Source of the DNA: Acidimicrobiales bacterium
GTDB taxonomy: Bacteria > Actinomycetota > Acidimicrobiia > Acidimicrobiales > SHLQ01
DNA length: 64,000 nt
Assembly (NCBI GenBank): GCA_020629635.1
Contig: JAHDCX010000002.1
Coordinates: 159,726-223,725, forward strand
Direction of reading: 5' to 3'
The position numbers were made by a program, and so were the translations under genes. Below, piece by piece: positions 1-64,000 of the stretch. Position 1 is the first letter of the stretch. The number at the start of each line of letters is the position of its first letter. The notes beneath the pieces were generated by a model. It did not search any database. It had not been told where the DNA came from and saw only the letters and a list, made by a program, of their open reading frames with translations.

Positions 1-607
1 TGACTGTGGCGAGATGGTCGTTGCTCGTCGGCTTCAGCGGCTGTCCTGGGCGGACATCGACGACTTCCTTCCGGCGGAACCATCGAGGAAGTCGGGTTCC
101 GGGGGGCCAGGCGTCTTCGGCGCCCACGACCGACACGGGTACCACCGGGACGTCAGCTTCGATGGCGATCATGGATGCGCCCGGTCGAGGCTGGGCGAAT
201 CCACAATCAGGTACGTCCGAGGACGGAACAATGCGCCCTTCAGGCATCACGCCGACGATTCTGCCGGCACGGAGATGTCCGACCATTTCGGCGATCGCTT
301 CGTCCTTGTTGGAGCTCGAGAACGGTACGCATCCGAGGTTCCTCAGTAGCCACCCGATGGGCCCCGGGCTGAAGAACCGTCGGTTCACCGCGATTCGCGC
401 AGGCCGGCCAAGTGCTCGAAAGAGGATCGGTACCCAGATGACGTCGAAAAGGCTCCGATGCTTGGAGACGTAGACCGCCGGCCCGTCGGGGAGATTGGCG
501 TTGCCGAGGTCGATTCGGACCGTCGTGGTGAGGCGGCTGGCCACGAGAGCGAGCCAGGTGAGCACCGTCCACCCCGTCTCGGCTCTCCGTTGGCTCCGTG
601 TGCCCAT
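1..607 (-). CDS. PlsC-like lysophospholipid acyltransferase (3' end outside window)
   Basis: This is probably a membrane-associated 1-acyl-glycerol-3-phosphate-type acyltransferase, which moves a fatty acyl group onto a lysophospholipid. The reading frame shows the family's HX4D catalytic motif as HRSLFD, then VPFSSS, then a PEG motif in GVMPEGRIV, in the usual order and spacing. The start is taken at the ATG at 607, followed by MGTRSQRRAETG; a GTG codon further in is an alternative. It lies 62 bp downstream of the heliorhodopsin gene on the same strand, so the two are probably cotranscribed. About 202 codons are visible and the C-terminus is cut by the window edge. The family call is good; the exact substrate is unknown. 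Confidence 0.82.
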   Translation of the reverse strand, partial: MGTRSQRRAETGWTVLTWLALVASRLTTTVRIDLGNANLPDGPAVYVSKHRSLFDVIWVPILFRALGRPARIAVNRRFFSPGPIGWLLRNLGCVPFSSSNKDEAIAEMVGHLRAGRIVGVMPEGRIVPSSDVPDCGFAQPRPGASMIAIEADVPVVPVSVVGAEDAWPPGTRLPRWFRRKEVVDVRPGQPLKPTSNDHLATV

Positions 608-669
608 GCCGCCCCAATCCGCTGCCACGCAAGGTAGCGGGCGACCACGACGGAGTCCCAACTGCTCCG

Positions 670-1488
670 CTATTGCGGGATCAGGGTGTTGGCGAAGATC
701 TGCCAGGCGAGGACGCTCTTGGCCACGAAGCTGAGGATGATGTATGTCCGCTCGCCATGCAGGTAATCGGCCCACTTGCCGACTCGTTTGTACTGGAGCC
801 ACTGGTTGAGGGCGAACGTGTTGAAGAAGAAGAAGATCGACACGATGATCCCGTAGACGAATCCGGGCGGACCCTGCGCGCCGTCGACTCGGAGGTTGAA
901 CCAGAGCGGCACGAGGATGGCGAGCCACGGTCCGATCCCGGCGATGCAGCCCATCCAGAACGGCGTGAACCAGATCTTGGCGTCCGGATCGGTCGAGTCG
1001 TTGATCATCTCCATGAGCCAGCCGAAGAGGATCATCGAGATGTTGGCGAACGCGATCGCAATGAGTGCGGCCAGGTCGATGATCCCGGTGGTGGCGCCGA
1101 TCAGCACGATCATCAGCGTCGACGACAACGAGTACTCGACCCAGCGGAAACGGTTGCGACCTCGGCGGAGCTCGTTCTTGTAGGCACCAAAGGCCACGAA
1201 GCCGACGATGAAGTGGAAGAGCGCCGACAACAGCGAGAACTTCGCGACCTGCAGCGCCAACGGGATGCCGAAGAACTCGTTCAGCACGCCGTTGTCGAGC
1301 GGTGTTCCTGGCGGACCGGAGATGTTGAACCCGCCGACCGGGAGTGAGAAGTCGCGGTCTCCGGCGGCGATCATCACGATGCCGGTCACGAGGTGGAGCA
1401 GCCCAGCCCCGATGTTGAGCCGGCGAAGGCGGCTCGCCTGATCGTCGCTGAGCGAAACGGTCTGGCGGGAGAAGTCGATACTGGTCAC
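670..1488 (-). CDS. Heliorhodopsin
   Basis: This is a seven-helix retinal protein of the heliorhodopsin family, 272 aa from the GTG at 1488. The third-helix signature WVEYSLSST carries the expected counterion (Glu118). The seventh helix has SFVAKSVLAWQ with the Schiff-base lysine at Lys257. Both are diagnostic of heliorhodopsins and unlike type-1 pumps, which have DTE/DTD-type motifs. The GTG start is preferred over an upstream in-frame ATG because a GAAGGGA ribosome site sits 5 nt before it and the length then fits the family (about 250-270 aa). Known heliorhodopsins are inverted in the membrane, do not pump ions, and have an unsettled role (sensing or enzyme regulation). The next gene in the same direction is a PlsC-like acyltransferase. 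No carotenoid or retinal biosynthesis gene is visible here. Confidence 0.95.
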   Translation of the reverse strand: MTSIDFSRQTVSLSDDQASRLRRLNIGAGLLHLVTGIVMIAAGDRDFSLPVGGFNISGPPGTPLDNGVLNEFFGIPLALQVAKFSLLSALFHFIVGFVAFGAYKNELRRGRNRFRWVEYSLSSTLMIVLIGATTGIIDLAALIAIAFANISMILFGWLMEMINDSTDPDAKIWFTPFWMGCIAGIGPWLAILVPLWFNLRVDGAQGPPGFVYGIIVSIFFFFNTFALNQWLQYKRVGKWADYLHGERTYIILSFVAKSVLAWQIFANTLIPQ

Positions 1489-1644
1489 AGATGTCCCTTC
1501 GGGTCGCGCCAGCCTCGCAACATGTTCGAGCGAGAAGAGTAGGTGGGTGGGTCGGTTCGCTCCGGCTTCAACGGAGCCCGAGGATGACCGGTCATCCGGC
1601 ACTTTCCGTGGCGCCGACGCAATGTCACAATTCCGAACGTGCGA

Positions 1645-2499
1645 ATGCGTCGGAGAGTGTCACAATCAATCGCCCGTGTGGTGGTCGCTGGCCTCTTCCT
1701 TGCCGTTCTGGGTGGGACGGCGCACGCCCAGGACGAGGGCGGTACGGGAATCCGGATCACCGGGGGTTCGGCGGAGATCACCGTGGCTACAGGGGTGACG
1801 GCCGGCGACATCGTGGTGGGCCGATCGAGCCCGGCACGAGGGCCCGTCTATCGCTGTTCGCTCATCGACGGCGGTCACGGCGACTGGCATCTGATCGTCC
1901 TCGATTGGTCGTCGCTCATGCTGGATCAGCAATACTACCAGGTCTGCCAACCGACCTCACCGGGGCCGCCGCCAATCCTTCGGTTCATCACGTGGGACCC
2001 CGCCGACCCTGACGGAGGGCTCGGGGTCACGGGTCCCGAGATCCGCCAGTGGATCACCGACAACGGGCTCCTCACGCCTCAGCCGATACCGGCCGCCCTC
2101 AGCCCAGCTGGCGAGCAGATCACCGGCCTCGAAACCTGGATCTGGCCGGACGGGCCGGATCGGCTCGCTCCGGTCTACGCGTCTGCCGGCGGCCTGACCG
2201 TCGGCGTGCGGGCTCGGCTCGATGCCGTGACGTTCGACGTCGGGGAGCCCGGTGTCGCGAGGTTCACGTGTCGCTCGTTCAGCGAGTGGACGGACGGCGC
2301 GAGCAACCCGGCGTGCAGTCACACCTACCTGACCGAACCCGACTCCGGCTCGTATCGACTGTTCACCCAGGCGCTGTGGACCTTCGAGTGGGATGACAAC
2401 GGCCTCGGCTGGGCCGACTACGGAATCGCCGAACCGTTTCAGACCCAAGACGTCGTCGTCATGGACCTCGAAGCGGTGATCAGCCGTCGAGGCGGTTGA
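1645..2499 (+). CDS. Secreted protein of unknown function
   Basis: The protein has a clear Sec signal peptide: an arginine-rich start (MRRRVSQS), a hydrophobic core (VVVAGLFLAVLGG) and an AHA-Q cleavage site at about residue 28. The roughly 255-residue mature part is rich in Gly, Asp, Trp and Pro, with four Cys that could form two disulfides. I do not recognise a domain. A GTG at 1639 is an alternative start. It is divergent from the heliorhodopsin gene across about 150 bp and lies 66 bp upstream of a DoxX gene. It is probably exported and soluble; no function is proposed. Confidence 0.7.
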   Translation: MRRRVSQSIARVVVAGLFLAVLGGTAHAQDEGGTGIRITGGSAEITVATGVTAGDIVVGRSSPARGPVYRCSLIDGGHGDWHLIVLDWSSLMLDQQYYQVCQPTSPGPPPILRFITWDPADPDGGLGVTGPEIRQWITDNGLLTPQPIPAALSPAGEQITGLETWIWPDGPDRLAPVYASAGGLTVGVRARLDAVTFDVGEPGVARFTCRSFSEWTDGASNPACSHTYLTEPDSGSYRLFTQALWTFEWDDNGLGWADYGIAEPFQTQDVVVMDLEAVISRRGG

Positions 2500-2565
2500 T
2501 CGCGGACCCGACGGGCAGTCCGACCGACGCTTGCGGCGAGCTGCCAAAGCGAGAACACTTCGGCC

Positions 2566-3075
2566 ATGGGAGACCTGTCGACGGGCGAGTTCGAAGTCGT
2601 GCTCGTCGTCTTTCGCGTGATCTTCGGGTTCGTCTTCGCGCTCCACGGCTGGGGCAAGGTGAAGAACGGGATCGGTGGAACCGCAGGCTGGTTCGACTCG
2701 ATCGGTATGAAGCCGGGTCGGCTCCACGCGATCGCTGCGGCGTCGACCGAGATCGGTACCGGAGTCTTGATGATGCTTGGCTTCCTGACGTCGCTCGCCG
2801 CCGCCGGGATGGTCGGGGTCATGGTGGTTGCCGGCTGGACGGTTCATCGCCACAACGGGTTCATGATCGTGAAGGACGGGTGGGAGTACACGTTCATGGT
2901 GGGGTTGACCGCCGTGCTGCTTGCTGGGCTCGGTCCCGGTGGTCTGTCCGTCGATGCCACACTCGACATCGCCGACGAGCTCAACGGATGGGTCGGGCTC
3001 GCAGTCGCCGTCGGCCTCGGCGTGATAGCCGGCGTCACGCAGATCGTCGTGTTCTACCGGCCACCCGCGCGGTGA
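2566..3075 (+). CDS. DoxX family membrane protein
   Basis: A 169-aa four-helix membrane protein of the DoxX family. The N-terminal helix contains the typical VFRVIFGFVFALHGWGKV stretch. It is followed by a short GWFDSIGMKPG loop, a second helix (AAASTEIGTGVLMMLGF) and two further hydrophobic segments ending in VVFYRPPAR. DoxX proteins are linked to quinone or thiosulfate redox chemistry, but most members, including this one, have no assigned activity. The stop codon overlaps the GTG start of the following PrpD-like gene (GTGA), which indicates translational coupling. Confidence 0.85.
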   Translation: MGDLSTGEFEVVLVVFRVIFGFVFALHGWGKVKNGIGGTAGWFDSIGMKPGRLHAIAAASTEIGTGVLMMLGFLTSLAAAGMVGVMVVAGWTVHRHNGFMIVKDGWEYTFMVGLTAVLLAGLGPGGLSVDATLDIADELNGWVGLAVAVGLGVIAGVTQIVVFYRPPAR

Positions 3076-4487
3076 CTGAGTGTTTGGCCACGCCCGGTCA
3101 TCCTCCGACACGGGTGCTCGACTTCGTTCACGACACGACATTCGACGACCTCCCCGCCGATGTGGTCGACTTCGCCCGCCGCTGTCTCCTCGACCTGCTC
3201 GGAGTCGCGGCCGCCGGGCGCACCACCCGTCTCGCCGACGTGATCATCGGTCACGCGCTCGATCACTTCGCAGTCGGCAAACGGGTTGCGGGGGCTCCGA
3301 TCCTCTTCGACGGCCGCCACGTCGCACCAGCTGGCGCGGCGCTTGCGAACGGCATGATGATCGACTCGATCGATGCGCACGATGGTCACAAGATCACGAA
3401 GGGACACACGGGCTGCCATCAGCTCCCGGCGCTCCTGGCCTTTCATGCCGCCGAAGGTGGCTTGGATGACGCGGAGTTCTTGACGTCGCTCGTGGTCGGT
3501 TACGAGTTCGCCACTCGGGCCGGGGTGGCGCTCCACCAGACGGCGCCCGACTACCACACGTCGGGTGCGTGGGGAGCGGTCGGATGTGCGGCACTCGGAG
3601 CACGCGTGATGGGCCTCGATCACCAGGCCACGTTCCACGCCATGGGAATCGCCGAGTACCACGGCCCACGGAGCCAGATGATGCGAGTGATCGACCATCC
3701 GACGATGTTGAAAGACGGGTCCGGTTGGGGTGCCATGGCCGGAGTCTCGGCGGCTTACCTGGCTCGCGACGGCTTCACCGGCGCGCCGGCGATCACGGTC
3801 AACGACCCGGCGGTCGATGACGTCTGGTCGGATCTGGGTGAACGGTGGGTGATCTTCGACCAGTACTTCAAGCCGTACCCGGTGTGTCGGTGGGCGCAGC
3901 CGGCCGTCGAAGCAGCCCGTGCGCTGGCGATGGAACACCAACTGGAGACGGCGAAGATCGCCGATGTTCGGGTGGCGACATTCCACGAAGCGGCGAGGTT
4001 GGCAACCGCCCAGCCGTCGACGACCGAGGAGGCGCAGTACAGCCTGCCGTTCCCGGTGGCGGCGGTCCTCGCCCGCGGTCGGCTGGGAGCGGCCGAGGTC
4101 GGCACCGATGGTCTGGCGGACGACGAGATTCGGTCGCTTTCGCAGCGGGTGACGATCGTCGAGGACGCCGCGCACAATGCGGCGTTCCCCGCGAACCGAT
4201 GGGCGCGCGTGAGCATCGTGCTCGACGATGGGACCACGTTGACGAGCGCCGACACGGAGCCCCGTGGTGATCCAGAGAACCACTTCACCGACGACGAGAT
4301 GCGCCGCAAGTTCCATGACTTCGCCGACCCGATCCTCGGAACCGATCGCGCCCGTCGGATCGAGTCCCTGGTGGACGGACTCCTCGTCGACGCCACAATC
4401 GACGATCTCGTTCAGTCGATCACGTCACCGATCGTGGACGATGGCTGCGCCGTCGACGAATCCGCGGTCGCCGGGCCGACCGAATGA
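3072..4487 (+). CDS. MmgE/PrpD family protein
   Basis: A 471-aa protein of the MmgE/PrpD (2-methylcitrate dehydratase/aconitate decarboxylase) fold. Supporting features are the N-terminal helical bundle with RRCLLDLLGVAAAG, the ANGMMIDSIDAHDGH segment that lines the family active site, the conserved SGWGAMAG stretch, and the YFKPYPVCRWAQPA motif typical of the family. The length matches the usual 450-480 aa. The GTG start overlaps the DoxX stop by 4 nt. No methylcitrate-cycle genes (prpB, prpC) are nearby, so the substrate cannot be taken as methylcitrate. It probably dehydrates or isomerises a small carboxylic acid in the cytoplasm. Confidence 0.87.
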   Translation: MTECLATPGHPPTRVLDFVHDTTFDDLPADVVDFARRCLLDLLGVAAAGRTTRLADVIIGHALDHFAVGKRVAGAPILFDGRHVAPAGAALANGMMIDSIDAHDGHKITKGHTGCHQLPALLAFHAAEGGLDDAEFLTSLVVGYEFATRAGVALHQTAPDYHTSGAWGAVGCAALGARVMGLDHQATFHAMGIAEYHGPRSQMMRVIDHPTMLKDGSGWGAMAGVSAAYLARDGFTGAPAITVNDPAVDDVWSDLGERWVIFDQYFKPYPVCRWAQPAVEAARALAMEHQLETAKIADVRVATFHEAARLATAQPSTTEEAQYSLPFPVAAVLARGRLGAAEVGTDGLADDEIRSLSQRVTIVEDAAHNAAFPANRWARVSIVLDDGTTLTSADTEPRGDPENHFTDDEMRRKFHDFADPILGTDRARRIESLVDGLLVDATIDDLVQSITSPIVDDGCAVDESAVAGPTE

Positions 4488-4522
4488 GCAGAAAGCCGGC
4501 GGCAAGATACACGTCGCGGTGA

Positions 4523-4729
4523 AGGTCGAATCAGGGGGCTCCGCCGGATGCTGGGGCGGGGTTTGTTGAGGTGTGGGAGGTGTCGGGTTCGAATGATGGG
4601 TCTGGTGATGGGATGGGTGGGTTCAATGAGTGGGCACGGGTTGTTGGGGCGATCGAGGCGTTGGCGCCCGGCTCGACACTGTTCGACACAGGCCCCCGAC
4701 CTCGAATATCCGGTTTGTCATACCCATAA
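4523..4729 (+). other. G-rich open stretch, possible gene remnant
   Basis: The 262-bp gap between the PrpD-like gene and the ArsR gene contains one frame open for about 68 codons, reading FVEVWEVSGSNDG and later GAIEALAPGSTLF. It lacks a convincing start and has a GGG/GTG-rich composition unlike its neighbours. It could be the decayed end of a laterally acquired gene. I would not call it a gene. Confidence 0.2.
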
Positions 4730-4748
4730 GTGTCTGCTAATCATAAGT
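4725..4748 (+). promoter_or_regulatory. Candidate ArsR operator/promoter
   Basis: Two direct CATAAGT repeats (4725-4731 and 4742-4748) sit 17 bp apart immediately before the ATG at 4750. They overlap a TAATCA -10-like hexamer, in an AT-rich patch that stands out from the GC-rich surroundings. This arrangement would let the ArsR-type product repress its own leaderless transcript. Inference from position and repetition only. Confidence 0.4.
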
Positions 4749-4749
4749 C

Positions 4750-5076
4750 ATGGCCGATGGATCCCGCCTGAACGACGTGCTCGACGCAATCGGTGACCCG
4801 ACGCGACGTCAGGTCCTCGAGATCCTGCGGAGCGGCGAGCAGAGCGTCCGGGAGATCACCGACCAGACATCGGTTTCGCAGCCCGCGGTCTCGCAGCACT
4901 TGTCGGTGCTTCGCGACGTCGGACTCGTCACGAGTCGTCCCGATGGCCGCCGCAACCTCTACCGGATCGAGCCCGCGCCGCTCGACGAGATTCGAGTGTG
5001 GGTCGAGTCCTTCTGGGACACGGCCCTTGCGGCGTTCGTCGAGCACGCCAACAAAGCCGCCAAGGAGACACCATGA
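4750..5076 (+). CDS. ArsR-family transcriptional regulator
   Basis: A 108-aa winged-helix regulator of the ArsR/SmtB superfamily. It shows DAIGDPTRRQVLEILR (helix 1-2), SVREITDQTSVSQPAVSQHLSVLR (recognition helix) and the wing GLVTSRPDGRRNLYRIE. No metal-binding CXC pair is present. This matches the non-metal subgroup that is regularly encoded directly before an SRPBCC (AHSA1) gene, as here, where the next gene starts inside its stop codon (ATGA). Two CATAAGT repeats just upstream are a plausible operator. Confidence 0.93.
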   Translation: MADGSRLNDVLDAIGDPTRRQVLEILRSGEQSVREITDQTSVSQPAVSQHLSVLRDVGLVTSRPDGRRNLYRIEPAPLDEIRVWVESFWDTALAAFVEHANKAAKETP

Positions 5077-6008
5077 CGACGCCCTCCCCGATCATCCGCA
5101 GCGCCCACGTTCCGCGTCCGCGAGAAGAGACCTTCGAGCTGTTCACCGCCGAGATCGGAAGCTGGTGGCCGCTGCCCACGCACGGCATCTTCGAAGCCGA
5201 AGCCGGCGGGGTGTTCTTCGACGACGGCCGACTCGTCGAACGCTCCACCGACGGACGCGAGTCCGTCTGGGCCGAGATCGTCAGCTGGGTCGACGGCGAG
5301 CGCATCGTCCTCAACTGGTTTCCCGGCCGAAGCGCCGACGACGCCTCAGAGGTCGAGTTCCGGTTCGACGATGACGACGCCGGCACCCGGGTCACGATCG
5401 AGCATCGCGGTTGGGAACGCTTCGGCCCTGATGCGTTCGCCCGGCGCCGCGGCTACCTCGGCCCCAACGCCTGGGGATCGATCCTCGACAACTTCGGCGA
5501 CGCAGCCGAACCGAAGGTCCCCGCCGAGACCCTGTCACGTCTGATCAATGGCTACGACGCGTTCTTCGCGGAGGCGGAGAAGGGTGGCTTCGGCCCGGCG
5601 CCCGATGGCGAGTTCGGCGCCGCCGAGGTCATCGCCCACATCGGACTCAACGACGCGGCGATGGCGTCGGTCTGTCAGGCGCTGATCCACGGAACCGAAC
5701 CACGCTTCGACAACCACCGCTGCCACGACGCCGACGCGCTCGCCCGTTGGATCGATGAAGCCGGGAGCAACGAGGCCAGCGACCTCAGTGGGCTCATCGC
5801 GAAGGGTCGGGCGATCGCCCGCCAAGTGGTCGGTCTCGTCTCTCGGTTGAACGAGCAACAGCTGGCCGCCGACGTCCACTGCGAGATGGAGCACGACGGC
5901 GCCATCGTCCTCGACGACGCACGACCGTGGTCGGCGATCGTGATCGACGCGCAGACGGGTCATCACCTCCCCGGTCACATCGGGCAGCTCCAGGATCTCC
6001 GCCCCTGA
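5073..6008 (+). CDS. SRPBCC (AHSA1-like) protein with C-terminal DinB-like helical domain
   Basis: A 311-aa two-domain protein. Residues 1 to about 145 form an AHSA1-type SRPBCC lipid/small-molecule binding domain (RPREETFELFTAEIGSWWPL, ending with TRVTIEHRGWERFG). Residues from about 165 onward look like a helical DinB/mycothiol-transferase-like domain (SRLINGYDAFFAEAE, EVIAHIGLNDAAM, HHLPGHIGQLQDLRP). Conserved His residues in that part could bind a metal, but I cannot confirm the triad. It is translationally coupled to the ArsR gene, a common pairing whose ligand is generally unknown. Confidence 0.75.
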   Translation: MTTPSPIIRSAHVPRPREETFELFTAEIGSWWPLPTHGIFEAEAGGVFFDDGRLVERSTDGRESVWAEIVSWVDGERIVLNWFPGRSADDASEVEFRFDDDDAGTRVTIEHRGWERFGPDAFARRRGYLGPNAWGSILDNFGDAAEPKVPAETLSRLINGYDAFFAEAEKGGFGPAPDGEFGAAEVIAHIGLNDAAMASVCQALIHGTEPRFDNHRCHDADALARWIDEAGSNEASDLSGLIAKGRAIARQVVGLVSRLNEQQLAADVHCEMEHDGAIVLDDARPWSAIVIDAQTGHHLPGHIGQLQDLRP

Positions 6009-6037
6009 AGTCGCGGCGCGCCGCCTACGATGCGGCC

Positions 6038-6511
6038 ATGGCATTTCACGATCTCACCATGGATTCGATCACGGGCGAGCCGGTCGACTTCGCCCAGTTC
6101 GCGGGGGAGTACGCCCTCGTCGTCAACGTCGCCAGTCGTTGAGGCCTCACGCCTCAGTACGCAGGTCTGCGTACGCTTCACCACGACGTCGACGGCCTCA
6201 ACGTTCTCGCCTTCCCCTGTAACCAATTCGGTGGGCAGGAGCCCGGCACGGACGCCGAGATCCTCGAGTTCGCGCAGTCCAACTACGACGCCGACTTCCC
6301 GATGTTCTCCAAGATCGAGGTCAACGGCGACGGTGCCGCCGAGCTCTACCAGATACTCAAGGCCGCTCAGCCAGGCGACGGTGAGACGAGCGACATCACC
6401 TGGAACTTCGAGAAGTTCCTCGTCGACCCCGCCGGCAACGCCGTCAAGCGCTGGTCGCCCATGGTCAGCCCCGAAGAGATCGCCGGAGAACTCCCCGACC
6501 TCATGACCTGA
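6038..6511 (+). CDS. Selenocysteine-containing glutathione peroxidase
   Basis: The frame from ATG 6038 to TGA 6511 encodes a 157-residue glutathione peroxidase interrupted by one in-frame TGA at 6140-6142, exactly at the catalytic position (VNVASR-Sec-GLTPQY, residue 35). All other hallmarks are intact: FPCNQFGGQEPG with Gln67, and WNFEKF with Trp122-Asn123, which complete the catalytic tetrad. A perfect 7-bp hairpin starts 14 nt after the TGA, as needed for Sec insertion. A point nonsense mutation would be an unlikely coincidence at this residue. A TACGAT -10 element at 6026-6031 suggests a leaderless mRNA. The enzyme would reduce peroxides in the cytoplasm. SelA, SelB, SelC and SelD are not in the window. 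Confidence 0.93.
6157..6174 (+). promoter_or_regulatory. Bacterial SECIS element
   Basis: A perfect stem (GTACGCA at 6157-6163 with TGCGTAC at 6168-6174) closes a GGTC tetraloop. The loop starts 22 nt after the last base of the TGA codon and opens with two Gs. Loop distance (about 16-37 nt), small loop and early loop G are the known requirements for SelB-dependent UGA decoding in bacteria. The hairpin lies inside the coding region and reads Y-A-G-L-R-T. Confidence 0.88.
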
Positions 6512-6514
6512 TCC

Positions 6515-6545
6515 GGTCACTTCGGGGTCAGACACCAACGTGACC
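6515..6545. repeat. 31-bp palindrome-bounded dispersed repeat, copy 1
   Basis: The element is bounded by GGTCAC and GTGACC and contains GGGGTCAGACACC. The copy at 9410-9440 is its reverse complement with one mismatch in 31. It lies just after the stop of the selenoprotein gene. Its core resembles the GGGGTCTGACCCC elements at 21679 and 25476. Confidence 0.75.
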
Positions 6546-6550
6546 GTGAC

Positions 6551-6637
6551 GTTCAGGTGGCGAACACCCTCACATTCAGGTGGCGAACACCCTCACATTC
6601 AGGTGGCGAACACCCTCACATTCAGGTGGCGAACACC
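6551..6637. repeat. 23-bp tandem repeat, 3.8 copies
   Basis: Units start at 6551, 6574, 6597 and 6620, with the sequence ATTCAGGTGGCGAACACCCT plus CAC. The first copy differs at one base and the last is cut after 18 bases. Each unit contains the palindrome GGTG-nnnn-CACC. The last copy supplies the final codons VFAT and the stop of the VOC gene on the minus strand. There are no spacers, so this is not a CRISPR. Confidence 0.92.
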
Positions 6638-7050
6638 TGTGAGTCGTCGGCGAAGGCCTTGAATTCGAGGGCGTTGCCCGACGGGTCGAGAAAGAACATC
6701 GTGTGCTGCTCGCCGACTTCGCCTTCGAAGCGGACGTGCGGCTCGACGACGAACTCGGTGTTGCGCTCCCGCAAGCGGGCGGCGAGCGCATCCCAATCCG
6801 ACGGTTCGAGAAGCACCCCGAAGTGGGGCACCGGTACCGCATCACCGTCGACCGGATTCGTCCCGGCGATCCGTTCGGTCGCTCCCGGCACCTCGTGGAT
6901 CACGAGCTGGTGTCCCCAACAGTCGAAGTCGACCCAATGCGAATCGCTCCGTCCCTCAGGTAGCCCGAGCGTCTCGCCATAGAACGCCCGCGCAACCGCC
7001 ACGTCATGGACGGGGATCGCCAAGTGAAATCGGGGCCGGCTCTCGCTCAT
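6622..7050 (-). CDS. VOC (glyoxalase/bleomycin-resistance fold) protein
   Basis: A 142-aa single-domain vicinal-oxygen-chelate protein with two beta-alpha-beta-beta-beta modules (FHLAIPVHDVAVARAFYGETLGLP and HFGVLLEPSDWDALAARL). The metal-site candidates are the early His, the mid-protein His of PHFGV and the Glu of NALEFKAF. The family includes dioxygenases, isomerases and antibiotic-binding proteins, so the activity is not assignable. A TACAGT hexamer at 7058-7063, 7 nt upstream, suggests a leaderless transcript. The last four residues (VFAT) and the stop codon come from the tandem repeat at 6551-6637. Confidence 0.85.
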   Translation of the reverse strand: MSESRPRFHLAIPVHDVAVARAFYGETLGLPEGRSDSHWVDFDCWGHQLVIHEVPGATERIAGTNPVDGDAVPVPHFGVLLEPSDWDALAARLRERNTEFVVEPHVRFEGEVGEQHTMFFLDPSGNALEFKAFADDSQVFAT

Positions 7051-7087
7051 GTGCCGCACTGTATCGACGGTGATTAGGGTCGGACCC

Positions 7088-7750
7088 ATGCCGGTTGCTG
7101 TCTTTGACATGAACGAAACCACCCTTGACCTTGCGCCGGTCCGGACGTTGGTCGACGAGCTGCTTGCCCCGAGCGGTGGATTCACCGTCTGGTTCCAGAA
7201 ACTGCTCCAGCTGTCGATGTCGGTGACCGCCTCGGGGCAGCCCTTCGTCGATTTCGCCACGCTCGCGCGACATGCCTTCGTGGCCGTCGACGACACGAAC
7301 CCGGCCGGGCTCGCCGACGATGCGTTTGCGCCGGTTGGTGCGGCGATGCGAGCACTCGAGACCTACCCCGAGGTCCACGCGGCCATCGATCGGCTCAACG
7401 ACGCGGGCTGGACCACGATGGCGCTCACCAACTCGGCCCAAGCCATGGTCGAAGCGCAGTGCGACCACGCCGGTCTCACCGAACGGTTCGACCACATCGT
7501 GTCCGTCGAGCAGGTCGGCGCCTACAAGCCTGCGCCCGCCGGCTATCGCCACGCCGCCGACGTGACCGGCTCCGCGCTTTCCGACATGTGGATGGTCGCC
7601 ACCCACGACTGGGACCTCGCCGGGGCGAGGGCCGTCGGCATGAACACCGCCTTCGTCGCCCGCCCCGGCATGTCCTACGCCGGCGTGTACGAGCCGGCCG
7701 ACGTTCACGTCAACGACTTCACCGGGCTGGTCGACCAGTTGCTTCGATGA
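7088..7750 (+). CDS. HAD-superfamily hydrolase, type II haloacid dehalogenase-like
   Basis: A 220-aa HAD hydrolase. Motif I is FDMNETTLD with the nucleophile Asp, motif II is LTNSAQ, motif III includes the Lys of GAYKPAP, and motif IV is VATHDWDLAGARAVG. This is the arrangement of subfamily IA variant 2 (L-2-haloacid dehalogenases). Many such genes encode phosphatases instead, so the substrate is open. TAGGGT at 7075-7080 lies 7 nt before the ATG. Its 3' end overlaps the convergent DoxX-like gene by 32 bp. Confidence 0.85.
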   Translation: MPVAVFDMNETTLDLAPVRTLVDELLAPSGGFTVWFQKLLQLSMSVTASGQPFVDFATLARHAFVAVDDTNPAGLADDAFAPVGAAMRALETYPEVHAAIDRLNDAGWTTMALTNSAQAMVEAQCDHAGLTERFDHIVSVEQVGAYKPAPAGYRHAADVTGSALSDMWMVATHDWDLAGARAVGMNTAFVARPGMSYAGVYEPADVHVNDFTGLVDQLLR

Positions 7751-8396
7751 CGACTGGCGCCTGATCGGCGCGGGATGGCATCGCCGCTGCGTCGTCGGAC
7801 TGGCGCCACATGAGCACGGCCGTGGCTCCCGTCGCCAACGCACCGACGGTCGTCAACATGAGCGCCGGATCATGGATGACCTCCGCCGGGTGCAGCGTGG
7901 AGACGAACGGCGCGCTCACGATGGCGAGCCCGGCACCCGCGAGTGCGATCACCCGAGCGAGCTCGTCGGCGATTCGGCTGCGCATCGTCTCGAGCAACCA
8001 CACGCCGATCGCTCCCTGCAGCATCAGGTAGAACGCCGATGGGTCGACCGCGCCTGCGGCGACGAACTGGAGATTGAGAAACAGGCCGAGCCCGACGGCC
8101 AAGCCACGAAGCTGTCCTGTCAAGAAGAGTGTGGCCAGGAAGATCTGAAGCCACAGGACGGCGACGGACACGAGCACCGTGTTCGGCTCGACGAAGACGT
8201 CGACGAAGCCGTCGTACCAGCCGACCTCCAGGCCCTGGTGCTCGTCGAGGAACTCTTCGAGGTATTCGCCACTCCACCAGTCGGGGGAGATGAGCTTCTC
8301 GGCGGCGGCCCGAGCCCACCCGAGGCCGAGGAAGACCTCGATCATGAGCACCCAGACGGGGGTGCGGCCGATTCGATCGTGAATGAGTTGCATCAT
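7719..8396 (-). CDS. DoxX/TQO-type membrane protein
   Basis: A 225-aa membrane protein with about four to five hydrophobic segments. The early stretch VLMIEVFLGLGWARAAAEKLISPDWW resembles the first helix of DoxD/DoxX proteins. It is followed by a soluble acidic loop (EEFLDEHQGLEVGWYDGF) and segments LWLQIFLATLFLTGQLRGLAVGLG and later. The function is unknown; a quinone-linked redox role is suggested only by family. Two adjacent ATGs (8396, 8393) are possible starts. It overlaps the convergent HAD gene by 32 bp. Confidence 0.7.
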   Translation of the reverse strand: MMQLIHDRIGRTPVWVLMIEVFLGLGWARAAAEKLISPDWWSGEYLEEFLDEHQGLEVGWYDGFVDVFVEPNTVLVSVAVLWLQIFLATLFLTGQLRGLAVGLGLFLNLQFVAAGAVDPSAFYLMLQGAIGVWLLETMRSRIADELARVIALAGAGLAIVSAPFVSTLHPAEVIHDPALMLTTVGALATGATAVLMWRQSDDAAAMPSRADQAPVVIEATGRPAR

Positions 8397-8489
8397 GAGG
8401 AACGAGCGTCGTCGCCTTCTGTGTGACCTCGATCAAGCGAGTGGCAACAGAGTGACAAGATCCACGGGTGCCGCCTGTAGCGTGCGCCG

Positions 8490-9398
8490 ATGGTTCGAGA
8501 GGAGCCTCGGCTCACCCACCTCCAGGGCGCGCTGCTCGTGCTCGGTGCCGGCGTGTTCTTCTCGTTCGGCGGCCTGGCTTTTCGGAGCACCGACGAGATC
8601 GACGCATGGGAGTACCTCGTGTTTCGAGGGCTCGGGATGTTGGCCGTCGCCTGCGCGGTTCTTGCCGTCCGGTACCGGTCGAGGCTGCATGACGTGGTCC
8701 GGGGCCTGCAGGCGCAACACGTCGTCGCGGGCGTGATCCTCGGGGGCATGAACATCTTGTTCATCGTCTCGCTCGAGTTCGCCACGGTGGCGTTCGTGCT
8801 CGTCTGTCAGACGCTCGCACCCGTCTTCGCCGCCTACTTCAGCTGGTTGGTGATGCGCGAAGAACCGTCGAAGGCGGTCATCGTTGCCACGGCGCTGTCG
8901 CTGGTTGGCGTGGTCGTCATGGTCGCTGGCTCATTCTTCGACGACCTCTCCGTCGTGGGCTTCATCGCGTTGTTTATCCCGGTCGGCTTCGGGATTTACA
9001 CGACGATCATCCGCTCGGTTGAGCGAGTCGATCCCTCCGTCCCACTTGTCGTCGCCGGACTCACGCTGATCGTCGTCGCAGGTGCGGTCGTGTTGTCGAC
9101 CGACGGGTTCGATGCTCCCGGCCGCGACGTGTTGATCGGACTCTTCGCCGGAAGCGTCCTGCTCGCCGCCCCGTTGGCGGTTTTCAACATCGCCCAGCGG
9201 GTCGTCCCCGCAGCGGAGACCTCGATTCTCATCATGAGCGAGGTCGTCCTCGCTCCGATCTGGGTGTGGGTGTTGGTGGGCGAGCAGGCATCGACAAGCA
9301 CCATCGTCGGCGGAGCGATCATCGTGATTGCCGTGGTGCAGCTCACGCTCAACCGTGCGCCCCGCCGCGGTCGACGTCCCATCACCTCCCGAGGGTGA
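8490..9398 (+). CDS. EamA-family (DMT superfamily) transporter
   Basis: A 302-aa inner-membrane protein with ten predicted helices in two EamA repeats. The first repeat ends around PVFAAYFSWLVMREEPSK and the second at EVVLAPIWVWVLVGEQAS, the paired sequence signatures of drug/metabolite exporters. The substrate is unknown. A TAGCGT -10 element at 8478-8483 sits 6 nt upstream of the ATG, so the mRNA is probably leaderless. The palindromic repeat at 9410-9440 follows the gene. Confidence 0.88.
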   Translation: MVREEPRLTHLQGALLVLGAGVFFSFGGLAFRSTDEIDAWEYLVFRGLGMLAVACAVLAVRYRSRLHDVVRGLQAQHVVAGVILGGMNILFIVSLEFATVAFVLVCQTLAPVFAAYFSWLVMREEPSKAVIVATALSLVGVVVMVAGSFFDDLSVVGFIALFIPVGFGIYTTIIRSVERVDPSVPLVVAGLTLIVVAGAVVLSTDGFDAPGRDVLIGLFAGSVLLAAPLAVFNIAQRVVPAAETSILIMSEVVLAPIWVWVLVGEQASTSTIVGGAIIVIAVVQLTLNRAPRRGRRPITSRG

Positions 9399-9409
9399 CG
9401 CCCGAATCC

Positions 9410-9440
9410 GGTCACGTTGGTGTCTGACCCCGAGGTGACC
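9410..9440. repeat. 31-bp palindrome-bounded dispersed repeat, copy 2
   Basis: Inverted copy of the element at 6515-6545 (30 of 31 bases identical after reverse complementing). It is bounded by GGTCAC and GTGACC. It lies between the convergent EamA gene and the small gene ending at 9448, a likely position for a bidirectional terminator. Confidence 0.75.
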
Positions 9441-9447
9441 GGTTGCC

Positions 9448-9666
9448 CTATGCGCCGAGGGTGGCGAGCACGCGGTCGACGAGGTCGTGGCCACCAAAGG
9501 CCCAGGTGCAGAACACGCTCGAGACCCCGAGGACGGTGCGACGCGAAGGGCGCGGGACGTCGACCCAGCCGTCGAGCGCCCAGCGGATGTCTTCGCCGAG
9601 GTGACGGATGGTACGGGCCCACGCTGGTCGGGCGCGGGTGGTCATGAGTGCAGTGGAAGTACGCAC
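9448..9666 (-). CDS. Small protein of unknown function (72 aa)
   Basis: A short basic protein whose reality is supported by a near-perfect Shine-Dalgarno, AAAGGAGG, 8 nt before the GTG start at 9666. That is one of the strongest ribosome sites in the window. The sequence includes TIRHLGEDIRWALDGWVDVPR and a weakly hydrophobic stretch (TVLGVSSVFCTWAFGG). No domain is recognised. An internal ATG (9645) is less well placed relative to the ribosome site. The 240 bp upstream (9667-9905) contain nothing I can identify. Confidence 0.6.
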   Translation of the reverse strand: MRTSTALMTTRARPAWARTIRHLGEDIRWALDGWVDVPRPSRRTVLGVSSVFCTWAFGGHDLVDRVLATLGA

Positions 9667-9905
9667 GGGACTCGCCTCCTTTCCGTGTTCGTGTGCGGGC
9701 AGGCGTGCGTTGCCGACGCCACGAGATCGGGCGACGGCGAGGTGATCTGGGCCCGGGATACAGAGCGGGCGCGTCGAAGCAGCGGACCGGCTAGCGCCGG
9801 TGGGCAGCTCGGAGAAGGGTTCGAATCACTCGCATGGTGGGACCTCGCCTTCGATGGCGAACCGACGAAGGTAGCGACTCGTCAGCGGCACGCAAGCCGA
9901 ATCGG

Positions 9906-10352
9906 TCACACCACCGTCGCCGGCGAGTCGTCGACGGGGCCGAAACGAGTCGTCGAGACGTCCCAGGGCAGGGCGCCGAGATCCGGTTCGAGCCAGCCGC
10001 GGCGCGCGTCGGTCGAGAACAGCCGATCCCGGGTCCAGTAATCGAGCGGCGCCGAGCGTCCACACGTCGGACTCGCCTCGAGCGACACGGGATCGGGCGC
10101 ATCTGCAGCCGCCACAGCCGTGACGTAATAGACCGTCAGGGTCTCGTGGTACCCCTCGGTGTCCGTGTTGCGGATCCCGACCCCACAGTTGTGGGTCTGG
10201 ATCGCGTCTCGAAGGAAGGTCAGGGCCTCGGCCGGCGTGCGGGTCTGCAAGGCGACCCAGCAGGTGACGAGATGCGCTTCGTGGGTCCACGCATCCAACG
10301 GCAACCGGCCGTTGACAAAGTCGTCGAACGTCACGTCCCATTGGGTCGTCAT
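9906..10352 (-). CDS. Conserved hypothetical protein (148 aa)
   Basis: A small soluble protein beginning MTTQWDVTFDDFVNGRLPLDAWTHEAH. The W-THEAHL segment and the later YHETLTVYY are conserved-looking and rich in His, Glu and Tyr. I recall similar short bacterial proteins of unknown function with an F/W-THxxHLxxAW and YHET pattern, but no activity is known to me. AGGCTA at 10360-10365 (TAGCCT on the coding strand) lies 7 nt before the ATG. The gene is divergent from an MFS gene across only 29 bp. Confidence 0.7.
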   Translation of the reverse strand: MTTQWDVTFDDFVNGRLPLDAWTHEAHLVTCWVALQTRTPAEALTFLRDAIQTHNCGVGIRNTDTEGYHETLTVYYVTAVAAADAPDPVSLEASPTCGRSAPLDYWTRDRLFSTDARRGWLEPDLGALPWDVSTTRFGPVDDSPATVV

Positions 10353-10381
10353 GACCCAAAGGCTACGAGAGACTGCACCTG

Positions 10382-11560
10382 GTGGAACCTCGGCCCTCAC
10401 TCGTCACGCCCCGCTTCGTGGCGATCACGGCGTCGGCGCTCCTCTACTTCGTGTCGATCGGCATGTTGCTCCCGACACTGCCGCGGTACGTCGAAGACGA
10501 TCTTGCGGGCAGCGGTGCCGAGGTCGGGCTCGTCATCGGTGCCTTCGGCGTGTCGGCAGCCGTCATTCGGCCATGGCTCGGTCGGCTCGGCGACCGCTAC
10601 GGCCGTCGCATCCTTCTCGTTGGGGGCATCGCGGTGACGGGTCTCAGCGTCGTCGCCTATCCGGTCTGGGCGTCGATCCCCGCACTGGTCCTGCTCCGGA
10701 CGCTCAGCGGAGTCGGTGAGGCCGGAGCCTTCGTGGGCGCCGCGACGGCCGCCCAGGATCTGGCACCCGACGATCGGCGAGGGGAGGCCACCAACTACTT
10801 CTCCATGTCCATTTACGTCGGTCTCGGACTCGGACCGTTCCTCGGTGAGCTGATCGACAACGCCAGCGGATTTCGTGCCGTCGCGCTCGTCTGCTTCGGC
10901 CTCGCCGTGGCGGGGGTGGTGCTCGGGTTCGCGGTGCCGGTCCGACCACCCGACATCTCGCCCTCGACGACTGCACCCCGCAAGGGATTCCTGCATCCCG
11001 CCACGATCCTCCCCGGCTCCCTGCTCACCCTCTCGCTCATCGGGTTTGTCGGCTACACGACCTTTCTGGCCCTCTATCTCGACGATCTGACGGGCGGGAG
11101 CGCGTCGGCGGGAACGGTGTTCCTCTTCTACTCGGCGATCGTGATCGTCATTCGGCTGACGTTCGCCAAGCTGCCCGACCAGCTCGGAGCCAAGCGCACG
11201 GCCACCCTCGCCTTCGCCTTCATCTTTCTGGGGCTTGCGATCGTGGCGGCCTGGCCGACCCTGCTCGGCGTGTACGTCGGGACGTTCGCGCTCGCCATCG
11301 GGGCGTCGCTCAACTATCCGTCGCTCTTTCTGTTCGTCATGGCCGACACCGAACCGCAGGAGCGCAGCCATGCCGTTGCGAGCTTCGGTTTCTTCTTCGA
11401 CATCGCCGGAGCGATTGGCGCCCCGCTGCTGGGGCTGGTCATCGACCTGACCGGAGGGCAGAGGCCCGCCTTTGCGCTTGGTGCCGCGGCTGCCATGATC
11501 GGTCTCGTGATCGTCCGAAGCATGAGTCCCGTGCCGACCCCTGCTCCGGCGCGTGGGTGA
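10382..11560 (+). CDS. MFS transporter
   Basis: A 392-aa major facilitator with 12 hydrophobic segments. The loop 2-3 signature is GRLGDRYGRRILLVGG, and the repeat in the second half is KLPDQLGAKRTATL. FVMADTEPQERSHAVASFGFFFDIAGAIGAP is typical of the drug-export branch. The GTG start at 10382 is 29 bp from the divergent hypothetical gene, so both promoters must overlap. The stop overlaps the start of the following methyltransferase by 8 nt, suggesting cotranscription. Confidence 0.88.
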   Translation: MEPRPSLVTPRFVAITASALLYFVSIGMLLPTLPRYVEDDLAGSGAEVGLVIGAFGVSAAVIRPWLGRLGDRYGRRILLVGGIAVTGLSVVAYPVWASIPALVLLRTLSGVGEAGAFVGAATAAQDLAPDDRRGEATNYFSMSIYVGLGLGPFLGELIDNASGFRAVALVCFGLAVAGVVLGFAVPVRPPDISPSTTAPRKGFLHPATILPGSLLTLSLIGFVGYTTFLALYLDDLTGGSASAGTVFLFYSAIVIVIRLTFAKLPDQLGAKRTATLAFAFIFLGLAIVAAWPTLLGVYVGTFALAIGASLNYPSLFLFVMADTEPQERSHAVASFGFFFDIAGAIGAPLLGLVIDLTGGQRPAFALGAAAAMIGLVIVRSMSPVPTPAPARG

Positions 11561-12179
11561 CGATCGACTCGGCTGGATCTTCGACACACCGTCAACAGAC
11601 GCGCTCGCTGCTCGCTACGACCACTGGGCAGAGTCCTATGACGCCGACCACCAGACCTGGGGTTGGCAAGGGCCAACGCTCACGGCCGAGGCGTTGCGCC
11701 GCCATGCCCCGAGCGCTCGTCGAATCCTCGATGCCGGATGCGGGACCGGAGCCGCAGGCCGAGCGTTGCGAGCGAGCGGCTACGCAGGTGAGCTCATCGG
11801 TGTTGACCTGAGCGGCGGCATGCTTGCGCGGGCAGTCGACGCCGAATACGACGCACTCATTCGAGGATCCATCCTCGACCTTTCGTTTCGAGCGGGCACC
11901 TTCGATGGGATCATCGCCACGGGCGTCTTCACCCACGGGCACGTCGGAGGCGTTGCGTTTGCCGAACTGGTCCGAGTCGCTACGCCGGAAGCGGCGATCA
12001 GTATCACACGCCGTGACGACATCAGCGAAGCCTTCGCCCCATTCTCCGACGCACTCGCGTCGGATGGTGTCTGGCGCCAAGCCGAAGCCCTGCCGATCAC
12101 CAACCTTCACGAGAACCGCGAGGACTCCCAACAGACGATCGTCACCTGGATCACCTTGGGGTCAAGTCTCAACAAGTAA
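11553..12179 (+). CDS. Class I SAM-dependent methyltransferase
   Basis: A 208-aa Rossmann methyltransferase. SAM-binding motif I is ILDAGCGTGAAGRAL, the acidic residue at the end of strand 2 is in GVDLSGGML, and a motif IV-like GTFDGIIATGVF follows. It resembles the WBSCR27/Mtase11-type small-molecule methyltransferases, with unknown substrate. The GTG start overlaps the end of the MFS gene. The last residues, GSSLNK, and the stop codon are encoded by the palindromic repeat at 12158-12236. Confidence 0.87.
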   Translation: MGDDRLGWIFDTPSTDALAARYDHWAESYDADHQTWGWQGPTLTAEALRRHAPSARRILDAGCGTGAAGRALRASGYAGELIGVDLSGGMLARAVDAEYDALIRGSILDLSFRAGTFDGIIATGVFTHGHVGGVAFAELVRVATPEAAISITRRDDISEAFAPFSDALASDGVWRQAEALPITNLHENREDSQQTIVTWITLGSSLNK

Positions 12180-12236
12180 CAGGTTCGGAGCGCACGCCGC
12201 CGCCGAGCAACTTGTTACTTGTTGAGACTTGACCCC
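12158..12236. repeat. Palindromic element, 23-bp perfect arms (copy 1, 'SSLNK' element)
   Basis: Arms at 12158-12180 and 12214-12236 are perfect reverse complements around a 33-nt spacer. They start GGGGTCAAGTCTCAACAAGT. A second copy is at 27979-28054 with identical arms extended to 26 bp and an unrelated spacer. The arm read inward encodes SSLNK followed by a stop, so the element forms the C-termini of both convergent genes here (methyltransferase and CydB). It could also fold as a bidirectional terminator. Confidence 0.92.
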
Positions 12237-13243
12237 GGGTTGCCCAGGTCTCCGACCTTGTTGGAGTCGGCGAGGACGAAGAGCGTGATCATTGCGGGGA
12301 CGACGAGCACGGCGGCGACGCCGGTCGCGACCAGGAGTCCGATGAGTGTGGCGCGTCCGCCAGCGGCATCGGCGATGGTCACGTGGTCGACGAGCACCCA
12401 CGGGTACTGGCCGATACCCCAACCAGCCACGATCGATGCGACCGCCACGGCGGCGAACCACCGGGCTCGCCGATAGGCGCCGCGGCGAACGAGCTCGAGC
12501 GAGACCGCTCCGGCGACCGCCGAGACCACGACCACCACAGCGGCTCGCCCGGCGAGCTCGTCTGCCAGCGTCGGGGCATCTGCCCGCAGGGGAAACACAC
12601 CGGCGAGCGCAATCGCTCCGGTCACGGCACCGGCGACCAGTACACGCGGTCGGAATCCGTCGGTGAACCCGACGTCGCCGAGGCGATGGGCCTCGGACAA
12701 CAACAGGACGCCCGCAAGGTAGGTACAGGTGCAGACCGCCAGCACTCCGCCGAGGAGCGATGCGGGGGTAAACGCCGAACTCAGCCCGAGCGGTTCGGTG
12801 TCGAGGCCGACCCGACCCGACGCGATCGTCCCGGCGATCGAGCCAAGGAAGAACGGCGTGATCACCGACGCGGCAGCGAACACGATTCCGGCGGCCCGTG
12901 CAGCGCCCAGCGTCGGCGAGTACTTCCGCAGCGCAAACCCTGCGCCTCGCAACACGATGCCCAACCCGACCAGCCAGAACGGGATCGCCAACGTCCGCAT
13001 CAACGCGGCGAAGGCCTCGGGAAACGCGCTCCACAGATAGACGAGCACGAAGATCAACCACACGTGGTTGGCCTCCCACACCGGCCCGATCGCGTGGTCG
13101 ATGAGGCGCCGGGTGGGCGCACCTCGGCGGGTGCCCCCGGCGAGCAAGTCCCAGACGCCTGACCCGAAGTCGGCGCCCCCGAGCACGGCATAGGCGATCA
13201 CCGCGACGAACATGATCAGCGCCACGGCTTCGGCGACGCTCAT
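12215..13243 (-). CDS. cydB: Cytochrome bd ubiquinol oxidase subunit II
   Basis: A 342-aa membrane subunit of cytochrome bd oxidase, which reduces O2 with quinol at high affinity. It shows the family start (VAEAVALIMFVAVIAYAVLGGADFGSGVWDLL), IGPVWEANHVWLIFVLVYLWSAFP, and a further series of helices ending FVLADSNKVGDLGNP. The ATG at 13243 overlaps the cydA stop (ATGA). The final GSSLNK residues derive from the repeat element at 12158-12236 and are not part of the normal family C-terminus. Confidence 0.95.
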   Translation of the reverse strand: MSVAEAVALIMFVAVIAYAVLGGADFGSGVWDLLAGGTRRGAPTRRLIDHAIGPVWEANHVWLIFVLVYLWSAFPEAFAALMRTLAIPFWLVGLGIVLRGAGFALRKYSPTLGAARAAGIVFAAASVITPFFLGSIAGTIASGRVGLDTEPLGLSSAFTPASLLGGVLAVCTCTYLAGVLLLSEAHRLGDVGFTDGFRPRVLVAGAVTGAIALAGVFPLRADAPTLADELAGRAAVVVVVSAVAGAVSLELVRRGAYRRARWFAAVAVASIVAGWGIGQYPWVLVDHVTIADAAGGRATLIGLLVATGVAAVLVVPAMITLFVLADSNKVGDLGNPGSSLNK

Positions 13244-14661
13244 GTGGACACCACTTCGTGCTCGTCGATGGGGTCGAACGCGGAGGGTCCATAGGGCGAC
13301 GTGAGGTCCTTTTCGCCGTCGCGCCAGCGTTGGCTCATCGAGCGAAGGATCATCGCAGCAGCGCTGAACATTCCGACGTACACGACGATCAGCACGCTGA
13401 GCGTGAGCCAGACCCATCCGGCGTCGGTCACGGCATCTTCGGTTCGCATGATGCCATGCACGATCCACGGCTGACGTCCGACCTCGGTCGTGATCCAGCC
13501 GGTTTCCATGGCCACGATCGCCGCCGGGCCCGAGATGGCGATTGCTCGCAGGAACCACGTCGCCTCGTCGAACGAGTCCCGCCGCTTCCACCAGCGCCAG
13601 CCGGCCCACCCGGCCAGCCCCATGAGTGCCGTCCCGATGCCGACCATGATCTGGAATGAGAACCGCACGATGTTGACCGGCGGTCGTTCGTCTTCGGGCA
13701 CGGCGTCGAGGCCCACGATCTCGGCGTCGAAGCTGTTCTGCGCCAGAAATGACGCGAGCCCGGGGATCGGCACCTCGATCTCGCCGACCAGCTCGCCCTC
13801 GCCATCGGTGTCCTCCCGGTAGACGCCACCAATCACCGTCGGCACTCGCTCCTCGGTCTCGGCGAGACCCTCGATGGCGGCGAGCTTGATCGGCTGGTCG
13901 TCGGCGATGCGCTGCCCGGCGAAGTGTCCGACCGTCGGTTGGAGCAACGAGATCGGCAGCGCGAATGCCAGCGGCACCAGCAGACCGAGCCGGTGGTGCC
14001 GGTCCCGTCGCCCCTTGAGCAGTCCGACGGCGTAGACGCCAGCGATGCAGAAGCCGGCGACCATGTACGCGGCGAAGAACATGTGCAAGAACTGGAGCCA
14101 GACGGCGCTGTTGAAGATGGCGGCTACGGGGTCGATGTTGACCACCTCACCGTCGACGATGTCGAACCCGGTTGGAGCGTTCATCCAGGCGTTGACCGAC
14201 ACGATGAAGAACGATCCGGTGATGCCCGAAATCACCATCGGGACAAGCATGAGTGAGTGGATCCGGCCCGGTAGTCGACCCCAGCCGTACACGTAGATGC
14301 CGAGGAAGATCGCCTCGGTGAAGAACGAGATCCCCTCGAACGCGAACGCCAAGCCGATCACATCGCCGAACTGCTCCATGAGTCTGGGCCAGAGGAGACC
14401 CATCTCGAACGACAGGATCGTGCCCGACACGGCGCCGATGGCAAACAGGACGCCTGCCACCTTGCTCCAGCGTTTTGCGAGCTCGAGCGCGACGTCGTCG
14501 CCACGCAACCCCATGCGGTGGAGCACGAAGATCATCGCGGGCATGGCCATGCCGAAGCAGGCGAGGATGATGTGCGCGCCGAGCGAGAGGGCCATCTGGT
14601 TGCGAGCCGGGAGCAGCGCGTCCGATGCCGCCTGTTGGGCCAATACCAGTGCCGTGCTCAC
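13240..14661 (-). CDS. cydA: Cytochrome bd ubiquinol oxidase subunit I
   Basis: A 473-aa haem-carrying subunit of cytochrome bd. The conserved axial His lies in LSLGAHIILACFGMAMP. The segments FEGISFFTEAIFLGIYVYGW and METGWITTEVGRQPWIVHGIMRT are hallmark CydA sequences. The quinol-binding Q-loop region (about residues 230-310) is present and acidic. The GTG start is supported by GGAG 5 nt upstream. It forms an overlapping pair with cydB. No cydCD assembly genes are adjacent. Confidence 0.96.
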   Translation of the reverse strand: MSTALVLAQQAASDALLPARNQMALSLGAHIILACFGMAMPAMIFVLHRMGLRGDDVALELAKRWSKVAGVLFAIGAVSGTILSFEMGLLWPRLMEQFGDVIGLAFAFEGISFFTEAIFLGIYVYGWGRLPGRIHSLMLVPMVISGITGSFFIVSVNAWMNAPTGFDIVDGEVVNIDPVAAIFNSAVWLQFLHMFFAAYMVAGFCIAGVYAVGLLKGRRDRHHRLGLLVPLAFALPISLLQPTVGHFAGQRIADDQPIKLAAIEGLAETEERVPTVIGGVYREDTDGEGELVGEIEVPIPGLASFLAQNSFDAEIVGLDAVPEDERPPVNIVRFSFQIMVGIGTALMGLAGWAGWRWWKRRDSFDEATWFLRAIAISGPAAIVAMETGWITTEVGRQPWIVHGIMRTEDAVTDAGWVWLTLSVLIVVYVGMFSAAAMILRSMSQRWRDGEKDLTSPYGPSAFDPIDEHEVVST

Positions 14662-14800
14662 GGGTGCTCCTGATGCGTCGTCGACTCCCCGCTGGAGCCG
14701 GTTCGCTTCGGAGCCACCACCAGCGGCTTCCACTTCTCACTGTAGGGACATCGCTGCACGGCGTCGCCGTGTCAGTGGACACGCGTGCTAGCAACGAGTC

Positions 14801-15610
14801 ATGACGATCTCGGTGCTCGGCGTTCCCTATGACGCGACGTCTTCGTTCTTGCGTGGGCCGGCGGCGGCGCCCGAAGCGATTCGGCGGACGCTGCACAGCG
14901 GATCGGCCAACTGGTTCACCGAACTCGGCGACGAGGTCGACCCCGCAAACGGATCCTGGGTGGATGCGGGTGATCTGGACCTCCCGGACTCACCAGAGTT
15001 CGCCTTCGTGAAGATCCGTGAGCGTGCGGCGGCGCTTCACGCCGACGGGCCGGTGATCGCGCTCGGTGGGGATCACTTCGTCACCTACCCGCTGGTGGCC
15101 GCTGCCGCTCAACACCACGACGACCTCACGATCCTGCACGTCGACGCACATCCCGATCTCTACGACGAACTCGACGGGCAGCGGCTCAACCACGCCACGC
15201 CGTTCGCCCGGATCATGGAGGAAGGGCTTGCCCGTCGCCTCGTGCAGTTCGGGATACGAACGGCGACGACTCACCAACGCGACCAGACCGAACGTTTCGG
15301 GGTCGAAGTCCACACGGCCGCCGAGTGGGACGGCGGGCTACCGGACGTCTCGGGCAACGTCTACGTCACGATCGACGTGGACGGTCTCGATCCTGCGTTC
15401 GCCCCGGGTGTGTCCCATCACGAACCGGGCGGTCTCACGACCCGTGACGTGCTTGGGTTGATCCACCAGCTGGCACGTCGGGAACACGTCCGAATCGTTG
15501 GCGCCGACATCGTCGAGATCAACCCCGAGCGCGACATCCACGACATGACGGCCATGCTCGGAGCGAAGCTTCTCAGGGAGCTGCTGGGAGCTGCGGGTCG
15601 ACGCCGGTGA
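14801..15610 (+). CDS. Arginase/agmatinase-family ureohydrolase
   Basis: A 269-aa binuclear-manganese ureohydrolase. All metal-binding motifs are present in order: ALGGDH, DAHPDLYD and DVDGLDPAFAPGVSHHEPGG. The family hydrolyses arginine, agmatine, guanidinobutyrate, formimidoylglutamate or related guanidino compounds to release urea or formamide. The substrate loop does not let me choose, though agmatinase-like is the closest general match. It is divergent from cydA across 139 bp. Its 3' end overlaps the convergent SDR gene by 38 bp. Confidence 0.88.
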   Translation: MTISVLGVPYDATSSFLRGPAAAPEAIRRTLHSGSANWFTELGDEVDPANGSWVDAGDLDLPDSPEFAFVKIRERAAALHADGPVIALGGDHFVTYPLVAAAAQHHDDLTILHVDAHPDLYDELDGQRLNHATPFARIMEEGLARRLVQFGIRTATTHQRDQTERFGVEVHTAAEWDGGLPDVSGNVYVTIDVDGLDPAFAPGVSHHEPGGLTTRDVLGLIHQLARREHVRIVGADIVEINPERDIHDMTAMLGAKLLRELLGAAGRRR

Positions 15611-16487
15611 GCTCGACCGAGACGTCCCACAGGCGCTGAGCGAGCTTTCGGTCTCGGGCGCGGTTCGTCGAACGTGCGAGGCCAGCGGGTCCGGACGTCT
15701 CGCCGCGCTTGGTCGGGCCGAGGTACTCGCCGCCGGTCAGGCTGGGGTCGGTTGCGGCCATCAACGTCGGCCAGGCACCTTGGGCAGCCGAGTTGAAGAA
15801 CGGGCGGAGCAGCGGGGCGAGCCTGTTGATGAAGCCCATGTCGCGGCCGAGATCTGTCGTGGCGATCCCGGGATGGCAGGCGACGGCGATCGTCGGTGAG
15901 TCTGCCTCCTTGAGCCGCCGATCGAGCTCGTACATGTGCAGCAGGTTGGCGAGTTTGGTCTGGCCATAGCGGGCCTGCTTCTCGTATGAGTCGGAGGCGT
16001 CGAGGTCGTCGAAGAAGATCTCTGCGCCACGATGAGCGATGCTCGCGGTGATCACGACCCGGCCGCCGTCGGTCTTGGCGAGCTTGTCGAGCAGGAGGCT
16101 CGTGAGGGCAAACGTGCCGAGATGGTTGACGCCGAACTGCGACTCGAAGCCATCGACGGTGTGCCGCAGCGGCGGCATCATGATCCCGGCGTTGTTGACG
16201 AGTACGTCGAGCCGGTCCTCGAGTTGCACGTGGTCGGCAGCGGCGCGCACCGAGCTGAGGTCGGCCTGATCGAGCGGGATGAACGCGAGGTCGGCATCCG
16301 GGACTCGAGCGGCGATGCGCTCCATCGCCTCTCGGGCTCGGTCCTCTGACCGGCAGCCCAGCAGGATGCGGGCACCTCGATCGGCGAGGACAAGGCTGGC
16401 CTCGAACCCCAGGCCGGTGTTCGCTCCGGTCACGAGGATGGTCTTGCCGGTTTGGTCGCCGACATCGTTTGCAGTGAACCCGCTCAT
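15573..16487 (-). CDS. Short-chain dehydrogenase/reductase, retinol-dehydrogenase-like
   Basis: A 304-aa NAD(P)-dependent SDR. The cofactor motif is TGANTGLG, the structural motif is NNAGIM, the catalytic Ser is in VVITASIAHRG, and the catalytic pair is YGQTK. The long form with TGGEYLGPTKRGE near the C-terminus is typical of the retinol dehydrogenase/WWOX-like branch, whose bacterial substrates are mostly unknown. A link to the heliorhodopsin chromophore would be speculative: it lies 14 kb away and the family name does not prove retinoid activity. Confidence 0.87.
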   Translation of the reverse strand: MSGFTANDVGDQTGKTILVTGANTGLGFEASLVLADRGARILLGCRSEDRAREAMERIAARVPDADLAFIPLDQADLSSVRAAADHVQLEDRLDVLVNNAGIMMPPLRHTVDGFESQFGVNHLGTFALTSLLLDKLAKTDGGRVVITASIAHRGAEIFFDDLDASDSYEKQARYGQTKLANLLHMYELDRRLKEADSPTIAVACHPGIATTDLGRDMGFINRLAPLLRPFFNSAAQGAWPTLMAATDPSLTGGEYLGPTKRGETSGPAGLARSTNRARDRKLAQRLWDVSVELTGVDPQLPAAP

Positions 16488-16573
16488 GACGCATGGCTAG
16501 CACGGGTGATTCCGACCGCGGGGCGATGTGGGCGACGCGACGGCACCGCACCATGTGTCCCATCAGCGACAAC

Positions 16574-16648
16574 TCTGCGGTGTGAGCCGGTTGCGAGCCC
16601 GCAGCGACATATCTGCGGTGTGAGCCGGTTGCGAGCCCGCAGCGACAA
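16574..16648. repeat. 38-bp tandem duplication with internal hairpin
   Basis: Two copies (start 16574 and 16612, period 38) carry CTGCGG and CCGCAG as arms around an 18-nt loop that includes GAGCCGGTTGCGAGC. The pair sits in the promoter/leader region of the SRPBCC gene starting at 16664. It could be a leader hairpin or simply a short duplication. Confidence 0.7.
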
Positions 16649-16663
16649 CACAGGAGCAAGGCA

Positions 16664-17164
16664 ATGGGAATCAACATGAAGAAGACGCTTCGGGTCAATC
16701 GCGACGCGGACCACGTGTGGGACATCGTCGCCCACGATTTTGAGAACGTCGGTCGTTGGTCGTCGGCGGTGGTCTCGTCGGGACTGAACCCTGAGGCAGC
16801 GGTGCCCGAGGGCGCGAGCGTTGGTGGGCGGGTCTGCGATGTGCCGGGTATTGGCGACCTGAAGGAGACGTTCACGGCGTTCGACAACGATCGCAAGCAG
16901 TTCACGTTCCAGGTGACGGGTATGCCGTCGTTCATCACACTCGCGCAGAACACGGTCACGGTGAGGCCGGTCGGCGCTGGTGCGAGCGACGTGTCGCTCA
17001 ACATCGAGATGGAGACCAACGCGATCGGCAAGGTGATGGGCCCGATGTTCAAGATCCGTCTGACGAAGACGCTCGACAGCTTCCTCACCGAGCTCAAGGA
17101 CTACGCCGAGCGAGGGGAGATCTCGGCCAAGAAGCAGAAGCAGCTGGCGAAGGCGGGCGCCTGA
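16664..17164 (+). CDS. SRPBCC (polyketide cyclase-like) family protein
   Basis: A 166-aa protein with the START/SRPBCC helix-grip fold: an N-terminal strand with VNRDADHVWDIVAHDFENVGRWSS, a middle beta sheet (KETFTAFDNDRKQFTFQVTG), and a C-terminal helix (KTLDSFLTELKDYAERGEI) over the cavity. Such proteins bind or transform small hydrophobic ligands; none is identifiable. AGGAG 9 nt upstream fixes the start. The lysine-rich tail KKQKQLAK is unusual for the family. Confidence 0.8.
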   Translation: MGINMKKTLRVNRDADHVWDIVAHDFENVGRWSSAVVSSGLNPEAAVPEGASVGGRVCDVPGIGDLKETFTAFDNDRKQFTFQVTGMPSFITLAQNTVTVRPVGAGASDVSLNIEMETNAIGKVMGPMFKIRLTKTLDSFLTELKDYAERGEISAKKQKQLAKAGA

Positions 17165-17227
17165 TGGTTCGAACGTTGGATCGCCGAGCGTGAGCAGCTG
17201 ACGGCCTGAGCGGCCAGAATCACGGTC

Positions 17228-18235
17228 GTGGAGCCGACCTTTGATGCAGCCGCGAAGGAGCGTGCGCTCCGGGAGGAGTCCGAACGCTGGGACACCTCGA
17301 AACCCGAGGCCGCGCGCCCCGGTGATGTGCCGGTCGTCGACGTCGGGCCCTGGTTCTCCACCGGCGACACCGCGGCCCTCAATCGGGTCGGCGCCGATCT
17401 CCGTCGTGCGTCCGAGACGGTTGGCTTCCATCAGCTGGTGGGCCACGGATTGCCGTTGGAGCTCCGCGAAGAAATCCTCGGCTTCGCTCGGGAGTTTCAT
17501 GCACTCGACGACGCCACCAAGACCCCGATTCGGATGGACCAGCCGGGCCATCCCGGCGGGATCGGGTGGCTGGGATACGGAAACCGCAAACTCCCGACGA
17601 GGGCGACGGCCAACCGCAACGCGGCATTCATCATCAAGTGCGACGACCGGTTGGGTTTCGACGACAACCTCTGGATCGATGAGGCGAGGCTCCCGGGCTT
17701 TCGGGCTGCCGTCGAGCGGTACGCCGCCGCCATCGAAGCGTTGGCGCTTCGGCTGCTTCCGGTGTGGGCGGTGTCGCTCGATCTCGAACCGGACTTCTTT
17801 GCCGATGCGTTCGTGAACCCACTGTGGCGACTGCGGCTGTCGCACTATCCGCCGGGAGAGCCGGTCGGCGACGGCGGGTACGGGATTGCGCCGCACGTCG
17901 ACACCACGTTCTTCACGCTGCTGCTTCCGGATGGCCCGGGGCTGACCATCCATCACCGCGAGCGTGACCGGTGGATTCGTGTTCCGCGCATCGACGATGC
18001 GCTGGTGGTGAATTCGGGCGAGCTGCTCCGGCAGTGGTCGAACGATCGGGTGTTGTCGACCCGACACTTCGCAGACAATGTGGCCCCGGTCGACCGTTAC
18101 TCGGTGCCCTTCTTCTTCAATGCCAACGCCGACCACGTCATGAGTTGTCTGCCCTCATGCCATGGTCCCGACAATCCGCCGCGGCACCCACCGGTGTCCT
18201 ACCGGCAGAGCCAGGCCGCCGTGCAGGGGGAGTGA
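17228..18235 (+). CDS. 2-oxoglutarate/Fe(II)-dependent oxygenase (isopenicillin N synthase-like)
   Basis: A 335-aa non-haem iron oxygenase. The N-terminal DIOX_N region (DVPVVDVGPWFSTGD, SETVGFHQLVGHGLP) precedes the 2OG-Fe(II) core with HVDTTFFTLLLPDGPGL (HxD iron ligands), the distal His in STRHFA, and the co-substrate-binding RYSVPFFFNAN. This matches the isopenicillin N synthase/gibberellin oxidase-like branch. The substrate is not known. The GTG start lies 60 bp after the SRPBCC gene. Confidence 0.87.
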   Translation: MEPTFDAAAKERALREESERWDTSKPEAARPGDVPVVDVGPWFSTGDTAALNRVGADLRRASETVGFHQLVGHGLPLELREEILGFAREFHALDDATKTPIRMDQPGHPGGIGWLGYGNRKLPTRATANRNAAFIIKCDDRLGFDDNLWIDEARLPGFRAAVERYAAAIEALALRLLPVWAVSLDLEPDFFADAFVNPLWRLRLSHYPPGEPVGDGGYGIAPHVDTTFFTLLLPDGPGLTIHHRERDRWIRVPRIDDALVVNSGELLRQWSNDRVLSTRHFADNVAPVDRYSVPFFFNANADHVMSCLPSCHGPDNPPRHPPVSYRQSQAAVQGE

Positions 18236-18288
18236 CTCCCCGCCGGGGTGGCCAGCCGACCATCGTGAAGTCTGTACGATCCGCGGCA

Positions 18289-19065
18289 ATGTTGCGTGCG
18301 CTCTACAAGCGGTTGCCGGAGGACCGGAGAGTCAAGGGTCTGGGCGGTCTTCACGGCCGAAACCGGCTCGTCGCCCGAACCGTGCTGCATCCGCTCATGC
18401 CCGGCGACGTCGAGCTCGTCGACGACCGGGGCGTGCGGTTCGTGGTGACGGACGACCCGGTCGATCCCCAGGTGGTGCACGATCTCACCGGCCCGCGCCG
18501 CCACATGTGGTTCCCCGATGATTTCACCGAAGATGTCGGGCTCGTCCTCGACGTCGGGGGGCACCACGGTCACTACATCGCGGCGGCCGCACAGCACTGG
18601 ACGTCGTCGACGATCATCACGGTCGAACCCTCCGCTCCCGCCGTCGGCCTCATCGAGCGTCACGTGTCCCTCAACGGGCTCGGCGCTCGGGTCGAGATCG
18701 TCGATGCCGCCATCAGCGATCGGGAGGGCGAGGCGACGCTGCACCATGATCCCGACGGTTCGTGGGGATCATCACTGCACGAGATGGGCGGCGACGAAAC
18801 CGAAACCGTCCGCACGACCACGCTCGAATCCATTCTCGGCGCTCGCAGCCCCGACGTCGTCAAGTGCAATGCCGAGGGCGGCGAATTCGATCTGGTGCCG
18901 GCGCTGTTCGCCGCCGGGCATCGCCCGAAACTGCTGACGTTGATGCTGCATCCCGAATTCGGCGACTCGGACGCGCTTGTCGAACAGGTCCGTGCGAACG
19001 ACTACGAGATCAGGCAGATCGGGTTGTCACATCGGCCGGCGATCGACGCTCGTCCTCGAGGCTGA
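18289..19065 (+). CDS. FkbM-family methyltransferase
   Basis: A 258-aa SAM-dependent methyltransferase of the FkbM family. Motif I is VLDVGGHHGHYIAAAAQHW, followed by ITVEPSAPAVGLIERHVSLNG with the acidic ribose-binding Glu. The FkbM signature is the VKCNAEGGEFDLV region near residue 195. FkbM enzymes methylate hydroxyls of sugars, lipids or natural products. TACGAT at 18275-18280 lies 8 nt before the ATG. The 3' end overlaps the convergent ABC transporter gene by 56 bp. Confidence 0.86.
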   Translation: MLRALYKRLPEDRRVKGLGGLHGRNRLVARTVLHPLMPGDVELVDDRGVRFVVTDDPVDPQVVHDLTGPRRHMWFPDDFTEDVGLVLDVGGHHGHYIAAAAQHWTSSTIITVEPSAPAVGLIERHVSLNGLGARVEIVDAAISDREGEATLHHDPDGSWGSSLHEMGGDETETVRTTTLESILGARSPDVVKCNAEGGEFDLVPALFAAGHRPKLLTLMLHPEFGDSDALVEQVRANDYEIRQIGLSHRPAIDARPRG

Positions 19066-20734
19066 TCACCGCATCATCGAGCGCGCCATCACGAAGGTGG
19101 ATGACTCGGTCACACACGGCCAGTGTGCGAGGGCGGTGTGCGATCACGACCGCGAGCACGCGGCCTCGAAGGGTGGAGATCGTCTCGGACACGACTTCTT
19201 CGGAGGTGTCGTCGAGCGCGCTCGTCGGCTCGTCGAGCACAAGCACATCGGGTCGACCGGCAAGCGCCCGCGCGATGCCGATTCGTTGGATCTGTCCGCC
19301 GGAGAGGGATCGGGTGCTCGGTCCGATGCGGGTCGCGTAGCCGAGCGGGAGGGCGTCGATCTGGTCGTGCACGCCGGCGGCGATTGCGGCGTCGCGGACA
19401 TCGTCGTCCGAGATTGTTGGCCGGTGGTACCGGATGTTCTCGGCGACCGTCGCCTCGATGATCCGGGTGGTCTGGGGCACGAGCGCAATGCGAGCGGTCC
19501 ACGATGCCTCGGTGTAGCTGGAGCGGGGTTTCCCGTTCACTTCGATCGTGCCGGATTGGGGCGTTCGTGTTCCGACGAGCAGGGCGGCCAGGGTGGACTT
19601 TCCGCCGCCTGACGGTCCGGCCAGTCCCACGACTTCGCCGTGACGTAGGTCGAGCGAGACTCCGCGGAGGGCCACGTCGTCACGAACGGCCGACGGGTAC
19701 CGGTAGTGGACCGCGTCGACGCTGATCGTGCGGACCTGCTCGAGCTCGTCGGACCCCCACGACGTCGCCCGCCAGTCGTACGTCCCCACCGCCTCGTCGA
19801 GGGCGTCGATCGATCCCGTCGCGTCGGCGATGACCGCGAGATCGTTTTGCACCCGCTGCCCCACGCTGAGGCTCCGGTAGAGCAGAATCGCGGACGCTCC
19901 GAATGTCGTCGTGTCGATGTCGGATGCCGCGCGGGCGAGCAGGATCGCCCCGATCACGACGAGCATCCCGACGCCTCGATAGATCGGTCCGATCGCGCCG
20001 AGCAACGCTCGGCCCCGGCCGATGACCTGCAGCGCGTTCTGGTCCCGCCGTCGATAGTCGGCGAGCGTGTGATGGGCGACGCCGTGGCGGCCGATGTCGT
20101 CGAGGTGTTCGACCATCTGACCCACGAGTTCGGTGAGTTCGACGTTGAGCTCGGCTCGCCTGGCACCGAGTCGGCGTTGGTACCCCCGGATCGGGGTGAG
20201 AAACGCGGCGAGGAAGACCCCGATGACCACGATCGCCACGGCCGCCGCCGGGTCGACGAGGAAGGCTGCGGCCACGAAGATCGCCATCGTCCCCAAAGAG
20301 CCGATCAGCGCGGCCACGCTGGTGAGCGCAAGCGTGCGTTGGGTCACGAAGGTCAGGAGCTCCATCAGGCGACCGGGGAGTTCGGCGTGGGTGACTTCGG
20401 CGTCCGCGCCGAGCCAGGATCGCACGAGTCGTTCGCGTTGGATGTCGAGCTCGCGGACGTGGGCGCGTGCGAGGAACATCGACGCCGCCACGCTGCACAG
20501 GGTCAGCATCAGTACCGATGTCACGACGATCGTGGCCAGCGCCGTCGTTTCGAGTTGGACGGCCATCGGTCCGAAGGGGAGCTCAAGGTCGGACCGGTCG
20601 TCGGCTGCCGCTTCGATCAAGGGGAGCATGCTCGCGAGCACGATCGCTTCGAGCATTGCGGCACCGAATGCGAGCGCGATCGCCGGTCGAAACGGGCGAA
20701 CATCAGGGAGGAGCCGACGCAGCGTCGAGATCAT
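19010..20734 (-). CDS. ABC exporter, fused permease and ATPase
   Basis: A 574-aa half-transporter: six membrane helices (about residues 1-320) followed by a nucleotide-binding domain. Walker A is GPSGGGKST, the signature is LSGGQIQRIGIARAL, Walker B is VLVLDEPTSALDD, and the switch His is in VVIAHRPRTLAVCD. It would work as a homodimer or pair with an unseen partner to export a lipid, peptide or drug. The ATG at 20734 lies 24 bp from the divergent metallo-hydrolase gene. The C-terminus overlaps the FkbM gene end by 56 bp. Confidence 0.92.
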   Translation of the reverse strand: MISTLRRLLPDVRPFRPAIALAFGAAMLEAIVLASMLPLIEAAADDRSDLELPFGPMAVQLETTALATIVVTSVLMLTLCSVAASMFLARAHVRELDIQRERLVRSWLGADAEVTHAELPGRLMELLTFVTQRTLALTSVAALIGSLGTMAIFVAAAFLVDPAAAVAIVVIGVFLAAFLTPIRGYQRRLGARRAELNVELTELVGQMVEHLDDIGRHGVAHHTLADYRRRDQNALQVIGRGRALLGAIGPIYRGVGMLVVIGAILLARAASDIDTTTFGASAILLYRSLSVGQRVQNDLAVIADATGSIDALDEAVGTYDWRATSWGSDELEQVRTISVDAVHYRYPSAVRDDVALRGVSLDLRHGEVVGLAGPSGGGKSTLAALLVGTRTPQSGTIEVNGKPRSSYTEASWTARIALVPQTTRIIEATVAENIRYHRPTISDDDVRDAAIAAGVHDQIDALPLGYATRIGPSTRSLSGGQIQRIGIARALAGRPDVLVLDEPTSALDDTSEEVVSETISTLRGRVLAVVIAHRPRTLAVCDRVIHLRDGALDDAVISLEDERRSPADVTTRSA

Positions 20735-20758
20735 GCGAGCCAGTAACCTTCGGCTCCC

Positions 20759-21673
20759 ATGGGAGCCAAGATCGTCGACTGGGGTGAGCATGAGCGGCCG
20801 CTCACCGATCGGGTGAGTGTGTTGCAGGGCGCGGGGCGCGGTGGGTACCCGAGCGGCAATTCGGTCCTGATCCGTGGTGACGGCGAATCACTCATCATCG
20901 ATCCATCGGTCACGGTCGTCGAAATGGGAGGTGCGCCGGTCGAGGTCGACCTGGTGGTCAACTCCCACTCCCACGAAGACCACCTGCCGGGCAACGGCTT
21001 GTTCACCGATGCATCGGTCCACATCCACCACGAGGACCTTCCTGGTGCACAGTCGCTGGATGGTTTGCTCGACGTGTTCGGCTTCGATGACACGACTCGA
21101 AGCGAGCAGGCGGTGTCGTTCGTCGAGGAGATGCACTACTGCCCTCGACCCGACGCGAAGGGCTTCGGCGACGGCCACGTGTTCGACCTCGGTGGCGTCT
21201 CCGCCCACGCGATGCACCTGCCCGGTCACACCCGAGGACACTCAGGGTTTGCGATCGACGGTGGCGTCTTCTTCCTGTCGGACATCGACCTCACGGGGTT
21301 TGGGCCGTACTACGGCGATGTGTGGAGCGACCTCGATCAGTTCGAGGACAGTCTCGTCAAGGTGCGTGACGTCGAGGCGGATTTCTACGTCACCTTCCAC
21401 CAGAAGGGTGTGATCGAGGGCCGCGAGCTGTTCCTCGAGATGCTGGACAAGTTCCACTCGGTGATCGCCCGCCGCCATGGCGAGATGCTCGAGTTCCTCG
21501 CCGAACCGCACACGGTCGCCGACATGGTCGCGCGGCGGTTCGTGTACCGCCCGCACGTCGACATCCCCTTCGTCGACACGGTCGAGGGGCGAACGGCCCA
21601 ACTGCATCTTGCGCGCATGCTCGAACGCAATGAGGCGGTCGAGCTCGAGCCTGGCCTCTATCGCGCGGCCTAG
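20759..21673 (+). CDS. Metallo-beta-lactamase-fold hydrolase
   Basis: A 304-aa metallo-hydrolase. The zinc-binding HxHxDH motif is HSHEDH in VVNSHSHEDHLPGN. A later His is in MHLPGHTRGHSGF and the bridging Asp in FFLSDIDLTGF. The class includes lactonases, thioesterases and glyoxalase II-like enzymes, and the substrate here is unknown. The stop (TAG) overlaps the stop of the convergent channel gene by 4 bases. Confidence 0.88.
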   Translation: MGAKIVDWGEHERPLTDRVSVLQGAGRGGYPSGNSVLIRGDGESLIIDPSVTVVEMGGAPVEVDLVVNSHSHEDHLPGNGLFTDASVHIHHEDLPGAQSLDGLLDVFGFDDTTRSEQAVSFVEEMHYCPRPDAKGFGDGHVFDLGGVSAHAMHLPGHTRGHSGFAIDGGVFFLSDIDLTGFGPYYGDVWSDLDQFEDSLVKVRDVEADFYVTFHQKGVIEGRELFLEMLDKFHSVIARRHGEMLEFLAEPHTVADMVARRFVYRPHVDIPFVDTVEGRTAQLHLARMLERNEAVELEPGLYRAA

Positions 21674-22764
21674 TCGTTGGGGTCTGACCCCACCCAACGG
21701 TCGACGATGCGCTGCACCTGACCGGAGGACTGGAGATCGGCGAGTGCACGGTTGATCGGCTCGCGCCAGGGGGAACCCTGCGCGAGGCCGAATGTCTCGA
21801 ACTCTTCGTACAGCACGTCGCCGACACCTTGGAGGCCGTGACGCGGCCCGATCGTGGCGAGAGAAAACGGATTCGCCACCACGACATCGACTTCGCCGGC
21901 CGCCGCTGCTTCGAAGACTGCCTGTTGGGAGGGGTAGCTGCGGACGCTGGCACCCTCTTCGACCAGGTACGTCTCGAAGCTCGAACCTTCGACGGTGCCG
22001 ACCTCGAGTTCGCCGAGGTCTTCCAATGACGAGACGGTCAGCTCCTCTCGGGATGCATTGAGGTCGGCGGTCACCTGGGACACGAAGGCGCCGACGAGGA
22101 ACAGGCTCGCCAGCATGGCGAGCATGGCCACGGCACGCCCACGCCACGACCGCGGTGACATGTCGCCGTAACCGACGGTGGTGACGGTGACGGCCGCCCA
22201 CCACATGCCGTCGAACACTCCACGGGGGTAGCTGGGGTGGAAGTCGCTGATGTCGGGGTTGCGTCGTTCGACGAGCCAGATGAGGTGCCCCAGCAGTACC
22301 AGTCCGATGACGGCGATCAGAAGTACCCGCAACGCGCCCGAACCAAGCAGAACCCGGACCAGCGACGTCCTGCTGGTCGTCCGCTCGTGCACGCCGAGTT
22401 GTGGGCCCGACGAGATGACCGCCGACGTGAAGTCGAATCGTGCCTCGCGTTCGGCCGTAGGGGCCAGGGGCGCCACCGCGATGTCGGCCTCACCCGACTC
22501 GACAAGCGCCAACATGTCGCTGAAGGAGTCGGTCCAGACTTCGGTCCACGTGATGTCGAGTTCGTGAGCGACGTCCTCCCAGATCTCGATGTAGAAGCCG
22601 TCGGCTCGATCACCGACTCGTTCGACAAAGGGTTCGATCGGGGTGGTCGCCACGATGATCTCGTTGCTGGGGACATCGGGTGCCGTGTCTTGGGCCAACG
22701 CGCTCGAACCGGTCACGGCGACGATGGCGATGGCCAAGCCGATCATGAGCGGGACCCGCGTCAT
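21670..22764 (-). CDS. GluR0-like ligand-gated potassium channel
   Basis: A 364-aa membrane protein with the architecture of prokaryotic ionotropic glutamate receptors. A signal peptide (1-24) is followed by the first lobe of a periplasmic amino-acid-binding domain (about 35-125), a first helix (147-165), a pore loop with the potassium selectivity filter TVGYGD (196-201), a second pore helix (211-230), and the second ligand-binding lobe (238 to the end). The split binding domain around a two-helix pore is the defining GluR0 feature. It would assemble as a tetramer gating K+ in response to an external amino acid. Its start overlaps the upstream methyltransferase stop. The terminal GSDPND residues lie in a GGGGTCTGACCCC repeat. 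Confidence 0.93.
   Translation of the reverse strand: MTRVPLMIGLAIAIVAVTGSSALAQDTAPDVPSNEIIVATTPIEPFVERVGDRADGFYIEIWEDVAHELDITWTEVWTDSFSDMLALVESGEADIAVAPLAPTAEREARFDFTSAVISSGPQLGVHERTTSRTSLVRVLLGSGALRVLLIAVIGLVLLGHLIWLVERRNPDISDFHPSYPRGVFDGMWWAAVTVTTVGYGDMSPRSWRGRAVAMLAMLASLFLVGAFVSQVTADLNASREELTVSSLEDLGELEVGTVEGSSFETYLVEEGASVRSYPSQQAVFEAAAAGEVDVVVANPFSLATIGPRHGLQGVGDVLYEEFETFGLAQGSPWREPINRALADLQSSGQVQRIVDRWVGSDPND
21675..21699. terminator. Palindrome at convergent gene ends (GGGGTCTGACCCC element)
   Basis: CGTTGGG (21675-21681) pairs with CCCAACG (21693-21699), and the inner GGGGTCTGACCCC (21679-21691) is itself palindromic. The element lies at the junction of the convergent metallo-hydrolase and channel genes and encodes the last residues of the channel. 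It is a likely bidirectional terminator and a member of a dispersed repeat family. Confidence 0.6.
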
Positions 22765-23330
22765 CGGAGGCCCCCGACGTAGAGCCCGAGCGCGTCACCC
22801 GAGGTTGGGATCACTCGAACCCGATGCAGATCGAAACCGAGTTCGGCGAGCGTGGGTTCGTCATCTGCCGGATGCCCCAGGAGAAGGTGGTCACCGTAGG
22901 AGGGCCACTCCAGGGCGAGACGCTCGAGAAGATCCGGAGAGGTGTACCGGGGATCGCCCGCACCGATCTCGTAGGGCGGGTTGGCGACGATCAGGTCGAA
23001 GCGTTCGCCGATCACCGGCTCGAACAGGTCGCCGAGTCGGACGTCGGCTTCGGGCCCGAGGTTGTGTCGTGCGCACCGAGTGGCGCGGGGATCGATGTCG
23101 GTCGCGGTGACCTCTGCGCCAAGGTCAATCATGATCGCCGCCAGGAGGCCGGCACCCGTTCCCAGGTCGAGGACCCGCTGGTGACCGATGTCGAGTTCGT
23201 CGAGGACGTCGGGCAGTGCGCGAGCGAAGGCTTCGCCGGACAGTTGAGAAACCGGATCGAAGACACCTCGGGCAACCCGAAGTTCGTGTGTCTCGACGGT
23301 GATCGTCCGATTTCGCAACGCAGCGAACAC
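22761..23330 (-). CDS. HemK/PrmC-like methyltransferase
   Basis: A 189-aa SAM-dependent methyltransferase. Motif I is VLDLGTGAGLLAAIM, then TATDIDPRATRCARHN, and the N-methyltransferase motif IV is VANPPYEIG. NPPY is characteristic of enzymes that methylate Gln/Asn side chains or exocyclic amines of bases (PrmC-, PrmB- and RsmC/TrmN6-like). It lacks the N-terminal helical domain of true PrmC, so the target is uncertain. The GTG at 23330 lies 10 bp after the Lin0512-type gene, and its stop overlaps the channel start. Confidence 0.8.
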   Translation of the reverse strand: MFAALRNRTITVETHELRVARGVFDPVSQLSGEAFARALPDVLDELDIGHQRVLDLGTGAGLLAAIMIDLGAEVTATDIDPRATRCARHNLGPEADVRLGDLFEPVIGERFDLIVANPPYEIGAGDPRYTSPDLLERLALEWPSYGDHLLLGHPADDEPTLAELGFDLHRVRVIPTSGDALGLYVGGLR

Positions 23331-23340
23331 GGCAGACGTG

Positions 23341-23679
23341 TCAGTCGTCGAAGCTGACGAGCACGATCGCGTTGGCCGTGACCAGATGGCCGGTGCCATG
23401 TGCCGATGGCGCATCGAGCCCGCCGTGGTGCACGGAGACGGTGACGTTGCCGTACGGCAGTTCTGCCGCGACCGCCGAGACGTCGACCTGATCGGGCTGC
23501 TGCACGCCGACCAGGACCTCGATCTGCATCTGCTCCTTGGTCTTTCCGGCCGCCTCGAAGAAGTTCAGGCTGCTGTGGTGGATCGCGTCGAACACCGCCC
23601 GGCACGCGGCCTTGGTGTAGTCGTCGCCTCGGACGTCGACGCCCATGCCCATCTCGGTCACCCAACGTGTCCTGCTCAT
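23341..23679 (-). CDS. Lin0512-family protein
   Basis: A 112-aa protein with the conserved Lin0512 N-terminus EMGMGVDVRGDDYTKAACRAVFDAIHHSSL. The rest forms a compact alpha/beta domain (EVLVGVQQPDQVDVSAVAAELPYGNVTV). The family is widespread but has no proven function. It is first in a three-gene operon with the PrmC-like methyltransferase and the GluR0-like channel, 10 bp upstream of the former. Confidence 0.82.
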   Translation of the reverse strand: MSRTRWVTEMGMGVDVRGDDYTKAACRAVFDAIHHSSLNFFEAAGKTKEQMQIEVLVGVQQPDQVDVSAVAAELPYGNVTVSVHHGGLDAPSAHGTGHLVTANAIVLVSFDD

Positions 23680-23702
23680 GTCGCGGACGTTAGCTCGCAG
23701 GT

Positions 23703-24167
23703 TCAGCCAAGGTCGAGAGCAGTGGTGTCGCTCACGGTGCGGATCGCGAAGCTGCTGCGCACCCGTGTCACGCCGGGGAGAAGGGCGATGTGTTCTCGGT
23801 GGATGGCTTCGTAGTCGGCGACGTCCCCGCAGGTGACGTGCACGAGGTAGTCGGCGTTTCCGGCCATCAGGTGGCAGCTCATCACGTGAGGGACTCGTTG
23901 GATTGCCTCTTCGAAGTCGTCGAGCAGGTCCTCACGTTGTGATTCGAGCGAGATCTCGACGAAGACCGACACGCCTCTGCCGACGAGTTGACGGTTGACG
24001 AGCGCCGTGTAGCGATCGATGACCCCGTCGGTCTCGAGTCGTCGGACGCGGCGGTGGCAGGCCGAGGCGGACAGGCCGATGTGGTCTGCGAGGTCGGCAT
24101 TTGTGGTGCGGCCATCCTCCTGCAACGCCCGCAAGATCGCATGATCCAGCGTGTCGAGTTCGATCAT
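23703..24167 (-). CDS. Lrp/AsnC-family regulator
   Basis: A 154-aa Lrp-type regulator. It has an N-terminal winged HTH (LDHAILRALQEDGRTTNADLADHIGLSASACHRRVRRLE) and a C-terminal RAM ligand-binding domain (VPHVMSCHLMAGNADYLVHV). It is divergent from the alanine dehydrogenase gene across 143 bp. In actinobacteria this pairing usually means that the regulator activates ald in response to alanine or another amino acid. TAGAAT (complement of 24174-24179) lies 6 nt before its ATG. Confidence 0.93.
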   Translation of the reverse strand: MIELDTLDHAILRALQEDGRTTNADLADHIGLSASACHRRVRRLETDGVIDRYTALVNRQLVGRGVSVFVEISLESQREDLLDDFEEAIQRVPHVMSCHLMAGNADYLVHVTCGDVADYEAIHREHIALLPGVTRVRSSFAIRTVSDTTALDLG

Positions 24168-24310
24168 TCGAAGATTCTACGACATGCAAGCGGTTACGTC
24201 GAAGCTACTCAGCGGTCACAAGCCTCTGGACGCAGAGATTTGCATACACCTTCACCGGGCTCGCGCCTACGTTGTGATCACGGTCACGTTTGTTCGAGAG
24301 GAGCGCCCCC

Positions 24311-25435
24311 GTGAAGATCGGATTGCCCAAAGAGATCAAGAACCACGAGCAGCGGGTGGGTCTGACCCCGCAGAGCGTGTCCGAGTTGACTCGTCGAGGC
24401 CATGCCGTGCTCGTCGAGACGAACGCCGGTGTCGGTATCGGAGCCTCCGACGACGACTATCGCGCCGCGGGCGCCGACATCGCTGGTGCCGCCGCCGACG
24501 TGTTCGACGTGGCGGAGATGATCGTGAAGGTCAAAGAACCCCAGGCCGTCGAGCGAGCGATGCTCAAGCCCCACCAGACGCTCTTCACGTACCTCCACCT
24601 CGCTCCTGATGCGGATCAGACCCGTGATCTCGTCGACAGCGGTGCGACGTGCATCGCCTACGAGACGGTGACCGACGACATGGGTGGCTTGCCCCTCTTG
24701 GCACCCATGTCGAAGGTCGCCGGACGCATGTCGGTCCAGGCGGCAGCCAACTTCCTCCAGCAACCCAACGGCGGAGCAGGGCTCCTCATCGGAGGTGTGC
24801 CCGGAGTGCCGCCGGCCAAGGTCGTCATCATCGGCGGCGGCGTCGTGGGTCAACACGCCGCCGAGATGGCGATCGGACTCGGTGGCAACGTCACGATCCT
24901 CGACCGGAACAACGCCGTCCTCGACGAATGCGAAGCTCGTTGGGGTGCCGCGGTCACCACCGTGTACTCGACGAGCTCTGCGCTCGAGGAACTCGTGATC
25001 GATGCCGACGTCGTGATCGGCGCCGTGCTGGTCAAGGGCGACACCGCCCCCAAGCTGGTCAGCGCCGAGATGGTCAAGGCGATGCGCCCCGGATCAGTTC
25101 TCGTCGATGTGGCCATCGACCAGGGCGGGGCCTTCGAGACGTCGCATGCGACGACCCACCAGGACCCGGTGTACGTCGTCGATGACGTCGTGCACTATGC
25201 GGTCGCCAACATGCCCGGCGCCGTGCCCCGCACCAGCACCTACGCACTCAACAACGCCACGCTGCCCTTCACCCTGGCGCTTGCCGATCGAGGCCCGAGG
25301 GATGCGATGCTCGCGGACGCTCACCTGAAGAACGGTCTCAACGTGACCGGCGGCCAGGTGACCGAACCGTCGGTCGCCGACGCGCTCGGCTACGACTTCA
25401 CCGAGCCCGACGCCGCAATCGCTGCGCTCGACTGA
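24311..25435 (+). CDS. ald: Alanine dehydrogenase
   Basis: A 374-aa NAD-dependent alanine dehydrogenase that interconverts alanine with pyruvate and ammonia. It has the N-terminal signature IGLPKEIKNHEQRVGLTP, the NAD site VVIIGGGVVGQHAAEMAIGLG, and the conserved VDVAIDQGGAFETSHATTH. Residues expected for pyruvate binding (Arg15 and the Lys of VKVKEP) are in place. The GTG start has AGAGGAG 7 nt upstream. Regulation by the divergent Lrp-family gene is likely. Confidence 0.96.
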   Translation: MKIGLPKEIKNHEQRVGLTPQSVSELTRRGHAVLVETNAGVGIGASDDDYRAAGADIAGAAADVFDVAEMIVKVKEPQAVERAMLKPHQTLFTYLHLAPDADQTRDLVDSGATCIAYETVTDDMGGLPLLAPMSKVAGRMSVQAAANFLQQPNGGAGLLIGGVPGVPPAKVVIIGGGVVGQHAAEMAIGLGGNVTILDRNNAVLDECEARWGAAVTTVYSTSSALEELVIDADVVIGAVLVKGDTAPKLVSAEMVKAMRPGSVLVDVAIDQGGAFETSHATTHQDPVYVVDDVVHYAVANMPGAVPRTSTYALNNATLPFTLALADRGPRDAMLADAHLKNGLNVTGGQVTEPSVADALGYDFTEPDAAIAALD

Positions 25436-25450
25436 CGCCGCCATTCGACT

Positions 25451-25488
25451 GGGGGTTCAGACCCCCTGGTCGACCGGGGTCAGACCCC
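25451..25488. terminator. Two adjacent GC hairpins between convergent genes
   Basis: GGGGGT and ACCCCC (25451-25466) form a stem with a TCAG loop. GGGGT and ACCCC (25476-25488) form a second one. The second is a GGGGTCAGACCCC element and contains the stop codon of the MFS gene on the minus strand. It serves the ends of ald and the MFS gene. Confidence 0.6.
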
Positions 25489-26739
25489 TTGCCGGAGCGT
25501 GGAGAGCCGATGCTGGAACCAGCTCTGCAGAACGATTGTGCCTGCGGCTGCCATTCCGAGCAGGGACAGCATGTGAAAGCCGGCCATCGAGAGCACGATC
25601 CCAGAGGTCAGCGCGCCTGCGCCGCTGGCAACGTTGGTCGCAAGGTCTGCTGCGCCCTGAACGGCGACTCGCTCGTCTTCGCCGACCGATTCGGTGAGTA
25701 GCGCTGATCCGGCGACGATGCCGAAGCTCCAGCCCAGGCCGAGCAGGTAGAGGCCGGGAAACATCAGCGCTCTCGGTGCTTCGCCAGCGAGTGAGGTGAA
25801 CGCCGTCGCCACGATCAACGTGACGCCGGCGAGCACGATCGTTGGTATGCGGCCGACCCGATCAGAGAGCCAGCCCGCAATTGGGGCGAAGGCGAACATG
25901 CCCGCCGTATGCGCGGAGATGACTGCGCCGATCGCTCCCTTGTCGTGGCCGTGCTCTTCCATGTGCAGTGGGGTCATCGCCATGACCATGACCATCACGG
26001 CCTGGGAGATCACGAGCGTGACGAAGGCCAGTCGGGCGAGGGGATGCGCCCACGCAATGGCGACGGCTCGGCGAAACGGCGTCGACTCGTCACGGGTGGC
26101 GTTGGGATCGACTCCGCCAGCGACGACGAGCGGGTCGGGACGCATGAAGAACCACACCGCCGCGCCGGCGAGAAAGAACAGCGCAATGGACATGGCGAAA
26201 CCGCCGGAGTTCTCGTCGAGCCCCAATGACTCGGCGACGTCACCGGCAACACCGATGAGCAGCGGAAAGAAGACGGCGCCAAAGGTGGAGGCGAAGATGA
26301 CGGTGGAGATGTCTCGGCTGCGGCGCTCGGGCGGTGCGAGGTCGGCGGCGGCATAGCGGGAGAGGTTGGCGGTTCCGGAACCGATTCCGATGATGACCAT
26401 GGCCGGGAGGAAGATGGCGAGCGACTCGGCCTCGATAGCGAGAATCGCGAGTGCGCCGCCCGCAGCCGCGACCACGAAACCGAGCGACAACCCGGGCGTG
26501 CGCCCGCGGCGCTGCATGAAGGCAGCGAGCGCGGCTGCGCTGGCCGCAGACCCGACTGTCGACGCACCGGTCGAGAGCCCGGCCAATGTCTCGGATCCGA
26601 GCAGGTCCTTGATGGCCAGGACCGAGACCGGGAACATCGATGAGACAGCGCCTCGCGACATGATCGCCGCGATCCAGAGTGTGCCGAGCGTTCGGCGTTG
26701 AACGGCGGATCGATCGACCGCCGCGGAGGGGTCGCTCAC
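25480..26739 (-). CDS. MFS transporter
   Basis: A 419-aa major facilitator with 12 hydrophobic segments. An MFS signature appears in the second half (GWLSDRVGRIPTIVLAGVT). The first half has a shortened version around MQRRGRTPGLSLGFVVAAAGG. It resembles drug-efflux members. The GTG at 26739 overlaps the stop of the phosphotransferase gene (GTGA), so the two form an operon. The last residues QGV and the stop come from the repeat at 25476-25488. Confidence 0.88.
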   Translation of the reverse strand: MSDPSAAVDRSAVQRRTLGTLWIAAIMSRGAVSSMFPVSVLAIKDLLGSETLAGLSTGASTVGSAASAAALAAFMQRRGRTPGLSLGFVVAAAGGALAILAIEAESLAIFLPAMVIIGIGSGTANLSRYAAADLAPPERRSRDISTVIFASTFGAVFFPLLIGVAGDVAESLGLDENSGGFAMSIALFFLAGAAVWFFMRPDPLVVAGGVDPNATRDESTPFRRAVAIAWAHPLARLAFVTLVISQAVMVMVMAMTPLHMEEHGHDKGAIGAVISAHTAGMFAFAPIAGWLSDRVGRIPTIVLAGVTLIVATAFTSLAGEAPRALMFPGLYLLGLGWSFGIVAGSALLTESVGEDERVAVQGAADLATNVASGAGALTSGIVLSMAGFHMLSLLGMAAAGTIVLQSWFQHRLSTLRQGV

Positions 26740-27626
26740 CCGAGCACCTGTCCGAGCGTGGTCTGACCGATCCGGCGCATGGTCGGGTCGTCTGCGGAGA
26801 AGGCCAGGTAGGCAAGCCCCATCCCCAACGCCCACCCGCGGGCGCGGTTCCACGTGTGGACACCAATGGTCTTGTCGTCGATGCGGAGCGCCTTTCGGAA
26901 CGCGTCGCGGCCCTCGGGGTCGAAACACATCCAGGCGATCGCGAGGTCGGTTGCGGGATCGCCCGAGCACAGGTCGCCGAAGTCGATGACGGCGCTCACT
27001 CGGCCAGCCCGGATCAGAATGTTCATCGGGTGGAGGTCGCCGTGCACCCACATCGGCTCGCCGCCCCAGGGCGGGGTGTCGACGAGCTCGTCCCAGAGCG
27101 CAAGCGCCGCGTCGCCGTCGATGAGGTCGCCGCAGGCGGCCACGTGCTCGCGCACCTTCTCGGTGCGGGCGCGCAGCGCAATGCCCCGGTAGGGATTGTC
27201 GGGTGCGTCGTCGGGGGCCGGCACGTGGAGGGCGTTGAGGAATCCGGCGAGGTCGTCGATGAGCGCCTGCTGATCGAGCGCCGGAGCGTGTGCGAGTGGG
27301 ACACCGGGCAACCATGGCACCACGCTCCAACTCCAGGGATAACCGAAGGCCGGGCCACCTGCATGAACGGGAACCGGGATGTCGACCGGGAGCCGGTCGG
27401 CCAGTTCGGGCAGCCACCGTTGCTCGTTGGCGACCAGCGCTGCGGCCAGCTCGCGGCGAGGAAGGCGGACCGCGTGGTGTTCGCCGACACGATGGATCTC
27501 GTTGTCCCAGCCCGACGCAACGAGTTCGACGGGCTCATCGGCGAGATGGGGGACGTGTTCGGCGAGAAGCTGGTGGATCAGGTCGTGGCTGATCGTCACC
27601 TCGGCGTCCGGCTTCGGGTTGGCCAT
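26736..27626 (-). CDS. Aminoglycoside phosphotransferase-family kinase (APH)
   Basis: A 296-aa small-molecule kinase of the APH fold. The nucleotide-binding lobe includes VELVASGWDNEIHRVGEHHAVRLPRRE. The catalytic loop is WVHGDLHPMNILI and the metal-binding motif is VIDFGDLCSGDPATDLA. It would phosphorylate a hydroxylated substrate, possibly an antibiotic; its coupling to an MFS efflux gene is consistent with resistance but does not prove it. TAGCGT (complement of 27634-27639) lies 7 nt before the ATG. Confidence 0.88.
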   Translation of the reverse strand: MANPKPDAEVTISHDLIHQLLAEHVPHLADEPVELVASGWDNEIHRVGEHHAVRLPRRELAAALVANEQRWLPELADRLPVDIPVPVHAGGPAFGYPWSWSVVPWLPGVPLAHAPALDQQALIDDLAGFLNALHVPAPDDAPDNPYRGIALRARTEKVREHVAACGDLIDGDAALALWDELVDTPPWGGEPMWVHGDLHPMNILIRAGRVSAVIDFGDLCSGDPATDLAIAWMCFDPEGRDAFRKALRIDDKTIGVHTWNRARGWALGMGLAYLAFSADDPTMRRIGQTTLGQVLG

Positions 27627-27665
27627 TCTCCCGACGCTACCCGGACGCTGGCGTAGGGTCAGGCA

Positions 27666-27965
27666 ATGATCATCGTTGCAGGAAGCATTCGAGTCGATCC
27701 CACCGACCTCGACGCCTGGCTCGCCGCCGGTCGTCCGATGGTCGAGGCGACCAACACCGAGGAGGGGTGCATCGAGTACGGCTTCCATCAGGACATCGCC
27801 GACCCAACGCACATCGTCATCTTTGAGCGGTGGGAGTCGATGGACGCGCTCCAGGCGCACTTCGTTGCTCCACACATGGCGGAGTTCCAGGAGGCCATCG
27901 GCTCGCTCGCCGTCACCGACCGCGACCTCTGGCTCTACGAAGCAGACCCCGTCCGCCAACTCTGA
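27666..27965 (+). CDS. Antibiotic biosynthesis monooxygenase (ABM) domain protein
   Basis: A 99-aa dimeric alpha-beta barrel protein of the ABM/YgiN family. It has IIVAGSIRVDPTDLDAWLAAGR at the start, TEEGCIEYGFHQD in the middle and FERWESMDALQAHFVAPHM toward the end. Members are cofactor-free quinol oxygenases or small-molecule isomerases. TAGGGT at 27654-27659 lies 6 nt before the ATG. The SSLNK palindromic element begins 13 bp after its stop. Confidence 0.86.
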   Translation: MIIVAGSIRVDPTDLDAWLAAGRPMVEATNTEEGCIEYGFHQDIADPTHIVIFERWESMDALQAHFVAPHMAEFQEAIGSLAVTDRDLWLYEADPVRQL

Positions 27966-27978
27966 CTGGCGTCCAAGT

Positions 27979-28054
27979 GGGGTCAAGTCTCAACAAGTAA
28001 CAGGTTTGCTGGTTGTCGAGTTGGCCAGCCTGTTACTTGTTGAGACTTGACCCC
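27979..28054. repeat. Palindromic element, 26-bp perfect arms (copy 2, 'SSLNK' element)
   Basis: Arms at 27979-28004 and 28029-28054 are exact reverse complements around 24 nt. The outer 23 bp are identical to the copy at 12158-12236, while the spacers differ. The inward reading gives the last residues SSLNK and the stop of the histidine kinase gene. It lies between convergent genes. Confidence 0.92.
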
Positions 28055-28983
28055 AGGGAGAGGGTGAAGCGGCTGCCGCGGCCGTTGGCGATGGGAGACT
28101 CCACAGTCAGCGTGCCGCCGTGGGCTTCGGCGATCTGGCGGGCGAGTGGCAGGCCGAGACCCGAGCCTTCTGCGGAGGCGTCGCCGCCGCGACGAAAGCG
28201 TTCGAAGATCGCGTCGTGCTCGATGGCGGGCACCCCGGGACCGTCGTCGGTGACGGTGACTCGAGCCTCACCGTCAACCGACAGAACGTGGACGTCGATG
28301 CGCCCGTCGCGGTCGTGGTGAACGATGGCGTTTCGGACGAGGTTGCGGATCGCCCGGGAGACGTGCTCGGTCTCGACTCGTGCCAGGACGGCGTCTGGCG
28401 CGGAGACCACGAGCTCGATGGATGCCTCTTCGGCAAGGGCCCGGAGTTCGAGCACGATGTCGCGCGACAACTGCGCAACGTCGACGGGATGGCGGTCGAT
28501 CCCGCGTGCGCGCAGGCGCGCGTCGGTGAGGAGCCCATCGATGGTCGTCTCCATTCGGCTGGTGGCCTCACGCGATCGAATGACGGCGTGTCGGAGGTCG
28601 TCGTTCGAGGGGTCGTCGAGTCCGAGCACGACGTCGGCGTTCGCTCGCAACACCGACAATGGCGTCCGGAGCTCGTGACTTGTCTCGGCGATGAGTTGCT
28701 CTTGTTGGCGGGCGGCTGCGGCGGCTGGTCGCATCGCCCAACCGGCAATCAGCCAGGCGACTCCGCCGACGACGGGAACGAGCGCGATCGTTGCGGCGAT
28801 CACGGCGGGCTCGAGCCGAGTGCTCTGCACCTCGTTGACGACGAACTGGTCGCCCTCCTGTTCGATCTCCGTGCTGGTCTCGGACACCGCAGACACGATC
28901 AGCAGAACGACGAGCGCAGCCTGGATGGCGAGAAAGATCGCCGTCGCCACACGGATCCGTAGCGTCCGGAGTGCGTCGTTCAT
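28033..28983 (-). CDS. Sensor histidine kinase
   Basis: A 316-aa membrane kinase. Two helices (about 10-32 and 58-82) enclose a very short extracytoplasmic loop. The phospho-acceptor site is ETSHELRTPLSVLRAN, the N box is NLVRNAIVHHD, the G1 box is VTDDGPGVP, and the G2 box is GSGLGLPLARQIAEAHGG. The small sensor loop suggests detection within or close to the membrane. It is third in an operon after a lipoprotein hydrolase and its response regulator. The final SSLNK residues come from the palindromic element at 27979-28054. Confidence 0.93.
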   Translation of the reverse strand: MNDALRTLRIRVATAIFLAIQAALVVLLIVSAVSETSTEIEQEGDQFVVNEVQSTRLEPAVIAATIALVPVVGGVAWLIAGWAMRPAAAAARQQEQLIAETSHELRTPLSVLRANADVVLGLDDPSNDDLRHAVIRSREATSRMETTIDGLLTDARLRARGIDRHPVDVAQLSRDIVLELRALAEEASIELVVSAPDAVLARVETEHVSRAIRNLVRNAIVHHDRDGRIDVHVLSVDGEARVTVTDDGPGVPAIEHDAIFERFRRGGDASAEGSGLGLPLARQIAEAHGGTLTVESPIANGRGSRFTLSLGSSLNK

Positions 28984-28993
28984 CCGTCGATCC

Positions 28994-29659
28994 TCACGCC
29001 TCGATCAGTCGGTAGCCCGCGCCGATGACCGTTTCGATGCATGGGGGCTCTCCGAGCTTCTTTCTGAGTCGCGACATGATCACCCGTACCGACGACGTGA
29101 ACGGGTCGGTGTTGACGTCCCAGACGTGTTCGAGGAGATGCTCGGCCGACAGCGTCTGTTCGGGGTGTCGAAGGAAGAATCGGAGTAACGCCCATTCCCT
29201 CGCCGTCAGGTCAAGGTGGTTGTCGAACCGTCGAGCGGTGCCGGCGGTTTCGTCGACTTCGATCGACCCAAAGGTGAGGATCGACGTGCGTTGATCGGCG
29301 CGTCGGGCGACGGCACGGATCCGCGCCAGCACTTCGTCGAAGTCGAACGGCTTGATCACGTAGTCGTCGGCGCCGGCGTCCAACCCGGCGACACGGTCCG
29401 CGACGCCGTCTCGTGCGGTGAGCACGATGACTCGCTCCGGCCGGGCCAGGCTGCCCTCGGCGAAGGCGTCGAGCAGTTCCATTCCGTCGCCGTCGGGAAG
29501 CCCGAGGTCGAGGATCGCGACGTCGAATGCGTAGACGCTCAGTAGATCGTGCGCCGTCCCGATGTCGGGGGCGTGGTCGGCGGCGTAGCCGGCGGCGCGT
29601 AACCCGAGCAGCATGATCTCGGCGAGCGTCGCTTCGTCTTCGATCAACAGCACCCGCAT
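28994..29659 (-). CDS. OmpR/PhoB-family response regulator
   Basis: A 221-aa regulator. The receiver domain has acidic residues in LLIEDEATL, the phospho-acceptor Asp in VAILDLGLPDGDG, and the conserved Lys of DDYVIKPFDF. The C-terminal winged helix has LTAREWALLRFFLRHPEQTLS and SSVRVIMSRLRKKLG. The start has GAGGAG 5 nt upstream and lies 1 nt from the stop of the hydrolase gene. It is paired with the histidine kinase that follows after 10 bp. Confidence 0.95.
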   Translation of the reverse strand: MRVLLIEDEATLAEIMLLGLRAAGYAADHAPDIGTAHDLLSVYAFDVAILDLGLPDGDGMELLDAFAEGSLARPERVIVLTARDGVADRVAGLDAGADDYVIKPFDFDEVLARIRAVARRADQRTSILTFGSIEVDETAGTARRFDNHLDLTAREWALLRFFLRHPEQTLSAEHLLEHVWDVNTDPFTSSVRVIMSRLRKKLGEPPCIETVIGAGYRLIEA

Positions 29660-29660
29660 G

Positions 29661-31391
29661 TCATCTCCTCGAGAGAGTCTCGCTCGCGCCGGGCGACTCG
29701 GCAGTGAGGGTGTCGCCGTCGATGGTGATGGTGACGGGCGGAGCAAACTGAGAGACGTCGGCGGGAAACAGCGTCGTGTCCTCGCCGACGAAGCGCATGG
29801 TCGGTGGATCGACCGCCAGCTGCACGGCGGCGATCGAACCTGAGGGACTCATGGCGACCCAGCCCGCCAACGTGTCTCCACTCTCGTGGGTGATGGTCAC
29901 CCACGTTCGGAGCTCGCCGTCCCGAAAGATCGTTCCCTCGATCGTTCGGCCGGTGATCGGGCCGCCGTTCTCCTCGAGTAACTCGACTTCGCGTCGACCC
30001 TCTTCGGTTTCACCGTCGAGCATGCGCAGCACCAGTCGCTCGTGCTCTGCAACGGCCTCGGCCTCGATCTGCTCCGGCACGGGGAAGACGGCCGCGACCG
30101 CCTTGGGGCCCACGGCGACGACGTCGAGTTGCCCGTCGACCGGGGTGATCGTGACCGTGTTGTCTCCATCGATCTCCCATTCTCCTGCTGCGAGTTCGGC
30201 GAGTTCGATCGGGACGTCTCCCGCGACGATGGGCGCGGTTGGTATCTCGCCGGCGGCCAATGCCGGAAGGATTTCCTGCAGGAGTTCTTCGGCTTTCATG
30301 TCCGGCCCGTTCGAGGCGATGACGAAGGCGCGTTCGGTGTCGGCCAGCCACCCGACGATCATGTTGTGGCCGATGTCGCCGCCACCGCCGGCCGTGCCGA
30401 ATCCCGACTCGCCGAAGGCGGCGTCGTCGAAGCCGACCCAGCCGGGGATCTCGATGCTGCCGTCGCCCTGATCGAACGACGTGGTGAGGAGGAGAGTTCG
30501 TGCGTCGTCGCTGATCAGCTCGCCAGTGAAGAGCTGTCGGGTCCATTCGGCCATGTCGAGTGCGGTCATCGCGACCCCTCCCGCTCCGTCGAGCGCCCAG
30601 TGTGGTCCGGCGAAGCTGCCGTCCTCCCCTGGCTCACCGCTGCCGAGCGTGCCGACGGCGCGTTGGGTGTCGTCGATCGTGCCATCGTCCCAGAAGTCGC
30701 CGTAGGTCACACCGTCGCCGGTGCTGAGTACGGTCGTCCGAAGGTGATCGCGGTAGCCGGTGTCGCTCAGTTCATCGAGAACCAACGCGAGGGTCACGTA
30801 GCCGGCGTTGCTGTAGGCGAACTCGCTTCCGGGCTCGGTGGGTGCGTCCAGGGTGCTGATCGACTCGATGGCCTCGTCTCGTGTCAGGGCGACGTGGTCG
30901 CGGCCGTGGATGCCCGTGACGCCAGAGGTGTGGAGCAGGAGTTGTTCGATCGTGGCGCCTCCGGCTGGTCCGTGGAGGCCGTCGACGACCTCGCCGGCGG
31001 TCGTCTCCATCGTGAGCGTGCCGTCGGCGACGAGTTCGAGCACCGCCGCGGCCGCGACGGCCTTGGTGATCGACCCGATGCTGAACACGGTGTCGGGAGT
31101 GTTTGGTCGGCCGTCCGCCTCGCTTGCGAATCCATAGCCGGCAGAGCACGTGACACCGTCGACATCGGTGAAGGCGACCGTGCCGGTGAACCCGTTCTCG
31201 GACCACGTTCCGAGGACGGCATCGAGGGCGGGATCGCAATCGATGTTGGGAGCGGGTGGATCGTCGGCTGCGACCCGTATCGGGACGTCCGTCTCGACGT
31301 TTCCGCAGGCTGTGGCGACGAGTCCGAGGCCCACGACGACCGCGATCATGAGGCGATGACGGGTGGGAAGTGAAGGTGGAGAAGAGGTCAT
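29661..31391 (-). CDS. Lipoprotein serine hydrolase (class C beta-lactamase/penicillin-binding fold)
   Basis: A 576-aa exported lipoprotein: a signal peptide with the lipobox VATACG, an N-terminal beta-lactamase-fold domain, and a C-terminal beta-rich extension (about 370-576). Catalytic motifs are SITK (in FSIGSITKA) and YSN (in FAYSNAGY). It could be a D-alanyl-D-alanine carboxypeptidase, peptidase or esterase rather than an antibiotic-degrading enzyme. It is first in an operon with a response regulator and histidine kinase, so it may be part of an envelope-sensing unit. A shorter and distinct homologue lies at 52952-54280. Confidence 0.88.
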   Translation of the reverse strand: MTSSPPSLPTRHRLMIAVVVGLGLVATACGNVETDVPIRVAADDPPAPNIDCDPALDAVLGTWSENGFTGTVAFTDVDGVTCSAGYGFASEADGRPNTPDTVFSIGSITKAVAAAAVLELVADGTLTMETTAGEVVDGLHGPAGGATIEQLLLHTSGVTGIHGRDHVALTRDEAIESISTLDAPTEPGSEFAYSNAGYVTLALVLDELSDTGYRDHLRTTVLSTGDGVTYGDFWDDGTIDDTQRAVGTLGSGEPGEDGSFAGPHWALDGAGGVAMTALDMAEWTRQLFTGELISDDARTLLLTTSFDQGDGSIEIPGWVGFDDAAFGESGFGTAGGGGDIGHNMIVGWLADTERAFVIASNGPDMKAEELLQEILPALAAGEIPTAPIVAGDVPIELAELAAGEWEIDGDNTVTITPVDGQLDVVAVGPKAVAAVFPVPEQIEAEAVAEHERLVLRMLDGETEEGRREVELLEENGGPITGRTIEGTIFRDGELRTWVTITHESGDTLAGWVAMSPSGSIAAVQLAVDPPTMRFVGEDTTLFPADVSQFAPPVTITIDGDTLTAESPGASETLSRR

Positions 31392-31464
31392 GCGGTGAGC
31401 ATGAGCAGGTCGGCGTGAACCGGATGTGAACGAGATCAACAAGGTTGCCCACTACTCTCCGGGC

Positions 31465-32106
31465 ATGACTGACGCGTCGTTCGATCGCTTTCGTCCGCAC
31501 CCGTGGCACGGGTTGTCGGTGGGTGCGGAGCCGCCGGGGCTGATCGATGCCTACATCGAGATCACGCCCAACGACGGCGTGAAGTACGAGATCGACAAGC
31601 TCACGGGTTACCTGCGCGTCGACCGTCCGCAGGGTTCGGCTGCGCTGCCGCCGACCCTCTACGGGTTCGTGCCCCGGACGTACTGCGGCGACCGGGTAGC
31701 CGAGTTGACGCCTCGGGCGACCATCGGCGACGGCGATCCCCTCGACATCTGCGTGCTGAGCCAGCAGCGGATCGAACGGGCCGAGATCGTCGTCCCTGCT
31801 CGTGTCGTCGGCGGCTTGCGGTTGCTCGACAACGGGGAGGCAGACGACAAGATCATCGCCGTGCTCGCCAGCGACACGGTCTTCCACTACGCCAAGGACC
31901 TGAAGCAGCTTCCCGACGTCGTGGTGAATCGAATCGTTCACTACTTCGGCACCTACAAGCTCGAGATGTCCTCTGACGCCGACAACCCGATCGAGGTCGT
32001 CGGTACGTACGGCGCCGACGAGGCGATGGCCGTGGTCAAGGCATCGATGCTCGACTACAACGAGATGTTTCCGCAGGGCGACCGTCGACAGGGCGACCCG
32101 GACTGA
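31465..32106 (+). CDS. ppa: Inorganic pyrophosphatase
   Basis: A 213-aa family I pyrophosphatase that hydrolyses PPi to phosphate in the cytoplasm. It shows ITPNDGVKYEIDKLTGYLRVDR, YGFVPRTYCGD and the metal-binding DGDPLDICVLS. The sequence is longer at the N-terminus than the usual 160-180-aa actinobacterial enzyme. The ATG at 31465 is preferred over a GTG at 31426, because TACTCT at 31453-31458 lies 6 nt before it. The stop abuts the stop of the convergent SnoaL-like gene. Confidence 0.9.
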   Translation: MTDASFDRFRPHPWHGLSVGAEPPGLIDAYIEITPNDGVKYEIDKLTGYLRVDRPQGSAALPPTLYGFVPRTYCGDRVAELTPRATIGDGDPLDICVLSQQRIERAEIVVPARVVGGLRLLDNGEADDKIIAVLASDTVFHYAKDLKQLPDVVVNRIVHYFGTYKLEMSSDADNPIEVVGTYGADEAMAVVKASMLDYNEMFPQGDRRQGDPD

Positions 32107-32484
32107 TCACGCAGGTGGCGTGATCGTCACCTCGAGCCTGGCGATGAGCCCGGAGGAGTCAAACTCGTAGCGATCGACACCCGGCACAGGTCCGGGTAGG
32201 GCCGGGCTTCGACATTCCCAGGTCGCCGTCGCGGCCGTGCCGGTGATCTCAATCGTGTGCACGTCGAGTTCGAGGTCGGGGAGTGGGGCCTCCCAACCCT
32301 GCCGCAGACGTGCGAGCACGGCATCCTTTCCGACTGCGGGGTCGTCGCTCCCGGAGAACGGTTCGATGTACACGGCGTCGTCGGCGAAGAGCGCCATCAT
32401 GTCGGCCTCGGCGGCCGAGCCTTGGCGCATCGCGGCGAAGTACCGGTCGATCGTGACCTGCGGGTCGAACTCGGTGGCGGTCAT
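32107..32484 (-). CDS. SnoaL/NTF2-like protein
   Basis: A 125-aa cone-shaped alpha+beta barrel protein of the SnoaL-like group: VTIDRYFAAMRQGSAAEADMM, then LFADDAVYIEPFSG, and ATWECRSPALPGP. Such proteins act as isomerases, cyclases or ligand-binding domains; the role here is unknown. TACCAT (complement of 32492-32497) is 7 nt before the ATG and overlaps the -10 of the divergent LuxR-type gene. Confidence 0.82.
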   Translation of the reverse strand: MTATEFDPQVTIDRYFAAMRQGSAAEADMMALFADDAVYIEPFSGSDDPAVGKDAVLARLRQGWEAPLPDLELDVHTIEITGTAATATWECRSPALPGPVPGVDRYEFDSSGLIARLEVTITPPA

Positions 32485-32491
32485 GGCGCCG

Positions 32492-32501
32492 ATGGTACGT
32501 T
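32492..32501. promoter_or_regulatory. Overlapping divergent leaderless promoters
   Basis: Minus-strand TACCAT (32492-32497) and plus-strand TACGTT (32496-32501) share two bases. Each lies 7 nt from its own start codon (32484 and 32509). The two -10 boxes cannot be occupied at once, so the SnoaL-like and LuxR-type genes should be expressed exclusively of each other. Inferred from motif and position. Confidence 0.45.
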
Positions 32502-32508
32502 GCCGCCG

Positions 32509-32892
32509 ATGGTGACGTCCGAACAGCGCGCGGCGATCGACGATCTACTCGGCGCGGTCCGCAACGACCCGACGTCGTTGCCGATCTTCGAGGTCGCTGC
32601 CGTTCGGGCGGCGGGGATCGACATCACCGTCGAGCGCCACGAGGGGACCGACGTCGTGTGCATCACGCCGCGTGCCGACGACCGATTGCAGGCGCTGTCG
32701 GACCGCGAGCGGGAGGTGGCGATGCTCGCGGCTGCCGGGTATTCGAACGCCCAGATCGCCGCGGCCTTGTTCATCTCGCTGGCCACGGTCAAGGACCACA
32801 TGCATTCCGCGTTGAGGAAGACTGCGCTGTCGTCTCGGGCCCAGCTCATCGCCGCGTGGTACGGCGGCTTGAGCACCTCAGATTCCTTTTGA
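32509..32892 (+). CDS. LuxR-family DNA-binding regulator
   Basis: A 127-aa regulator with a short N-terminal region (about 1-60) lacking a receiver or autoinducer domain. It has a C-terminal GerE HTH: LSDREREVAMLAAAGYSNAQIAAALFIS and ATVKDHMHSALRKT. It may therefore act without phosphorylation. Its 3' end overlaps the convergent ABM gene by 15 bp. Confidence 0.87.
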   Translation: MVTSEQRAAIDDLLGAVRNDPTSLPIFEVAAVRAAGIDITVERHEGTDVVCITPRADDRLQALSDREREVAMLAAAGYSNAQIAAALFISLATVKDHMHSALRKTALSSRAQLIAAWYGGLSTSDSF

Positions 32893-33183
32893 CCAGGTTG
32901 GCGTGCCCATGGCGACGGTGGGTTCGCCGGCCATGAACGGCATCACTGCCTGCATGTAGTCGGCGAAGGCGGGCGACTGCGCGTTGGCGCCCATCGACTC
33001 CATGCCGTCGTAGATCTCGAAGAGGTGGAAGGTGTCCGGGTCGGCGTTGTCGTCACACCAGACGACGACCTTCTGGGCGTCGTTGGCCTCGGCGGCCGAG
33101 GCGAGGTGTTCGAGCCAGAGGGCGTGCACGTCGCTGCGCTTGCCGGGCTGGACGGTGCTGGTGATGATCATCGAAACGGTCAT
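32878..33183 (-). CDS. Antibiotic biosynthesis monooxygenase (ABM) domain protein
   Basis: A 101-aa ABM-fold protein: MIITSTVQPGKRSDVHALWLEHL, VVWCDDNADPDTFHLFEIYDGMESM, then FADYMQAVMPFMAGEP. It belongs to the same broad family as the gene at 27666 but is not a close copy. The activity is unknown. The start lies about 97 bp from the divergent LLM oxidoreductase. Confidence 0.84.
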   Translation of the reverse strand: MTVSMIITSTVQPGKRSDVHALWLEHLASAAEANDAQKVVVWCDDNADPDTFHLFEIYDGMESMGANAQSPAFADYMQAVMPFMAGEPTVAMGTPTWSKGI

Positions 33184-33279
33184 TGCCGTTGCCTTTCGTC
33201 GGTGGTGGTTTTCGACCGTACGGATGGCTCGCGGCGCTGAACATCCATCGAAAGTTGGGTTGTGTGGCACGATGCGCGC

Positions 33280-34116
33280 ATGACCAATTCGGCTCTGGGC
33301 GCCATGATCCACCGCGACATTCATCCGTCGAAGGTTGCCGAGCATGCGGCGGCGCTCGACCCGCTCGTCGACGAGTTGTGGGTGGTCGAGGACCTGCCGT
33401 GGGCCGGTGGCATCGCGCAGATGACGGCGGTTCTTGCGGCGACCGAGCACGCCGTGGTCGGGCACGGGATCGCCCCGTCGCCGTTCCGTGCCGCGGCGGC
33501 ACTGGCGATGGAGTGGGCGGCACTCGCGGAGATGTGGCCCGGGCGGGTGGCGTGCGGCATCGGGCATGGGGTGCAGTACTGGATGGCGCAATTGGGGGTG
33601 AAGCCGGCGTCGCCGCTCACCCACATCGAGGAGACCGCCACTGCGGTGCAGCGACTCTTGGCAGGGGAGCGGGTCGTGATGGAGGGTCGCTACCAGACGG
33701 TCGACGATGTTCAGCTGGTGTTTCCGCCGTCGACTCCGCCTGTCGTTTCGCTCGGGGTTCTGGGCCCGAAGTCGCTTGGCCTGTCTGGCCGGGTCGCCGG
33801 CGGCACTGTGCTCCTCGAGGGGCAGGGACCGGACGAGATCGCTCGAGCTCGCGCGCTGATCGACGAGGGCCGCGCCGACGCAGGCCGGACCGACCCACAC
33901 CGGCTCACCGTCTTCGCCGGCGTGCACCTCGGCACGATCGACGAGGTGGTCCGCAACCCCGACGCCCCGGTTGGTTGGGAGTCGATCGGCGAGGACCCGG
34001 CGGCGATCCTCGCCGAACTCGACTCCCTCGCCGAAGCTGGAGCCGACGCGGTGATCGCCGTGCCGATGGGCGACCCCGCACGGCTCGTCGAGCTGTTCGG
34101 CGAGCGGGAGATCTGA
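33280..34116 (+). CDS. Luciferase-like monooxygenase (LLM) family oxidoreductase
   Basis: A 278-aa TIM-barrel flavin- or F420-dependent oxidoreductase. It shows LVDELWVVEDLPWAGGIAQ near the start, the GRVACGIGHGVQYWM segment that precedes the cofactor pocket, and HIEETATAVQRLLAGERVVMEGRYQTVDDVQL, the conserved LLM helix and insertion. It is rather short for the family. It is followed after 1 nt by the AlkC-like gene, so the two are cotranscribed. Confidence 0.85.
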   Translation: MTNSALGAMIHRDIHPSKVAEHAAALDPLVDELWVVEDLPWAGGIAQMTAVLAATEHAVVGHGIAPSPFRAAAALAMEWAALAEMWPGRVACGIGHGVQYWMAQLGVKPASPLTHIEETATAVQRLLAGERVVMEGRYQTVDDVQLVFPPSTPPVVSLGVLGPKSLGLSGRVAGGTVLLEGQGPDEIARARALIDEGRADAGRTDPHRLTVFAGVHLGTIDEVVRNPDAPVGWESIGEDPAAILAELDSLAEAGADAVIAVPMGDPARLVELFGEREI

Positions 34117-34117
34117 A

Positions 34118-35221
34118 ATGGCCGAACCGCTGAAGAACCACTTCGATGCCGCCTGTGTCGCCTTGGTCGCGGACGCGATCGACTCTGCGGGGAGCAAGTG
34201 GGGCCGCACGAGCTTCGAGGCGGCGGTCACCGCGCAGCTCGATCAGCTCGAGCTGAAGGATCGGGTCAACCTGATTGCCGACGAACTGTTCGCCGCGCTC
34301 GGTCGACCCTTCCCCGACGCGATCGCCACCGTGGTGCCTGCTTCGGGGCACGAGGGCATCGACGGGTTCACTGCGTGGCCGCTGTGTTCGGTCGTCGAGC
34401 GGCACGGCGTCGACCATCCGACCGAGTCACTCGATGCGATGGCGGTGCTCACCACCCGTTTCAGCTGTGAGTTCGCCATTCGACCGTTCCTCGAACATCA
34501 CTTCGACGAGACGATCGCGCGCTGCCAGATATGGACGCACGACGCGGATCCGACCGTTCGGCGGCTGCCGTCCGAAGGCACTCGGCCCTATCTGCCGTGG
34601 GGCCCCAAGGTCGCCCAGCTCCTCGACGATCCCGAGGTCGGCATCGGCCTGCTTCACGAGCTGCGCCACGATCCCGACGAGGTGGTGCGCCGGTCGGTCG
34701 CCAACCACCTCAACGACGTCTCTCGGGATCATCCAGAGCGCGTGGTGGAGATCGCCACAGCGTGGATGGCCGAGCCCGACATCGACGAGGCGATGGTGCG
34801 CCATGCCCTTCGTTCGCTCATCAAGAAGGGCCATCCGGGTGCGATGACCGCGCTCGGGTTTGCGACCGAAGCCGAAGTGGAGGTCGCGTCGTTCGAGGTC
34901 GCGCCGACGTCGATCCGGCTCGGCGACGCCATCGAGCTGGCGGCGACGGTCACGTCGACCGCTGCCGCCACACGACGCTTCGTTGTCGACTTTGTGATCC
35001 ACCACGTGCGCGGCGACGGGTCGACGACGTCGAAGGTCTTCAAGTGGACGACTGCCGAGCTCGCGCCGGGCGAGAGTGCCGCGATCACGAAGAAGCGGAC
35101 GATCGCCACGGCGTCGATCCGCCGGTACTTCGCGGGCGAGCACCGGGTCGACCTTCAGGTGGCTGGCACGGTCGTGGCGTCGGCTGCGTTCACCCTCGAG
35201 AACTCCTCGGACGACGAGTAG
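34118..35221 (+). CDS. AlkC-like DNA alkylation repair protein
   Basis: A 367-aa protein with alpha-helical HEAT-like repeats (about 1-255), the fold of the AlkC/AlkD DNA glycosylases that remove N3-/N7-alkyl purines without base flipping. The segment TVRRLPSEGTRPYLPWGPK is typical of AlkC. EVVRRSVANHLNDVSRDHPERV is a canonical HEAT unit. The C-terminal 100 residues (EVASFEVAPTSIRLGDAIEL onward) form an Ig-like beta domain, also seen in AlkC proteins and used to contact DNA. It is coupled to the LLM gene upstream. Confidence 0.85.
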   Translation: MAEPLKNHFDAACVALVADAIDSAGSKWGRTSFEAAVTAQLDQLELKDRVNLIADELFAALGRPFPDAIATVVPASGHEGIDGFTAWPLCSVVERHGVDHPTESLDAMAVLTTRFSCEFAIRPFLEHHFDETIARCQIWTHDADPTVRRLPSEGTRPYLPWGPKVAQLLDDPEVGIGLLHELRHDPDEVVRRSVANHLNDVSRDHPERVVEIATAWMAEPDIDEAMVRHALRSLIKKGHPGAMTALGFATEAEVEVASFEVAPTSIRLGDAIELAATVTSTAAATRRFVVDFVIHHVRGDGSTTSKVFKWTTAELAPGESAAITKKRTIATASIRRYFAGEHRVDLQVAGTVVASAAFTLENSSDDE

Positions 35222-35233
35222 CTCGGGTCGGGC

Positions 35234-35794
35234 TCAGTCGCCTTCGTCGAGCATCTTGAGCGCGAGTTCGGTTCCGGCGAGATCGCCCCGGTGGATCTCG
35301 GCAGCCCACTCGGCGACGGCGGCCTGACGACGCTGCGATCGGTCGGCGCCGAGCGTCGCCGATTCGTTCTCGAGATCCTCGAGCGCGGCGAGCGTCTGCT
35401 CCCGGTGATCCTCCAAGAACCCGCGGAGGACCGCCGGGTCGGTGTCGTGGGCGAGGAAGAGGCGAAGCATCGTGTGGTGCTTGAGGGCGAGCGGTTTGGG
35501 CGGGTGCTTGGCCGACCACACCCCGAGCGCTTCTCGACCGGCGTCGGTGATCGAGTAGAGCACCTTGTCGGGCTTGCCCATCTGGGGCACGTCTCGACTC
35601 GTCGTGTAGCCGGCGGCTTCGAGCGATCGGAGCTCTCGGTACACCTGGCTGTGTGCCGGGGTCGTGTACCAATGCCCGACGGTGCGCCGAGTCCACTGGC
35701 GAAGGTCGTAGCCCGAGACCTCGGCACCGAAGGCGAGCACGCCGAGCAGGGCCATCGCCGTGGGGGTCTCGGCGGCGCGCTTGACATCGTCCAT
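35234..35794 (-). CDS. PadR-family transcriptional regulator
   Basis: A 186-aa PadR-type repressor: an N-terminal winged helix (AMALLGVLAFGAEVSGYDLRQWT, HSQVYRELRSLEAAGYTTSR) followed by a C-terminal dimerisation helix region (LRLFLAHDTDPAVLRGFLEDH and onward). PadR proteins respond to phenolics or other small molecules. An in-frame ATG at 35806 is an alternative start. It is divergent from the small gene at 35871, with an inverted repeat between them. Confidence 0.9.
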   Translation of the reverse strand: MDDVKRAAETPTAMALLGVLAFGAEVSGYDLRQWTRRTVGHWYTTPAHSQVYRELRSLEAAGYTTSRDVPQMGKPDKVLYSITDAGREALGVWSAKHPPKPLALKHHTMLRLFLAHDTDPAVLRGFLEDHREQTLAALEDLENESATLGADRSQRRQAAVAEWAAEIHRGDLAGTELALKMLDEGD

Positions 35795-35817
35795 GTGGTC
35801 GATCATAGTCACTTTCG

Positions 35818-35842
35818 GCATATGAGCAATAGTCATATATGC
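35818..35842. promoter_or_regulatory. Candidate PadR operator
   Basis: GCATATGA and TCATATATGC form an inverted repeat (2-bp insertion in one arm) around GCAATAG, in a markedly AT-rich patch between the divergent genes at 35794 and 35871. A second ATAGTCA lies just left of it (35805-35811). Position and symmetry fit an autoregulatory PadR site. Confidence 0.55.
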
Positions 35843-35870
35843 GAGATACTTAGAATGAAGGAGAGTGCAG

Positions 35871-36185
35871 ATGATGGCGACCAAAGACGACCGCGTGAAG
35901 ATGTTCAACCCGAACACCGGACGGCAGGACGGCACGATCGCCCGGGACATGTTCGAGCCCGTCCGCAATGCGATTCTTCGCGCGCTTCAGGAGCTCGAGT
36001 CGGTGCCCTTCTCGGAGCTGTCGACCGAAGTCGAGCGTCGTACACCCGCCGAGATGTGGGAGGAGTCTTCGCTCGGCTGGTACACGACCACGGTCAAGCT
36101 GCACCTCGAGGCGACCGGCATGCTCGAGCGCCACGGCTCCCCACAGCAGCTCACCCTCACCGACGAGGGCCGCGCAGCCCTCTGA
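35871..36185 (+). CDS. Small conserved protein (DUF6958-like)
   Basis: A 104-aa protein starting MATKDDRVKMFNPNTGRQDG after an MM pair, with a strong AAGGAG 7 nt upstream of the first ATG. The FNPN-G start, the helical EPVRNAILRALQELESVPFSELSTEVE and the HTH-like C-terminal half (TTTVKLHLEATGMLERHG) match, from memory, a DUF6958-type family of unknown function. It is probably controlled by the divergent PadR gene. Confidence 0.7.
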   Translation: MMATKDDRVKMFNPNTGRQDGTIARDMFEPVRNAILRALQELESVPFSELSTEVERRTPAEMWEESSLGWYTTTVKLHLEATGMLERHGSPQQLTLTDEGRAAL

Positions 36186-36257
36186 ACTGAACGCGCCGCC
36201 GTCTCAACGCGCCGCCTCTGACCGACCGACCACGGAGCCATCGGCGAGACTGAGTGG

Positions 36258-37178
36258 ATGGAACGCCTCGGTCTCGACGATCTGCGCCGCATGCAGGAGC
36301 TGTCGCGGCGGATCACCGCGATCGACCCGGCGATGCTCAATGCTGACTCGACGGTGGGCGAGCTCGCCTGGGTGTGGTCGAAGGATGTCGTCACGCTGGG
36401 CGACACCTGGCGGCATCGCATCTGGACAGCCGGCAGCGATGTGGTCGCGTTCGGGTGGGCTCGGCTTCCGTATCGCGTGCCGCTGTCAGATGGCAGGTTC
36501 CGGGAGAGCAAGGAGGCGATGCTCAGCCTTCAGGTGCACCCCGATCACGTCGAGCGCTTCGCCGATGTTCTCGACTGGTATGACGACGTGGCATCCGGTC
36601 ACGACCGGTTGCTGATTCTCCAGACCGGCGGGGTGGAGCCCCACGACGTTGCGCTCGACCGTGGCTACGAGTCGATTGACGATGACGACTGGATCCGGTT
36701 CAATGCGCGCCCGCTCGACGAGATCGAGGAGCCGTCATTGCCTGAGGGCTTCCGCTTTGTCGACGCCGCCGGGGTTTCGCTTGCGGCGGCGATCGCCGTG
36801 CATCGGGCGTCGTGGCGAGGATGGCCGTTCCCCGAGTCCGACTTCGCCCGGGTGCAATCGACCTGGCCGTACCGGCTCGACCTGCACGTCTTCGTCGAAG
36901 CTCCCGATGGCGAGCTCGCGAGTTCGGCCACGATCTGGTTCGACGACGCCACCAAGACCGCCGAGTTCGAGCCGGTCGGCACGCATCCCGACCACCGGCG
37001 CAAGGGCCTCGGTCGGGCCCTCCAACTTCATGGCATGCACCAGGCGAAGGCCGCTGGCGCCGAGACGATGCTGGTCGCCTGTCAAGGATCCGACGCCAAC
37101 GGCGCCGCCCGCGACCTGTACGAAAGCGTGGGCTTTCGCGAGATCAGTCGCGACCTGACCTTCTTTGCAACCGCCTGA
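36258..37178 (+). CDS. GNAT-family N-acetyltransferase
   Basis: A 306-aa protein with two GNAT-like halves. The second half has the acetyl-CoA-binding signature in EPVGTHPDHRRKGLGRALQLHGM and the C-terminal YESVGFREIS. The first half (about 1-150) is a degenerate GNAT domain. The acceptor substrate is unknown. The triple-hairpin repeat starts 7 bp after its stop. Confidence 0.85.
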   Translation: MERLGLDDLRRMQELSRRITAIDPAMLNADSTVGELAWVWSKDVVTLGDTWRHRIWTAGSDVVAFGWARLPYRVPLSDGRFRESKEAMLSLQVHPDHVERFADVLDWYDDVASGHDRLLILQTGGVEPHDVALDRGYESIDDDDWIRFNARPLDEIEEPSLPEGFRFVDAAGVSLAAAIAVHRASWRGWPFPESDFARVQSTWPYRLDLHVFVEAPDGELASSATIWFDDATKTAEFEPVGTHPDHRRKGLGRALQLHGMHQAKAAGAETMLVACQGSDANGAARDLYESVGFREISRDLTFFATA

Positions 37179-37184
37179 CGAACC

Positions 37185-37276
37185 GAGTCCCGCGGGACTC
37201 GTGCGTCGGCGACCTGGCACCGCGGTGCCAACCGGTGCTGTCACACCGCATCGCTACTCTGTCGATACCGACAGAG
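37185..37276. repeat. Triple-palindrome repeat, copy A
   Basis: Three palindromes follow each other: GAGTCCCGCGGGACTC (37185-37200), TGGCACCGCGGTGCCA (37215-37230), and CTCTGTCG-ATAC-CGACAGAG (37257-37276). Copy B at 40822-40919 has the same three in inverted order, with the middle one and the linking CATCGCTACTCTG conserved. The purpose is unknown. Confidence 0.8.
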
Positions 37277-37319
37277 CCGCCCGGTCTCGGCGGGGTGTCG
37301 TAATCGGTACCCTCGACTC

Positions 37320-37688
37320 ATGGCGTTGTTCGAGTCGATTGCGGATCGACAGATCAGGAAGGCCCGCGACGAAGGGCTCTTCGATGGGCTCGAGGGCACG
37401 GGCAAGCCGATTCGTGACCTCGATCGGCGGCGCAAGCCGGGGTGGTTCGCCGACCGGCTCGTCAAGGACGAGCGCAGCCGAGCGAAAGCCGCCGATCTCG
37501 AACAGCGCATTCGGGCGGCGATGCCATCGTTGTGGCGCGAGCCGAACGAGCAACGAGTGCGTGCTCGGGTCGAGGAGCTCAATCAAGAGATCGCCGATTA
37601 CAACCGGGTGACCTCACTCGAGCCACGGGCGGCGCTCCAGTCGGATGATGTGGTGGCCGAATGGCGAACGCTCGACCGCTACCGCTGA
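37320..37688 (+). CDS. DUF1992 (DnaJ homologue C28 conserved domain) protein
   Basis: A 122-aa protein that is almost entirely the DUF1992 domain: FESIADRQIRKARDEGLFDGLEGTGKPI at the start, then a coiled helical region (EQRVRARVEELNQEIADYNRV). The family is shared with eukaryotic DNAJC28 but lacks a J domain, and its function is unknown. TACCCT at 37308-37313 sits 6 nt before the ATG. It overlaps the convergent MFS gene by 10 bp. Confidence 0.88.
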   Translation: MALFESIADRQIRKARDEGLFDGLEGTGKPIRDLDRRRKPGWFADRLVKDERSRAKAADLEQRIRAAMPSLWREPNEQRVRARVEELNQEIADYNRVTSLEPRAALQSDDVVAEWRTLDRYR

Positions 37689-38902
37689 GCGGGGGTCGCG
37701 TCATCGTGGCGTAGCGAGATCGCCATCGGGATCAGCGCAACGAACTGCATTGCGCCCGCGACCAAGAAGGCCAGGCGGATGTCGGACTCGGCGACGAACC
37801 CGCCGAGCAGCGCGCCGATGACGAATGCGGTGCGAGTGATCGTGCGAGACGCGATCGCCGTCCGGCCGAGCACCTCGTTCGGCGCGAAGCGCTGTATGTA
37901 GCCGCGGCCCAACGCCAACATGATGCCGCCCACCAGTCCGCCGATCGCCCACAGTGCGATGACGACGATCAGGCTCGGCGCAAGCCAGAGGCCGATGAGC
38001 GAGGATGCGTTCACGACGCCGGAGGCCAGCATCACGCTCGGCCGGCCGCGCCGCTCGGCGAGTCGGGGAGCGATCGACGAGCCCACGACACCGCCGACCG
38101 CTGCGGCGGTGAGCGCGACGCCGAAGCCGAGCTCCGAGCTGTCGTGCTCGTCGATGATGAGCAGAACCAGCAAGCTGAACGCGGCCGACGCGCCGACATT
38201 GAAGATGGCCACAGCTGCGGTCCACGGCCGAAGCATCGGATGGCGAGCCAAGAACCGGAAGCCTTCGGGCATCTCGTCCACGACGGACCCGAACCCGCGT
38301 GGGGCTTCTCGCCGCGGGGCCGAGGGAAGCGCACGAAGCAGGACTGTCGACCCGGCGTAGCTGACGGCGTCGACGGCAAAAGGCACCCACGAGACCACGG
38401 AGAACAAGGCGGCGCCAAGCGGCGACCCGATGAGGTTGTTCGTCACGATCTCGCTGCTGCTGATCTGGCCGTTGGCGCGGTCGAGATCGTCCTGCTCGAC
38501 GATCGTCGGGACGGTGGCGACGGTCGCGGGATCGACGAGAATCTCGCCGGCCGTGATCACGAACGCGACGACGCAGACCATCCAGATCGACGCCAGGTCG
38601 CCGAGCACGGCGACGGCCAGTCCGAGCATCACGACGGCGCGCACGATCTGCGTGCTCACGATCAGCCGTCGGCGGTCGGCTCGATCGACGATCACCCCGC
38701 CGATCGGCCCCACCACCAGCCAGGGCAGAAACTGTGCTGCCGTGACGCCAGCAACCAACAACGCCGAGTCGGTCAGCGAGGCCGCCAGTAGCGGCAGGGC
38801 GGCCAGCCGGATGCCGTCACCCAGATTCGAGATCGCCGAGCCGATGAGCAGCGAACGAAAGACGCCCGTCAATCCGCCGTGATCGCCGCTCGCCGTTCCC
38901 AT
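37679..38902 (-). CDS. MFS transporter (MFS_3/enterobactin exporter-like)
   Basis: A 407-aa 12-helix major facilitator. FRSLLIGSAISNLGDGIRLAALPLLAA at the start and VGPIGGVIVDRADRRRLIV (the signature loop) place it with the MFS_3-type exporters related to macrolide and siderophore efflux proteins. GRTAIASRTITRTAFVIGALLGGF appears in the second half. It is second in a pair of MFS genes, 28 bp after the first. Confidence 0.87.
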   Translation of the reverse strand: MGTASGDHGGLTGVFRSLLIGSAISNLGDGIRLAALPLLAASLTDSALLVAGVTAAQFLPWLVVGPIGGVIVDRADRRRLIVSTQIVRAVVMLGLAVAVLGDLASIWMVCVVAFVITAGEILVDPATVATVPTIVEQDDLDRANGQISSSEIVTNNLIGSPLGAALFSVVSWVPFAVDAVSYAGSTVLLRALPSAPRREAPRGFGSVVDEMPEGFRFLARHPMLRPWTAAVAIFNVGASAAFSLLVLLIIDEHDSSELGFGVALTAAAVGGVVGSSIAPRLAERRGRPSVMLASGVVNASSLIGLWLAPSLIVVIALWAIGGLVGGIMLALGRGYIQRFAPNEVLGRTAIASRTITRTAFVIGALLGGFVAESDIRLAFLVAGAMQFVALIPMAISLRHDDATPAQR

Positions 38903-38930
38903 GCATCAAGCCTGCCAGATCGTCCGGCGA

Positions 38931-40139
38931 TCACTCGATGGCGTGTTCGGCATGGTCGACGCCGCGCAGGTCAGCGCGATCCCGGCCGAGCCCTCGGGCG
39001 GCTACCGCAGCGGCGGATGCCGCGACGGTGATGACGACGGCGACCCAGCGTCGGTCGCCGGTGACGTCGGACAAGACCGCGCTCAGGATGGGGCCGATCG
39101 CTCCTGCACACAGCAGTGCGCCGCCGTACACACCCATCGCCGCGCCGAGGATGTGGGTGTCGAAGAGCTCTGCGGCCTTGATGCCTTGGAGGGGGCTGAA
39201 GGCGCCGATGCCGACACCGGCCACGAGCGCGAACGACGCTGCGACCACGGTGCTGCCCGAGAATGCGAGCATCGGCCCGCTCGCCGCCATCGCCACGAAC
39301 GACAGGACGAGCGCGGTGTCGACGCCGACCGCTCGAACGACGGGCGAGATGGGCAATCGGCCGAGGAGCTGACATGCGCCCCGGACCGCGGCCATGACGG
39401 CCGCCGTCGCTGCGGACAGCCCGGCTGAGGTCATCATCGGCACCTGGTAGATCAGGATCGTCGACATGGCGATACCCGCCAAGGCGATTTCCGCCGCCAA
39501 TCGGCGCGGTTGTCCCCGGGCGATGGCGCTGCGCACCGAGGTTGCCAGTGGCGGCTTTTCGGTGGCGTGCGCCTCGGGTTGAGGCAATCGCCACGCCGAC
39601 AACCAGAAGGCAGTCAACAAGGTGACGGCCAGGAGTTGGACCGTCGTTCGCCATCCGAAGAGTCCCAGGTAGAGCTCGGCGAGCGGGAGGAACACCACGG
39701 AGGCGAAGGCTCCCCAGATCGTGACTTCGGCGATGGCTCGATCGGGCGCGGAGGGATTCAGTCGCACGGCTGCGGTCATGGTGATGTGGTAGAAGCCGAG
39801 CGAACCGTTCGCAGTCAGGGCCGTGGCTGCGGCGACCATGAAGACGATGCTGCTGTTCGTCATCGAGGCCACGAGCAGTCCGCCGGCGGTCGCGACGCCG
39901 CCGACAGCGAGCACGACTCGGCTTCCGAACCGATCGAGCAGATGGCCGCCGAACAGCGATCCCACGCCGATCCCGACGAGGCCGATCGAGAACGATGCCG
40001 CCACGAGCGACTCCGACCAGCCCGTGTCGGCCAGGATCGGGTCGAGCAGCACGCCAAACGCGTAATACCAGCCGCCGTAGGCGCAGATGGCAAGGAGGCC
40101 GAGCATCGTGAGCCCGGTTCGCGGCGAGTCCCTCAGCAT
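38931..40139 (-). CDS. MFS transporter (monocarboxylate/CynX-like)
   Basis: A 402-aa major facilitator with the pattern GGWYYAFGVLLDPILADTGWSESLVAASFSIG, typical of the oxalate/monocarboxylate-type MFS group, and GSLFGGHLLDRFGSRVVLAVGG as signature loop. The substrate is unknown. It is divergent from the XRE-cupin regulator across 64 bp that hold a CACTATAGTG palindrome overlapping its -10, so regulation by that protein is very likely. Confidence 0.87.
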   Translation of the reverse strand: MLRDSPRTGLTMLGLLAICAYGGWYYAFGVLLDPILADTGWSESLVAASFSIGLVGIGVGSLFGGHLLDRFGSRVVLAVGGVATAGGLLVASMTNSSIVFMVAAATALTANGSLGFYHITMTAAVRLNPSAPDRAIAEVTIWGAFASVVFLPLAELYLGLFGWRTTVQLLAVTLLTAFWLSAWRLPQPEAHATEKPPLATSVRSAIARGQPRRLAAEIALAGIAMSTILIYQVPMMTSAGLSAATAAVMAAVRGACQLLGRLPISPVVRAVGVDTALVLSFVAMAASGPMLAFSGSTVVAASFALVAGVGIGAFSPLQGIKAAELFDTHILGAAMGVYGGALLCAGAIGPILSAVLSDVTGDRRWVAVVITVAASAAAVAARGLGRDRADLRGVDHAEHAIE

Positions 40140-40167
40140 GGTGCTCGAACGAACAGATCCCGGACTT

Positions 40168-40197
40168 CACTATAGTGATGATACATCTTCTATAGTG
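40168..40197. promoter_or_regulatory. Divergent promoters with CTATAGTG operators
   Basis: CACTATAGTG (40168-40177) is a perfect 10-bp palindrome. A second CTATAGTG lies at 40190-40197, centred about two helical turns away. Each copy includes a TATAGT -10 hexamer: one serves the MFS gene on the minus strand and the other the XRE-cupin gene, 7 nt before its ATG. A repressor bound here would block both promoters. Confidence 0.7.
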
Positions 40198-40203
40198 TAC
40201 TGC

Positions 40204-40770
40204 ATGGATCTCGAGGATCTCGGGCGACGAGTTCGTCGTCGACGCCAGGAACGCGGCCTTTCGGTCGAACGGCTCGGTGCGCTCTCGGACGTCAGCGCAG
40301 GCATGATCTCGTCGATCGAACGCGGACAAAAGGCGCCGACGGTTATTCTGCTCGACCGGATCGCCGTGGGCCTTGGCACGACGCTCGCAGCGCTTCTCGA
40401 ACCGCCGGAGCCACCTCGGGCCATCCATCGCAGAGCCGAGGATCAGGACATCGTGATCGAGGACGGTTGGCGTCGAACGATCCTCAGCCCCGTCGTTCCG
40501 AGCGTGAACTTCGAGTGGATCGAGACCGTGCTTCCGCCCGGGATCGACGCCGGGGAGTACCCCGCATACGCGGCAGGCTCACACGAGTACATCGTGGTCG
40601 TCGAAGGGCAGCTCACGCTGACGCTCGACGACGCCGTGTACGAGCTCGACGCCGGCGACTCGCTGTACTTCGCCGCCGACGTCACCCATCACTACGCCAA
40701 CCGCGGAACGGTCGACTGTCGCTACTACGTGGCCGCAATCATCGCCCGTCCCCGATCGAGGAAAGCCTGA
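40204..40770 (+). CDS. XRE-cupin transcriptional regulator
   Basis: A 188-aa regulator: an N-terminal XRE HTH (LGRRVRRRRQERGLSVERLGALSDVSAGMISSIERGQKAPT) and a C-terminal cupin (GSHEYIVVVEGQLTLTLDDAVYELDAGDSLYFAADVTHHYANRG). This architecture (PuuR/SutR-like) binds a small molecule in the cupin and usually controls an adjacent transporter or catabolic gene. The transcript appears leaderless. The likely target is the divergent MFS gene and the one behind it. Confidence 0.92.
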   Translation: MDLEDLGRRVRRRRQERGLSVERLGALSDVSAGMISSIERGQKAPTVILLDRIAVGLGTTLAALLEPPEPPRAIHRRAEDQDIVIEDGWRRTILSPVVPSVNFEWIETVLPPGIDAGEYPAYAAGSHEYIVVVEGQLTLTLDDAVYELDAGDSLYFAADVTHHYANRGTVDCRYYVAAIIARPRSRKA

Positions 40771-40821
40771 CCGCCACGCCGTGAGGCGGCCGTTGTCAGC
40801 CAGGCCTGGCCGTCCGGTGCG

Positions 40822-40919
40822 CTCTGCCGGAACCGGCAGAGTAGCGATGGAGTCTGACACCATCGCTGGTGGTTGGCACCGCGGTGCCAAGGTTGTTCGG
40901 AACCGCAGTTCCCGCGGGA
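40822..40919. repeat. Triple-palindrome repeat, copy B
   Basis: CTCTGCCGG-AA-CCGGCAGAG (40822-40841), TTGGCACCGCGGTGCCAA (40873-40890) and TCCCGCGGGA (40910-40919) repeat, in inverted order, the three palindromes of copy A at 37185-37276. A smaller GATGG/CCATC hairpin lies between the first two. The copy ends 23 bp before the left att repeat of the integrated element. Confidence 0.8.
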
Positions 40920-40942
40920 CCAGCCGGTCGTTGGTTCACAGG

Positions 40943-40988
40943 GAGCGGGTGACGAGAATTGAACTCGCGTGCTCAGCTTGGGAAGCTG
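40943..40988. repeat. attL: distal tRNA-Gly fragment
   Basis: A 46-bp sequence matching the tRNA-Gly gene from its 3' end through the anticodon loop, with two mismatches (at 40960 and 40971). The rest of the tRNA is missing, so it is not a working gene. It marks the end of the original chromosomal tRNA displaced by integration. Confidence 0.88.
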
Positions 40989-41105
40989 CCCGGCCGGGTC
41001 GGCGCGATCGGCCGCTGACCAGCCTTTTCCCTGGTAGGGAGCGGTTTTCGGGAGATGGCGGTCTCACCGTTGAATCCCGCTCGTGACCCCTGTTCCCCGA
41101 TGTTC

Positions 41106-41123
41106 TAGGCACGTTGTAGGCAC
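41106..41123. promoter_or_regulatory. Left arm-type integrase sites
   Basis: Two TAGGCAC heptamers (41106-41112 and 41117-41123) in direct orientation, 11 bp apart, one helical turn. The same doublet in the same orientation occurs at 52727-52744 near the other end of the element. This is the pattern expected for the N-terminal arm-binding domain of a lambda-type integrase. Confidence 0.6.
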
Positions 41124-41145
41124 GAAACGCTGCTAAACCTGTGGG

Positions 41146-41884
41146 GTGGCAGCAAAAAGTTCTGAGGCGATTATTGCGCTGATTGCGCGTTATGTCGATG
41201 AACATGATGGCGAGGTCCCAGGGCGCCATAGGTTCGAGGCCTGGTCGGGAGTCAAGCGTTCGGAGTGGATTGGGCGCCACTGGACGGCCTGGGGAGAGGC
41301 GCTCAGGGCCGCTGGCTTCGAAGCGAACTCACTTCAGGGGGCGATACCCGACGATGATGTGTTGAGGGAGTTGGCCCTCCTGACCCAGCGACTGGGAAAG
41401 TTCCCCACCGACGCTGAACGTCGGATCGAGAAACGAACGAATCCCGCCTTTCCCAGCCACAGCCGAATTCAGGCGCTCGGCCGCACGGCGGAGCAGATGC
41501 GCCGGCTCAACGAAGTACTGCCGTCGGGACACCAAGTTCGCAGATGTCGCAAGGATTCTTGAGGGGACTGAGGACCGCTCGAAGCCGATCTCGGAGAAGG
41601 TCGACGCAGATGAGCCCGAAGCAGACGTCGGGTTCGTATACCTCATGAAGTCGGGCAGGTTCTACAAGATTGGTCGAAGCAACGACTCAGGCCGGAGGCG
41701 CTACGAGATCGGGACAAAGACACCAGAGCCAGTCGAGCTGATTCATGAACTCAGGACCGATGATCCGGTTGGTATCGAACGGTATTGGCACGAAAGATTT
41801 GCCGAGAAGCGCACCAACGGTGAGTGGTTCACGCTGACAAGAAGAGATGTTCATGCCTTCACGAGTCGTGGCGATTCGATGTAG
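41146..41884 (+). pseudogene. GIY-YIG (T5orf172/MUG113-like) nuclease gene, frameshifted
   Basis: The N-terminal frame (41146-41562) encodes homing-endonuclease-associated repeats such as PGRHRFEAWSGVKRSEWIG. The continuation lies in another frame (from about 41535 to 41884), FADVARILEGTEDRSKP, then VGFVYLMKSGRFYKIGRSND and EKRTNGEWFTLTRRDVHAF, the GIY-YIG-like core with its Tyr, Arg and Glu. Joining the frames near 41530 gives one protein of about 245 aa. Either the gene is broken by a single indel or the read has an error. It lies at the left end of the element. Confidence 0.7.
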
Positions 41885-42024
41885 CTCGGGACGCTTCGGC
41901 GTTCAGTCTGAACATGGTTGGCGAGACCTGCGTCGAGAAGGCTCTGAGGACGCGACCGTCCGACGATCGAACGCGGCGAGTCGCCGGCCTACCCGCTGGG
42001 CCCGGTTGAAACACAGAGAGAATC

Positions 42025-42094
42025 GGGTCAAGGGGCCGCCAGCGGCGGAGGTGAGGACACGGAGCGAAGCGGAGTCCCGCAGCCGACCCTTGAC
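42025..42094. other. Nested inverted-repeat region behind the relaxase gene
   Basis: GTCAAGGG (42027-42034) pairs with CCCTTGAC (42087-42094). The 52-nt interior holds smaller GC hairpins (CCGCC-AG-CGGCGG and a GGAGCGAAGCGGAG stretch). The 266-bp gap between the GIY-YIG gene and the relaxase stop contains no convincing gene. It could be a terminator or part of a transfer origin. Confidence 0.4.
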
Positions 42095-42150
42095 GCCGGC
42101 CCTTCGACACAATCGATCCTGCTCCGCCCGGCGGGCGGAGCTTGGATGCC

Positions 42151-45100
42151 TCATCGTCCGATGCGCATGACGTTGGTGTGGTCGATGCCATTGTCGTGGG
42201 TCAGCTTGTTCGCTGTCGACGCCGCGAGCGCTCGGCTGTGCAGGAACGCTTTCGTGACGCTGGGGCCTTGGGTCGGTCCGAGGCCGGCGGTCAGGCCGTG
42301 CGCAGCGTGGTGCTGATCGAGATAGCCGACTGCGTTGTCCCATGCTCGGATGCGATCACCCTTTACAGGCCGCTGACCGATGGCGTCGGTGACTCGCTTG
42401 GGCGGGTTGCGTCGGAGTTGACGCGTGCGGGTGCGTCGGTCGTCGGCGAGTTGCGAGTCGACGTCCTGCAGCCGGGTCTCCGTCTCGGGTCGTCGAGCGT
42501 TGATTCGCCGTGCGTCTGCGAGGTCGTGCCGTAGCCCGTCGAGTCGGCCGGTCTCGTCGTGGACTGTCTTGTCGAGTTGGTCGATGTGGTCGGGCAGCCG
42601 TTCGATCTTCGAGCGGGCGTTGCTGATCTCGGTGTCGTGTCGCCCTCGTCGGAGCGGGCGGTCGTACATATGGAGGACCTCGGTGGCGTCGGCGAGTTCT
42701 GCGACTGCGGCGTCTCGGCGTTCGGTCGCTGTCCCGATCCGGGTTGTAGCAGCGTCGATCGCTGTTGGCAGGTGGCGGAAGTCGATGTCGAGCTGGTGGA
42801 GTGTCTCAGTGAGCTGAGCTTGCTCGCCGAGTAGCTCCTGGAGTTGGTCGGGCGGGAGCGTGCCTGGGCGGTGGCGCTCGGTTCCGGCGAGCTCTGTTTG
42901 GCGAGCGATGGCGGGTCGGTCGATCCAGCTTCGGGCGATGGACTCTGCGAAGACATCGACGGCGGTCTGTTCGCCGGTGGTGGTGATGTAGGCGTCGTTG
43001 TGGTGGCGTCCTCGGGTGAGAGGGACGTAGATGCCTCGGACGTCGCTCGGTCCGTCGAGGACGAGGATGGCCCGATCGACGGTGCGGCCTTGGGCCGCGT
43101 GGCTGGTTTGGGCGTAGCCGAGTTCGACGTGCTCGGTGACGTAGTTGGCGGGGAGGCGGACGGTGCCGCTGGTCCCGGTGGCGGTGATGTCGCCGTTGCG
43201 GTGGAGGGCGGTGATGGTCCATTGGTCGCGGTTGCGCACCACGTGGTGCTGGTCGGTGAGGAGCTGGCGGTGGTTGCGTCGGGTGACGATCTCATCGCCG
43301 ACGAACATCCGGCCGTCGCCAACTCGAAGCTGTCGACCGGTGTCGAGTTCACCTGCGTCGATTCGTCGTTGCTGAGCCGACTCGTTGAGCGCAGCAACGG
43401 TGTCGTTGGTTGATGCGGTCAGTAGGACGGTCTCGCTCGCCTGACGTGCGGCCTCCCAAGCATCGAGTGCTTCTCGTCGCATTCGGGTTGTCGTTCCGCC
43501 GTGAAGTCGGCCGTGAGCGTCGTAGACGCTTGCGACTGCTGGGTCGCCTCGGCGGAGCTGGAGCGATGCGGCTCGTTCCCACTCGTTGGTGAAGCGATGG
43601 ACTTGGTCGAGTTCGATCGCGCCGCAGGTGTCGATCAGGGACTCGAACATGCCGCCTCGGCCGACGGCGGAGAACTGCGTCGGATCGCCGACCAATACGA
43701 TTCGCCACGCACGATCGTCGGCAAGCCTGGCGAGCTGGTCGAGCTTGTCGGTCGAGACCATTCCGGCTTCGTCGACGATCACGGTGGCGCCGCGTGGGAG
43801 GTCGTAGGCGTGGGCAGGCGGGCGGATGGCGGAGTGCTCGAAGAGCAGCTTGTCGATCGTGTCGGCGGCCGTCCCGGTTTCAGCAGCGAGGACCTCGGCC
43901 GCGACGGCTGACGGCGCGACGCCGAACGCGGCTCGGCCTTCGGCGTGGAGTTGATCGATGGCGGGTTTGAGCGCAGTGGTCTTGCCGGTTCCGGCTGGTC
44001 CGACGACGAGCACGAGGTGTGCACCGCCGGCCACGGCAGCGGCGGTTTCAGCTTGGGCGACGGTCAGCTCGACCTCGGCCCGGCTCGGCGCATCCGTCGA
44101 GTTGGTCCACTGCGCAGCGGTCCTGCGCTCGGCCCAAGCCGCAAGTTCATGTTCCTGGGCGAGGATCTCCGGCGTGGTCAACGCCCGGTCGGTCGCTGCC
44201 TCGGAGATGGGGCGGCGGTCGCGGCGCAACGTTGCGCCGTCGGGGACTGGTCTGGAGATGTCGATACAACGACCGGCGATCGCGTCGGTCGTGAGGCGGT
44301 CGAGGAGATCGGAGATCTGCTCGGGGTCGATGCCCAAGTTGGCGGGGAGGACGGCGGCGAGTTCTCGGGTGATCTCCGCCGGTCGCCAGCTCGACTGTTT
44401 CTCGGCCAAGGCGTTGAGCGCCTGGTTGATCATCGAGGACTCGACGTCGGCGGTGAGCGGTCGCGTTCGGCCCGGCCAGATCGCCTCGTCCACGACCGTG
44501 ATCGGCTCCAGCCCGAGGGTTTCGACCTGCTTGCGCCATTGCTCGTGCAGTGCCGCAGCATCGAAGCCATGGAATTTGGCTGGCCGGGAGTCGACAACGG
44601 CCTCGCGTTCGAGCTGCCACCGCTCCCGTGGCGTCGGGTCTCGTTCCATGGTGTCGATGAACCGGTCGAGCTTCTCGTCGAACCGTCGAGCGACATCAGC
44701 GGTGCGAGAGGAGAACTCTTCGAGGACGGTCTTGTCGATGCCGTCGATCTCGGCGATGCCGTTGACAACGGGCTCCCAGTGCACGCCGAGCCGTGCTGTC
44801 AGCTCGGTGCGAAGTGTGGCGTGGTAGATCGCCGACAGGGTTCGCTGGTCGAGCTTGAGGGTGCGGGCATCGAGTGCCAGCCACCGCCCATCGGGTGAGC
44901 GGACACGGTTGGCCACCACGACGTGCGTGTGAAGGTGAGGGTCGAGCGCCCGGGAGGTGTGCTGACGGAACGTCGCCGCAACGATGCCCTCGGCGTCGAC
45001 AACGGCGACCTCGCCGTTGACCCGAAATCGGGTGTGGGCGTGTGTCTCGATCCATCGGACCATCGCCGCCACCGCCGCGTCGTGCGAGGCGAGGGCTTCG

Positions 45101-45414
45101 TGGCGGACGAAGTCGTCGCCGACGGCGAACAGGACCGACACCGACTTGGGAGCGTTGGCTGTGATGTCGAACCCTCGCACCGACGACTCGCCGTAGGCCC
45201 GACCGAGCAGTACGCCGCGAGAGCGAGGGTGGACGCCGGCCATGATGTCGAGGAAGTCCTCGTCACGTACCTCGCGTTGCAGCCCGAGCATGTCGGCGCC
45301 TCGGCCGTGCCATCGACCGGGCGGCTCGTCGGCATCGAGGTAGTACGACGGCAACGCCTCCACGTAGTACGCGCCAGCGTCGACGCCTTTGAGCGTCGTG
45401 ACCCTCGCGGTCAC
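42151..45414 (-). CDS. MobF-family relaxase-helicase (TrwC/TraA-like)
   Basis: A 1087-aa conjugative relaxase. The N-terminal TrwC domain (about 1-300) carries candidate catalytic tyrosines in GAYYVEALPSYYLDAD and the metal-binding triad HLHTH (His160, 162, 164). The following RecD-type helicase has Walker A VVGPAGTGKTTALKP and Walker B ATVIVDEAGMVS, with later motifs GYAQTSHAAQGRTVDRA and YVPLTRGRHHNDAYI. The C-terminal 250 residues are coiled and charged. The GTG at 45414 has GGGAGG 6 nt upstream, and the longer upstream frame is rejected because it runs over the Xis-like gene. It would nick at an oriT within the element and unwind DNA for transfer. Confidence 0.93.
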   Translation of the reverse strand: MTARVTTLKGVDAGAYYVEALPSYYLDADEPPGRWHGRGADMLGLQREVRDEDFLDIMAGVHPRSRGVLLGRAYGESSVRGFDITANAPKSVSVLFAVGDDFVRHEALASHDAAVAAMVRWIETHAHTRFRVNGEVAVVDAEGIVAATFRQHTSRALDPHLHTHVVVANRVRSPDGRWLALDARTLKLDQRTLSAIYHATLRTELTARLGVHWEPVVNGIAEIDGIDKTVLEEFSSRTADVARRFDEKLDRFIDTMERDPTPRERWQLEREAVVDSRPAKFHGFDAAALHEQWRKQVETLGLEPITVVDEAIWPGRTRPLTADVESSMINQALNALAEKQSSWRPAEITRELAAVLPANLGIDPEQISDLLDRLTTDAIAGRCIDISRPVPDGATLRRDRRPISEAATDRALTTPEILAQEHELAAWAERRTAAQWTNSTDAPSRAEVELTVAQAETAAAVAGGAHLVLVVGPAGTGKTTALKPAIDQLHAEGRAAFGVAPSAVAAEVLAAETGTAADTIDKLLFEHSAIRPPAHAYDLPRGATVIVDEAGMVSTDKLDQLARLADDRAWRIVLVGDPTQFSAVGRGGMFESLIDTCGAIELDQVHRFTNEWERAASLQLRRGDPAVASVYDAHGRLHGGTTTRMRREALDAWEAARQASETVLLTASTNDTVAALNESAQQRRIDAGELDTGRQLRVGDGRMFVGDEIVTRRNHRQLLTDQHHVVRNRDQWTITALHRNGDITATGTSGTVRLPANYVTEHVELGYAQTSHAAQGRTVDRAILVLDGPSDVRGIYVPLTRGRHHNDAYITTTGEQTAVDVFAESIARSWIDRPAIARQTELAGTERHRPGTLPPDQLQELLGEQAQLTETLHQLDIDFRHLPTAIDAATTRIGTATERRDAAVAELADATEVLHMYDRPLRRGRHDTEISNARSKIERLPDHIDQLDKTVHDETGRLDGLRHDLADARRINARRPETETRLQDVDSQLADDRRTRTRQLRRNPPKRVTDAIGQRPVKGDRIRAWDNAVGYLDQHHAAHGLTAGLGPTQGPSVTKAFLHSRALAASTANKLTHDNGIDHTNVMRIGR

Positions 45415-45550
45415 GGCCGCCTCCCGGTAGGTGCGGCCGACCTCCCGGCACCACCTGTGCACCCGTCTGTCTCTGATTGGTGAGGAGAGGGGGAGATGGG
45501 ATGGGCTCGTGGCTCGGCGGGTGCCCTGCTGGTGTTCGGTCGAGCGGTGT

Positions 45551-45763
45551 TCATCGTTCGGCGACGCGCTGGGAGTCGAGCCAGGGCTCGATGTCGGCAG
45601 GGTCGAATCGGATGAACTTGCCGATCTTGAGGAACGGGATGCGGCGCTCGGCGACGAGGCGGCGGATGAAGCGATCGGTGACGCCGAGCCAGTCAGCGAG
45701 CTGCTCGATGCTGAGCAGCGAGGGACTGGCCGGGTCGACCTGGGAGGTCTGAGTCGTCGGCAT
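45551..45763 (-). CDS. AlpA/excisionase-like helix-turn-helix protein
   Basis: A 70-aa MerR-like winged helix of the excisionase (HTH_17) family: LLSIEQLADWLGVTDRFIRRLVAERRIPFLKIGKFIRFDPADIEPWL covers the whole domain. Such proteins bend DNA for excision or regulate element genes. It lies between the relaxase and the AbiEi-type gene, so its role could be excision control, relaxase regulation, or both. Confidence 0.88.
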   Translation of the reverse strand: MPTTQTSQVDPASPSLLSIEQLADWLGVTDRFIRRLVAERRIPFLKIGKFIRFDPADIEPWLDSQRVAER

Positions 45764-45819
45764 GTGGCCGATCGTGCGAAACCCACCTCCTCCGCCACCT
45801 ACCGTTTCACCTCACTTTC

Positions 45820-45852
45820 CACCTCCCATTCGCAAGAAATCCGTGGGAGGTG
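45820..45852. promoter_or_regulatory. Inverted repeat CACCTCCCA/TGGGAGGTG
   Basis: CACCTCCCA (45820-45828) pairs perfectly with TGGGAGGTG (45844-45852) across 15 nt. A third CACCTCCCATTCG follows at 45873-45885. These repeats fill the promoter region of the Xis-like gene (minus strand, start 45763) and may be its operator. Confidence 0.5.
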
Positions 45853-45919
45853 AGGTAGGTGATCTCCTCGTTCACCTCCCATTCGTCTCCCAAGGGCAGG
45901 TCACGGGTCAGGTGGGCCG

Positions 45920-45952
45920 AAACTTGGATTCCGCCTCTGCAAATCCAAGTTT
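45920..45952. promoter_or_regulatory. 11-bp inverted repeat upstream of the AbiEi-type gene
   Basis: AAACTTGGATT (45920-45930) and AATCCAAGTTT (45942-45952) are perfect reverse complements across 11 nt. A related AAACTCAAGTTT lies closer to the gene (46005-46016). AbiEi-type antitoxins repress their own promoter by binding inverted repeats, so this is the likely operator. Confidence 0.6.
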
Positions 45953-46032
45953 CGTCGGCGAAGCCTGAGAAGCCGCGAGAAGCGTGGCCCTCGCTATCGC
46001 GTGAAACTCAAGTTTCCTTGTAGGTTTGAGCG

Positions 46033-46626
46033 ATGAAGGGAGATCGGCAACGACGTCGTCAGGCGCTCTATCGACTCGCCGCCGGCCAGGCCGGATTCTT
46101 CACCGCTGCTCAGGCGATCGATCTCGGCTACTCGTACCAGGCGCAGAAGCACCACGTGGACAATGGCAACTGGGCCCGGGTGGATCGAGGGATCTTCCGG
46201 ATTCCTGAGTGGCCCCGGAGCCTGAATGACTCCTTGGTCCGCTGGGTGTTGTGGTCGAAGTACCGGGCTGTTGTTTCGCACGACTCGGCGGCAGTGGTGC
46301 ACAACCTCGGGCTTCTGAACCCGGCCAAGGTGCATCTCACCGTGCCGTCGGGCTTTCGGATGAGTGACCCCGTGGTCGTCCTGCACCGCCAACTGCTTCC
46401 CGACGCTGATGTGATGCTGCTCGACGGCGTGGTCGTCACGACAGTCGTGCGAACGGTGCTGGACGTGATCGACAGCCAGTTCGACGAAGAACTCGTGGCA
46501 AGTGTTGTTCACGACGCGTTGGACAAAGGGGCGATCAGCGAGCGCCAGCTCCGGCGAAGGCTCGACGAGCTGGACAGCGGTGCGCAGGCTCGAGCCGAGC
46601 GGGTGACTTCGCGAGGGAGCCTGTGA
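46033..46626 (+). CDS. AbiEi-type antitoxin/regulator (no cognate toxin visible)
   Basis: A 197-aa protein with the AbiEi N-terminal winged helix (RQALYRLAAGQAGFFTAAQAIDLGYSYQAQKHHVDNGNWARVDRGIFRI) and the AbiEi core (AVVSHDSAAVVHNLGLLNPAKVHLTVPSG). Type IV antitoxins of this kind are normally followed by an AbiEii nucleotidyltransferase toxin. The next 295 bp hold no such gene, only a short terminator, so this is an orphan regulator or the survivor of a decayed pair. Confidence 0.82.
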   Translation: MKGDRQRRRQALYRLAAGQAGFFTAAQAIDLGYSYQAQKHHVDNGNWARVDRGIFRIPEWPRSLNDSLVRWVLWSKYRAVVSHDSAAVVHNLGLLNPAKVHLTVPSGFRMSDPVVVLHRQLLPDADVMLLDGVVVTTVVRTVLDVIDSQFDEELVASVVHDALDKGAISERQLRRRLDELDSGAQARAERVTSRGSL

Positions 46627-46878
46627 GGTCGAATCTTGAGCCGACATTCGCCGGAAGTTGCTCGAGGCGCCGGACGGTTTCGACGATGCTGAGAGGGCAC
46701 AGCGGTAGTACGCCGAGTGAAGACGCAAGTCCCGGAGTGCCAGGCTGAGGATCGACGCAAGGTCGATCGACTAGGACGGGAGCCGGGGCTTCCGCATGTC
46801 GGCCCTCGGTCAGGGGGTTGAATTCCGGGCCGAGTCGTCCGATACTGAGAGTACTGAGGGCACTAGCCCGAGGAAGCG

Positions 46879-46916
46879 AACCCGGCTCCTCTCCGGACGG
46901 TGAGCGGCCGGGTTTT
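46879..46916 (+). terminator. Rho-independent-like terminator
   Basis: AACCCGGC (46879-46886) pairs with GCCGGGTT (46907-46914), followed by further Ts. It lies 253 bp after the AbiEi-type gene and just past the 3' end of the convergent DUF3800-like gene. The rest of 46627-46921 contains no feature I can identify. Confidence 0.5.
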
Positions 46917-46921
46917 GCGCG

Positions 46922-47458
46922 TCACGGAGCATCTGTAGCGGTCACTTGGCCCAGTAGTCCGAGCCTCCTGATCTGCTGTCGCCATTGACCGCCCCGTCCG
47001 TACGCCCAAGCGACGGCGTCAGGAACCCAGAGAAGCGGTTCACTCGCCGACGGGAGATGGGTGTACTCGAACTCTGGTCGAGGGGCACTGCCGACCAATT
47101 CGTGGATCGTTGCGCGGTCCTTGTGGTCTTGACCTTGCCTTGAGTCCAGGACGAGGCGCTGGACTCCTTGCTCTCGGAGCAGCGGAATCATTGCACGAAT
47201 GAGCCGTTCCCGCGACAGGGCTTGGTCTCGATCGTCAGCTACGAAGACGTGGGTCTGAACTCCGAGTTGCGACATGGCCGAAAGAAGCGATCGACGCCGG
47301 CGGTCGCCTTCGTCAGCGAAGTGGAGTCTTCGCTGCCCGGAGAGCCGCAAGGCCCGGAGCTCGCTGCGCGTCCTGCCGAGATCACTGGTCGCAACCGTCA
47401 CGGCGCAGATCAAGTACTCGCCCCTGCGATGGGACTCGTCAGCGAATGCATGGACCAT
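46922..47458 (-). CDS. DUF3800-like protein, partner of the STAND gene
   Basis: A 178-aa protein beginning MVHAFADESHRRGEYLICAVTV. The DES triad on the first strand, the second acidic segment (HFADEGDRRRRSLL), VLDSRQGQDHKD and the terminal WVPDAVAWAYGRGG fit the RNase H-like fold of DUF3800. Several DUF3800-type genes accompany defence or mobile loci, but their biochemistry is not established. It follows the STAND gene after only 4 bp and is therefore part of the same transcript. Confidence 0.7.
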   Translation of the reverse strand: MVHAFADESHRRGEYLICAVTVATSDLGRTRSELRALRLSGQRRLHFADEGDRRRRSLLSAMSQLGVQTHVFVADDRDQALSRERLIRAMIPLLREQGVQRLVLDSRQGQDHKDRATIHELVGSAPRPEFEYTHLPSASEPLLWVPDAVAWAYGRGGQWRQQIRRLGLLGQVTATDAP

Positions 47459-47462
47459 GGGG

Positions 47463-50400
47463 CTACCAGTCGCGTCCGTCGGATAGATGCTCGTCCCGTT
47501 CGGTGCTCCATCGAATGCTTTGGACCGCGGACGATTCGATGTCGAGGTAGAAGGCCTCTTCTACGGACCCCCTCGGGAGATTCGCAGCGATCGCAGCTGC
47601 CGTATCGCGCTGGCGAACGTCCTCCGGGTACGGCTCCCCAGGCCTCCCGCTTCGAACGCCAGAAACCGCTGATCGGTGTAGAGCTGAGCGAGCGGCACGT
47701 AGTGTCTCCTCGCCTTGCCTGGATGCTGCGTGTAGGAGCCTGGTCACGAAGTCGACTCGATCCCAGGTGACGTTCTTGGGAGCGTCGGCGACGATCCGAG
47801 TCACGGTCTCGATTTCCTCGAGCCTCCCCGAGGTCACGTACTCGTCGAGGACGTCCAGGGCCGCCCCTTCAACACTGCTGGCGACGTGGAAGTACAACTC
47901 GGGACGACGCCATGAATCTGGGGCCTCGGCGGTCCAGTCGCAGATCTCGCGGAGAATCGCCACTTGCTCCTCATAGCCGGCGAACGAGATGCTCGCGGGG
48001 TCGAAAGGCAGAGCGTCATAGCGATCAGGAGTGTCGGGCGACTCGGCGAGTTCGACACGACGCTGGAGCAACGCAACGACCTCTGAGGCTTGGCCTGCCT
48101 TCGAGATGTTCTCGAGAGCATTGGTGATCCTGTGATCCTCGATGGTCGGACAGGTTGTGAGCTGAGCAAAGACCCGCTCCCTCAGGGGCCCCGGCACGTC
48201 GTCCCATCCCAACTGTCCGTACGTTCCGAAGCCGCGCATGACCTCTGACGCAACGGCAGCGCTGTCCTCGAACCGGATCTCCGCGAGCAGTTCGATCGCA
48301 GCAGCGGCGCTACTTGAAGCGAGAGCCTGTAGGCCCTGAGCGATCGACGTACGGACTTGAGGGTTCGGATGGCGGGCCAGCCGGGCGAGAAGTGGCGCCT
48401 CGCCCTCGAGGAGCCGAGTGCGGCCGCCGCGAATCCAGCCGAAGGAGTGCGCTACTTCTTCGTCGAGACCAGCTTCGACAAGGAGATGTGCCATCTCCAT
48501 CGCAATCGGCTGACCGGCGCGTGCGAGCGTCGCCAACGCGACTGCACCGGTCCGACGAAGTGCTGACCCGGGGTCGGCAGCGAGCTGGTGGCACATCAGA
48601 ATTCCGATCTGCGGCTCTTGTTCGACGAGTTCAGCAATGAGCGGATCGGGGTTCGAGCTCGGCCCCTCGCCTGAGAAGGCGGCGGCATCCGCCGCCAGCC
48701 GTTCGGTGAGAAGCCCCAGGATCTCCGAAGGTGGTCGCCTGGTGCGAAGAACATCCACGAACTCTGTCAGGCTTCGCTGACGTCGCTCAGCTGCCTCCCG
48801 ATAGTCCTCCGCGGCATCGTGGTCGTCGGTCAGGTGACCCCATCCGTCGTGAACGTAGAGCGCCAGCTGCTGCACGTCGTCGTCTGGTATTGCGGCAACT
48901 GCGGCTCTCGCCGCAGCGCCGGTCGTCGTCGTGGAGTGCTCTGCGTGCCACCGAAGAGCGTGTCGGATCGCCAGCTTCACGGTTGGGTCAATCGCGGGAT
49001 CCAAGGCGATCTCACCCAGCCGTTCGATTGTCCGGACGAACTGTGGCGTCCAGCCGTCCCGCTCATCTTGGGAGACTTGTCGGCCGAAGAATCCGTGCGG
49101 ATAGCGGACGCCAGCCTCGATCGCCCTGATCCCCCGCGCAGCACGGTAGGGGTCGAGGCTCCGGGCCTCTGCTATCGCCAGGTCGATGACGCGCTCGCGA
49201 ATGGACACAACAACGTCAGCGCGGATGAGGTACGGGCGCATCGTGAACTGGTGGCCGCTGAACGACGTGTCGTACCCCTCGGTGGCGAGAAGCTTCTCGG
49301 CGACGTCGAACGGTGACCATGGACCGGGTTGAGCCGACGCAAGCCAACGTTCAATCGCGTCAACGACCGCTTCGAGGTAGGGGAGGGGCTTTCGGTCGTC
49401 GTAGCCCGCGAGGTCTTGCAGGACTCTGAGCGGATGGTCGGAGAACTGGTTTGGTTGTCGCTCGTCGGATCGAGCCAGCTCCCAGAGAAGGTTCAGCACG
49501 GCCGGGAGGTGGTCAAAGTGGTAGGACGCGTTGCGGAGGATGCCGGGCAACTCCTCCATCACTGTCTGAGCGGTTGGTGCGTAGATGGAGTTCAGCAGAC
49601 CGTCTGCCACCTCGAGTTCTTGGGTCGGATGGGTCATGGCCCAGCCGACCAGCTCGATTGCCCGTTCAGGTTGGTAATACGCGACCCGTCGGGCCGTCTT
49701 GAGGAGTTGGATGCGACCGCGGATCCCCGCATCCCGGAAGCGCTCGAAGAAGGGCTCCCAGGCTGCTTCCGACCGAGTCCCCCCAGAGGAAGTCTGCCAA
49801 TCAAGGCGAGCAATGTTGACGAGCAGGTTGTCGAGCGCTGCGCCCTGGCTGGCCCCGAGTACACGGTGTACGTAGCCACTATCGAGTCCACTGCGCTCGT
49901 CGACTGCAGCGCGAGACAAGACAACGTCTCCCAGAAGGTCTGGGACGACACGAATGGCGTTGCCGCGACGAAGGAGGACGCCGGAGTCCTCTAGGCCGCG
50001 TATGTGGGGAAGTGCCCGATCAAAGGCCACCCCGGTCAATTCTTCGAGTGCTGAGCGGAACTCAGGTTGGTCAGCTCGAAATGGCTGGAGCGCGGAAATC
50101 GCATCGAGAACGGCTTGCCGAAGTGCGGCGTCGCCCGCCGCCCATCCGCTCGCGATGGCATCCTGGAAAGCGGCAAGTACGACTTCTCGAATGGACTCGT
50201 GGCTACTGATCTCATCCTGGCGGAGGCGACCGTCCCGGATGAGAACCCCGCCCAGGACAGCGACCAGAGGACAGTCTGTTGAGACGGCGGCGAGCCTCCG
50301 GCCAACCTCGTCGGGCTGTGCGTCTCCGAGTGCCTCGAGCGCTAGCTCCCGGGCCTCGTCAGGGCTCAGGTCCGAGAGTTTCCAGGTCGGCAAGTCGATG

Positions 50401-51539
50401 TGGTGGGCGCTGACGAGCGAGAGGTCCCTGGCGAGCGTGGTCATCCCGTGCGGACGCAGCGCGAGAAGGATCTTCGCTCCCGGTCGCCGCCGGGCAACTC
50501 CGGTCAGCAGGGCACCGATGTCCTCTCGCTCGTGTGCGTCGTCTACCACGATGACGAGTCCTGTCTGACTGGGTAGCGTCTCGAAGTGTTCGGGCCGGAG
50601 TCCGGTCGAGCGCTCCAGGAACCGGACCTCCACCCGCTCCGATTCCAGAGAGCGGGCGACCTCTCGGAGCAAGCGACTCTTGCCCAGGCCTCCCCGGCCG
50701 ATCAGCAGTCCGATCCTGTCGGTGTCCGTAGTCGCAAACTCCTGAATCGAGGCCAGGACGGACTGGCGCCCGACGAGCGACCACGAGTGTTTGAACAGGT
50801 CGTTGGACTCGAGGTGGCGGTATGCCTCGTCGGTGGTGAGCCACGGCCCCGGCTCAGCAATTCCCAGGAACGGTTGACGATGTCCGGGGAAGTAGGTGTC
50901 GACAAGACGAACGGCGCGCTCAACAGGCAGCTCATGGCGGATCTTCCGAGCCAGGTCTTCCGAATCCCACAGGGCCCAACCCCGGTGGTTGCCGATCTCT
51001 TCGCGGGCACCCGGGCTCGCGACTCGCGAGAGCATCAGCACGTTCTTGTCCGCATCCACGCCGACGGCCTCGACGGCCGTACGAACGTCCGCTGGGCCGA
51101 ACTGCTGGTGACGCTTGCATTGGAAGGTCCAACGACTCTGGTCCGGCCGGGTGATCAACCCGTCTATGCCGTCCTGGGTGTGACCTCGGCTCCCATAGAG
51201 GGATACGTCAGCTTCAGGATGAAGAAGTTGCATGAGATCGGCGCAGAAGCGCTCGAACACATCAGGGTGGAGCTCGTGCAACGGAAGGGTTGAAACAAGT
51301 GGCCGGACGGCGGGGTCGATTTCAGCGAGGGTGTGGCCGGCAGCATTCAACCAAGCGCCCTCGTCTGCACCGAAAAGCAGCGCCAGCGTGTGGATGTTCT
51401 CTCGGCTTGGTGTGGATCGCCCCTGTTCCCACCGGCTGACCGTCTGTTGGCCGACGACGCCCCCGAGCTGGGCAGCGAGATCTGCCTGGGTCCACCCATT
51501 CGCCTTGCGCGCTTTGCGAAGCAGGTCTCCAATGGACAT
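47463..51539 (-). CDS. XRE-HTH + Mrr-like nuclease + STAND ATPase + helical-repeat protein
   Basis: A 1358-aa multidomain protein. Residues 1-65 are an XRE HTH (KARKANGWTQADLAAQLG, QQTVSRWEQGRSTPSRENI). Residues about 88-215 form an Mrr-type restriction-endonuclease fold with the active-site pattern GIDGLI (Asp126) and FQCKR (Gln140, Lys142). Residues about 250-470 are a STAND/AAA-type ATPase: Walker A GRGGLGKSRLL (281-291) and Walker B LVIVVDDAH (328-336). The remaining about 850 residues are alpha-helical, HEAT/ARM-like (for instance EAPLLARLARHPNPQVRTSIAQGLQALASSS). Nuclease-STAND-repeat proteins of the Avs type sense phage proteins with the C-terminal repeats, oligomerise and cut DNA. Here an extra DNA-binding domain precedes the nuclease. 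The function is inferred from architecture. Confidence 0.85.
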   Translation of the reverse strand: MSIGDLLRKARKANGWTQADLAAQLGGVVGQQTVSRWEQGRSTPSRENIHTLALLFGADEGAWLNAAGHTLAEIDPAVRPLVSTLPLHELHPDVFERFCADLMQLLHPEADVSLYGSRGHTQDGIDGLITRPDQSRWTFQCKRHQQFGPADVRTAVEAVGVDADKNVLMLSRVASPGAREEIGNHRGWALWDSEDLARKIRHELPVERAVRLVDTYFPGHRQPFLGIAEPGPWLTTDEAYRHLESNDLFKHSWSLVGRQSVLASIQEFATTDTDRIGLLIGRGGLGKSRLLREVARSLESERVEVRFLERSTGLRPEHFETLPSQTGLVIVVDDAHEREDIGALLTGVARRRPGAKILLALRPHGMTTLARDLSLVSAHHIDLPTWKLSDLSPDEARELALEALGDAQPDEVGRRLAAVSTDCPLVAVLGGVLIRDGRLRQDEISSHESIREVVLAAFQDAIASGWAAGDAALRQAVLDAISALQPFRADQPEFRSALEELTGVAFDRALPHIRGLEDSGVLLRRGNAIRVVPDLLGDVVLSRAAVDERSGLDSGYVHRVLGASQGAALDNLLVNIARLDWQTSSGGTRSEAAWEPFFERFRDAGIRGRIQLLKTARRVAYYQPERAIELVGWAMTHPTQELEVADGLLNSIYAPTAQTVMEELPGILRNASYHFDHLPAVLNLLWELARSDERQPNQFSDHPLRVLQDLAGYDDRKPLPYLEAVVDAIERWLASAQPGPWSPFDVAEKLLATEGYDTSFSGHQFTMRPYLIRADVVVSIRERVIDLAIAEARSLDPYRAARGIRAIEAGVRYPHGFFGRQVSQDERDGWTPQFVRTIERLGEIALDPAIDPTVKLAIRHALRWHAEHSTTTTGAAARAAVAAIPDDDVQQLALYVHDGWGHLTDDHDAAEDYREAAERRQRSLTEFVDVLRTRRPPSEILGLLTERLAADAAAFSGEGPSSNPDPLIAELVEQEPQIGILMCHQLAADPGSALRRTGAVALATLARAGQPIAMEMAHLLVEAGLDEEVAHSFGWIRGGRTRLLEGEAPLLARLARHPNPQVRTSIAQGLQALASSSAAAAIELLAEIRFEDSAAVASEVMRGFGTYGQLGWDDVPGPLRERVFAQLTTCPTIEDHRITNALENISKAGQASEVVALLQRRVELAESPDTPDRYDALPFDPASISFAGYEEQVAILREICDWTAEAPDSWRRPELYFHVASSVEGAALDVLDEYVTSGRLEEIETVTRIVADAPKNVTWDRVDFVTRLLHAASRQGEETLRAARSALHRSAVSGVRSGRPGEPYPEDVRQRDTAAAIAANLPRGSVEEAFYLDIESSAVQSIRWSTERDEHLSDGRDW

Positions 51540-51546
51540 ACTCTCA

Positions 51547-51569
51547 CCGTACGCACTGCATGCGTACGG
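51547..51569. promoter_or_regulatory. Operator-like perfect inverted repeat before the STAND gene
   Basis: CCGTACGCA (51547-51555) and TGCGTACGG (51561-51569) are perfect reverse complements around 5 nt, 7 bp upstream of the ATG at 51539. This is the expected size and place for a homodimeric XRE site, so the protein may repress its own gene through its N-terminal HTH. Confidence 0.65.
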
Positions 51570-51600
51570 AGCAACCTGTCACGTCCAGTGGCTGTCCGCC

Positions 51601-52701
51601 TCAGTCATGGAGTTCCCCGTTCATCCGTAGCTCCATCGCATCGGCGATCTCAGCATCGCGGCGGGCGGAGGCCTTGAGGTAGCGGAGGGATGCATCGGAG
51701 GAAGCGTGGCCCATCCGGGCCATGATTTCGCGCAACGAGGCGCCGGCCGTCGCCGCAGAAGTCCCCGCATGGTGGCGGAGGTCGTGGAAGCGGATCGACT
51801 CGTCGAGGCCGGCTGCCTTCAGCGCCTTCTTCCAGTACGGAGCGAAGTAACGATTGACCAGCGGGCTGTCCTTCACCGACGTGAACACAAGAGCGTCGGG
51901 GTCGTTGCCGACATGCTTCTCGATGTGTGCGGCGAGCATCTCGGCCACCCCGGTCGGGATGACCACTGTTCGGTGAGCGGCCGCCGACTTCGGCGGGCCG
52001 AGCGTCGGGCCTTGGCCCTTCACGAACGACAACGCTTGGTCGACCCGGAGCGAGCGGTCGTCGGTGTCGACGTGCCTTCGGGTGAGGCCGGTCAGTTCGC
52101 CGTAGCGCAGGCCGGACGTCGCACCGACCCACACGAGGGCTCGGAACCGAGGGTGAATGGCTCCGGCGATTCGCTCGATGTCGTCCCAGTCGAGCATGGG
52201 ACGCTCGATCGATCGCTCGACCGCAGCGCCCTTGATGTGGACCGGGTTCGTTCGGAGCAGGCCGTCGTCGACGGCGGTGTTGAGCATCGTGCGGAACAGT
52301 CGGTAGACCTTCGCCACGGTGTTGGGGTGAAGGCCCGACTTCGACAATCGGCCGTGCCACGCCCGAACTGCCGACGGTGTGATCTTGCGCAGCTCGACGG
52401 TCTCGAACTCGTCGAGTATGTGGGCGAGCTGCGAGGCGTAGGTGTCCCGAGTGCGCGGGCGCAGGTCACGAGCCTCCAGCCATCGCTCGGCAAACACGCC
52501 GAACCGCTCCCGTCCACTCGATGGGTCGACGTGGCGACCCGACAGCAGGTCGGTCTCCATCGTCGCCAGCCATGCTCGGGCGTCGGCCTTCGTGGCGAAC
52601 GTCGTGTCGGCCGGAACCTGCTTGCCGAGGTGCCAGTAGCGCGCCTGATAGCGCCCAGACGGGAGCTTCCGGATGTTGCCAAAGGGCCTGCTACTCGCCA
52701 C
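51601..52701 (-). CDS. int: Tyrosine recombinase/integrase
   Basis: A 366-aa phage-type integrase: an N-terminal arm-binding region with RYQARYWHLGK, a SAM-like core-binding domain (about 65-160), and a catalytic domain with the full set of residues: Arg199 (SGLRYGEL), Lys238 (GPPKSAAAHR), His306 and Arg309 (FHDLRHHAGT), His332 (RMGHASSD), and Tyr341 (SLRYLKAS). It lies 106 bp from the 3' end of the tRNA-Gly gene, the standard position for tRNA-targeting integrases. The GTG start overlaps the region of arm-type sites. Confidence 0.96.
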   Translation of the reverse strand: MASSRPFGNIRKLPSGRYQARYWHLGKQVPADTTFATKADARAWLATMETDLLSGRHVDPSSGRERFGVFAERWLEARDLRPRTRDTYASQLAHILDEFETVELRKITPSAVRAWHGRLSKSGLHPNTVAKVYRLFRTMLNTAVDDGLLRTNPVHIKGAAVERSIERPMLDWDDIERIAGAIHPRFRALVWVGATSGLRYGELTGLTRRHVDTDDRSLRVDQALSFVKGQGPTLGPPKSAAAHRTVVIPTGVAEMLAAHIEKHVGNDPDALVFTSVKDSPLVNRYFAPYWKKALKAAGLDESIRFHDLRHHAGTSAATAGASLREIMARMGHASSDASLRYLKASARRDAEIADAMELRMNGELHD

Positions 52702-52703
52702 TC

Positions 52704-52744
52704 GTGCCTACTGATCGCCGTTGTTCTAGGCACACTGTAGGCAC
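52704..52744. promoter_or_regulatory. Right arm-type integrase sites and int upstream region
   Basis: TAGGCAC occurs at 52727-52733 and 52738-52744 (11-bp spacing), and inverted as GTGCCTA at 52704-52710. The doublet repeats the arrangement at 41106-41123. The inverted copy lies directly against the int start codon, so integrase binding there could also repress int. Confidence 0.6.
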
Positions 52745-52806
52745 GGAGCCTGGAGACGATCCAGCGTATGAAGCCCGAGACCCCTGATAAACAAGGCTTT
52801 CGGAGA

Positions 52807-52852
52807 GAGCGGGTGACGAGAATCGAACTCGCGTTCTCAGCTTGGGAAGCTG
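52807..52852. repeat. attR within tRNA-Gly
   Basis: The 46-bp counterpart of the left repeat (40943-40988). It covers the acceptor 3' strand, T-arm, variable region and 3' half of the anticodon arm of the intact tRNA gene. Strand exchange probably takes place in this identity block. Confidence 0.88.
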
Positions 52853-52878
52853 ATGTTCTACCATTGAACTACACCCGC
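52808..52878 (-). tRNA. tRNA-Gly (anticodon CCC)
   Basis: The minus strand folds into a full cloverleaf of 71 nt: acceptor GCGGGTG with CACCCGC, D-arm GTTC/GAAC, anticodon arm TCAGC-TTCCCAA-GCTGA with anticodon CCC, and T-arm GCGAG-TTCGATT-CTCGT. CCA is not encoded. Its 3' part serves as the attachment site of the integrated element, whose DNA restores the full tRNA sequence. Confidence 0.93.
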
Positions 52879-52951
52879 AGGAGCGGCTCACCGTACCCGG
52901 TCGCCGACGGCCCGGCACCTTCGAATCGGTGCGCTTCGCTAACGTCGAAAC

Positions 52952-54280
52952 ATGTTGCGTCTGCGTGGCCTGGCCGTTCTGCTCGTCGTTGCGCTGGTCG
53001 GCGCGGCGTGTGGGTCCGACTCGGGGACGGCGACCGACAACCCCACGACGACTGCGGCCGAGACGACCACCACGGCCGCCGAGACGACCACGGTCATCGC
53101 CGACGAACCCGAGACCGAAGCCGAGGCGGAGACCGACGAAGACGACGAGATCGTCGAGGAAGAGCCCGCGCAGGACAACCCTGTCGACCTCGCGGTCGAA
53201 GAGCTGCTCGTGGAGTGGCAGGAGAGCAACGGCGCACCCGGCGTGGCCATCTCGGTGCGCATGCCCGACGGCCACCACGCCTTCATGTCGAGCGGCGTCG
53301 CCGACATCGTCACCGAAGCACCCGTCTTCCCCGAGTCGTACTTCCGGATCGCCTCGATCACGAAGACGATGACGGCGGCTGTCGTGCTGCAGCTCGTCGA
53401 AGAAGGGCTCGTCGAGCTCGACGAACCGATCCAGACGTACCTTCCGGGCTGGCTCGACGGCTACCCCTACGCCGCCGACATCACGGTCCGCCAAGCGATG
53501 GATCACACCAACGGCCTGATCGAATACGCCTTCGACCCCGAGTTCTACGCCTTCGCCGGCACCCGCCTCGACCAACCGTTCGAGCCCGATGAGCTCTACG
53601 GGTTCCTCGCCGGCACCGAGCCTCTCTTCGCTCCCGGCGAGGCGTACTCGTATGAGACCGGCGGCTTCTTCGCCCTCGGCAGCGTCATCGAAGCCGTCAC
53701 CGGCAACACCGCCGCCGACGAGATGCGCACCCGCATCTTCGAACCCGCCGGAGCCGAGAACATCTACCTCACCCCGCAGGAGTTCCCGCCCGAAGAGGCC
53801 ATCAACGGCTACGGCCGCGAGCTCCTCTACGTCGCCGCCTTCCAGCTCATCGGCCGCACCGACGAGGAAGGCCTGACGATCAACGACGAACCCGTGGCGG
53901 CGATGAAGAGCATCCCGCAGGACGTCCTTCAATCCACCGGCTGGACCGGGGGCGGAAACGAAGCGCAGATGGAATCGGTGTCGGCGATCTTCCGGGCCCT
54001 GTTCGACGGCACGATCCTGAGCGACGAATCGATCGCGCTCATGACCGACACCGTCTTCGATGCCGACTACGGCCTCGGCTTGTCGGTCGACGTCATCGAC
54101 GGCGTCACCGTTTACTCACACGGCGGAGGCGTGCCCGGCTTCCGCAGCCACGCCGCCTACCTGCCCGAGTACGACATCGCGTATGCGTTCTCGTCCAACC
54201 TGATCCCGCTCCCCGAAGGCACCGACGTCGGCGTCATCGAACGCGAGTTGATCCCCGTCCTGATCGACCTCGCCAGCTGA
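52952..54280 (+). CDS. Lipoprotein serine hydrolase (beta-lactamase/PBP fold)
   Basis: A 442-aa exported lipoprotein: a signal with lipobox VGAACG, a low-complexity Thr/Glu/Asp linker (about 25-75), then a class C beta-lactamase-like domain. The nucleophile motif is SITK in FRIASITKTM, and the third motif is HGGG in VYSHGGGVPGF. Where YxN is expected the sequence reads AYSYETGG, so the Asn is replaced by Thr. It may be a carboxypeptidase or esterase acting at the cell wall. TAACGT at 52940-52945 lies 6 nt before the ATG. It lies outside the integrated element. Confidence 0.87.
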   Translation: MLRLRGLAVLLVVALVGAACGSDSGTATDNPTTTAAETTTTAAETTTVIADEPETEAEAETDEDDEIVEEEPAQDNPVDLAVEELLVEWQESNGAPGVAISVRMPDGHHAFMSSGVADIVTEAPVFPESYFRIASITKTMTAAVVLQLVEEGLVELDEPIQTYLPGWLDGYPYAADITVRQAMDHTNGLIEYAFDPEFYAFAGTRLDQPFEPDELYGFLAGTEPLFAPGEAYSYETGGFFALGSVIEAVTGNTAADEMRTRIFEPAGAENIYLTPQEFPPEEAINGYGRELLYVAAFQLIGRTDEEGLTINDEPVAAMKSIPQDVLQSTGWTGGGNEAQMESVSAIFRALFDGTILSDESIALMTDTVFDADYGLGLSVDVIDGVTVYSHGGGVPGFRSHAAYLPEYDIAYAFSSNLIPLPEGTDVGVIERELIPVLIDLAS

Positions 54281-54289
54281 ACCTCGGGC

Positions 54290-55549
54290 TCAGCTCGGCA
54301 GCGGACTCGGGCCGATCGTGAACGTGAAGGTCCGGGCGCCGACGCTCACCGTCGTTCCCGACGCGAGCGTCACCGGCTGATTCGCACGCAGCTTCGTCTT
54401 GGCTGGACGTTCACCCGGCAGGGAAACAAACGTGCCCGACGCAGAGTCCAGGTCGACGAGCTCCACATTCCATCCCACGAGATGGACTTGGAGGTGCAGC
54501 TCGTCGATACCGCCGGCTCCGTCGTCGAGACGGACCGTGGTTGCGGGTTCGCCCGCGATCTCCGCGGTCTGCGGGGTCGACGACCCGATGAGCGCGGGTC
54601 GATTGAGCGGGAGGACGGCGCCATCGTCGAACGTGATGACCCCGAGCACCGGACGCACGTCCACGGTCACCTCGGCGTCTTCGGCGGGCATCTGTCCGCA
54701 GGTGCGACAGACCTGATCGTCCACCGACGTGAGATGTCCGTCGGGGCATCGCACGCCGCGCAGCTGCGTGGTCGGAAGGACCGTCGTCGCGGTCGCATGG
54801 GGATCTCCCGCCGGATCCGCCGGCGGCTGCGGTGCCTCTGCGGGCGCGAACTGGGGGACATCGGCCGGCAGGGACGTCTCTTCGTCGACGGTGCGCTCCT
54901 GAATGCGCCCGAACAACCCGCTCGCCAACGAGGGCTCGTCGGTGGGGTCGGCCGCGAGATCGGTGTCGGATACGGGATCTGCGTCGGCCAAGAGGTCGAC
55001 GGGACGCTCGTCGATCGTCGACTCGACTTCCGCAATGGTGTCTGCCGGTGCAATCGGCACGACTTCCTCGCTCACGCTGGCGACAGGCGCCGCCACGGAT
55101 GCGTCGAGCAGGAACCCGCCGCCGCCCACGACGCCAGCACGGAGAATGCCGACGACGCCGTCGTCGGTCGACCCTCCCGCCATGATCTGGCTGATCTCGC
55201 CATGGAGCAAGACGTCCACCCAGGTGGTCGAATCTCGCCCGTCGAGGATCGTGTCGCGTCCGTCGATCGTTGCGACCAACTGGGTGTCGCCGAACACGAG
55301 CGCAGCCACGCCGTCTTCGGTGAGTGCGGCCATGGCGATCGAAGGATGGGCGTCGAAGCCCACATCCACGATGTCCGCGGTCAGGGTGCGAACGATCTCG
55401 GTCCATGGTGCGTCGTCGAGTGCGTCCAGCCTCGCGAGGACCGGGGCCAGATCCTCTGCATGACCGAAGGCGCAGCCGACGGCGTGGGTCAACCGCGCCA
55501 CGATGCCGGCTCCCGGTGTCACGTGAATGGCCTCCCGCTGGTCGCTCAC
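54290..55549 (-). CDS. FHA-domain protein with zinc ribbon and PPM-like N-terminus
   Basis: A 419-aa protein. The N-terminal about 160 residues (VTPGAGIVARLTHAVGCAFG, AALTEDGVAALVFGDTQLVA) resemble a degenerate PP2C-like domain. An acidic Pro/Ala linker follows. Then comes a short zinc ribbon (CPDGH, CRTCGQ at about 273-292) and a C-terminal FHA domain (SASGTFVSLPGE). FHA domains bind phosphothreonine peptides. The GTG start has AAGGAG 6 nt upstream. It follows a second FHA gene with a matching N-terminus after 130 bp. Confidence 0.78.
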   Translation of the reverse strand: MSDQREAIHVTPGAGIVARLTHAVGCAFGHAEDLAPVLARLDALDDAPWTEIVRTLTADIVDVGFDAHPSIAMAALTEDGVAALVFGDTQLVATIDGRDTILDGRDSTTWVDVLLHGEISQIMAGGSTDDGVVGILRAGVVGGGGFLLDASVAAPVASVSEEVVPIAPADTIAEVESTIDERPVDLLADADPVSDTDLAADPTDEPSLASGLFGRIQERTVDEETSLPADVPQFAPAEAPQPPADPAGDPHATATTVLPTTQLRGVRCPDGHLTSVDDQVCRTCGQMPAEDAEVTVDVRPVLGVITFDDGAVLPLNRPALIGSSTPQTAEIAGEPATTVRLDDGAGGIDELHLQVHLVGWNVELVDLDSASGTFVSLPGERPAKTKLRANQPVTLASGTTVSVGARTFTFTIGPSPLPS

Positions 55550-55679
55550 GACTCTCCTTCGCTCACCTGAATCACTTGAATCGCCAATGTCGACGGCATC
55601 TCGCGACGCGTCCGAGAATGATCAGATCGGACGATTCGGACGCGATGTGAAGGGTCGTTGCCGACTCGTTACCGAACGT

Positions 55680-56519
55680 TCACGTGTCGCCGCCGAGAAC
55701 CTCGACCACCGCCAGCTCCGTGTCGCCCGTCCGGATCCGCTCGCCGGCAGCGATGGGCTGGCCCTCGTGCGGAGTCAGCCGATGCTTCACGCCGGAGTCG
55801 TCGATTCGCCACGTGCCGTTGTGCGACTGTCGATCGATCAACGTCGGCACCCCATCGTGCATCCGGATCTCTGCGTGAAGTCGAGACACCGACGGATCGG
55901 CAAGGATCACCGTCTCCAGCGAATCGTCGTACGCACGGTGCGAGTACGGCCACCGTCCAAGCACCAGCCCACCCCCAACCGGGATGCGGTCGCCAGCCAC
56001 CTCAACGGCCAGATCGCTGGTGTCATCGGCGGGCACGGCGAATGTCGAGATCGCCGTCGAACGCACGCCGCCCTCATTGAGCGCCGGCGTATTGAGGTGG
56101 ACCCGAAACCCCCCGGCCCGAATCACCCCCTCAACGAACATCCCGGACGCCTCGGCGCCGGGGTCGTCGACAACCACCGATCGCACGTCGGTCAGTTCGA
56201 CCACCCGCGCGGCACCGGACCGTACGGCAACCACCTCGTCGGTCCCGTCGACGGACACCGTGTCAAAGGACCCGATTCGATGGGCGACGGCCACCATCGG
56301 TGGCGTCAACCCGAGCAGCAGGATCGCCGGGAGCTGGCGACTGGATCGGGTCCATTCGACGAGCACACCCACCGCGTCCTCGATGCTGTCCGCAACGAGC
56401 AACGGCTCGATCACGTCGTGGGCCACGTCGAGCGACTCGGCGTGCGGCAGCCACACGAGACGATCGTTCTCCCGTGCCAACCAACCCGCACCGGGCGTGA
56501 CTTCAACCAGCACGTCCAC
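55680..56519 (-). CDS. FHA-domain protein, paralogue of the neighbour
   Basis: A 279-aa protein. The N-terminal about 150 residues (VEVTPGAGWLARENDRLVWL) share the V-PGAG--AR start of the neighbouring FHA protein. The C-terminal FHA domain is well conserved: LGRWPYSHRAYDD, DPSVSRLHAEIRM and SHNGTWRIDD, with the phosphate-binding Arg, Ser and Asn. GATACT (complement of 56526-56531) is 6 nt before the GTG start. No kinase gene is adjacent, so its phospho-partner is unknown. Confidence 0.83.
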   Translation of the reverse strand: MDVLVEVTPGAGWLARENDRLVWLPHAESLDVAHDVIEPLLVADSIEDAVGVLVEWTRSSRQLPAILLLGLTPPMVAVAHRIGSFDTVSVDGTDEVVAVRSGAARVVELTDVRSVVVDDPGAEASGMFVEGVIRAGGFRVHLNTPALNEGGVRSTAISTFAVPADDTSDLAVEVAGDRIPVGGGLVLGRWPYSHRAYDDSLETVILADPSVSRLHAEIRMHDGVPTLIDRQSHNGTWRIDDSGVKHRLTPHEGQPIAAGERIRTGDTELAVVEVLGGDT

Positions 56520-56546
56520 CGTCCAAGTATCGGCCAGACTCTTGCG

Positions 56547-57236
56547 ATGAAGAGAATCGGACTGCTCGGTGGCATGAGCTGGGAATCGTCGATCCTGTAC
56601 GAAGAACTCATCAACACTGAGGTGCGCGAACGACTCGGTGGGGTGCATTCGGCTGACCTGATCCTCCGGAGCTACGACTTTGCGGTCATCGAGCAGCTCC
56701 AGGCCGAGGCCCGCTGGGACGAAGCGGGCGAGGTGCTCGCCGCCGACGCAACGCTGCTCCAGACGGCAGGCGCCGAAGTCATCGGCCTGTGCACCAACAC
56801 GATGCACCTGGTGTCCGACGCCATCGTCGACGCCATCGACGTCGAGTTCGTCCATCTCGCTGACGCAACTGCCGCAGCGATCGCGGCTGCCGGGCTGACC
56901 ACGGTCGGACTGCTCGGTACCCGCTTCACGATGGAGCAACCGTTCTATCGAGGGCGCCTCGAATCGCACGGCCTCGACGTCCTGGTCCCCGACGAACCCG
57001 ATCTCACCCGCGTGCACGACGTGATCTACGAAGAACTGGTCCGGGGCGAACTCAACCGCAGCTCCCGCGAGGACTACCTCGACATCGTCGACCGGCTCAC
57101 CCAACGAGGCGCCGAAGGCGTCATCGCCGGCTGCACCGAGATCGAACTGCTCGTCACCGAGGACGACGTCTTCGTTCCGTGGTTTCCCACGACGCAGATC
57201 CACGCGAGAGCCATCGTGGAGGCTGCCTTCAACTGA
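56547..57236 (+). CDS. Aspartate/glutamate racemase family protein
   Basis: A 229-aa PLP-independent racemase of the Asp/Glu/hydantoin superfamily. It has KRIGLLGGMSWESSILYEELIN, the first catalytic Cys in VIGLCTNTMH, and the second in VIAGCTEIELL. Both thiols are present, so it should be active. It could make D-aspartate or D-glutamate. The ATG is 27 bp from the divergent FHA gene start. Confidence 0.9.
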   Translation: MKRIGLLGGMSWESSILYEELINTEVRERLGGVHSADLILRSYDFAVIEQLQAEARWDEAGEVLAADATLLQTAGAEVIGLCTNTMHLVSDAIVDAIDVEFVHLADATAAAIAAAGLTTVGLLGTRFTMEQPFYRGRLESHGLDVLVPDEPDLTRVHDVIYEELVRGELNRSSREDYLDIVDRLTQRGAEGVIAGCTEIELLVTEDDVFVPWFPTTQIHARAIVEAAFN

Positions 57237-57276
57237 GTCGAACGGCCCAGATCCATCTGAGTCTCATGGCCATTCA

Positions 57277-58875
57277 TTGCACATTTCCTTACTCAATTCG
57301 GACGGCATTCGTGCCGATTTCTCCGAGGTGGGCACCAGGGCACCGTTGGCGGGTCAGCTGAGAGGCGGGCGGCGATGGCCCCCCGTCGCGCTCCTCTGCG
57401 TCGGCTTGCTCGTCACCTACCTCATGGCGTCGTCCCAGGCTCGAGCCGCTGGGCGCGAGCAGGAGCTCATCTTCGACAACCATGCCCAAGAGGCTGTGGT
57501 CGCCCTCCAACGTGCGGCCGACTTCCGCACCAGCGAGTTCCTCTCGTCGGTCAACTTCATCTACGCCACGCACCCGTCCCCGGTGTCCGAGTTCGAAGCC
57601 TTCTTCGGCAAGGAGTCGGAGTACGCCCCAACCGGAATCGACCCGGGGGTGTTCTTCGTCGAACCCGTCCAGGGTGAGGATCTGGAGGCGCTCGTTGCAC
57701 GCGAGCGCGCCCTCGGCAACGCCGACTTCGACGTGACCAGCTTCGGTCGTCCGCCCGACCGTCCACACCTGATCATCACGCGCACGGGGCGAGACGTCGC
57801 CGTCGGCGGATTCAACGTCCGGGGAATGGACATCTCGACCATGCTTGCTGCGCTCGTGCCCCAAGATCTCCCCGATGACGGGCTCCTCCTGTCAGCGCAG
57901 CGGTCCGAGACCATGCTCGGCTTCTTCTTCGCTCCTGAGCAGGCCGACGAGATCCAGAGCGAGCTCAGCGAGGTCATCATCGCGATCACGGGTGCCGTCG
58001 CCGACCCTGCGGGCGGAGACGCACCGGCGGGGTGGGCCATTCGATTCTTCAGCGCCGACATTCTGTTCGGGGCGATCGAGGAGCACGCCAGCGACGACCT
58101 CAGCGTTCGCCTCTCGGCGGATGGAATCGGCGAGCTCACGACGCTTCGCGGGAACAACATCGCTGCCGAACCCCAGGACGCCGCCCTGAGCGAGCGATAC
58201 AGCATCGACACCGAAGGACTCCGCTGGTCCATCGACGTCTGGGCCGAGGACGACTTCCGTGTCGCGACCGGTGTGCTCGACCAGACCGCAACCTGGATCC
58301 TCGGCTCCATTCTCAGCGTGCTCCTCGCCCTGTTCAGCGTCTGGCGAAGCGGTCACCGGTACCAACTCGAGGCGACCGAGTTCGAACTCGAACACGCCCG
58401 CACCCTCGCCTCGACCGACGTGCTCACGGGCCTTCTCAATCGGCAGGGCCTCATGTTGGCGGTTGACCGAAGCAGCCAGGTCGAACCCGCCACGGTGTTC
58501 TTCGTCGACCTCGACGGCTTCAAGGGGATCAACGACACGCTCGGCCATGCCGAGGGCGACGCCGTCCTCAAGAGCGTCGCCGAGACCCTCCGCTCCACGT
58601 TCCGCTCACGAGACATCATCGGTCGATACGGCGGCGACGAGTTCCTCGTCTACGCCGTCGGAGTCTCCACCCAACACGTCGTCGCCGAAACCTCCGAGCG
58701 ATTGGTTGCGGCCATCGATGCACTGGACGGCGACTTCACGTCGAGCGTTGGTGTGGCGACCCGCGCCACGGGCGATTCGATCGACAACGACGCCCTCATC
58801 CGTGAAGCCGACCGCGCGATGTATCGCGCAAAGCACACGGGCGGCGGACGCTTCGAGCTCGCCGTCAGCGGCTGA
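57277..58875 (+). CDS. CHASE-domain diguanylate cyclase
   Basis: A 532-aa membrane signalling protein: a short cytoplasmic start, a helix (VALLCVGLLVTYLMA), an extracellular CHASE-type sensor (about 60-335), a second helix (WILGSILSVLLALFSVW), and a GGDEF domain with TDVLTGLLNRQG and YGGDEFLVY. The intact GGDEF signature predicts cyclic di-GMP synthesis in response to an outside ligand. The start is uncertain: TTG 57277 gives the longest frame and a GTG at 57328 is equally possible. No inhibitory RxxD motif is apparent before GGDEF. Confidence 0.85.
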   Translation: MHISLLNSDGIRADFSEVGTRAPLAGQLRGGRRWPPVALLCVGLLVTYLMASSQARAAGREQELIFDNHAQEAVVALQRAADFRTSEFLSSVNFIYATHPSPVSEFEAFFGKESEYAPTGIDPGVFFVEPVQGEDLEALVARERALGNADFDVTSFGRPPDRPHLIITRTGRDVAVGGFNVRGMDISTMLAALVPQDLPDDGLLLSAQRSETMLGFFFAPEQADEIQSELSEVIIAITGAVADPAGGDAPAGWAIRFFSADILFGAIEEHASDDLSVRLSADGIGELTTLRGNNIAAEPQDAALSERYSIDTEGLRWSIDVWAEDDFRVATGVLDQTATWILGSILSVLLALFSVWRSGHRYQLEATEFELEHARTLASTDVLTGLLNRQGLMLAVDRSSQVEPATVFFVDLDGFKGINDTLGHAEGDAVLKSVAETLRSTFRSRDIIGRYGGDEFLVYAVGVSTQHVVAETSERLVAAIDALDGDFTSSVGVATRATGDSIDNDALIREADRAMYRAKHTGGGRFELAVSG

Positions 58876-58887
58876 ACGGGTCGACCC

Positions 58888-60318
58888 TCACCAGTTCGTG
58901 GCGATGTACTGCGTCTCGCAGAACTCGTAGATGCCCTCGCTCGCCCCCTCGCGGCCGAGGCCCGACTGCTTCATACCGCCGAAGGGTGCTGCGGGGTCGG
59001 AGACGACGCCGCGGTTCAACCCGATCATGCCGGCCTGAATCTGTTCGCTCACCCGCAGGCCCCGGGCGAGATCCCGGGTGAACACGTACCCCATCAACCC
59101 CATCTCGGTGTCGTTGGCCATCTCGATCACCTCGTCTTCGTCGGTGAAGCCGATCAGCGGAGCGACAGGTCCGAAGATCTCCTCGCACGCCACGTCGGCG
59201 CCGCGATCGACGTTGGCGAGCACGGTGGGCGGGTAGAAGAAGCCGGGTCCATCGATCGGCGCGCCACCGGTGACCACCGACGCGCCGCCGTCGACGGCAG
59301 AGCTCACGAGCCGATCGACGTTGTCGACGGCTGCCTGGTTGATGAGCGGCCCGACCTGCGCCCCCTCGGCGTGGCCCTCGGCGACCGACATCGCCGACAT
59401 TGCGTCGGCGAGCTTGGCGGAGAACGTCTCCATCACCGACGTCTCGACGAAGAACCGGTTGGCGGCCGTGCAGGTCTCGGCCGAGTGCCGCATCTTGGCG
59501 GCGATCGCCCCCTCGACAGCGAGATCGAGGTCGGCGTCTGCGAAGACGATGAACGGCGCGTTCCCGCCGAGCTCCATCGCGACCTTCAGCACACGGTCGC
59601 TCGCCTGGCGAAGGAGCACGCGTCCCACCTCGGTCGAGCCGGTGAACGACACCATCCGTACCGCCGGATGCGACATTGCCGCCTGGACCGGCGCGGAGGC
59701 CGACGCTGTAGGGACGATGTTGACGAGCCCCTTGGGCAGCCCGACCTCGTGCTCGAACAGATCCGCCAGCGCCAGTGCGGTGAGCGGTGTCTCCTTGGGC
59801 GGCTTGATCACGACTGCGTTTCCCGCACCGAGCGCCGGGGCCATCTTGCGGGTGATCATCGCGGCAGGAAAGTTCCATGGCGTCACCATCAACACCACGC
59901 CGACGGGCGGGTGATGGACGATCATGCGGGCCGTGCCGGCCGGGTTGGTTCCGATCGTGCCGTGCAGCCGCACCGTCTCTTCGCTGTTCCACCGGAAGAA
60001 CTCGGCGGCGTAGGCGATCTCGCCAAGTGCGTCTGCTTTGGGCTTGCCGTGTTCGGCGACGATGAGGTCGGCCAACATGTCCGCGTTGGCGACCATGACC
60101 TCGTAACAACTCCGAAGCAGTTCGGCCCGCACCCGCGGCGCCGTCGCCGCCCAGCCCGGCTGTGCTGCTGCGGCAGCGTCGCAGGCGTCGGTCATGTCGT
60201 CGACCGTGCCAGCCGCGACGGTCGCGTGGATCTCGCCGGTTGCCGGATTCAGGACGTCGATCGTTGCGCCGTCAGCGCCCGTCCGACGCTCGCCGTCGAT
60301 CACCAGGTTGGTTTGCAT
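58888..60318 (-). CDS. NAD(P)-dependent aldehyde dehydrogenase, succinate-semialdehyde type
   Basis: A 476-aa aldehyde dehydrogenase closest in pattern to GabD. It has TPWNFPAAMITRKMAPALGAGN and VIKPPKETPLTALALADL (cofactor pocket), ELGGNAPFIVFADADLD with the general-base Glu, and the catalytic Cys in SAETCTAANRFFV. The C-terminal GGMKQSGLGREGASEGIYEF is typical of the succinate-semialdehyde/glutarate-semialdehyde branch. No GABA transaminase is adjacent. The ATG at 60318 has GGAG 7 nt upstream. Confidence 0.9.
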   Translation of the reverse strand: MQTNLVIDGERRTGADGATIDVLNPATGEIHATVAAGTVDDMTDACDAAAAAQPGWAATAPRVRAELLRSCYEVMVANADMLADLIVAEHGKPKADALGEIAYAAEFFRWNSEETVRLHGTIGTNPAGTARMIVHHPPVGVVLMVTPWNFPAAMITRKMAPALGAGNAVVIKPPKETPLTALALADLFEHEVGLPKGLVNIVPTASASAPVQAAMSHPAVRMVSFTGSTEVGRVLLRQASDRVLKVAMELGGNAPFIVFADADLDLAVEGAIAAKMRHSAETCTAANRFFVETSVMETFSAKLADAMSAMSVAEGHAEGAQVGPLINQAAVDNVDRLVSSAVDGGASVVTGGAPIDGPGFFYPPTVLANVDRGADVACEEIFGPVAPLIGFTDEDEVIEMANDTEMGLMGYVFTRDLARGLRVSEQIQAGMIGLNRGVVSDPAAPFGGMKQSGLGREGASEGIYEFCETQYIATNW

Positions 60319-60496
60319 CACCCATCTCCGTCATCGGGAACGGGGCGAGCGTACCTTCCTCGGTCAGGCGCAGCGCCACGAGATCGTCGGGACCGGGCAC
60401 GCGCGGCTCCGACGGCTGTTGACGACCCCGCTTGAAGATCGAATCGCGCATCGGTTGCCTTCCGTTCCTCTTCACATCGTCAGCTACGGTCGAAAC

Positions 60497-61537
60497 ATGA
60501 AGATTTCGATGACCGTCGACTATTCGGACGATCCGCAGAAGGCTGCGGCACGGGTGAAGGCGATGGAGGACGCCGGTGTGGACCAGGTCTGGGTCGCCGA
60601 GGCGTACTCGTTCGACGCGGTGTCGACCCTCGGCTTCTTGGCCGCCCACACCGAGCGGGTCGAGCTCGTGTCCGGAATCCTGCCCGTCTACAGCCGGACC
60701 CCGACGCTCATCGCCATGACGGCGGCGACCCTCGATTCGTTGTCTGGCGGCCGTTTCGTCCTCGGGCTCGGGGCATCGGGCCCCCAGGTGATCGAAGGAT
60801 GGCATGGCGTGCCGTACAACCGGCCGCTCGGGCGGACTCGTGAGGTGATCGAGATCTGCCGCAAGGTCTGGAAGCGAGAGCGACTCGAACATCAGGGCCG
60901 CAACTACCAGATGCCGCTGCCCGCAGATCAGGGCACGGGCCTCGGCAAGCCACTCAAGCTCATCAATACGCCGCTCCGGCCCGACATCCCGGTGATCATC
61001 GCGTCGATCGGGGAGAAGAACGTCGAGCTGACCGCCGAGGTCGCGAACGGGTGGTTGCCGGTGTTCTTTCATCCGGAGAAGGCGCACGCCGCATGGGGTG
61101 CGTCGCTCGAGGCGGGCATGGCCAAGCGCGACCCCGAGCTCGGACCGCTCGAGACGATCGCCGGCGGCATCGCGGCGATCACCAAGACCGAAGAGGAAGC
61201 CAAGGGAATCCTGGACTTCGGTCGGCCACAGGCCGCGCTCTACATCGGGGGCATGGGGGCGAAGTCGAAGAACTTCTACAACACGTTGTTCCGTCGGTAC
61301 GGCTACGAGGAGGAAGCGGAGAAGATCCAGGATCTGTACCTCGATGGCAAGAAGGACGAGGCTGCGGCGCTGGTGCCCGACGAGTTCTTGGCGTCGATCA
61401 ACCTGGTGGGGACCGAGGGGTTCATCAAGGATCGAATTGCGGCGTACAAGGAGGCGGGGGTGACGAGTCTGACGATCAACCCGCTTGGCGAGGATCGTCT
61501 GGGAACCGTCCGCCAGATCAAGGACTGGTCGAGCTGA
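60497..61537 (+). CDS. LLM-class F420-dependent oxidoreductase
   Basis: A 346-aa TIM-barrel oxidoreductase of the luciferase-like family, subgroup usually annotated as F420-dependent: VDQVWVAEAYSFDAVSTLGFLAA, SGGRFVLGLGASGPQVIEGWHG, and RTREVIEICRKVWKRERLEHQGRNY. It reduces or oxidises an unknown substrate. TACGGT at 60485-60490 sits 6 nt before the ATG. Its last codons (DWSS and stop) lie in the first unit of the tandem repeat at 61528-61635. Confidence 0.9.
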   Translation: MKISMTVDYSDDPQKAAARVKAMEDAGVDQVWVAEAYSFDAVSTLGFLAAHTERVELVSGILPVYSRTPTLIAMTAATLDSLSGGRFVLGLGASGPQVIEGWHGVPYNRPLGRTREVIEICRKVWKRERLEHQGRNYQMPLPADQGTGLGKPLKLINTPLRPDIPVIIASIGEKNVELTAEVANGWLPVFFHPEKAHAAWGASLEAGMAKRDPELGPLETIAGGIAAITKTEEEAKGILDFGRPQAALYIGGMGAKSKNFYNTLFRRYGYEEEAEKIQDLYLDGKKDEAAALVPDEFLASINLVGTEGFIKDRIAAYKEAGVTSLTINPLGEDRLGTVRQIKDWSS

Positions 61538-61635
61538 GCTCGATCAGGATGTGGGGGTCGAGCTGAGCTCGATCAGGATGTGGGGGTCGAGCTGAGCTCG
61601 ATCAGGATGTGGGGGTCGAGCTGAGCTCGATCAGG
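61528..61635. repeat. 29-bp tandem repeat, 3.7 copies
   Basis: Units begin at 61528, 61557, 61586 and 61615, with the sequence GTCGAGCTGAGCTCGATCAG plus GATGTGGGG. The central GAGCTGAGCTC is partly palindromic. The array straddles the ends of two convergent genes and provides stop codons for both: the LLM gene and the alpha/beta hydrolase, which ends ELSSTPTS. Confidence 0.93.
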
Positions 61636-62465
61636 TGCCGCGCGACGGTGACGGGTTCCTGGAGGGGCCCGAAGTGGGTGAGTTCGTCGAATCGACGCAG
61701 GGTCCCGTTTGGGAGCGCGTCGGCGACGAGCGGCGCGATCTGCGCGGGGTGTTGGCCATCGCCAGACACGGCGACCACGGTCGGCGTGGTCACGGTGTCG
61801 AGCAACCCGGTGTGGATCGCTCCCGCCATGGCGAAGGTGTTGCCTTCGTGTTCGGGTGCGCACCGCAACGTGATCGACCCGTCTTCGGAGGGAGCGAAGC
61901 CGTGGGTGACGTAGTCGTGGAGCACGTCGGCGCGGAACAGCCCGAGTGGGGGTCGGGCTGCATAGCGTTCGAGCGCCTGGGCTCGTGATTCGAAGGTGGC
62001 GCGGCGGGCGCGGGCACTCAACTCGAGCGGTGTGCCTGCGGTCGGGATGCCTTCGGGGAAGATGATCGGTTCGAAGAGGAACAGCGACGTGAACGATCCG
62101 GGCAAGGAGCGTTCTGCGCCGACGAGCGCCGCGCCACCCATCGAGTGCCCGAAGCCATGTACCACGCCGTCGTGCCGCCGGCCGAGCTCGGCGCGGATGG
62201 TCGCCACGTCGGAGGCCATGTGCATCCAGTCGAAGCCGTCGTCGGTGGTCGGCGCGTCGGCTTCGCCGTGGGCCCGGAAGTCCATCGCGTAGACCCTGAA
62301 GTGGTCCGTGAGTTCGTTGGCGAACGCACGGTAGACCCGACCGAGAAATCCCGTCGCGTGCGCGATGAGGAGCACATCGCCGGTGCCGCCAAAGTCGTGG
62401 AGGGCGAGGGAGAGGTCGCCGTTGTCGACTCGTGTCGTGTGGGGCGAGGCGGGGGACGGGGTCAC
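61602..62465 (-). CDS. Alpha/beta-fold hydrolase
   Basis: A 287-aa hydrolase. The nucleophile elbow is GFGHSMGG, the oxyanion region is LLIAHATGFLGRVYRAF, the acidic residue is probably in VAVSGDGQHP, and the His is in FDELTHFGPLQEP. The substrate is unknown; esterase, lactonase or haloalkane-type chemistry are possible. The GTG start overlaps the NUDIX stop (GTGA). The last about nine residues are encoded inside the tandem repeat. Confidence 0.87.
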   Translation of the reverse strand: MTPSPASPHTTRVDNGDLSLALHDFGGTGDVLLIAHATGFLGRVYRAFANELTDHFRVYAMDFRAHGEADAPTTDDGFDWMHMASDVATIRAELGRRHDGVVHGFGHSMGGAALVGAERSLPGSFTSLFLFEPIIFPEGIPTAGTPLELSARARRATFESRAQALERYAARPPLGLFRADVLHDYVTHGFAPSEDGSITLRCAPEHEGNTFAMAGAIHTGLLDTVTTPTVVAVSGDGQHPAQIAPLVADALPNGTLRRFDELTHFGPLQEPVTVARHLIELSSTPTS

Positions 62466-62992
62466 AGTCGCTCCCAGGTCCAGCGGAGGGGACGGTCGCC
62501 GTCGTAGGGCATCGTGCCGTGGAACGTACGTGGGTCGCCGTCGAAGACCATCGGGACGAACCATCGATCACCTTCCCACATCGGGAGTTCGGCACTCGCG
62601 CGCACGGCGGGGTCCTCATCACAGGCCTCGAGAAGCCGCCCCCGGTCGATCCACACGAGCGAGCCTTCGGGGTTTCTGTCGGGCGGCGTTCCCTCCCAGG
62701 TCGTCGCCAAGAAGACGAAGCCGAGCCACTCCTCGTTGCGGGGTCCGAAGTTGGACCACGTGATCGTGCCACGGAGCGACAGATCGGTGAGTTCGAGCTC
62801 GGCTTCTTCACGGACCTCACGGCGCACGCCTTCGCTGACGCCTTCGTCGACCTCGAGCTTGCCGCCGAGCCCGTTCACCTTGCCGTAGTGGTCGTCGTCG
62901 GGCCGAGCGTCGCGGCGAATCATCAGCACTCGGTCGGATTCGGTGTCCCAGAGATAGGCGAGGGTGCCGACGATCGGGGTGTATCGGGTCAC
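62462..62992 (-). CDS. NUDIX hydrolase (8-oxo-dGTPase-like)
   Basis: A 176-aa NUDIX protein. The Nudix box reads GGKLEVDEGVSEGVRREVREEAEL, with the conserved Gly, Glu, RE and EE residues in place, though the Gly before the final hydrophobic residue is Glu. The C-terminal segment MWEGDRWFVPMVFDGDPRTFHG is typical of the MTH1-like 8-oxo-dGTP diphosphatase branch. It directly follows the HD-domain gene (TGA then GTG) and overlaps the hydrolase gene. Confidence 0.88.
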   Translation of the reverse strand: MTRYTPIVGTLAYLWDTESDRVLMIRRDARPDDDHYGKVNGLGGKLEVDEGVSEGVRREVREEAELELTDLSLRGTITWSNFGPRNEEWLGFVFLATTWEGTPPDRNPEGSLVWIDRGRLLEACDEDPAVRASAELPMWEGDRWFVPMVFDGDPRTFHGTMPYDGDRPLRWTWERL

Positions 62993-63592
62993 TCAGTTCA
63001 CCGCGATGTCGGTGGTCATGCCGATCGGCGCGACACCGTGCACACGGCTCGGCCGCGCGAAGAGTTCTTCCATCATCGGGACGAAGTCTTCGATTGGCAG
63101 CGTGTCGTAGTCGGGGTCGAAGCAGTTCTGGTCGTACTCGGCGCAGAACTTCACGCAGGCGTCGTAGTGCTCGTGGTCGCCGTAGACGTCGCGGGCGTTG
63201 CGGTCGCCGCCCATGTGGTGGAAGTAGTAGTAGCCCTGGAACAGGCCGTGGTGTTGCACGACCCAGTGCGTTTCGTCGTCGACGTAGGGCCGCAGCATCG
63301 CCGCGGCGGTGGCGCTGTGATTCTCCGGAGCGATCGCGTCGCCGACGTCGTGGAGCAGCGCGGCGACCACGAGGTCGAGCGACTCGTCGGCCCGAAGCGC
63401 CCGCGTCGCCGACTGGAGGGAGTGTTGGTACCGGTCGATCTGATAGCCGAGCTTGGGGCCCTCCATCACCTTCAGCAGGTTGACCATGTTCTCGACGAGC
63501 TCACCCTGCGAGTGGGCGGTGTAGTGGGCACCGAGGAACTCGTAGTCCTCCTTGGTGCCGTCTTCCATGCGGGTCCAGCTCACGTGCTCCAT
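62993..63592 (-). CDS. HD-domain protein, possibly a PhnZ/MIOX-like di-iron oxygenase
   Basis: A 199-aa HD-domain protein with metal ligands His57 (RYQHSLQ), His81-Asp82 (ALLHDVGD), His92 (ENHSATAAAML), His114/115 (VVQHHGLFQG) and Asp154 (AEYDQN). The number of His ligands and the short length resemble the mixed-valent di-iron HD oxygenases (PhnZ, MIOX) rather than plain phosphohydrolases, though no phosphonate gene is nearby. It is first in an operon with NUDIX and alpha/beta hydrolase genes. Confidence 0.72.
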   Translation of the reverse strand: MEHVSWTRMEDGTKEDYEFLGAHYTAHSQGELVENMVNLLKVMEGPKLGYQIDRYQHSLQSATRALRADESLDLVVAALLHDVGDAIAPENHSATAAAMLRPYVDDETHWVVQHHGLFQGYYYFHHMGGDRNARDVYGDHEHYDACVKFCAEYDQNCFDPDYDTLPIEDFVPMMEELFARPSRVHGVAPIGMTTDIAVN

Positions 63593-63635
63593 GCGGCCAG
63601 AGGATCCGCGATGCGGCGGGCCGTGTCAAGGCCGG

Positions 63636-64000
63636 TCAGAGTCCGGCCCGCTGGTCGCGGTCGACAGCGAACACGGCTGCCACCGTCACGACGGTCAGCA
63701 CGCAGCTCAACGCCATGGCTTGTCCCTGCAGAACGTCGCCCGGTTGGCTGAGGAGTCGCTCGATGGCGAGGGGCACCGTCATGTGGTCGGGGTCGCGGCC
63801 GACGAACGAGGTCGCGCCGAACTCTCCGAGCCCGACCGCCAACGCGAAGCCGGCGCCAGACAGCACCGCCGATCGTGCGATCGGCGCGTCGACGGTTCGG
63901 CGGATCGTCGCGGCATCGGCGCCAAGCGTGGCGGCCGCCTCGCGCATCGCGGGATCGATGGCTCGCAGCACCGGGACGACGGCTCGCACCACGAACGGCG
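63636..64000 (-). CDS. ABC transporter permease (5' part outside window)
   Basis: The last about 120 residues of an inner-membrane permease. The EAA loop reads IDPAMREAAATLGADAATIRRTVDAPIARSAVL, followed by two helices. The segment GLGEFGATSFVGRDPDHMTVPLAI is typical of permeases for iron(III), thiamine or sulfate-type substrates. The gene continues beyond 64000. Confidence 0.85.
   Translation of the reverse strand, partial: PFVVRAVVPVLRAIDPAMREAAATLGADAATIRRTVDAPIARSAVLSGAGFALAVGLGEFGATSFVGRDPDHMTVPLAIERLLSQPGDVLQGQAMALSCVLTVVTVAAVFAVDRDQRAGL

Follow-up and report, generated by a model that had tools for sequence, protein, structure and literature searches.

A probable single-protein, Avs-like immune receptor with a fused XRE-type HTH domain and an operator-like site at its own promoter

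Among the closest known systems to the locus described here are the Avs proteins, of which Avs1-Avs4 have nuclease effectors and respond to conserved proteins of phages, among them terminase and portal (PMC12931631), and the STAND proteins of P4-like satellite hotspots, which have Mrr_cat or other N-terminal effectors and C-terminal repeats (PMC9122126). Our analysis concerns a 64,000-nucleotide stretch of DNA from an Acidimicrobiales bacterium (the window), in which an initial annotation had proposed a two-gene defence module encoded by minus-strand open reading frames of 1358 and 178 residues, 4 bp apart. Both reading frames are as claimed. The larger gene and its domains are the following:

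47463..51539, minus strand: HTH-Mrr-STAND-repeat protein (P0001), 1358 residues, intact, ATG start; supported by Pfam domains, full-length homologues and an AlphaFold2 model
51369..51521, minus strand: XRE HTH domain, residues 7-57; Pfam HTH_3, E 5e-13; present in 10 of 11 aligned homologues
50946..51278, minus strand: Mrr-type nuclease domain, residues 88-198 (E96, D126, Q140-x-K142); Pfam Mrr_cat, E 3e-9; invariant residues
49767..50846, minus strand: STAND NTPase module, approximately residues 232-591 (Walker A K287, Walker B D333-D334); Pfam nSTAND_NTPase5; VIA-align Z of about 14-15 to NB-ARC, Apaf-1 and EfAvs5
47466..49766, minus strand: C-terminal helical (HEAT-like) repeats, approximately residues 592-1358, presumed sensor; all-helical model up to residue 1200, weak HEAT matches, fastest-diverging part

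The Pfam matches to HTH_3, Mrr_cat and nSTAND_NTPase5 (the last spanning residues 260-368, E 3e-9) all exceed the gathering score, and a weak HEAT match lies near residue 1050. The HTH, nuclease signature, Walker A/B ATPase and helical repeats that had been proposed from the letters alone agree with these matches and with the residues that are invariant across 11 aligned homologues, namely E96, D126, Q140, K142, the Walker A glycines, K287 and D333-D334. On the strength of the Pfam match and the invariant residues, the Mrr-type domain is assigned as a nuclease. It is also the best conserved domain of the large protein: relatives are 43-50% identical to the window protein in this domain, whereas identity drops to about 29% for distant members in the STAND module and to some 20% in the repeats. 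The faster divergence of the C-terminal repeats is the pattern expected of a sensor under changing selection. One homologue, from Xanthobacter, has lost the HTH domain while retaining the nuclease and STAND domains. Three traits of type 4 Avs proteins are present in the large protein: an N-terminal Mrr/PD-(D/E)XK nuclease with an intact active site, a STAND NTPase with Walker A and B motifs, and a long C-terminal repeat sensor (in the model, up to residue 1200).

Structure prediction, which had been suggested as a check on the large protein, recovers the STAND fold and places Avs proteins at the top of the Foldseek matches. The AlphaFold2 model, built on 9 sequences, covers residues 1-1200 with a mean pLDDT of 80.5 and a pTM of 0.57. 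Its top PDB matches in Foldseek are Avs4 (8dgf, E 1.3e-8), Avs3 (8dgc) and EfAvs5 (9jap); these alignments follow domain order and superpose poorly overall (TM about 0.15), and for Avs4 the agreement is one of domain order and local structure only, with an rmsd of 35 A and 11% identity. In VIA-align the model matches the NB-ARC domain of tomato NRC1 with a Z of 15.0 (5.4 A over 274 residues), EfAvs5 with a Z of 14.7 and Apaf-1 with a Z of 14.2, scores that make the predicted STAND fold secure. Avs4 is not among the best 50 VIA-align matches listed for the model, which says nothing on the fold.

Homologues of the large protein were collected by tblastn and pattern scans and are full-length or nearly so. 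With identities of 26-40%, full-length relatives span Actinobacteria, Proteobacteria and one acidobacterial MAG, and they include copies on plasmids and in a prophage. The closest are from Nocardioides (40% identity) and the acidobacterial MAG (39%, cut by the contig end); others are found on one Rhizobium and one Xanthobacter plasmid, and further homologues come from a Geobacter MAG, two other proteobacterial MAGs, and Rhodospirillaceae and Acetobacteraceae MAGs (26-30%). A homologue is also encoded by a second actinobacterium of the window organism's class (L055, G668:C97). There, on the minus strand, the HTH (4194-4376) and the remainder of the protein (269-4261) lie in two overlapping frames, as would result from a sequencing error, a programmed frameshift or a split gene. 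In 345 genomes of the class, a match at E 1e-20 is found only in the window's own genome and in that of L055, which indicates that the family is rare and patchy. A search of 18 further genomes of the host's family did not find the full-length gene, scans with single sequences and with clade-specific viral sets returned no additional homologues, a scan of a phage collection found none, and the DNA of the prophage homologue (L020) had no match in E. coli genomes. In one contig (L021, G329:C54; 988-2262) a frame begins like an IS630-type transposase and runs on into the final 250 residues of a relative (37% identity), probably what is left of a gene that an insertion sequence has interrupted.

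The initial annotation had left room for a match to an already described Avs subtype. None emerged: the Avs models of PADLOC-DB 2.0.0, run against 11 members, gave zero full-length matches and one weak Avs3b fragment (E 0.012). A literature search of partial coverage likewise found no description of an HTH-Mrr-STAND receptor. The family appears as a rare branch of Mrr-STAND receptors that is spread over distant phyla and missed by the PADLOC models.

The surroundings of the relatives support a role as defence cargo, as they often include integrases, Gabija, Wadjet or toxin-antitoxin genes. The Rhizobium homologue lies directly downstream of GajA, GajB and a HEPN/RES gene, another (L013) is a few kb away from Wadjet JetA-JetB, a third (L011) is near an AbiEii-like gene, and the prophage homologue is located downstream of phage tail genes. 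The Nocardioides homologue adjoins an integrase and a tRNA-Ala, with the same gene order as in the window. In the Rhizobium etli plasmid pRetIE4771e (L002, 1009-11208), GajA, GajB, HEPN/RES, HTH-Mrr-STAND and a weakly TIR-like protein follow one another in a compact defence island.

In the window, the gene lies in an element of 11.9 kb that has a direct repeat of tRNA-Gly sequence at its two ends (54 bp, 91% identical). The mobile element that had been claimed is confirmed by this repeat together with a tyrosine integrase and a TrwC-type relaxase:

52799..52852, unstranded: att copy within the intact tRNA-Gly (52807-52878), 54-bp direct repeat
40935..40988, unstranded: second att copy at the left end of the element, 54-bp repeat, 91% identical
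51601..52701, minus strand: tyrosine integrase of the element, adjoining the tRNA; Pfam Phage_integrase, E 7e-23
42151..45798, minus strand: TrwC-type relaxase, whose real start codon probably lies downstream of the beginning of this frame; Pfam TrwC, E 3e-75

An exact empty integration site was sought and not obtained; two congeners have the tRNA-Gly and the same right-hand gene, and their left flank differs. Just inside the att copies is a second direct repeat, 81% identical (TTCTAGGCAC..TGTAGGCACG; 41077-41124 and 52698-52745), possibly the arm sites of the integrase. Near the left att copy, a GIY-YIG-type gene (GFVYLMKSGRFYKIGRS...) appears to be split over two plus-strand frames (41146-41562 and 41561-41884) and is probably decayed. 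The element also contains a plus-strand homologue of an AbiEi-type antitoxin (46033-46626; PADLOC E 1.6e-65), with no evident AbiEii toxin gene adjoining it.

Of particular interest is an inverted repeat upstream of the large gene, which the initial annotation did not mention:

51547..51569, unstranded: operator-like inverted repeat CCGTACGCA-CTGCA-TGCGTACGG, perfect 9+9, 7 bp upstream of the start codon
51551-51565, unstranded: core 15-mer ACGCA-N5-TGCGT, part of the 51547-51569 repeat

No second copy with two or fewer mismatches exists in the window. In the 4.45-Mb genome, TACGCA-N5-TGCGTA occurs exactly at one place, the promoter of the large gene itself, and the few sites with one mismatch in the core are no more frequent than in a reversed control. 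A site of the form ACNCA-N5-TGNGT is found in 8 of the 11 HTH-bearing loci; it begins 19-56 bases upstream of the start codon and lies over the predicted promoter. The 8 loci with the site make up about three related groups and are not eight independent observations. To correct for the post-hoc choice of pattern, 2816 palindromic gapped patterns were scored in 70-nt upstream windows of the 11 loci. AC.CA-N5-TG.GT was the best of them with 8 of 11 loci, and the maximum reached by any pattern was 3 under the controls (500 dinucleotide shuffles and 500 sets of windows drawn at random from these loci). Across 220 kb, 11 of the 12 exact ACNCA-N5-TGNGT sites are these upstream ones.

The half-sites differ symmetrically between groups of loci, as expected if a dimer contacts both halves. 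The Nocardioides site reads ACGCA-N5-TGCGT, the deltaproteobacterial-type loci (L012-L014) have ACACA-N5-TGTGT, and the alphaproteobacterial loci (L002, L015 and L016) each have two sites of the ACACA or ACTCA type. The site has one mismatch in L011 and two in L055, a locus that had no part in shaping the pattern, and the prophage homologue has none. Upstream of the relatives without an HTH (L003 and L017) the palindrome is absent. In L013 and L014 the palindrome covers the -10 element of a 12/12 consensus promoter (TTGACA-N17-TATAAT) and of an 11/12 promoter (TTGACA-N17-TAAAAT), respectively; in the Nocardioides locus (L010) it occupies the spacer between the -35 and -10 elements of a 10/12 promoter (TTGACC-N17-TATGAT). 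The -35 and -10 elements of the window itself are weak. The predicted -10 sits close to the start codon, just 6-14 bases or so ahead of it, in the window and in L002, L010, L011, L015 and L016. If these positions are true, the mRNAs would be leaderless or nearly so; the cI mRNA that phage lambda makes from PRM is of this (nearly) leaderless kind.

A palindrome that is present at the promoter of most HTH-bearing relatives and absent in those without an HTH suggests that the fused HTH represses its own gene, which is the simplest and most likely reading of the comparison. The best sequence matches of the HTH include the 434 repressor, P22 C2 and HipB, and the trait looked for as a mark of self-repressing XRE-type regulators, a conserved palindrome over the own promoter, is present. 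The self-regulation that had been proposed therefore gains support from a conserved operator-like site. Of the two roles offered for the HTH, repression of the operon is strongly favoured, and no evidence was found that it steers the nuclease.

Taken together, the observations make it probable that the large protein is a one-protein, Avs-like immune receptor whose HTH binds a palindrome at its own promoter, carried as cargo of the element with the small neighbour as a passenger. The proposal of a nuclease-STAND-repeat protein of the Avs kind is backed by the domain calls, the predicted structure and the defence-island contexts. By its architecture the protein should work like Avs4, and for its activity we infer phage sensing, oligomerization, DNA cleavage and repression through the HTH. 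As cargo of what appears to be an integrative mobilisable element, the gene would set its own level in a new host: the XRE HTH would bind ACNCA-N5-TGNGT, the site recognized by comparison, and keep expression low, which would prevent over-production of a dangerous nuclease. The C-terminal repeats, by analogy with Avs, would recognize some molecule of the invader, for which a conserved protein of the phage is the most likely candidate. The STAND module would then use ATP and oligomerize, bringing together and activating the Mrr-type nuclease, and the activated nuclease would cut DNA and stop the infection, a response in which the cell itself would probably be sacrificed. An outstanding question for NLR-like proteins is how cells keep the amount of such lethal receptors within safe bounds. 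In the present family the control element is covalently built into the receptor and has a defined and conserved 15-bp site, which makes the relation of dose to autoimmunity accessible to point mutations.

A bolder form of this proposal, which we consider unlikely, is that the receptor is parked on its own promoter and held inactive through the HTH, acting as repressor and sentinel at once, and that recognition of an invader both frees the nuclease complex and derepresses the gene. If true, detection and amplification would be one step carried out by one protein.

The self-repressed single receptor has also to be weighed against the two-gene module of the initial annotation, in which the two proteins act jointly and the small one is a second effector or regulator:

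46922..47458, minus strand: 178-residue DUF3800-like protein of RNase H2 fold (P0002), co-directional neighbour; model pLDDT 91.7, RNase H2 Z 11.7

DUF3800 proteins have been reported to have an RNase H fold (PMC10910872), and the RNase H-like fold and acidic active site looked for as traits of this family are present in the model of the small protein, which aligns to RNase H2 with an rmsd of 2.6 A over 145 residues. It contains the DES motif, and in its family D7, E8 and D147 are invariant and position 105 is D or E, the acidic positions of RNase H2. The protein itself has no match to the Pfam model PF12686 (DUF3800), although 3 of 9 family members do (best E 1.3e-4). It is a probable nuclease of the DUF3800 kind with an RNase H2 fold. 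The retained acidic residues, together with a shared strand and a gap of 4 bp that point to a single transcript, speak for joint action, and the two genes are probably co-transcribed in the window. At other loci, a weakly TIR-like protein begins 6 bp after the Rhizobium homologue and a small gene overlaps the end of the homologue in L015, which suggests that an accessory slot may exist.

The comparison of neighbours across loci, however, speaks against a dedicated DUF3800 partner. No other large-gene locus examined has a DUF3800-like gene after the large gene; what follows is weakly TIR-like (Rhizobium), a HicB, an HTH-peptidase, a small membrane protein, or nothing close. Conversely, relatives of the small protein are found on 93 actinobacterial plasmid records, mainly of Rhodococcus, Mycobacterium and Clavibacter, and in mycobacteriophage Gaia. 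None of these 93 records carries the large gene, the plasmids with the large gene being others, and the neighbours that were examined are ParA-like, relaxase or unrelated genes with no link to STAND proteins. A link to relaxases was also considered and rejected, since a relaxase adjoins the gene only at L048 and most loci are without one. An Rfam search for a DUF3800-associated RNA motif near the gene found the tRNA alone. As no other locus examined has both genes, the pair is local to the window element. The earlier expectation of conservation outside the element therefore holds for the large protein, which is conserved in distant bacteria, and fails for the pair. The two-gene module is accordingly quite improbable, and the small protein is probably a passenger or an exchangeable accessory, which would be co-transcribed with the core system and stand outside it.

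Still less probable is a STAND transcription regulator of the MalT/AfsR kind, in which the HTH would be the output, controlling other genes, and the nuclease would be vestigial. Such regulators combine a DNA-binding domain, a STAND NTPase and a repeat sensor in one chain, a layout shared by the HTH, STAND and repeats of the large protein, and the HTH and its cognate site are conserved. The nuclease, however, has an invariant active site and is conserved more strongly than any other domain, the operator core occurs exactly only at the gene's own promoter, and the Xanthobacter homologue dispenses with the HTH rather than with the nuclease and STAND domains; the combination expected of such a regulator, no enzymatic effector together with targets beyond itself, is not what the locus presents. 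We give the least weight to a type IV restriction enzyme, in which the HTH would bind or read DNA entering the cell, modified DNA for example, and direct the Mrr nuclease to it, while the STAND module would serve as a switch or as a translocator driven by ATP. In favour of this reading, restriction enzymes that act on modified DNA typically contain Mrr_cat, and HTH or winged-helix domains fused to them can recognize DNA. Against it, STAND modules are switches and not motors, the specific conserved site of the HTH at its own promoter points to a regulatory role, and a link to methylation is not seen in most loci.

The self-repressed Avs-like receptor can be compared with several known systems. 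With MalT/AfsR-type regulators, the model shares a match to the MalT-complex entry 8bob (Z 13.1 in VIA-align) and differs in its intact nuclease and in having its own promoter as the sole exact site in the genome. The small protein resembles DUF3800 proteins in its DES motif and RNase H-like fold (PMC10910872), but lacks a match of its own to the Pfam model and belongs to a short, plasmid-borne actinobacterial branch. XRE self-repressors, such as phage CI/C2-like proteins and HipB-like antitoxins, also combine an XRE HTH with a palindrome over their own promoter; they are separate small proteins, whereas here the HTH is fused to a nuclease-STAND receptor of 1300 residues. The STAND proteins of P4-like satellites share the STAND NTPase, the C-terminal repeats, the Mrr_cat effector and carriage on a mobile element, and the portion of that source available to us makes no mention of an HTH or of autoregulation, in contrast to the protein described here (PMC9122126). 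Avs4 (AVAST type 4; PDB 8dgf) has an Mrr-type nuclease, a STAND NTPase and long helical repeats in one chain, as does the large protein. Unlike Avs4, the latter has an N-terminal XRE HTH with a cognate operator-like site, its repeats are HEAT-like, and identity in the structural alignment is only about 11%, with no full-length match to the PADLOC Avs models. The large protein would thus be Avs-like in mechanism, while sequence models do not place it in Avs4. What appears to be new with respect to the described Avs proteins is a putative repressor fused at the front, with a matching site conserved at the promoter in distant bacteria.
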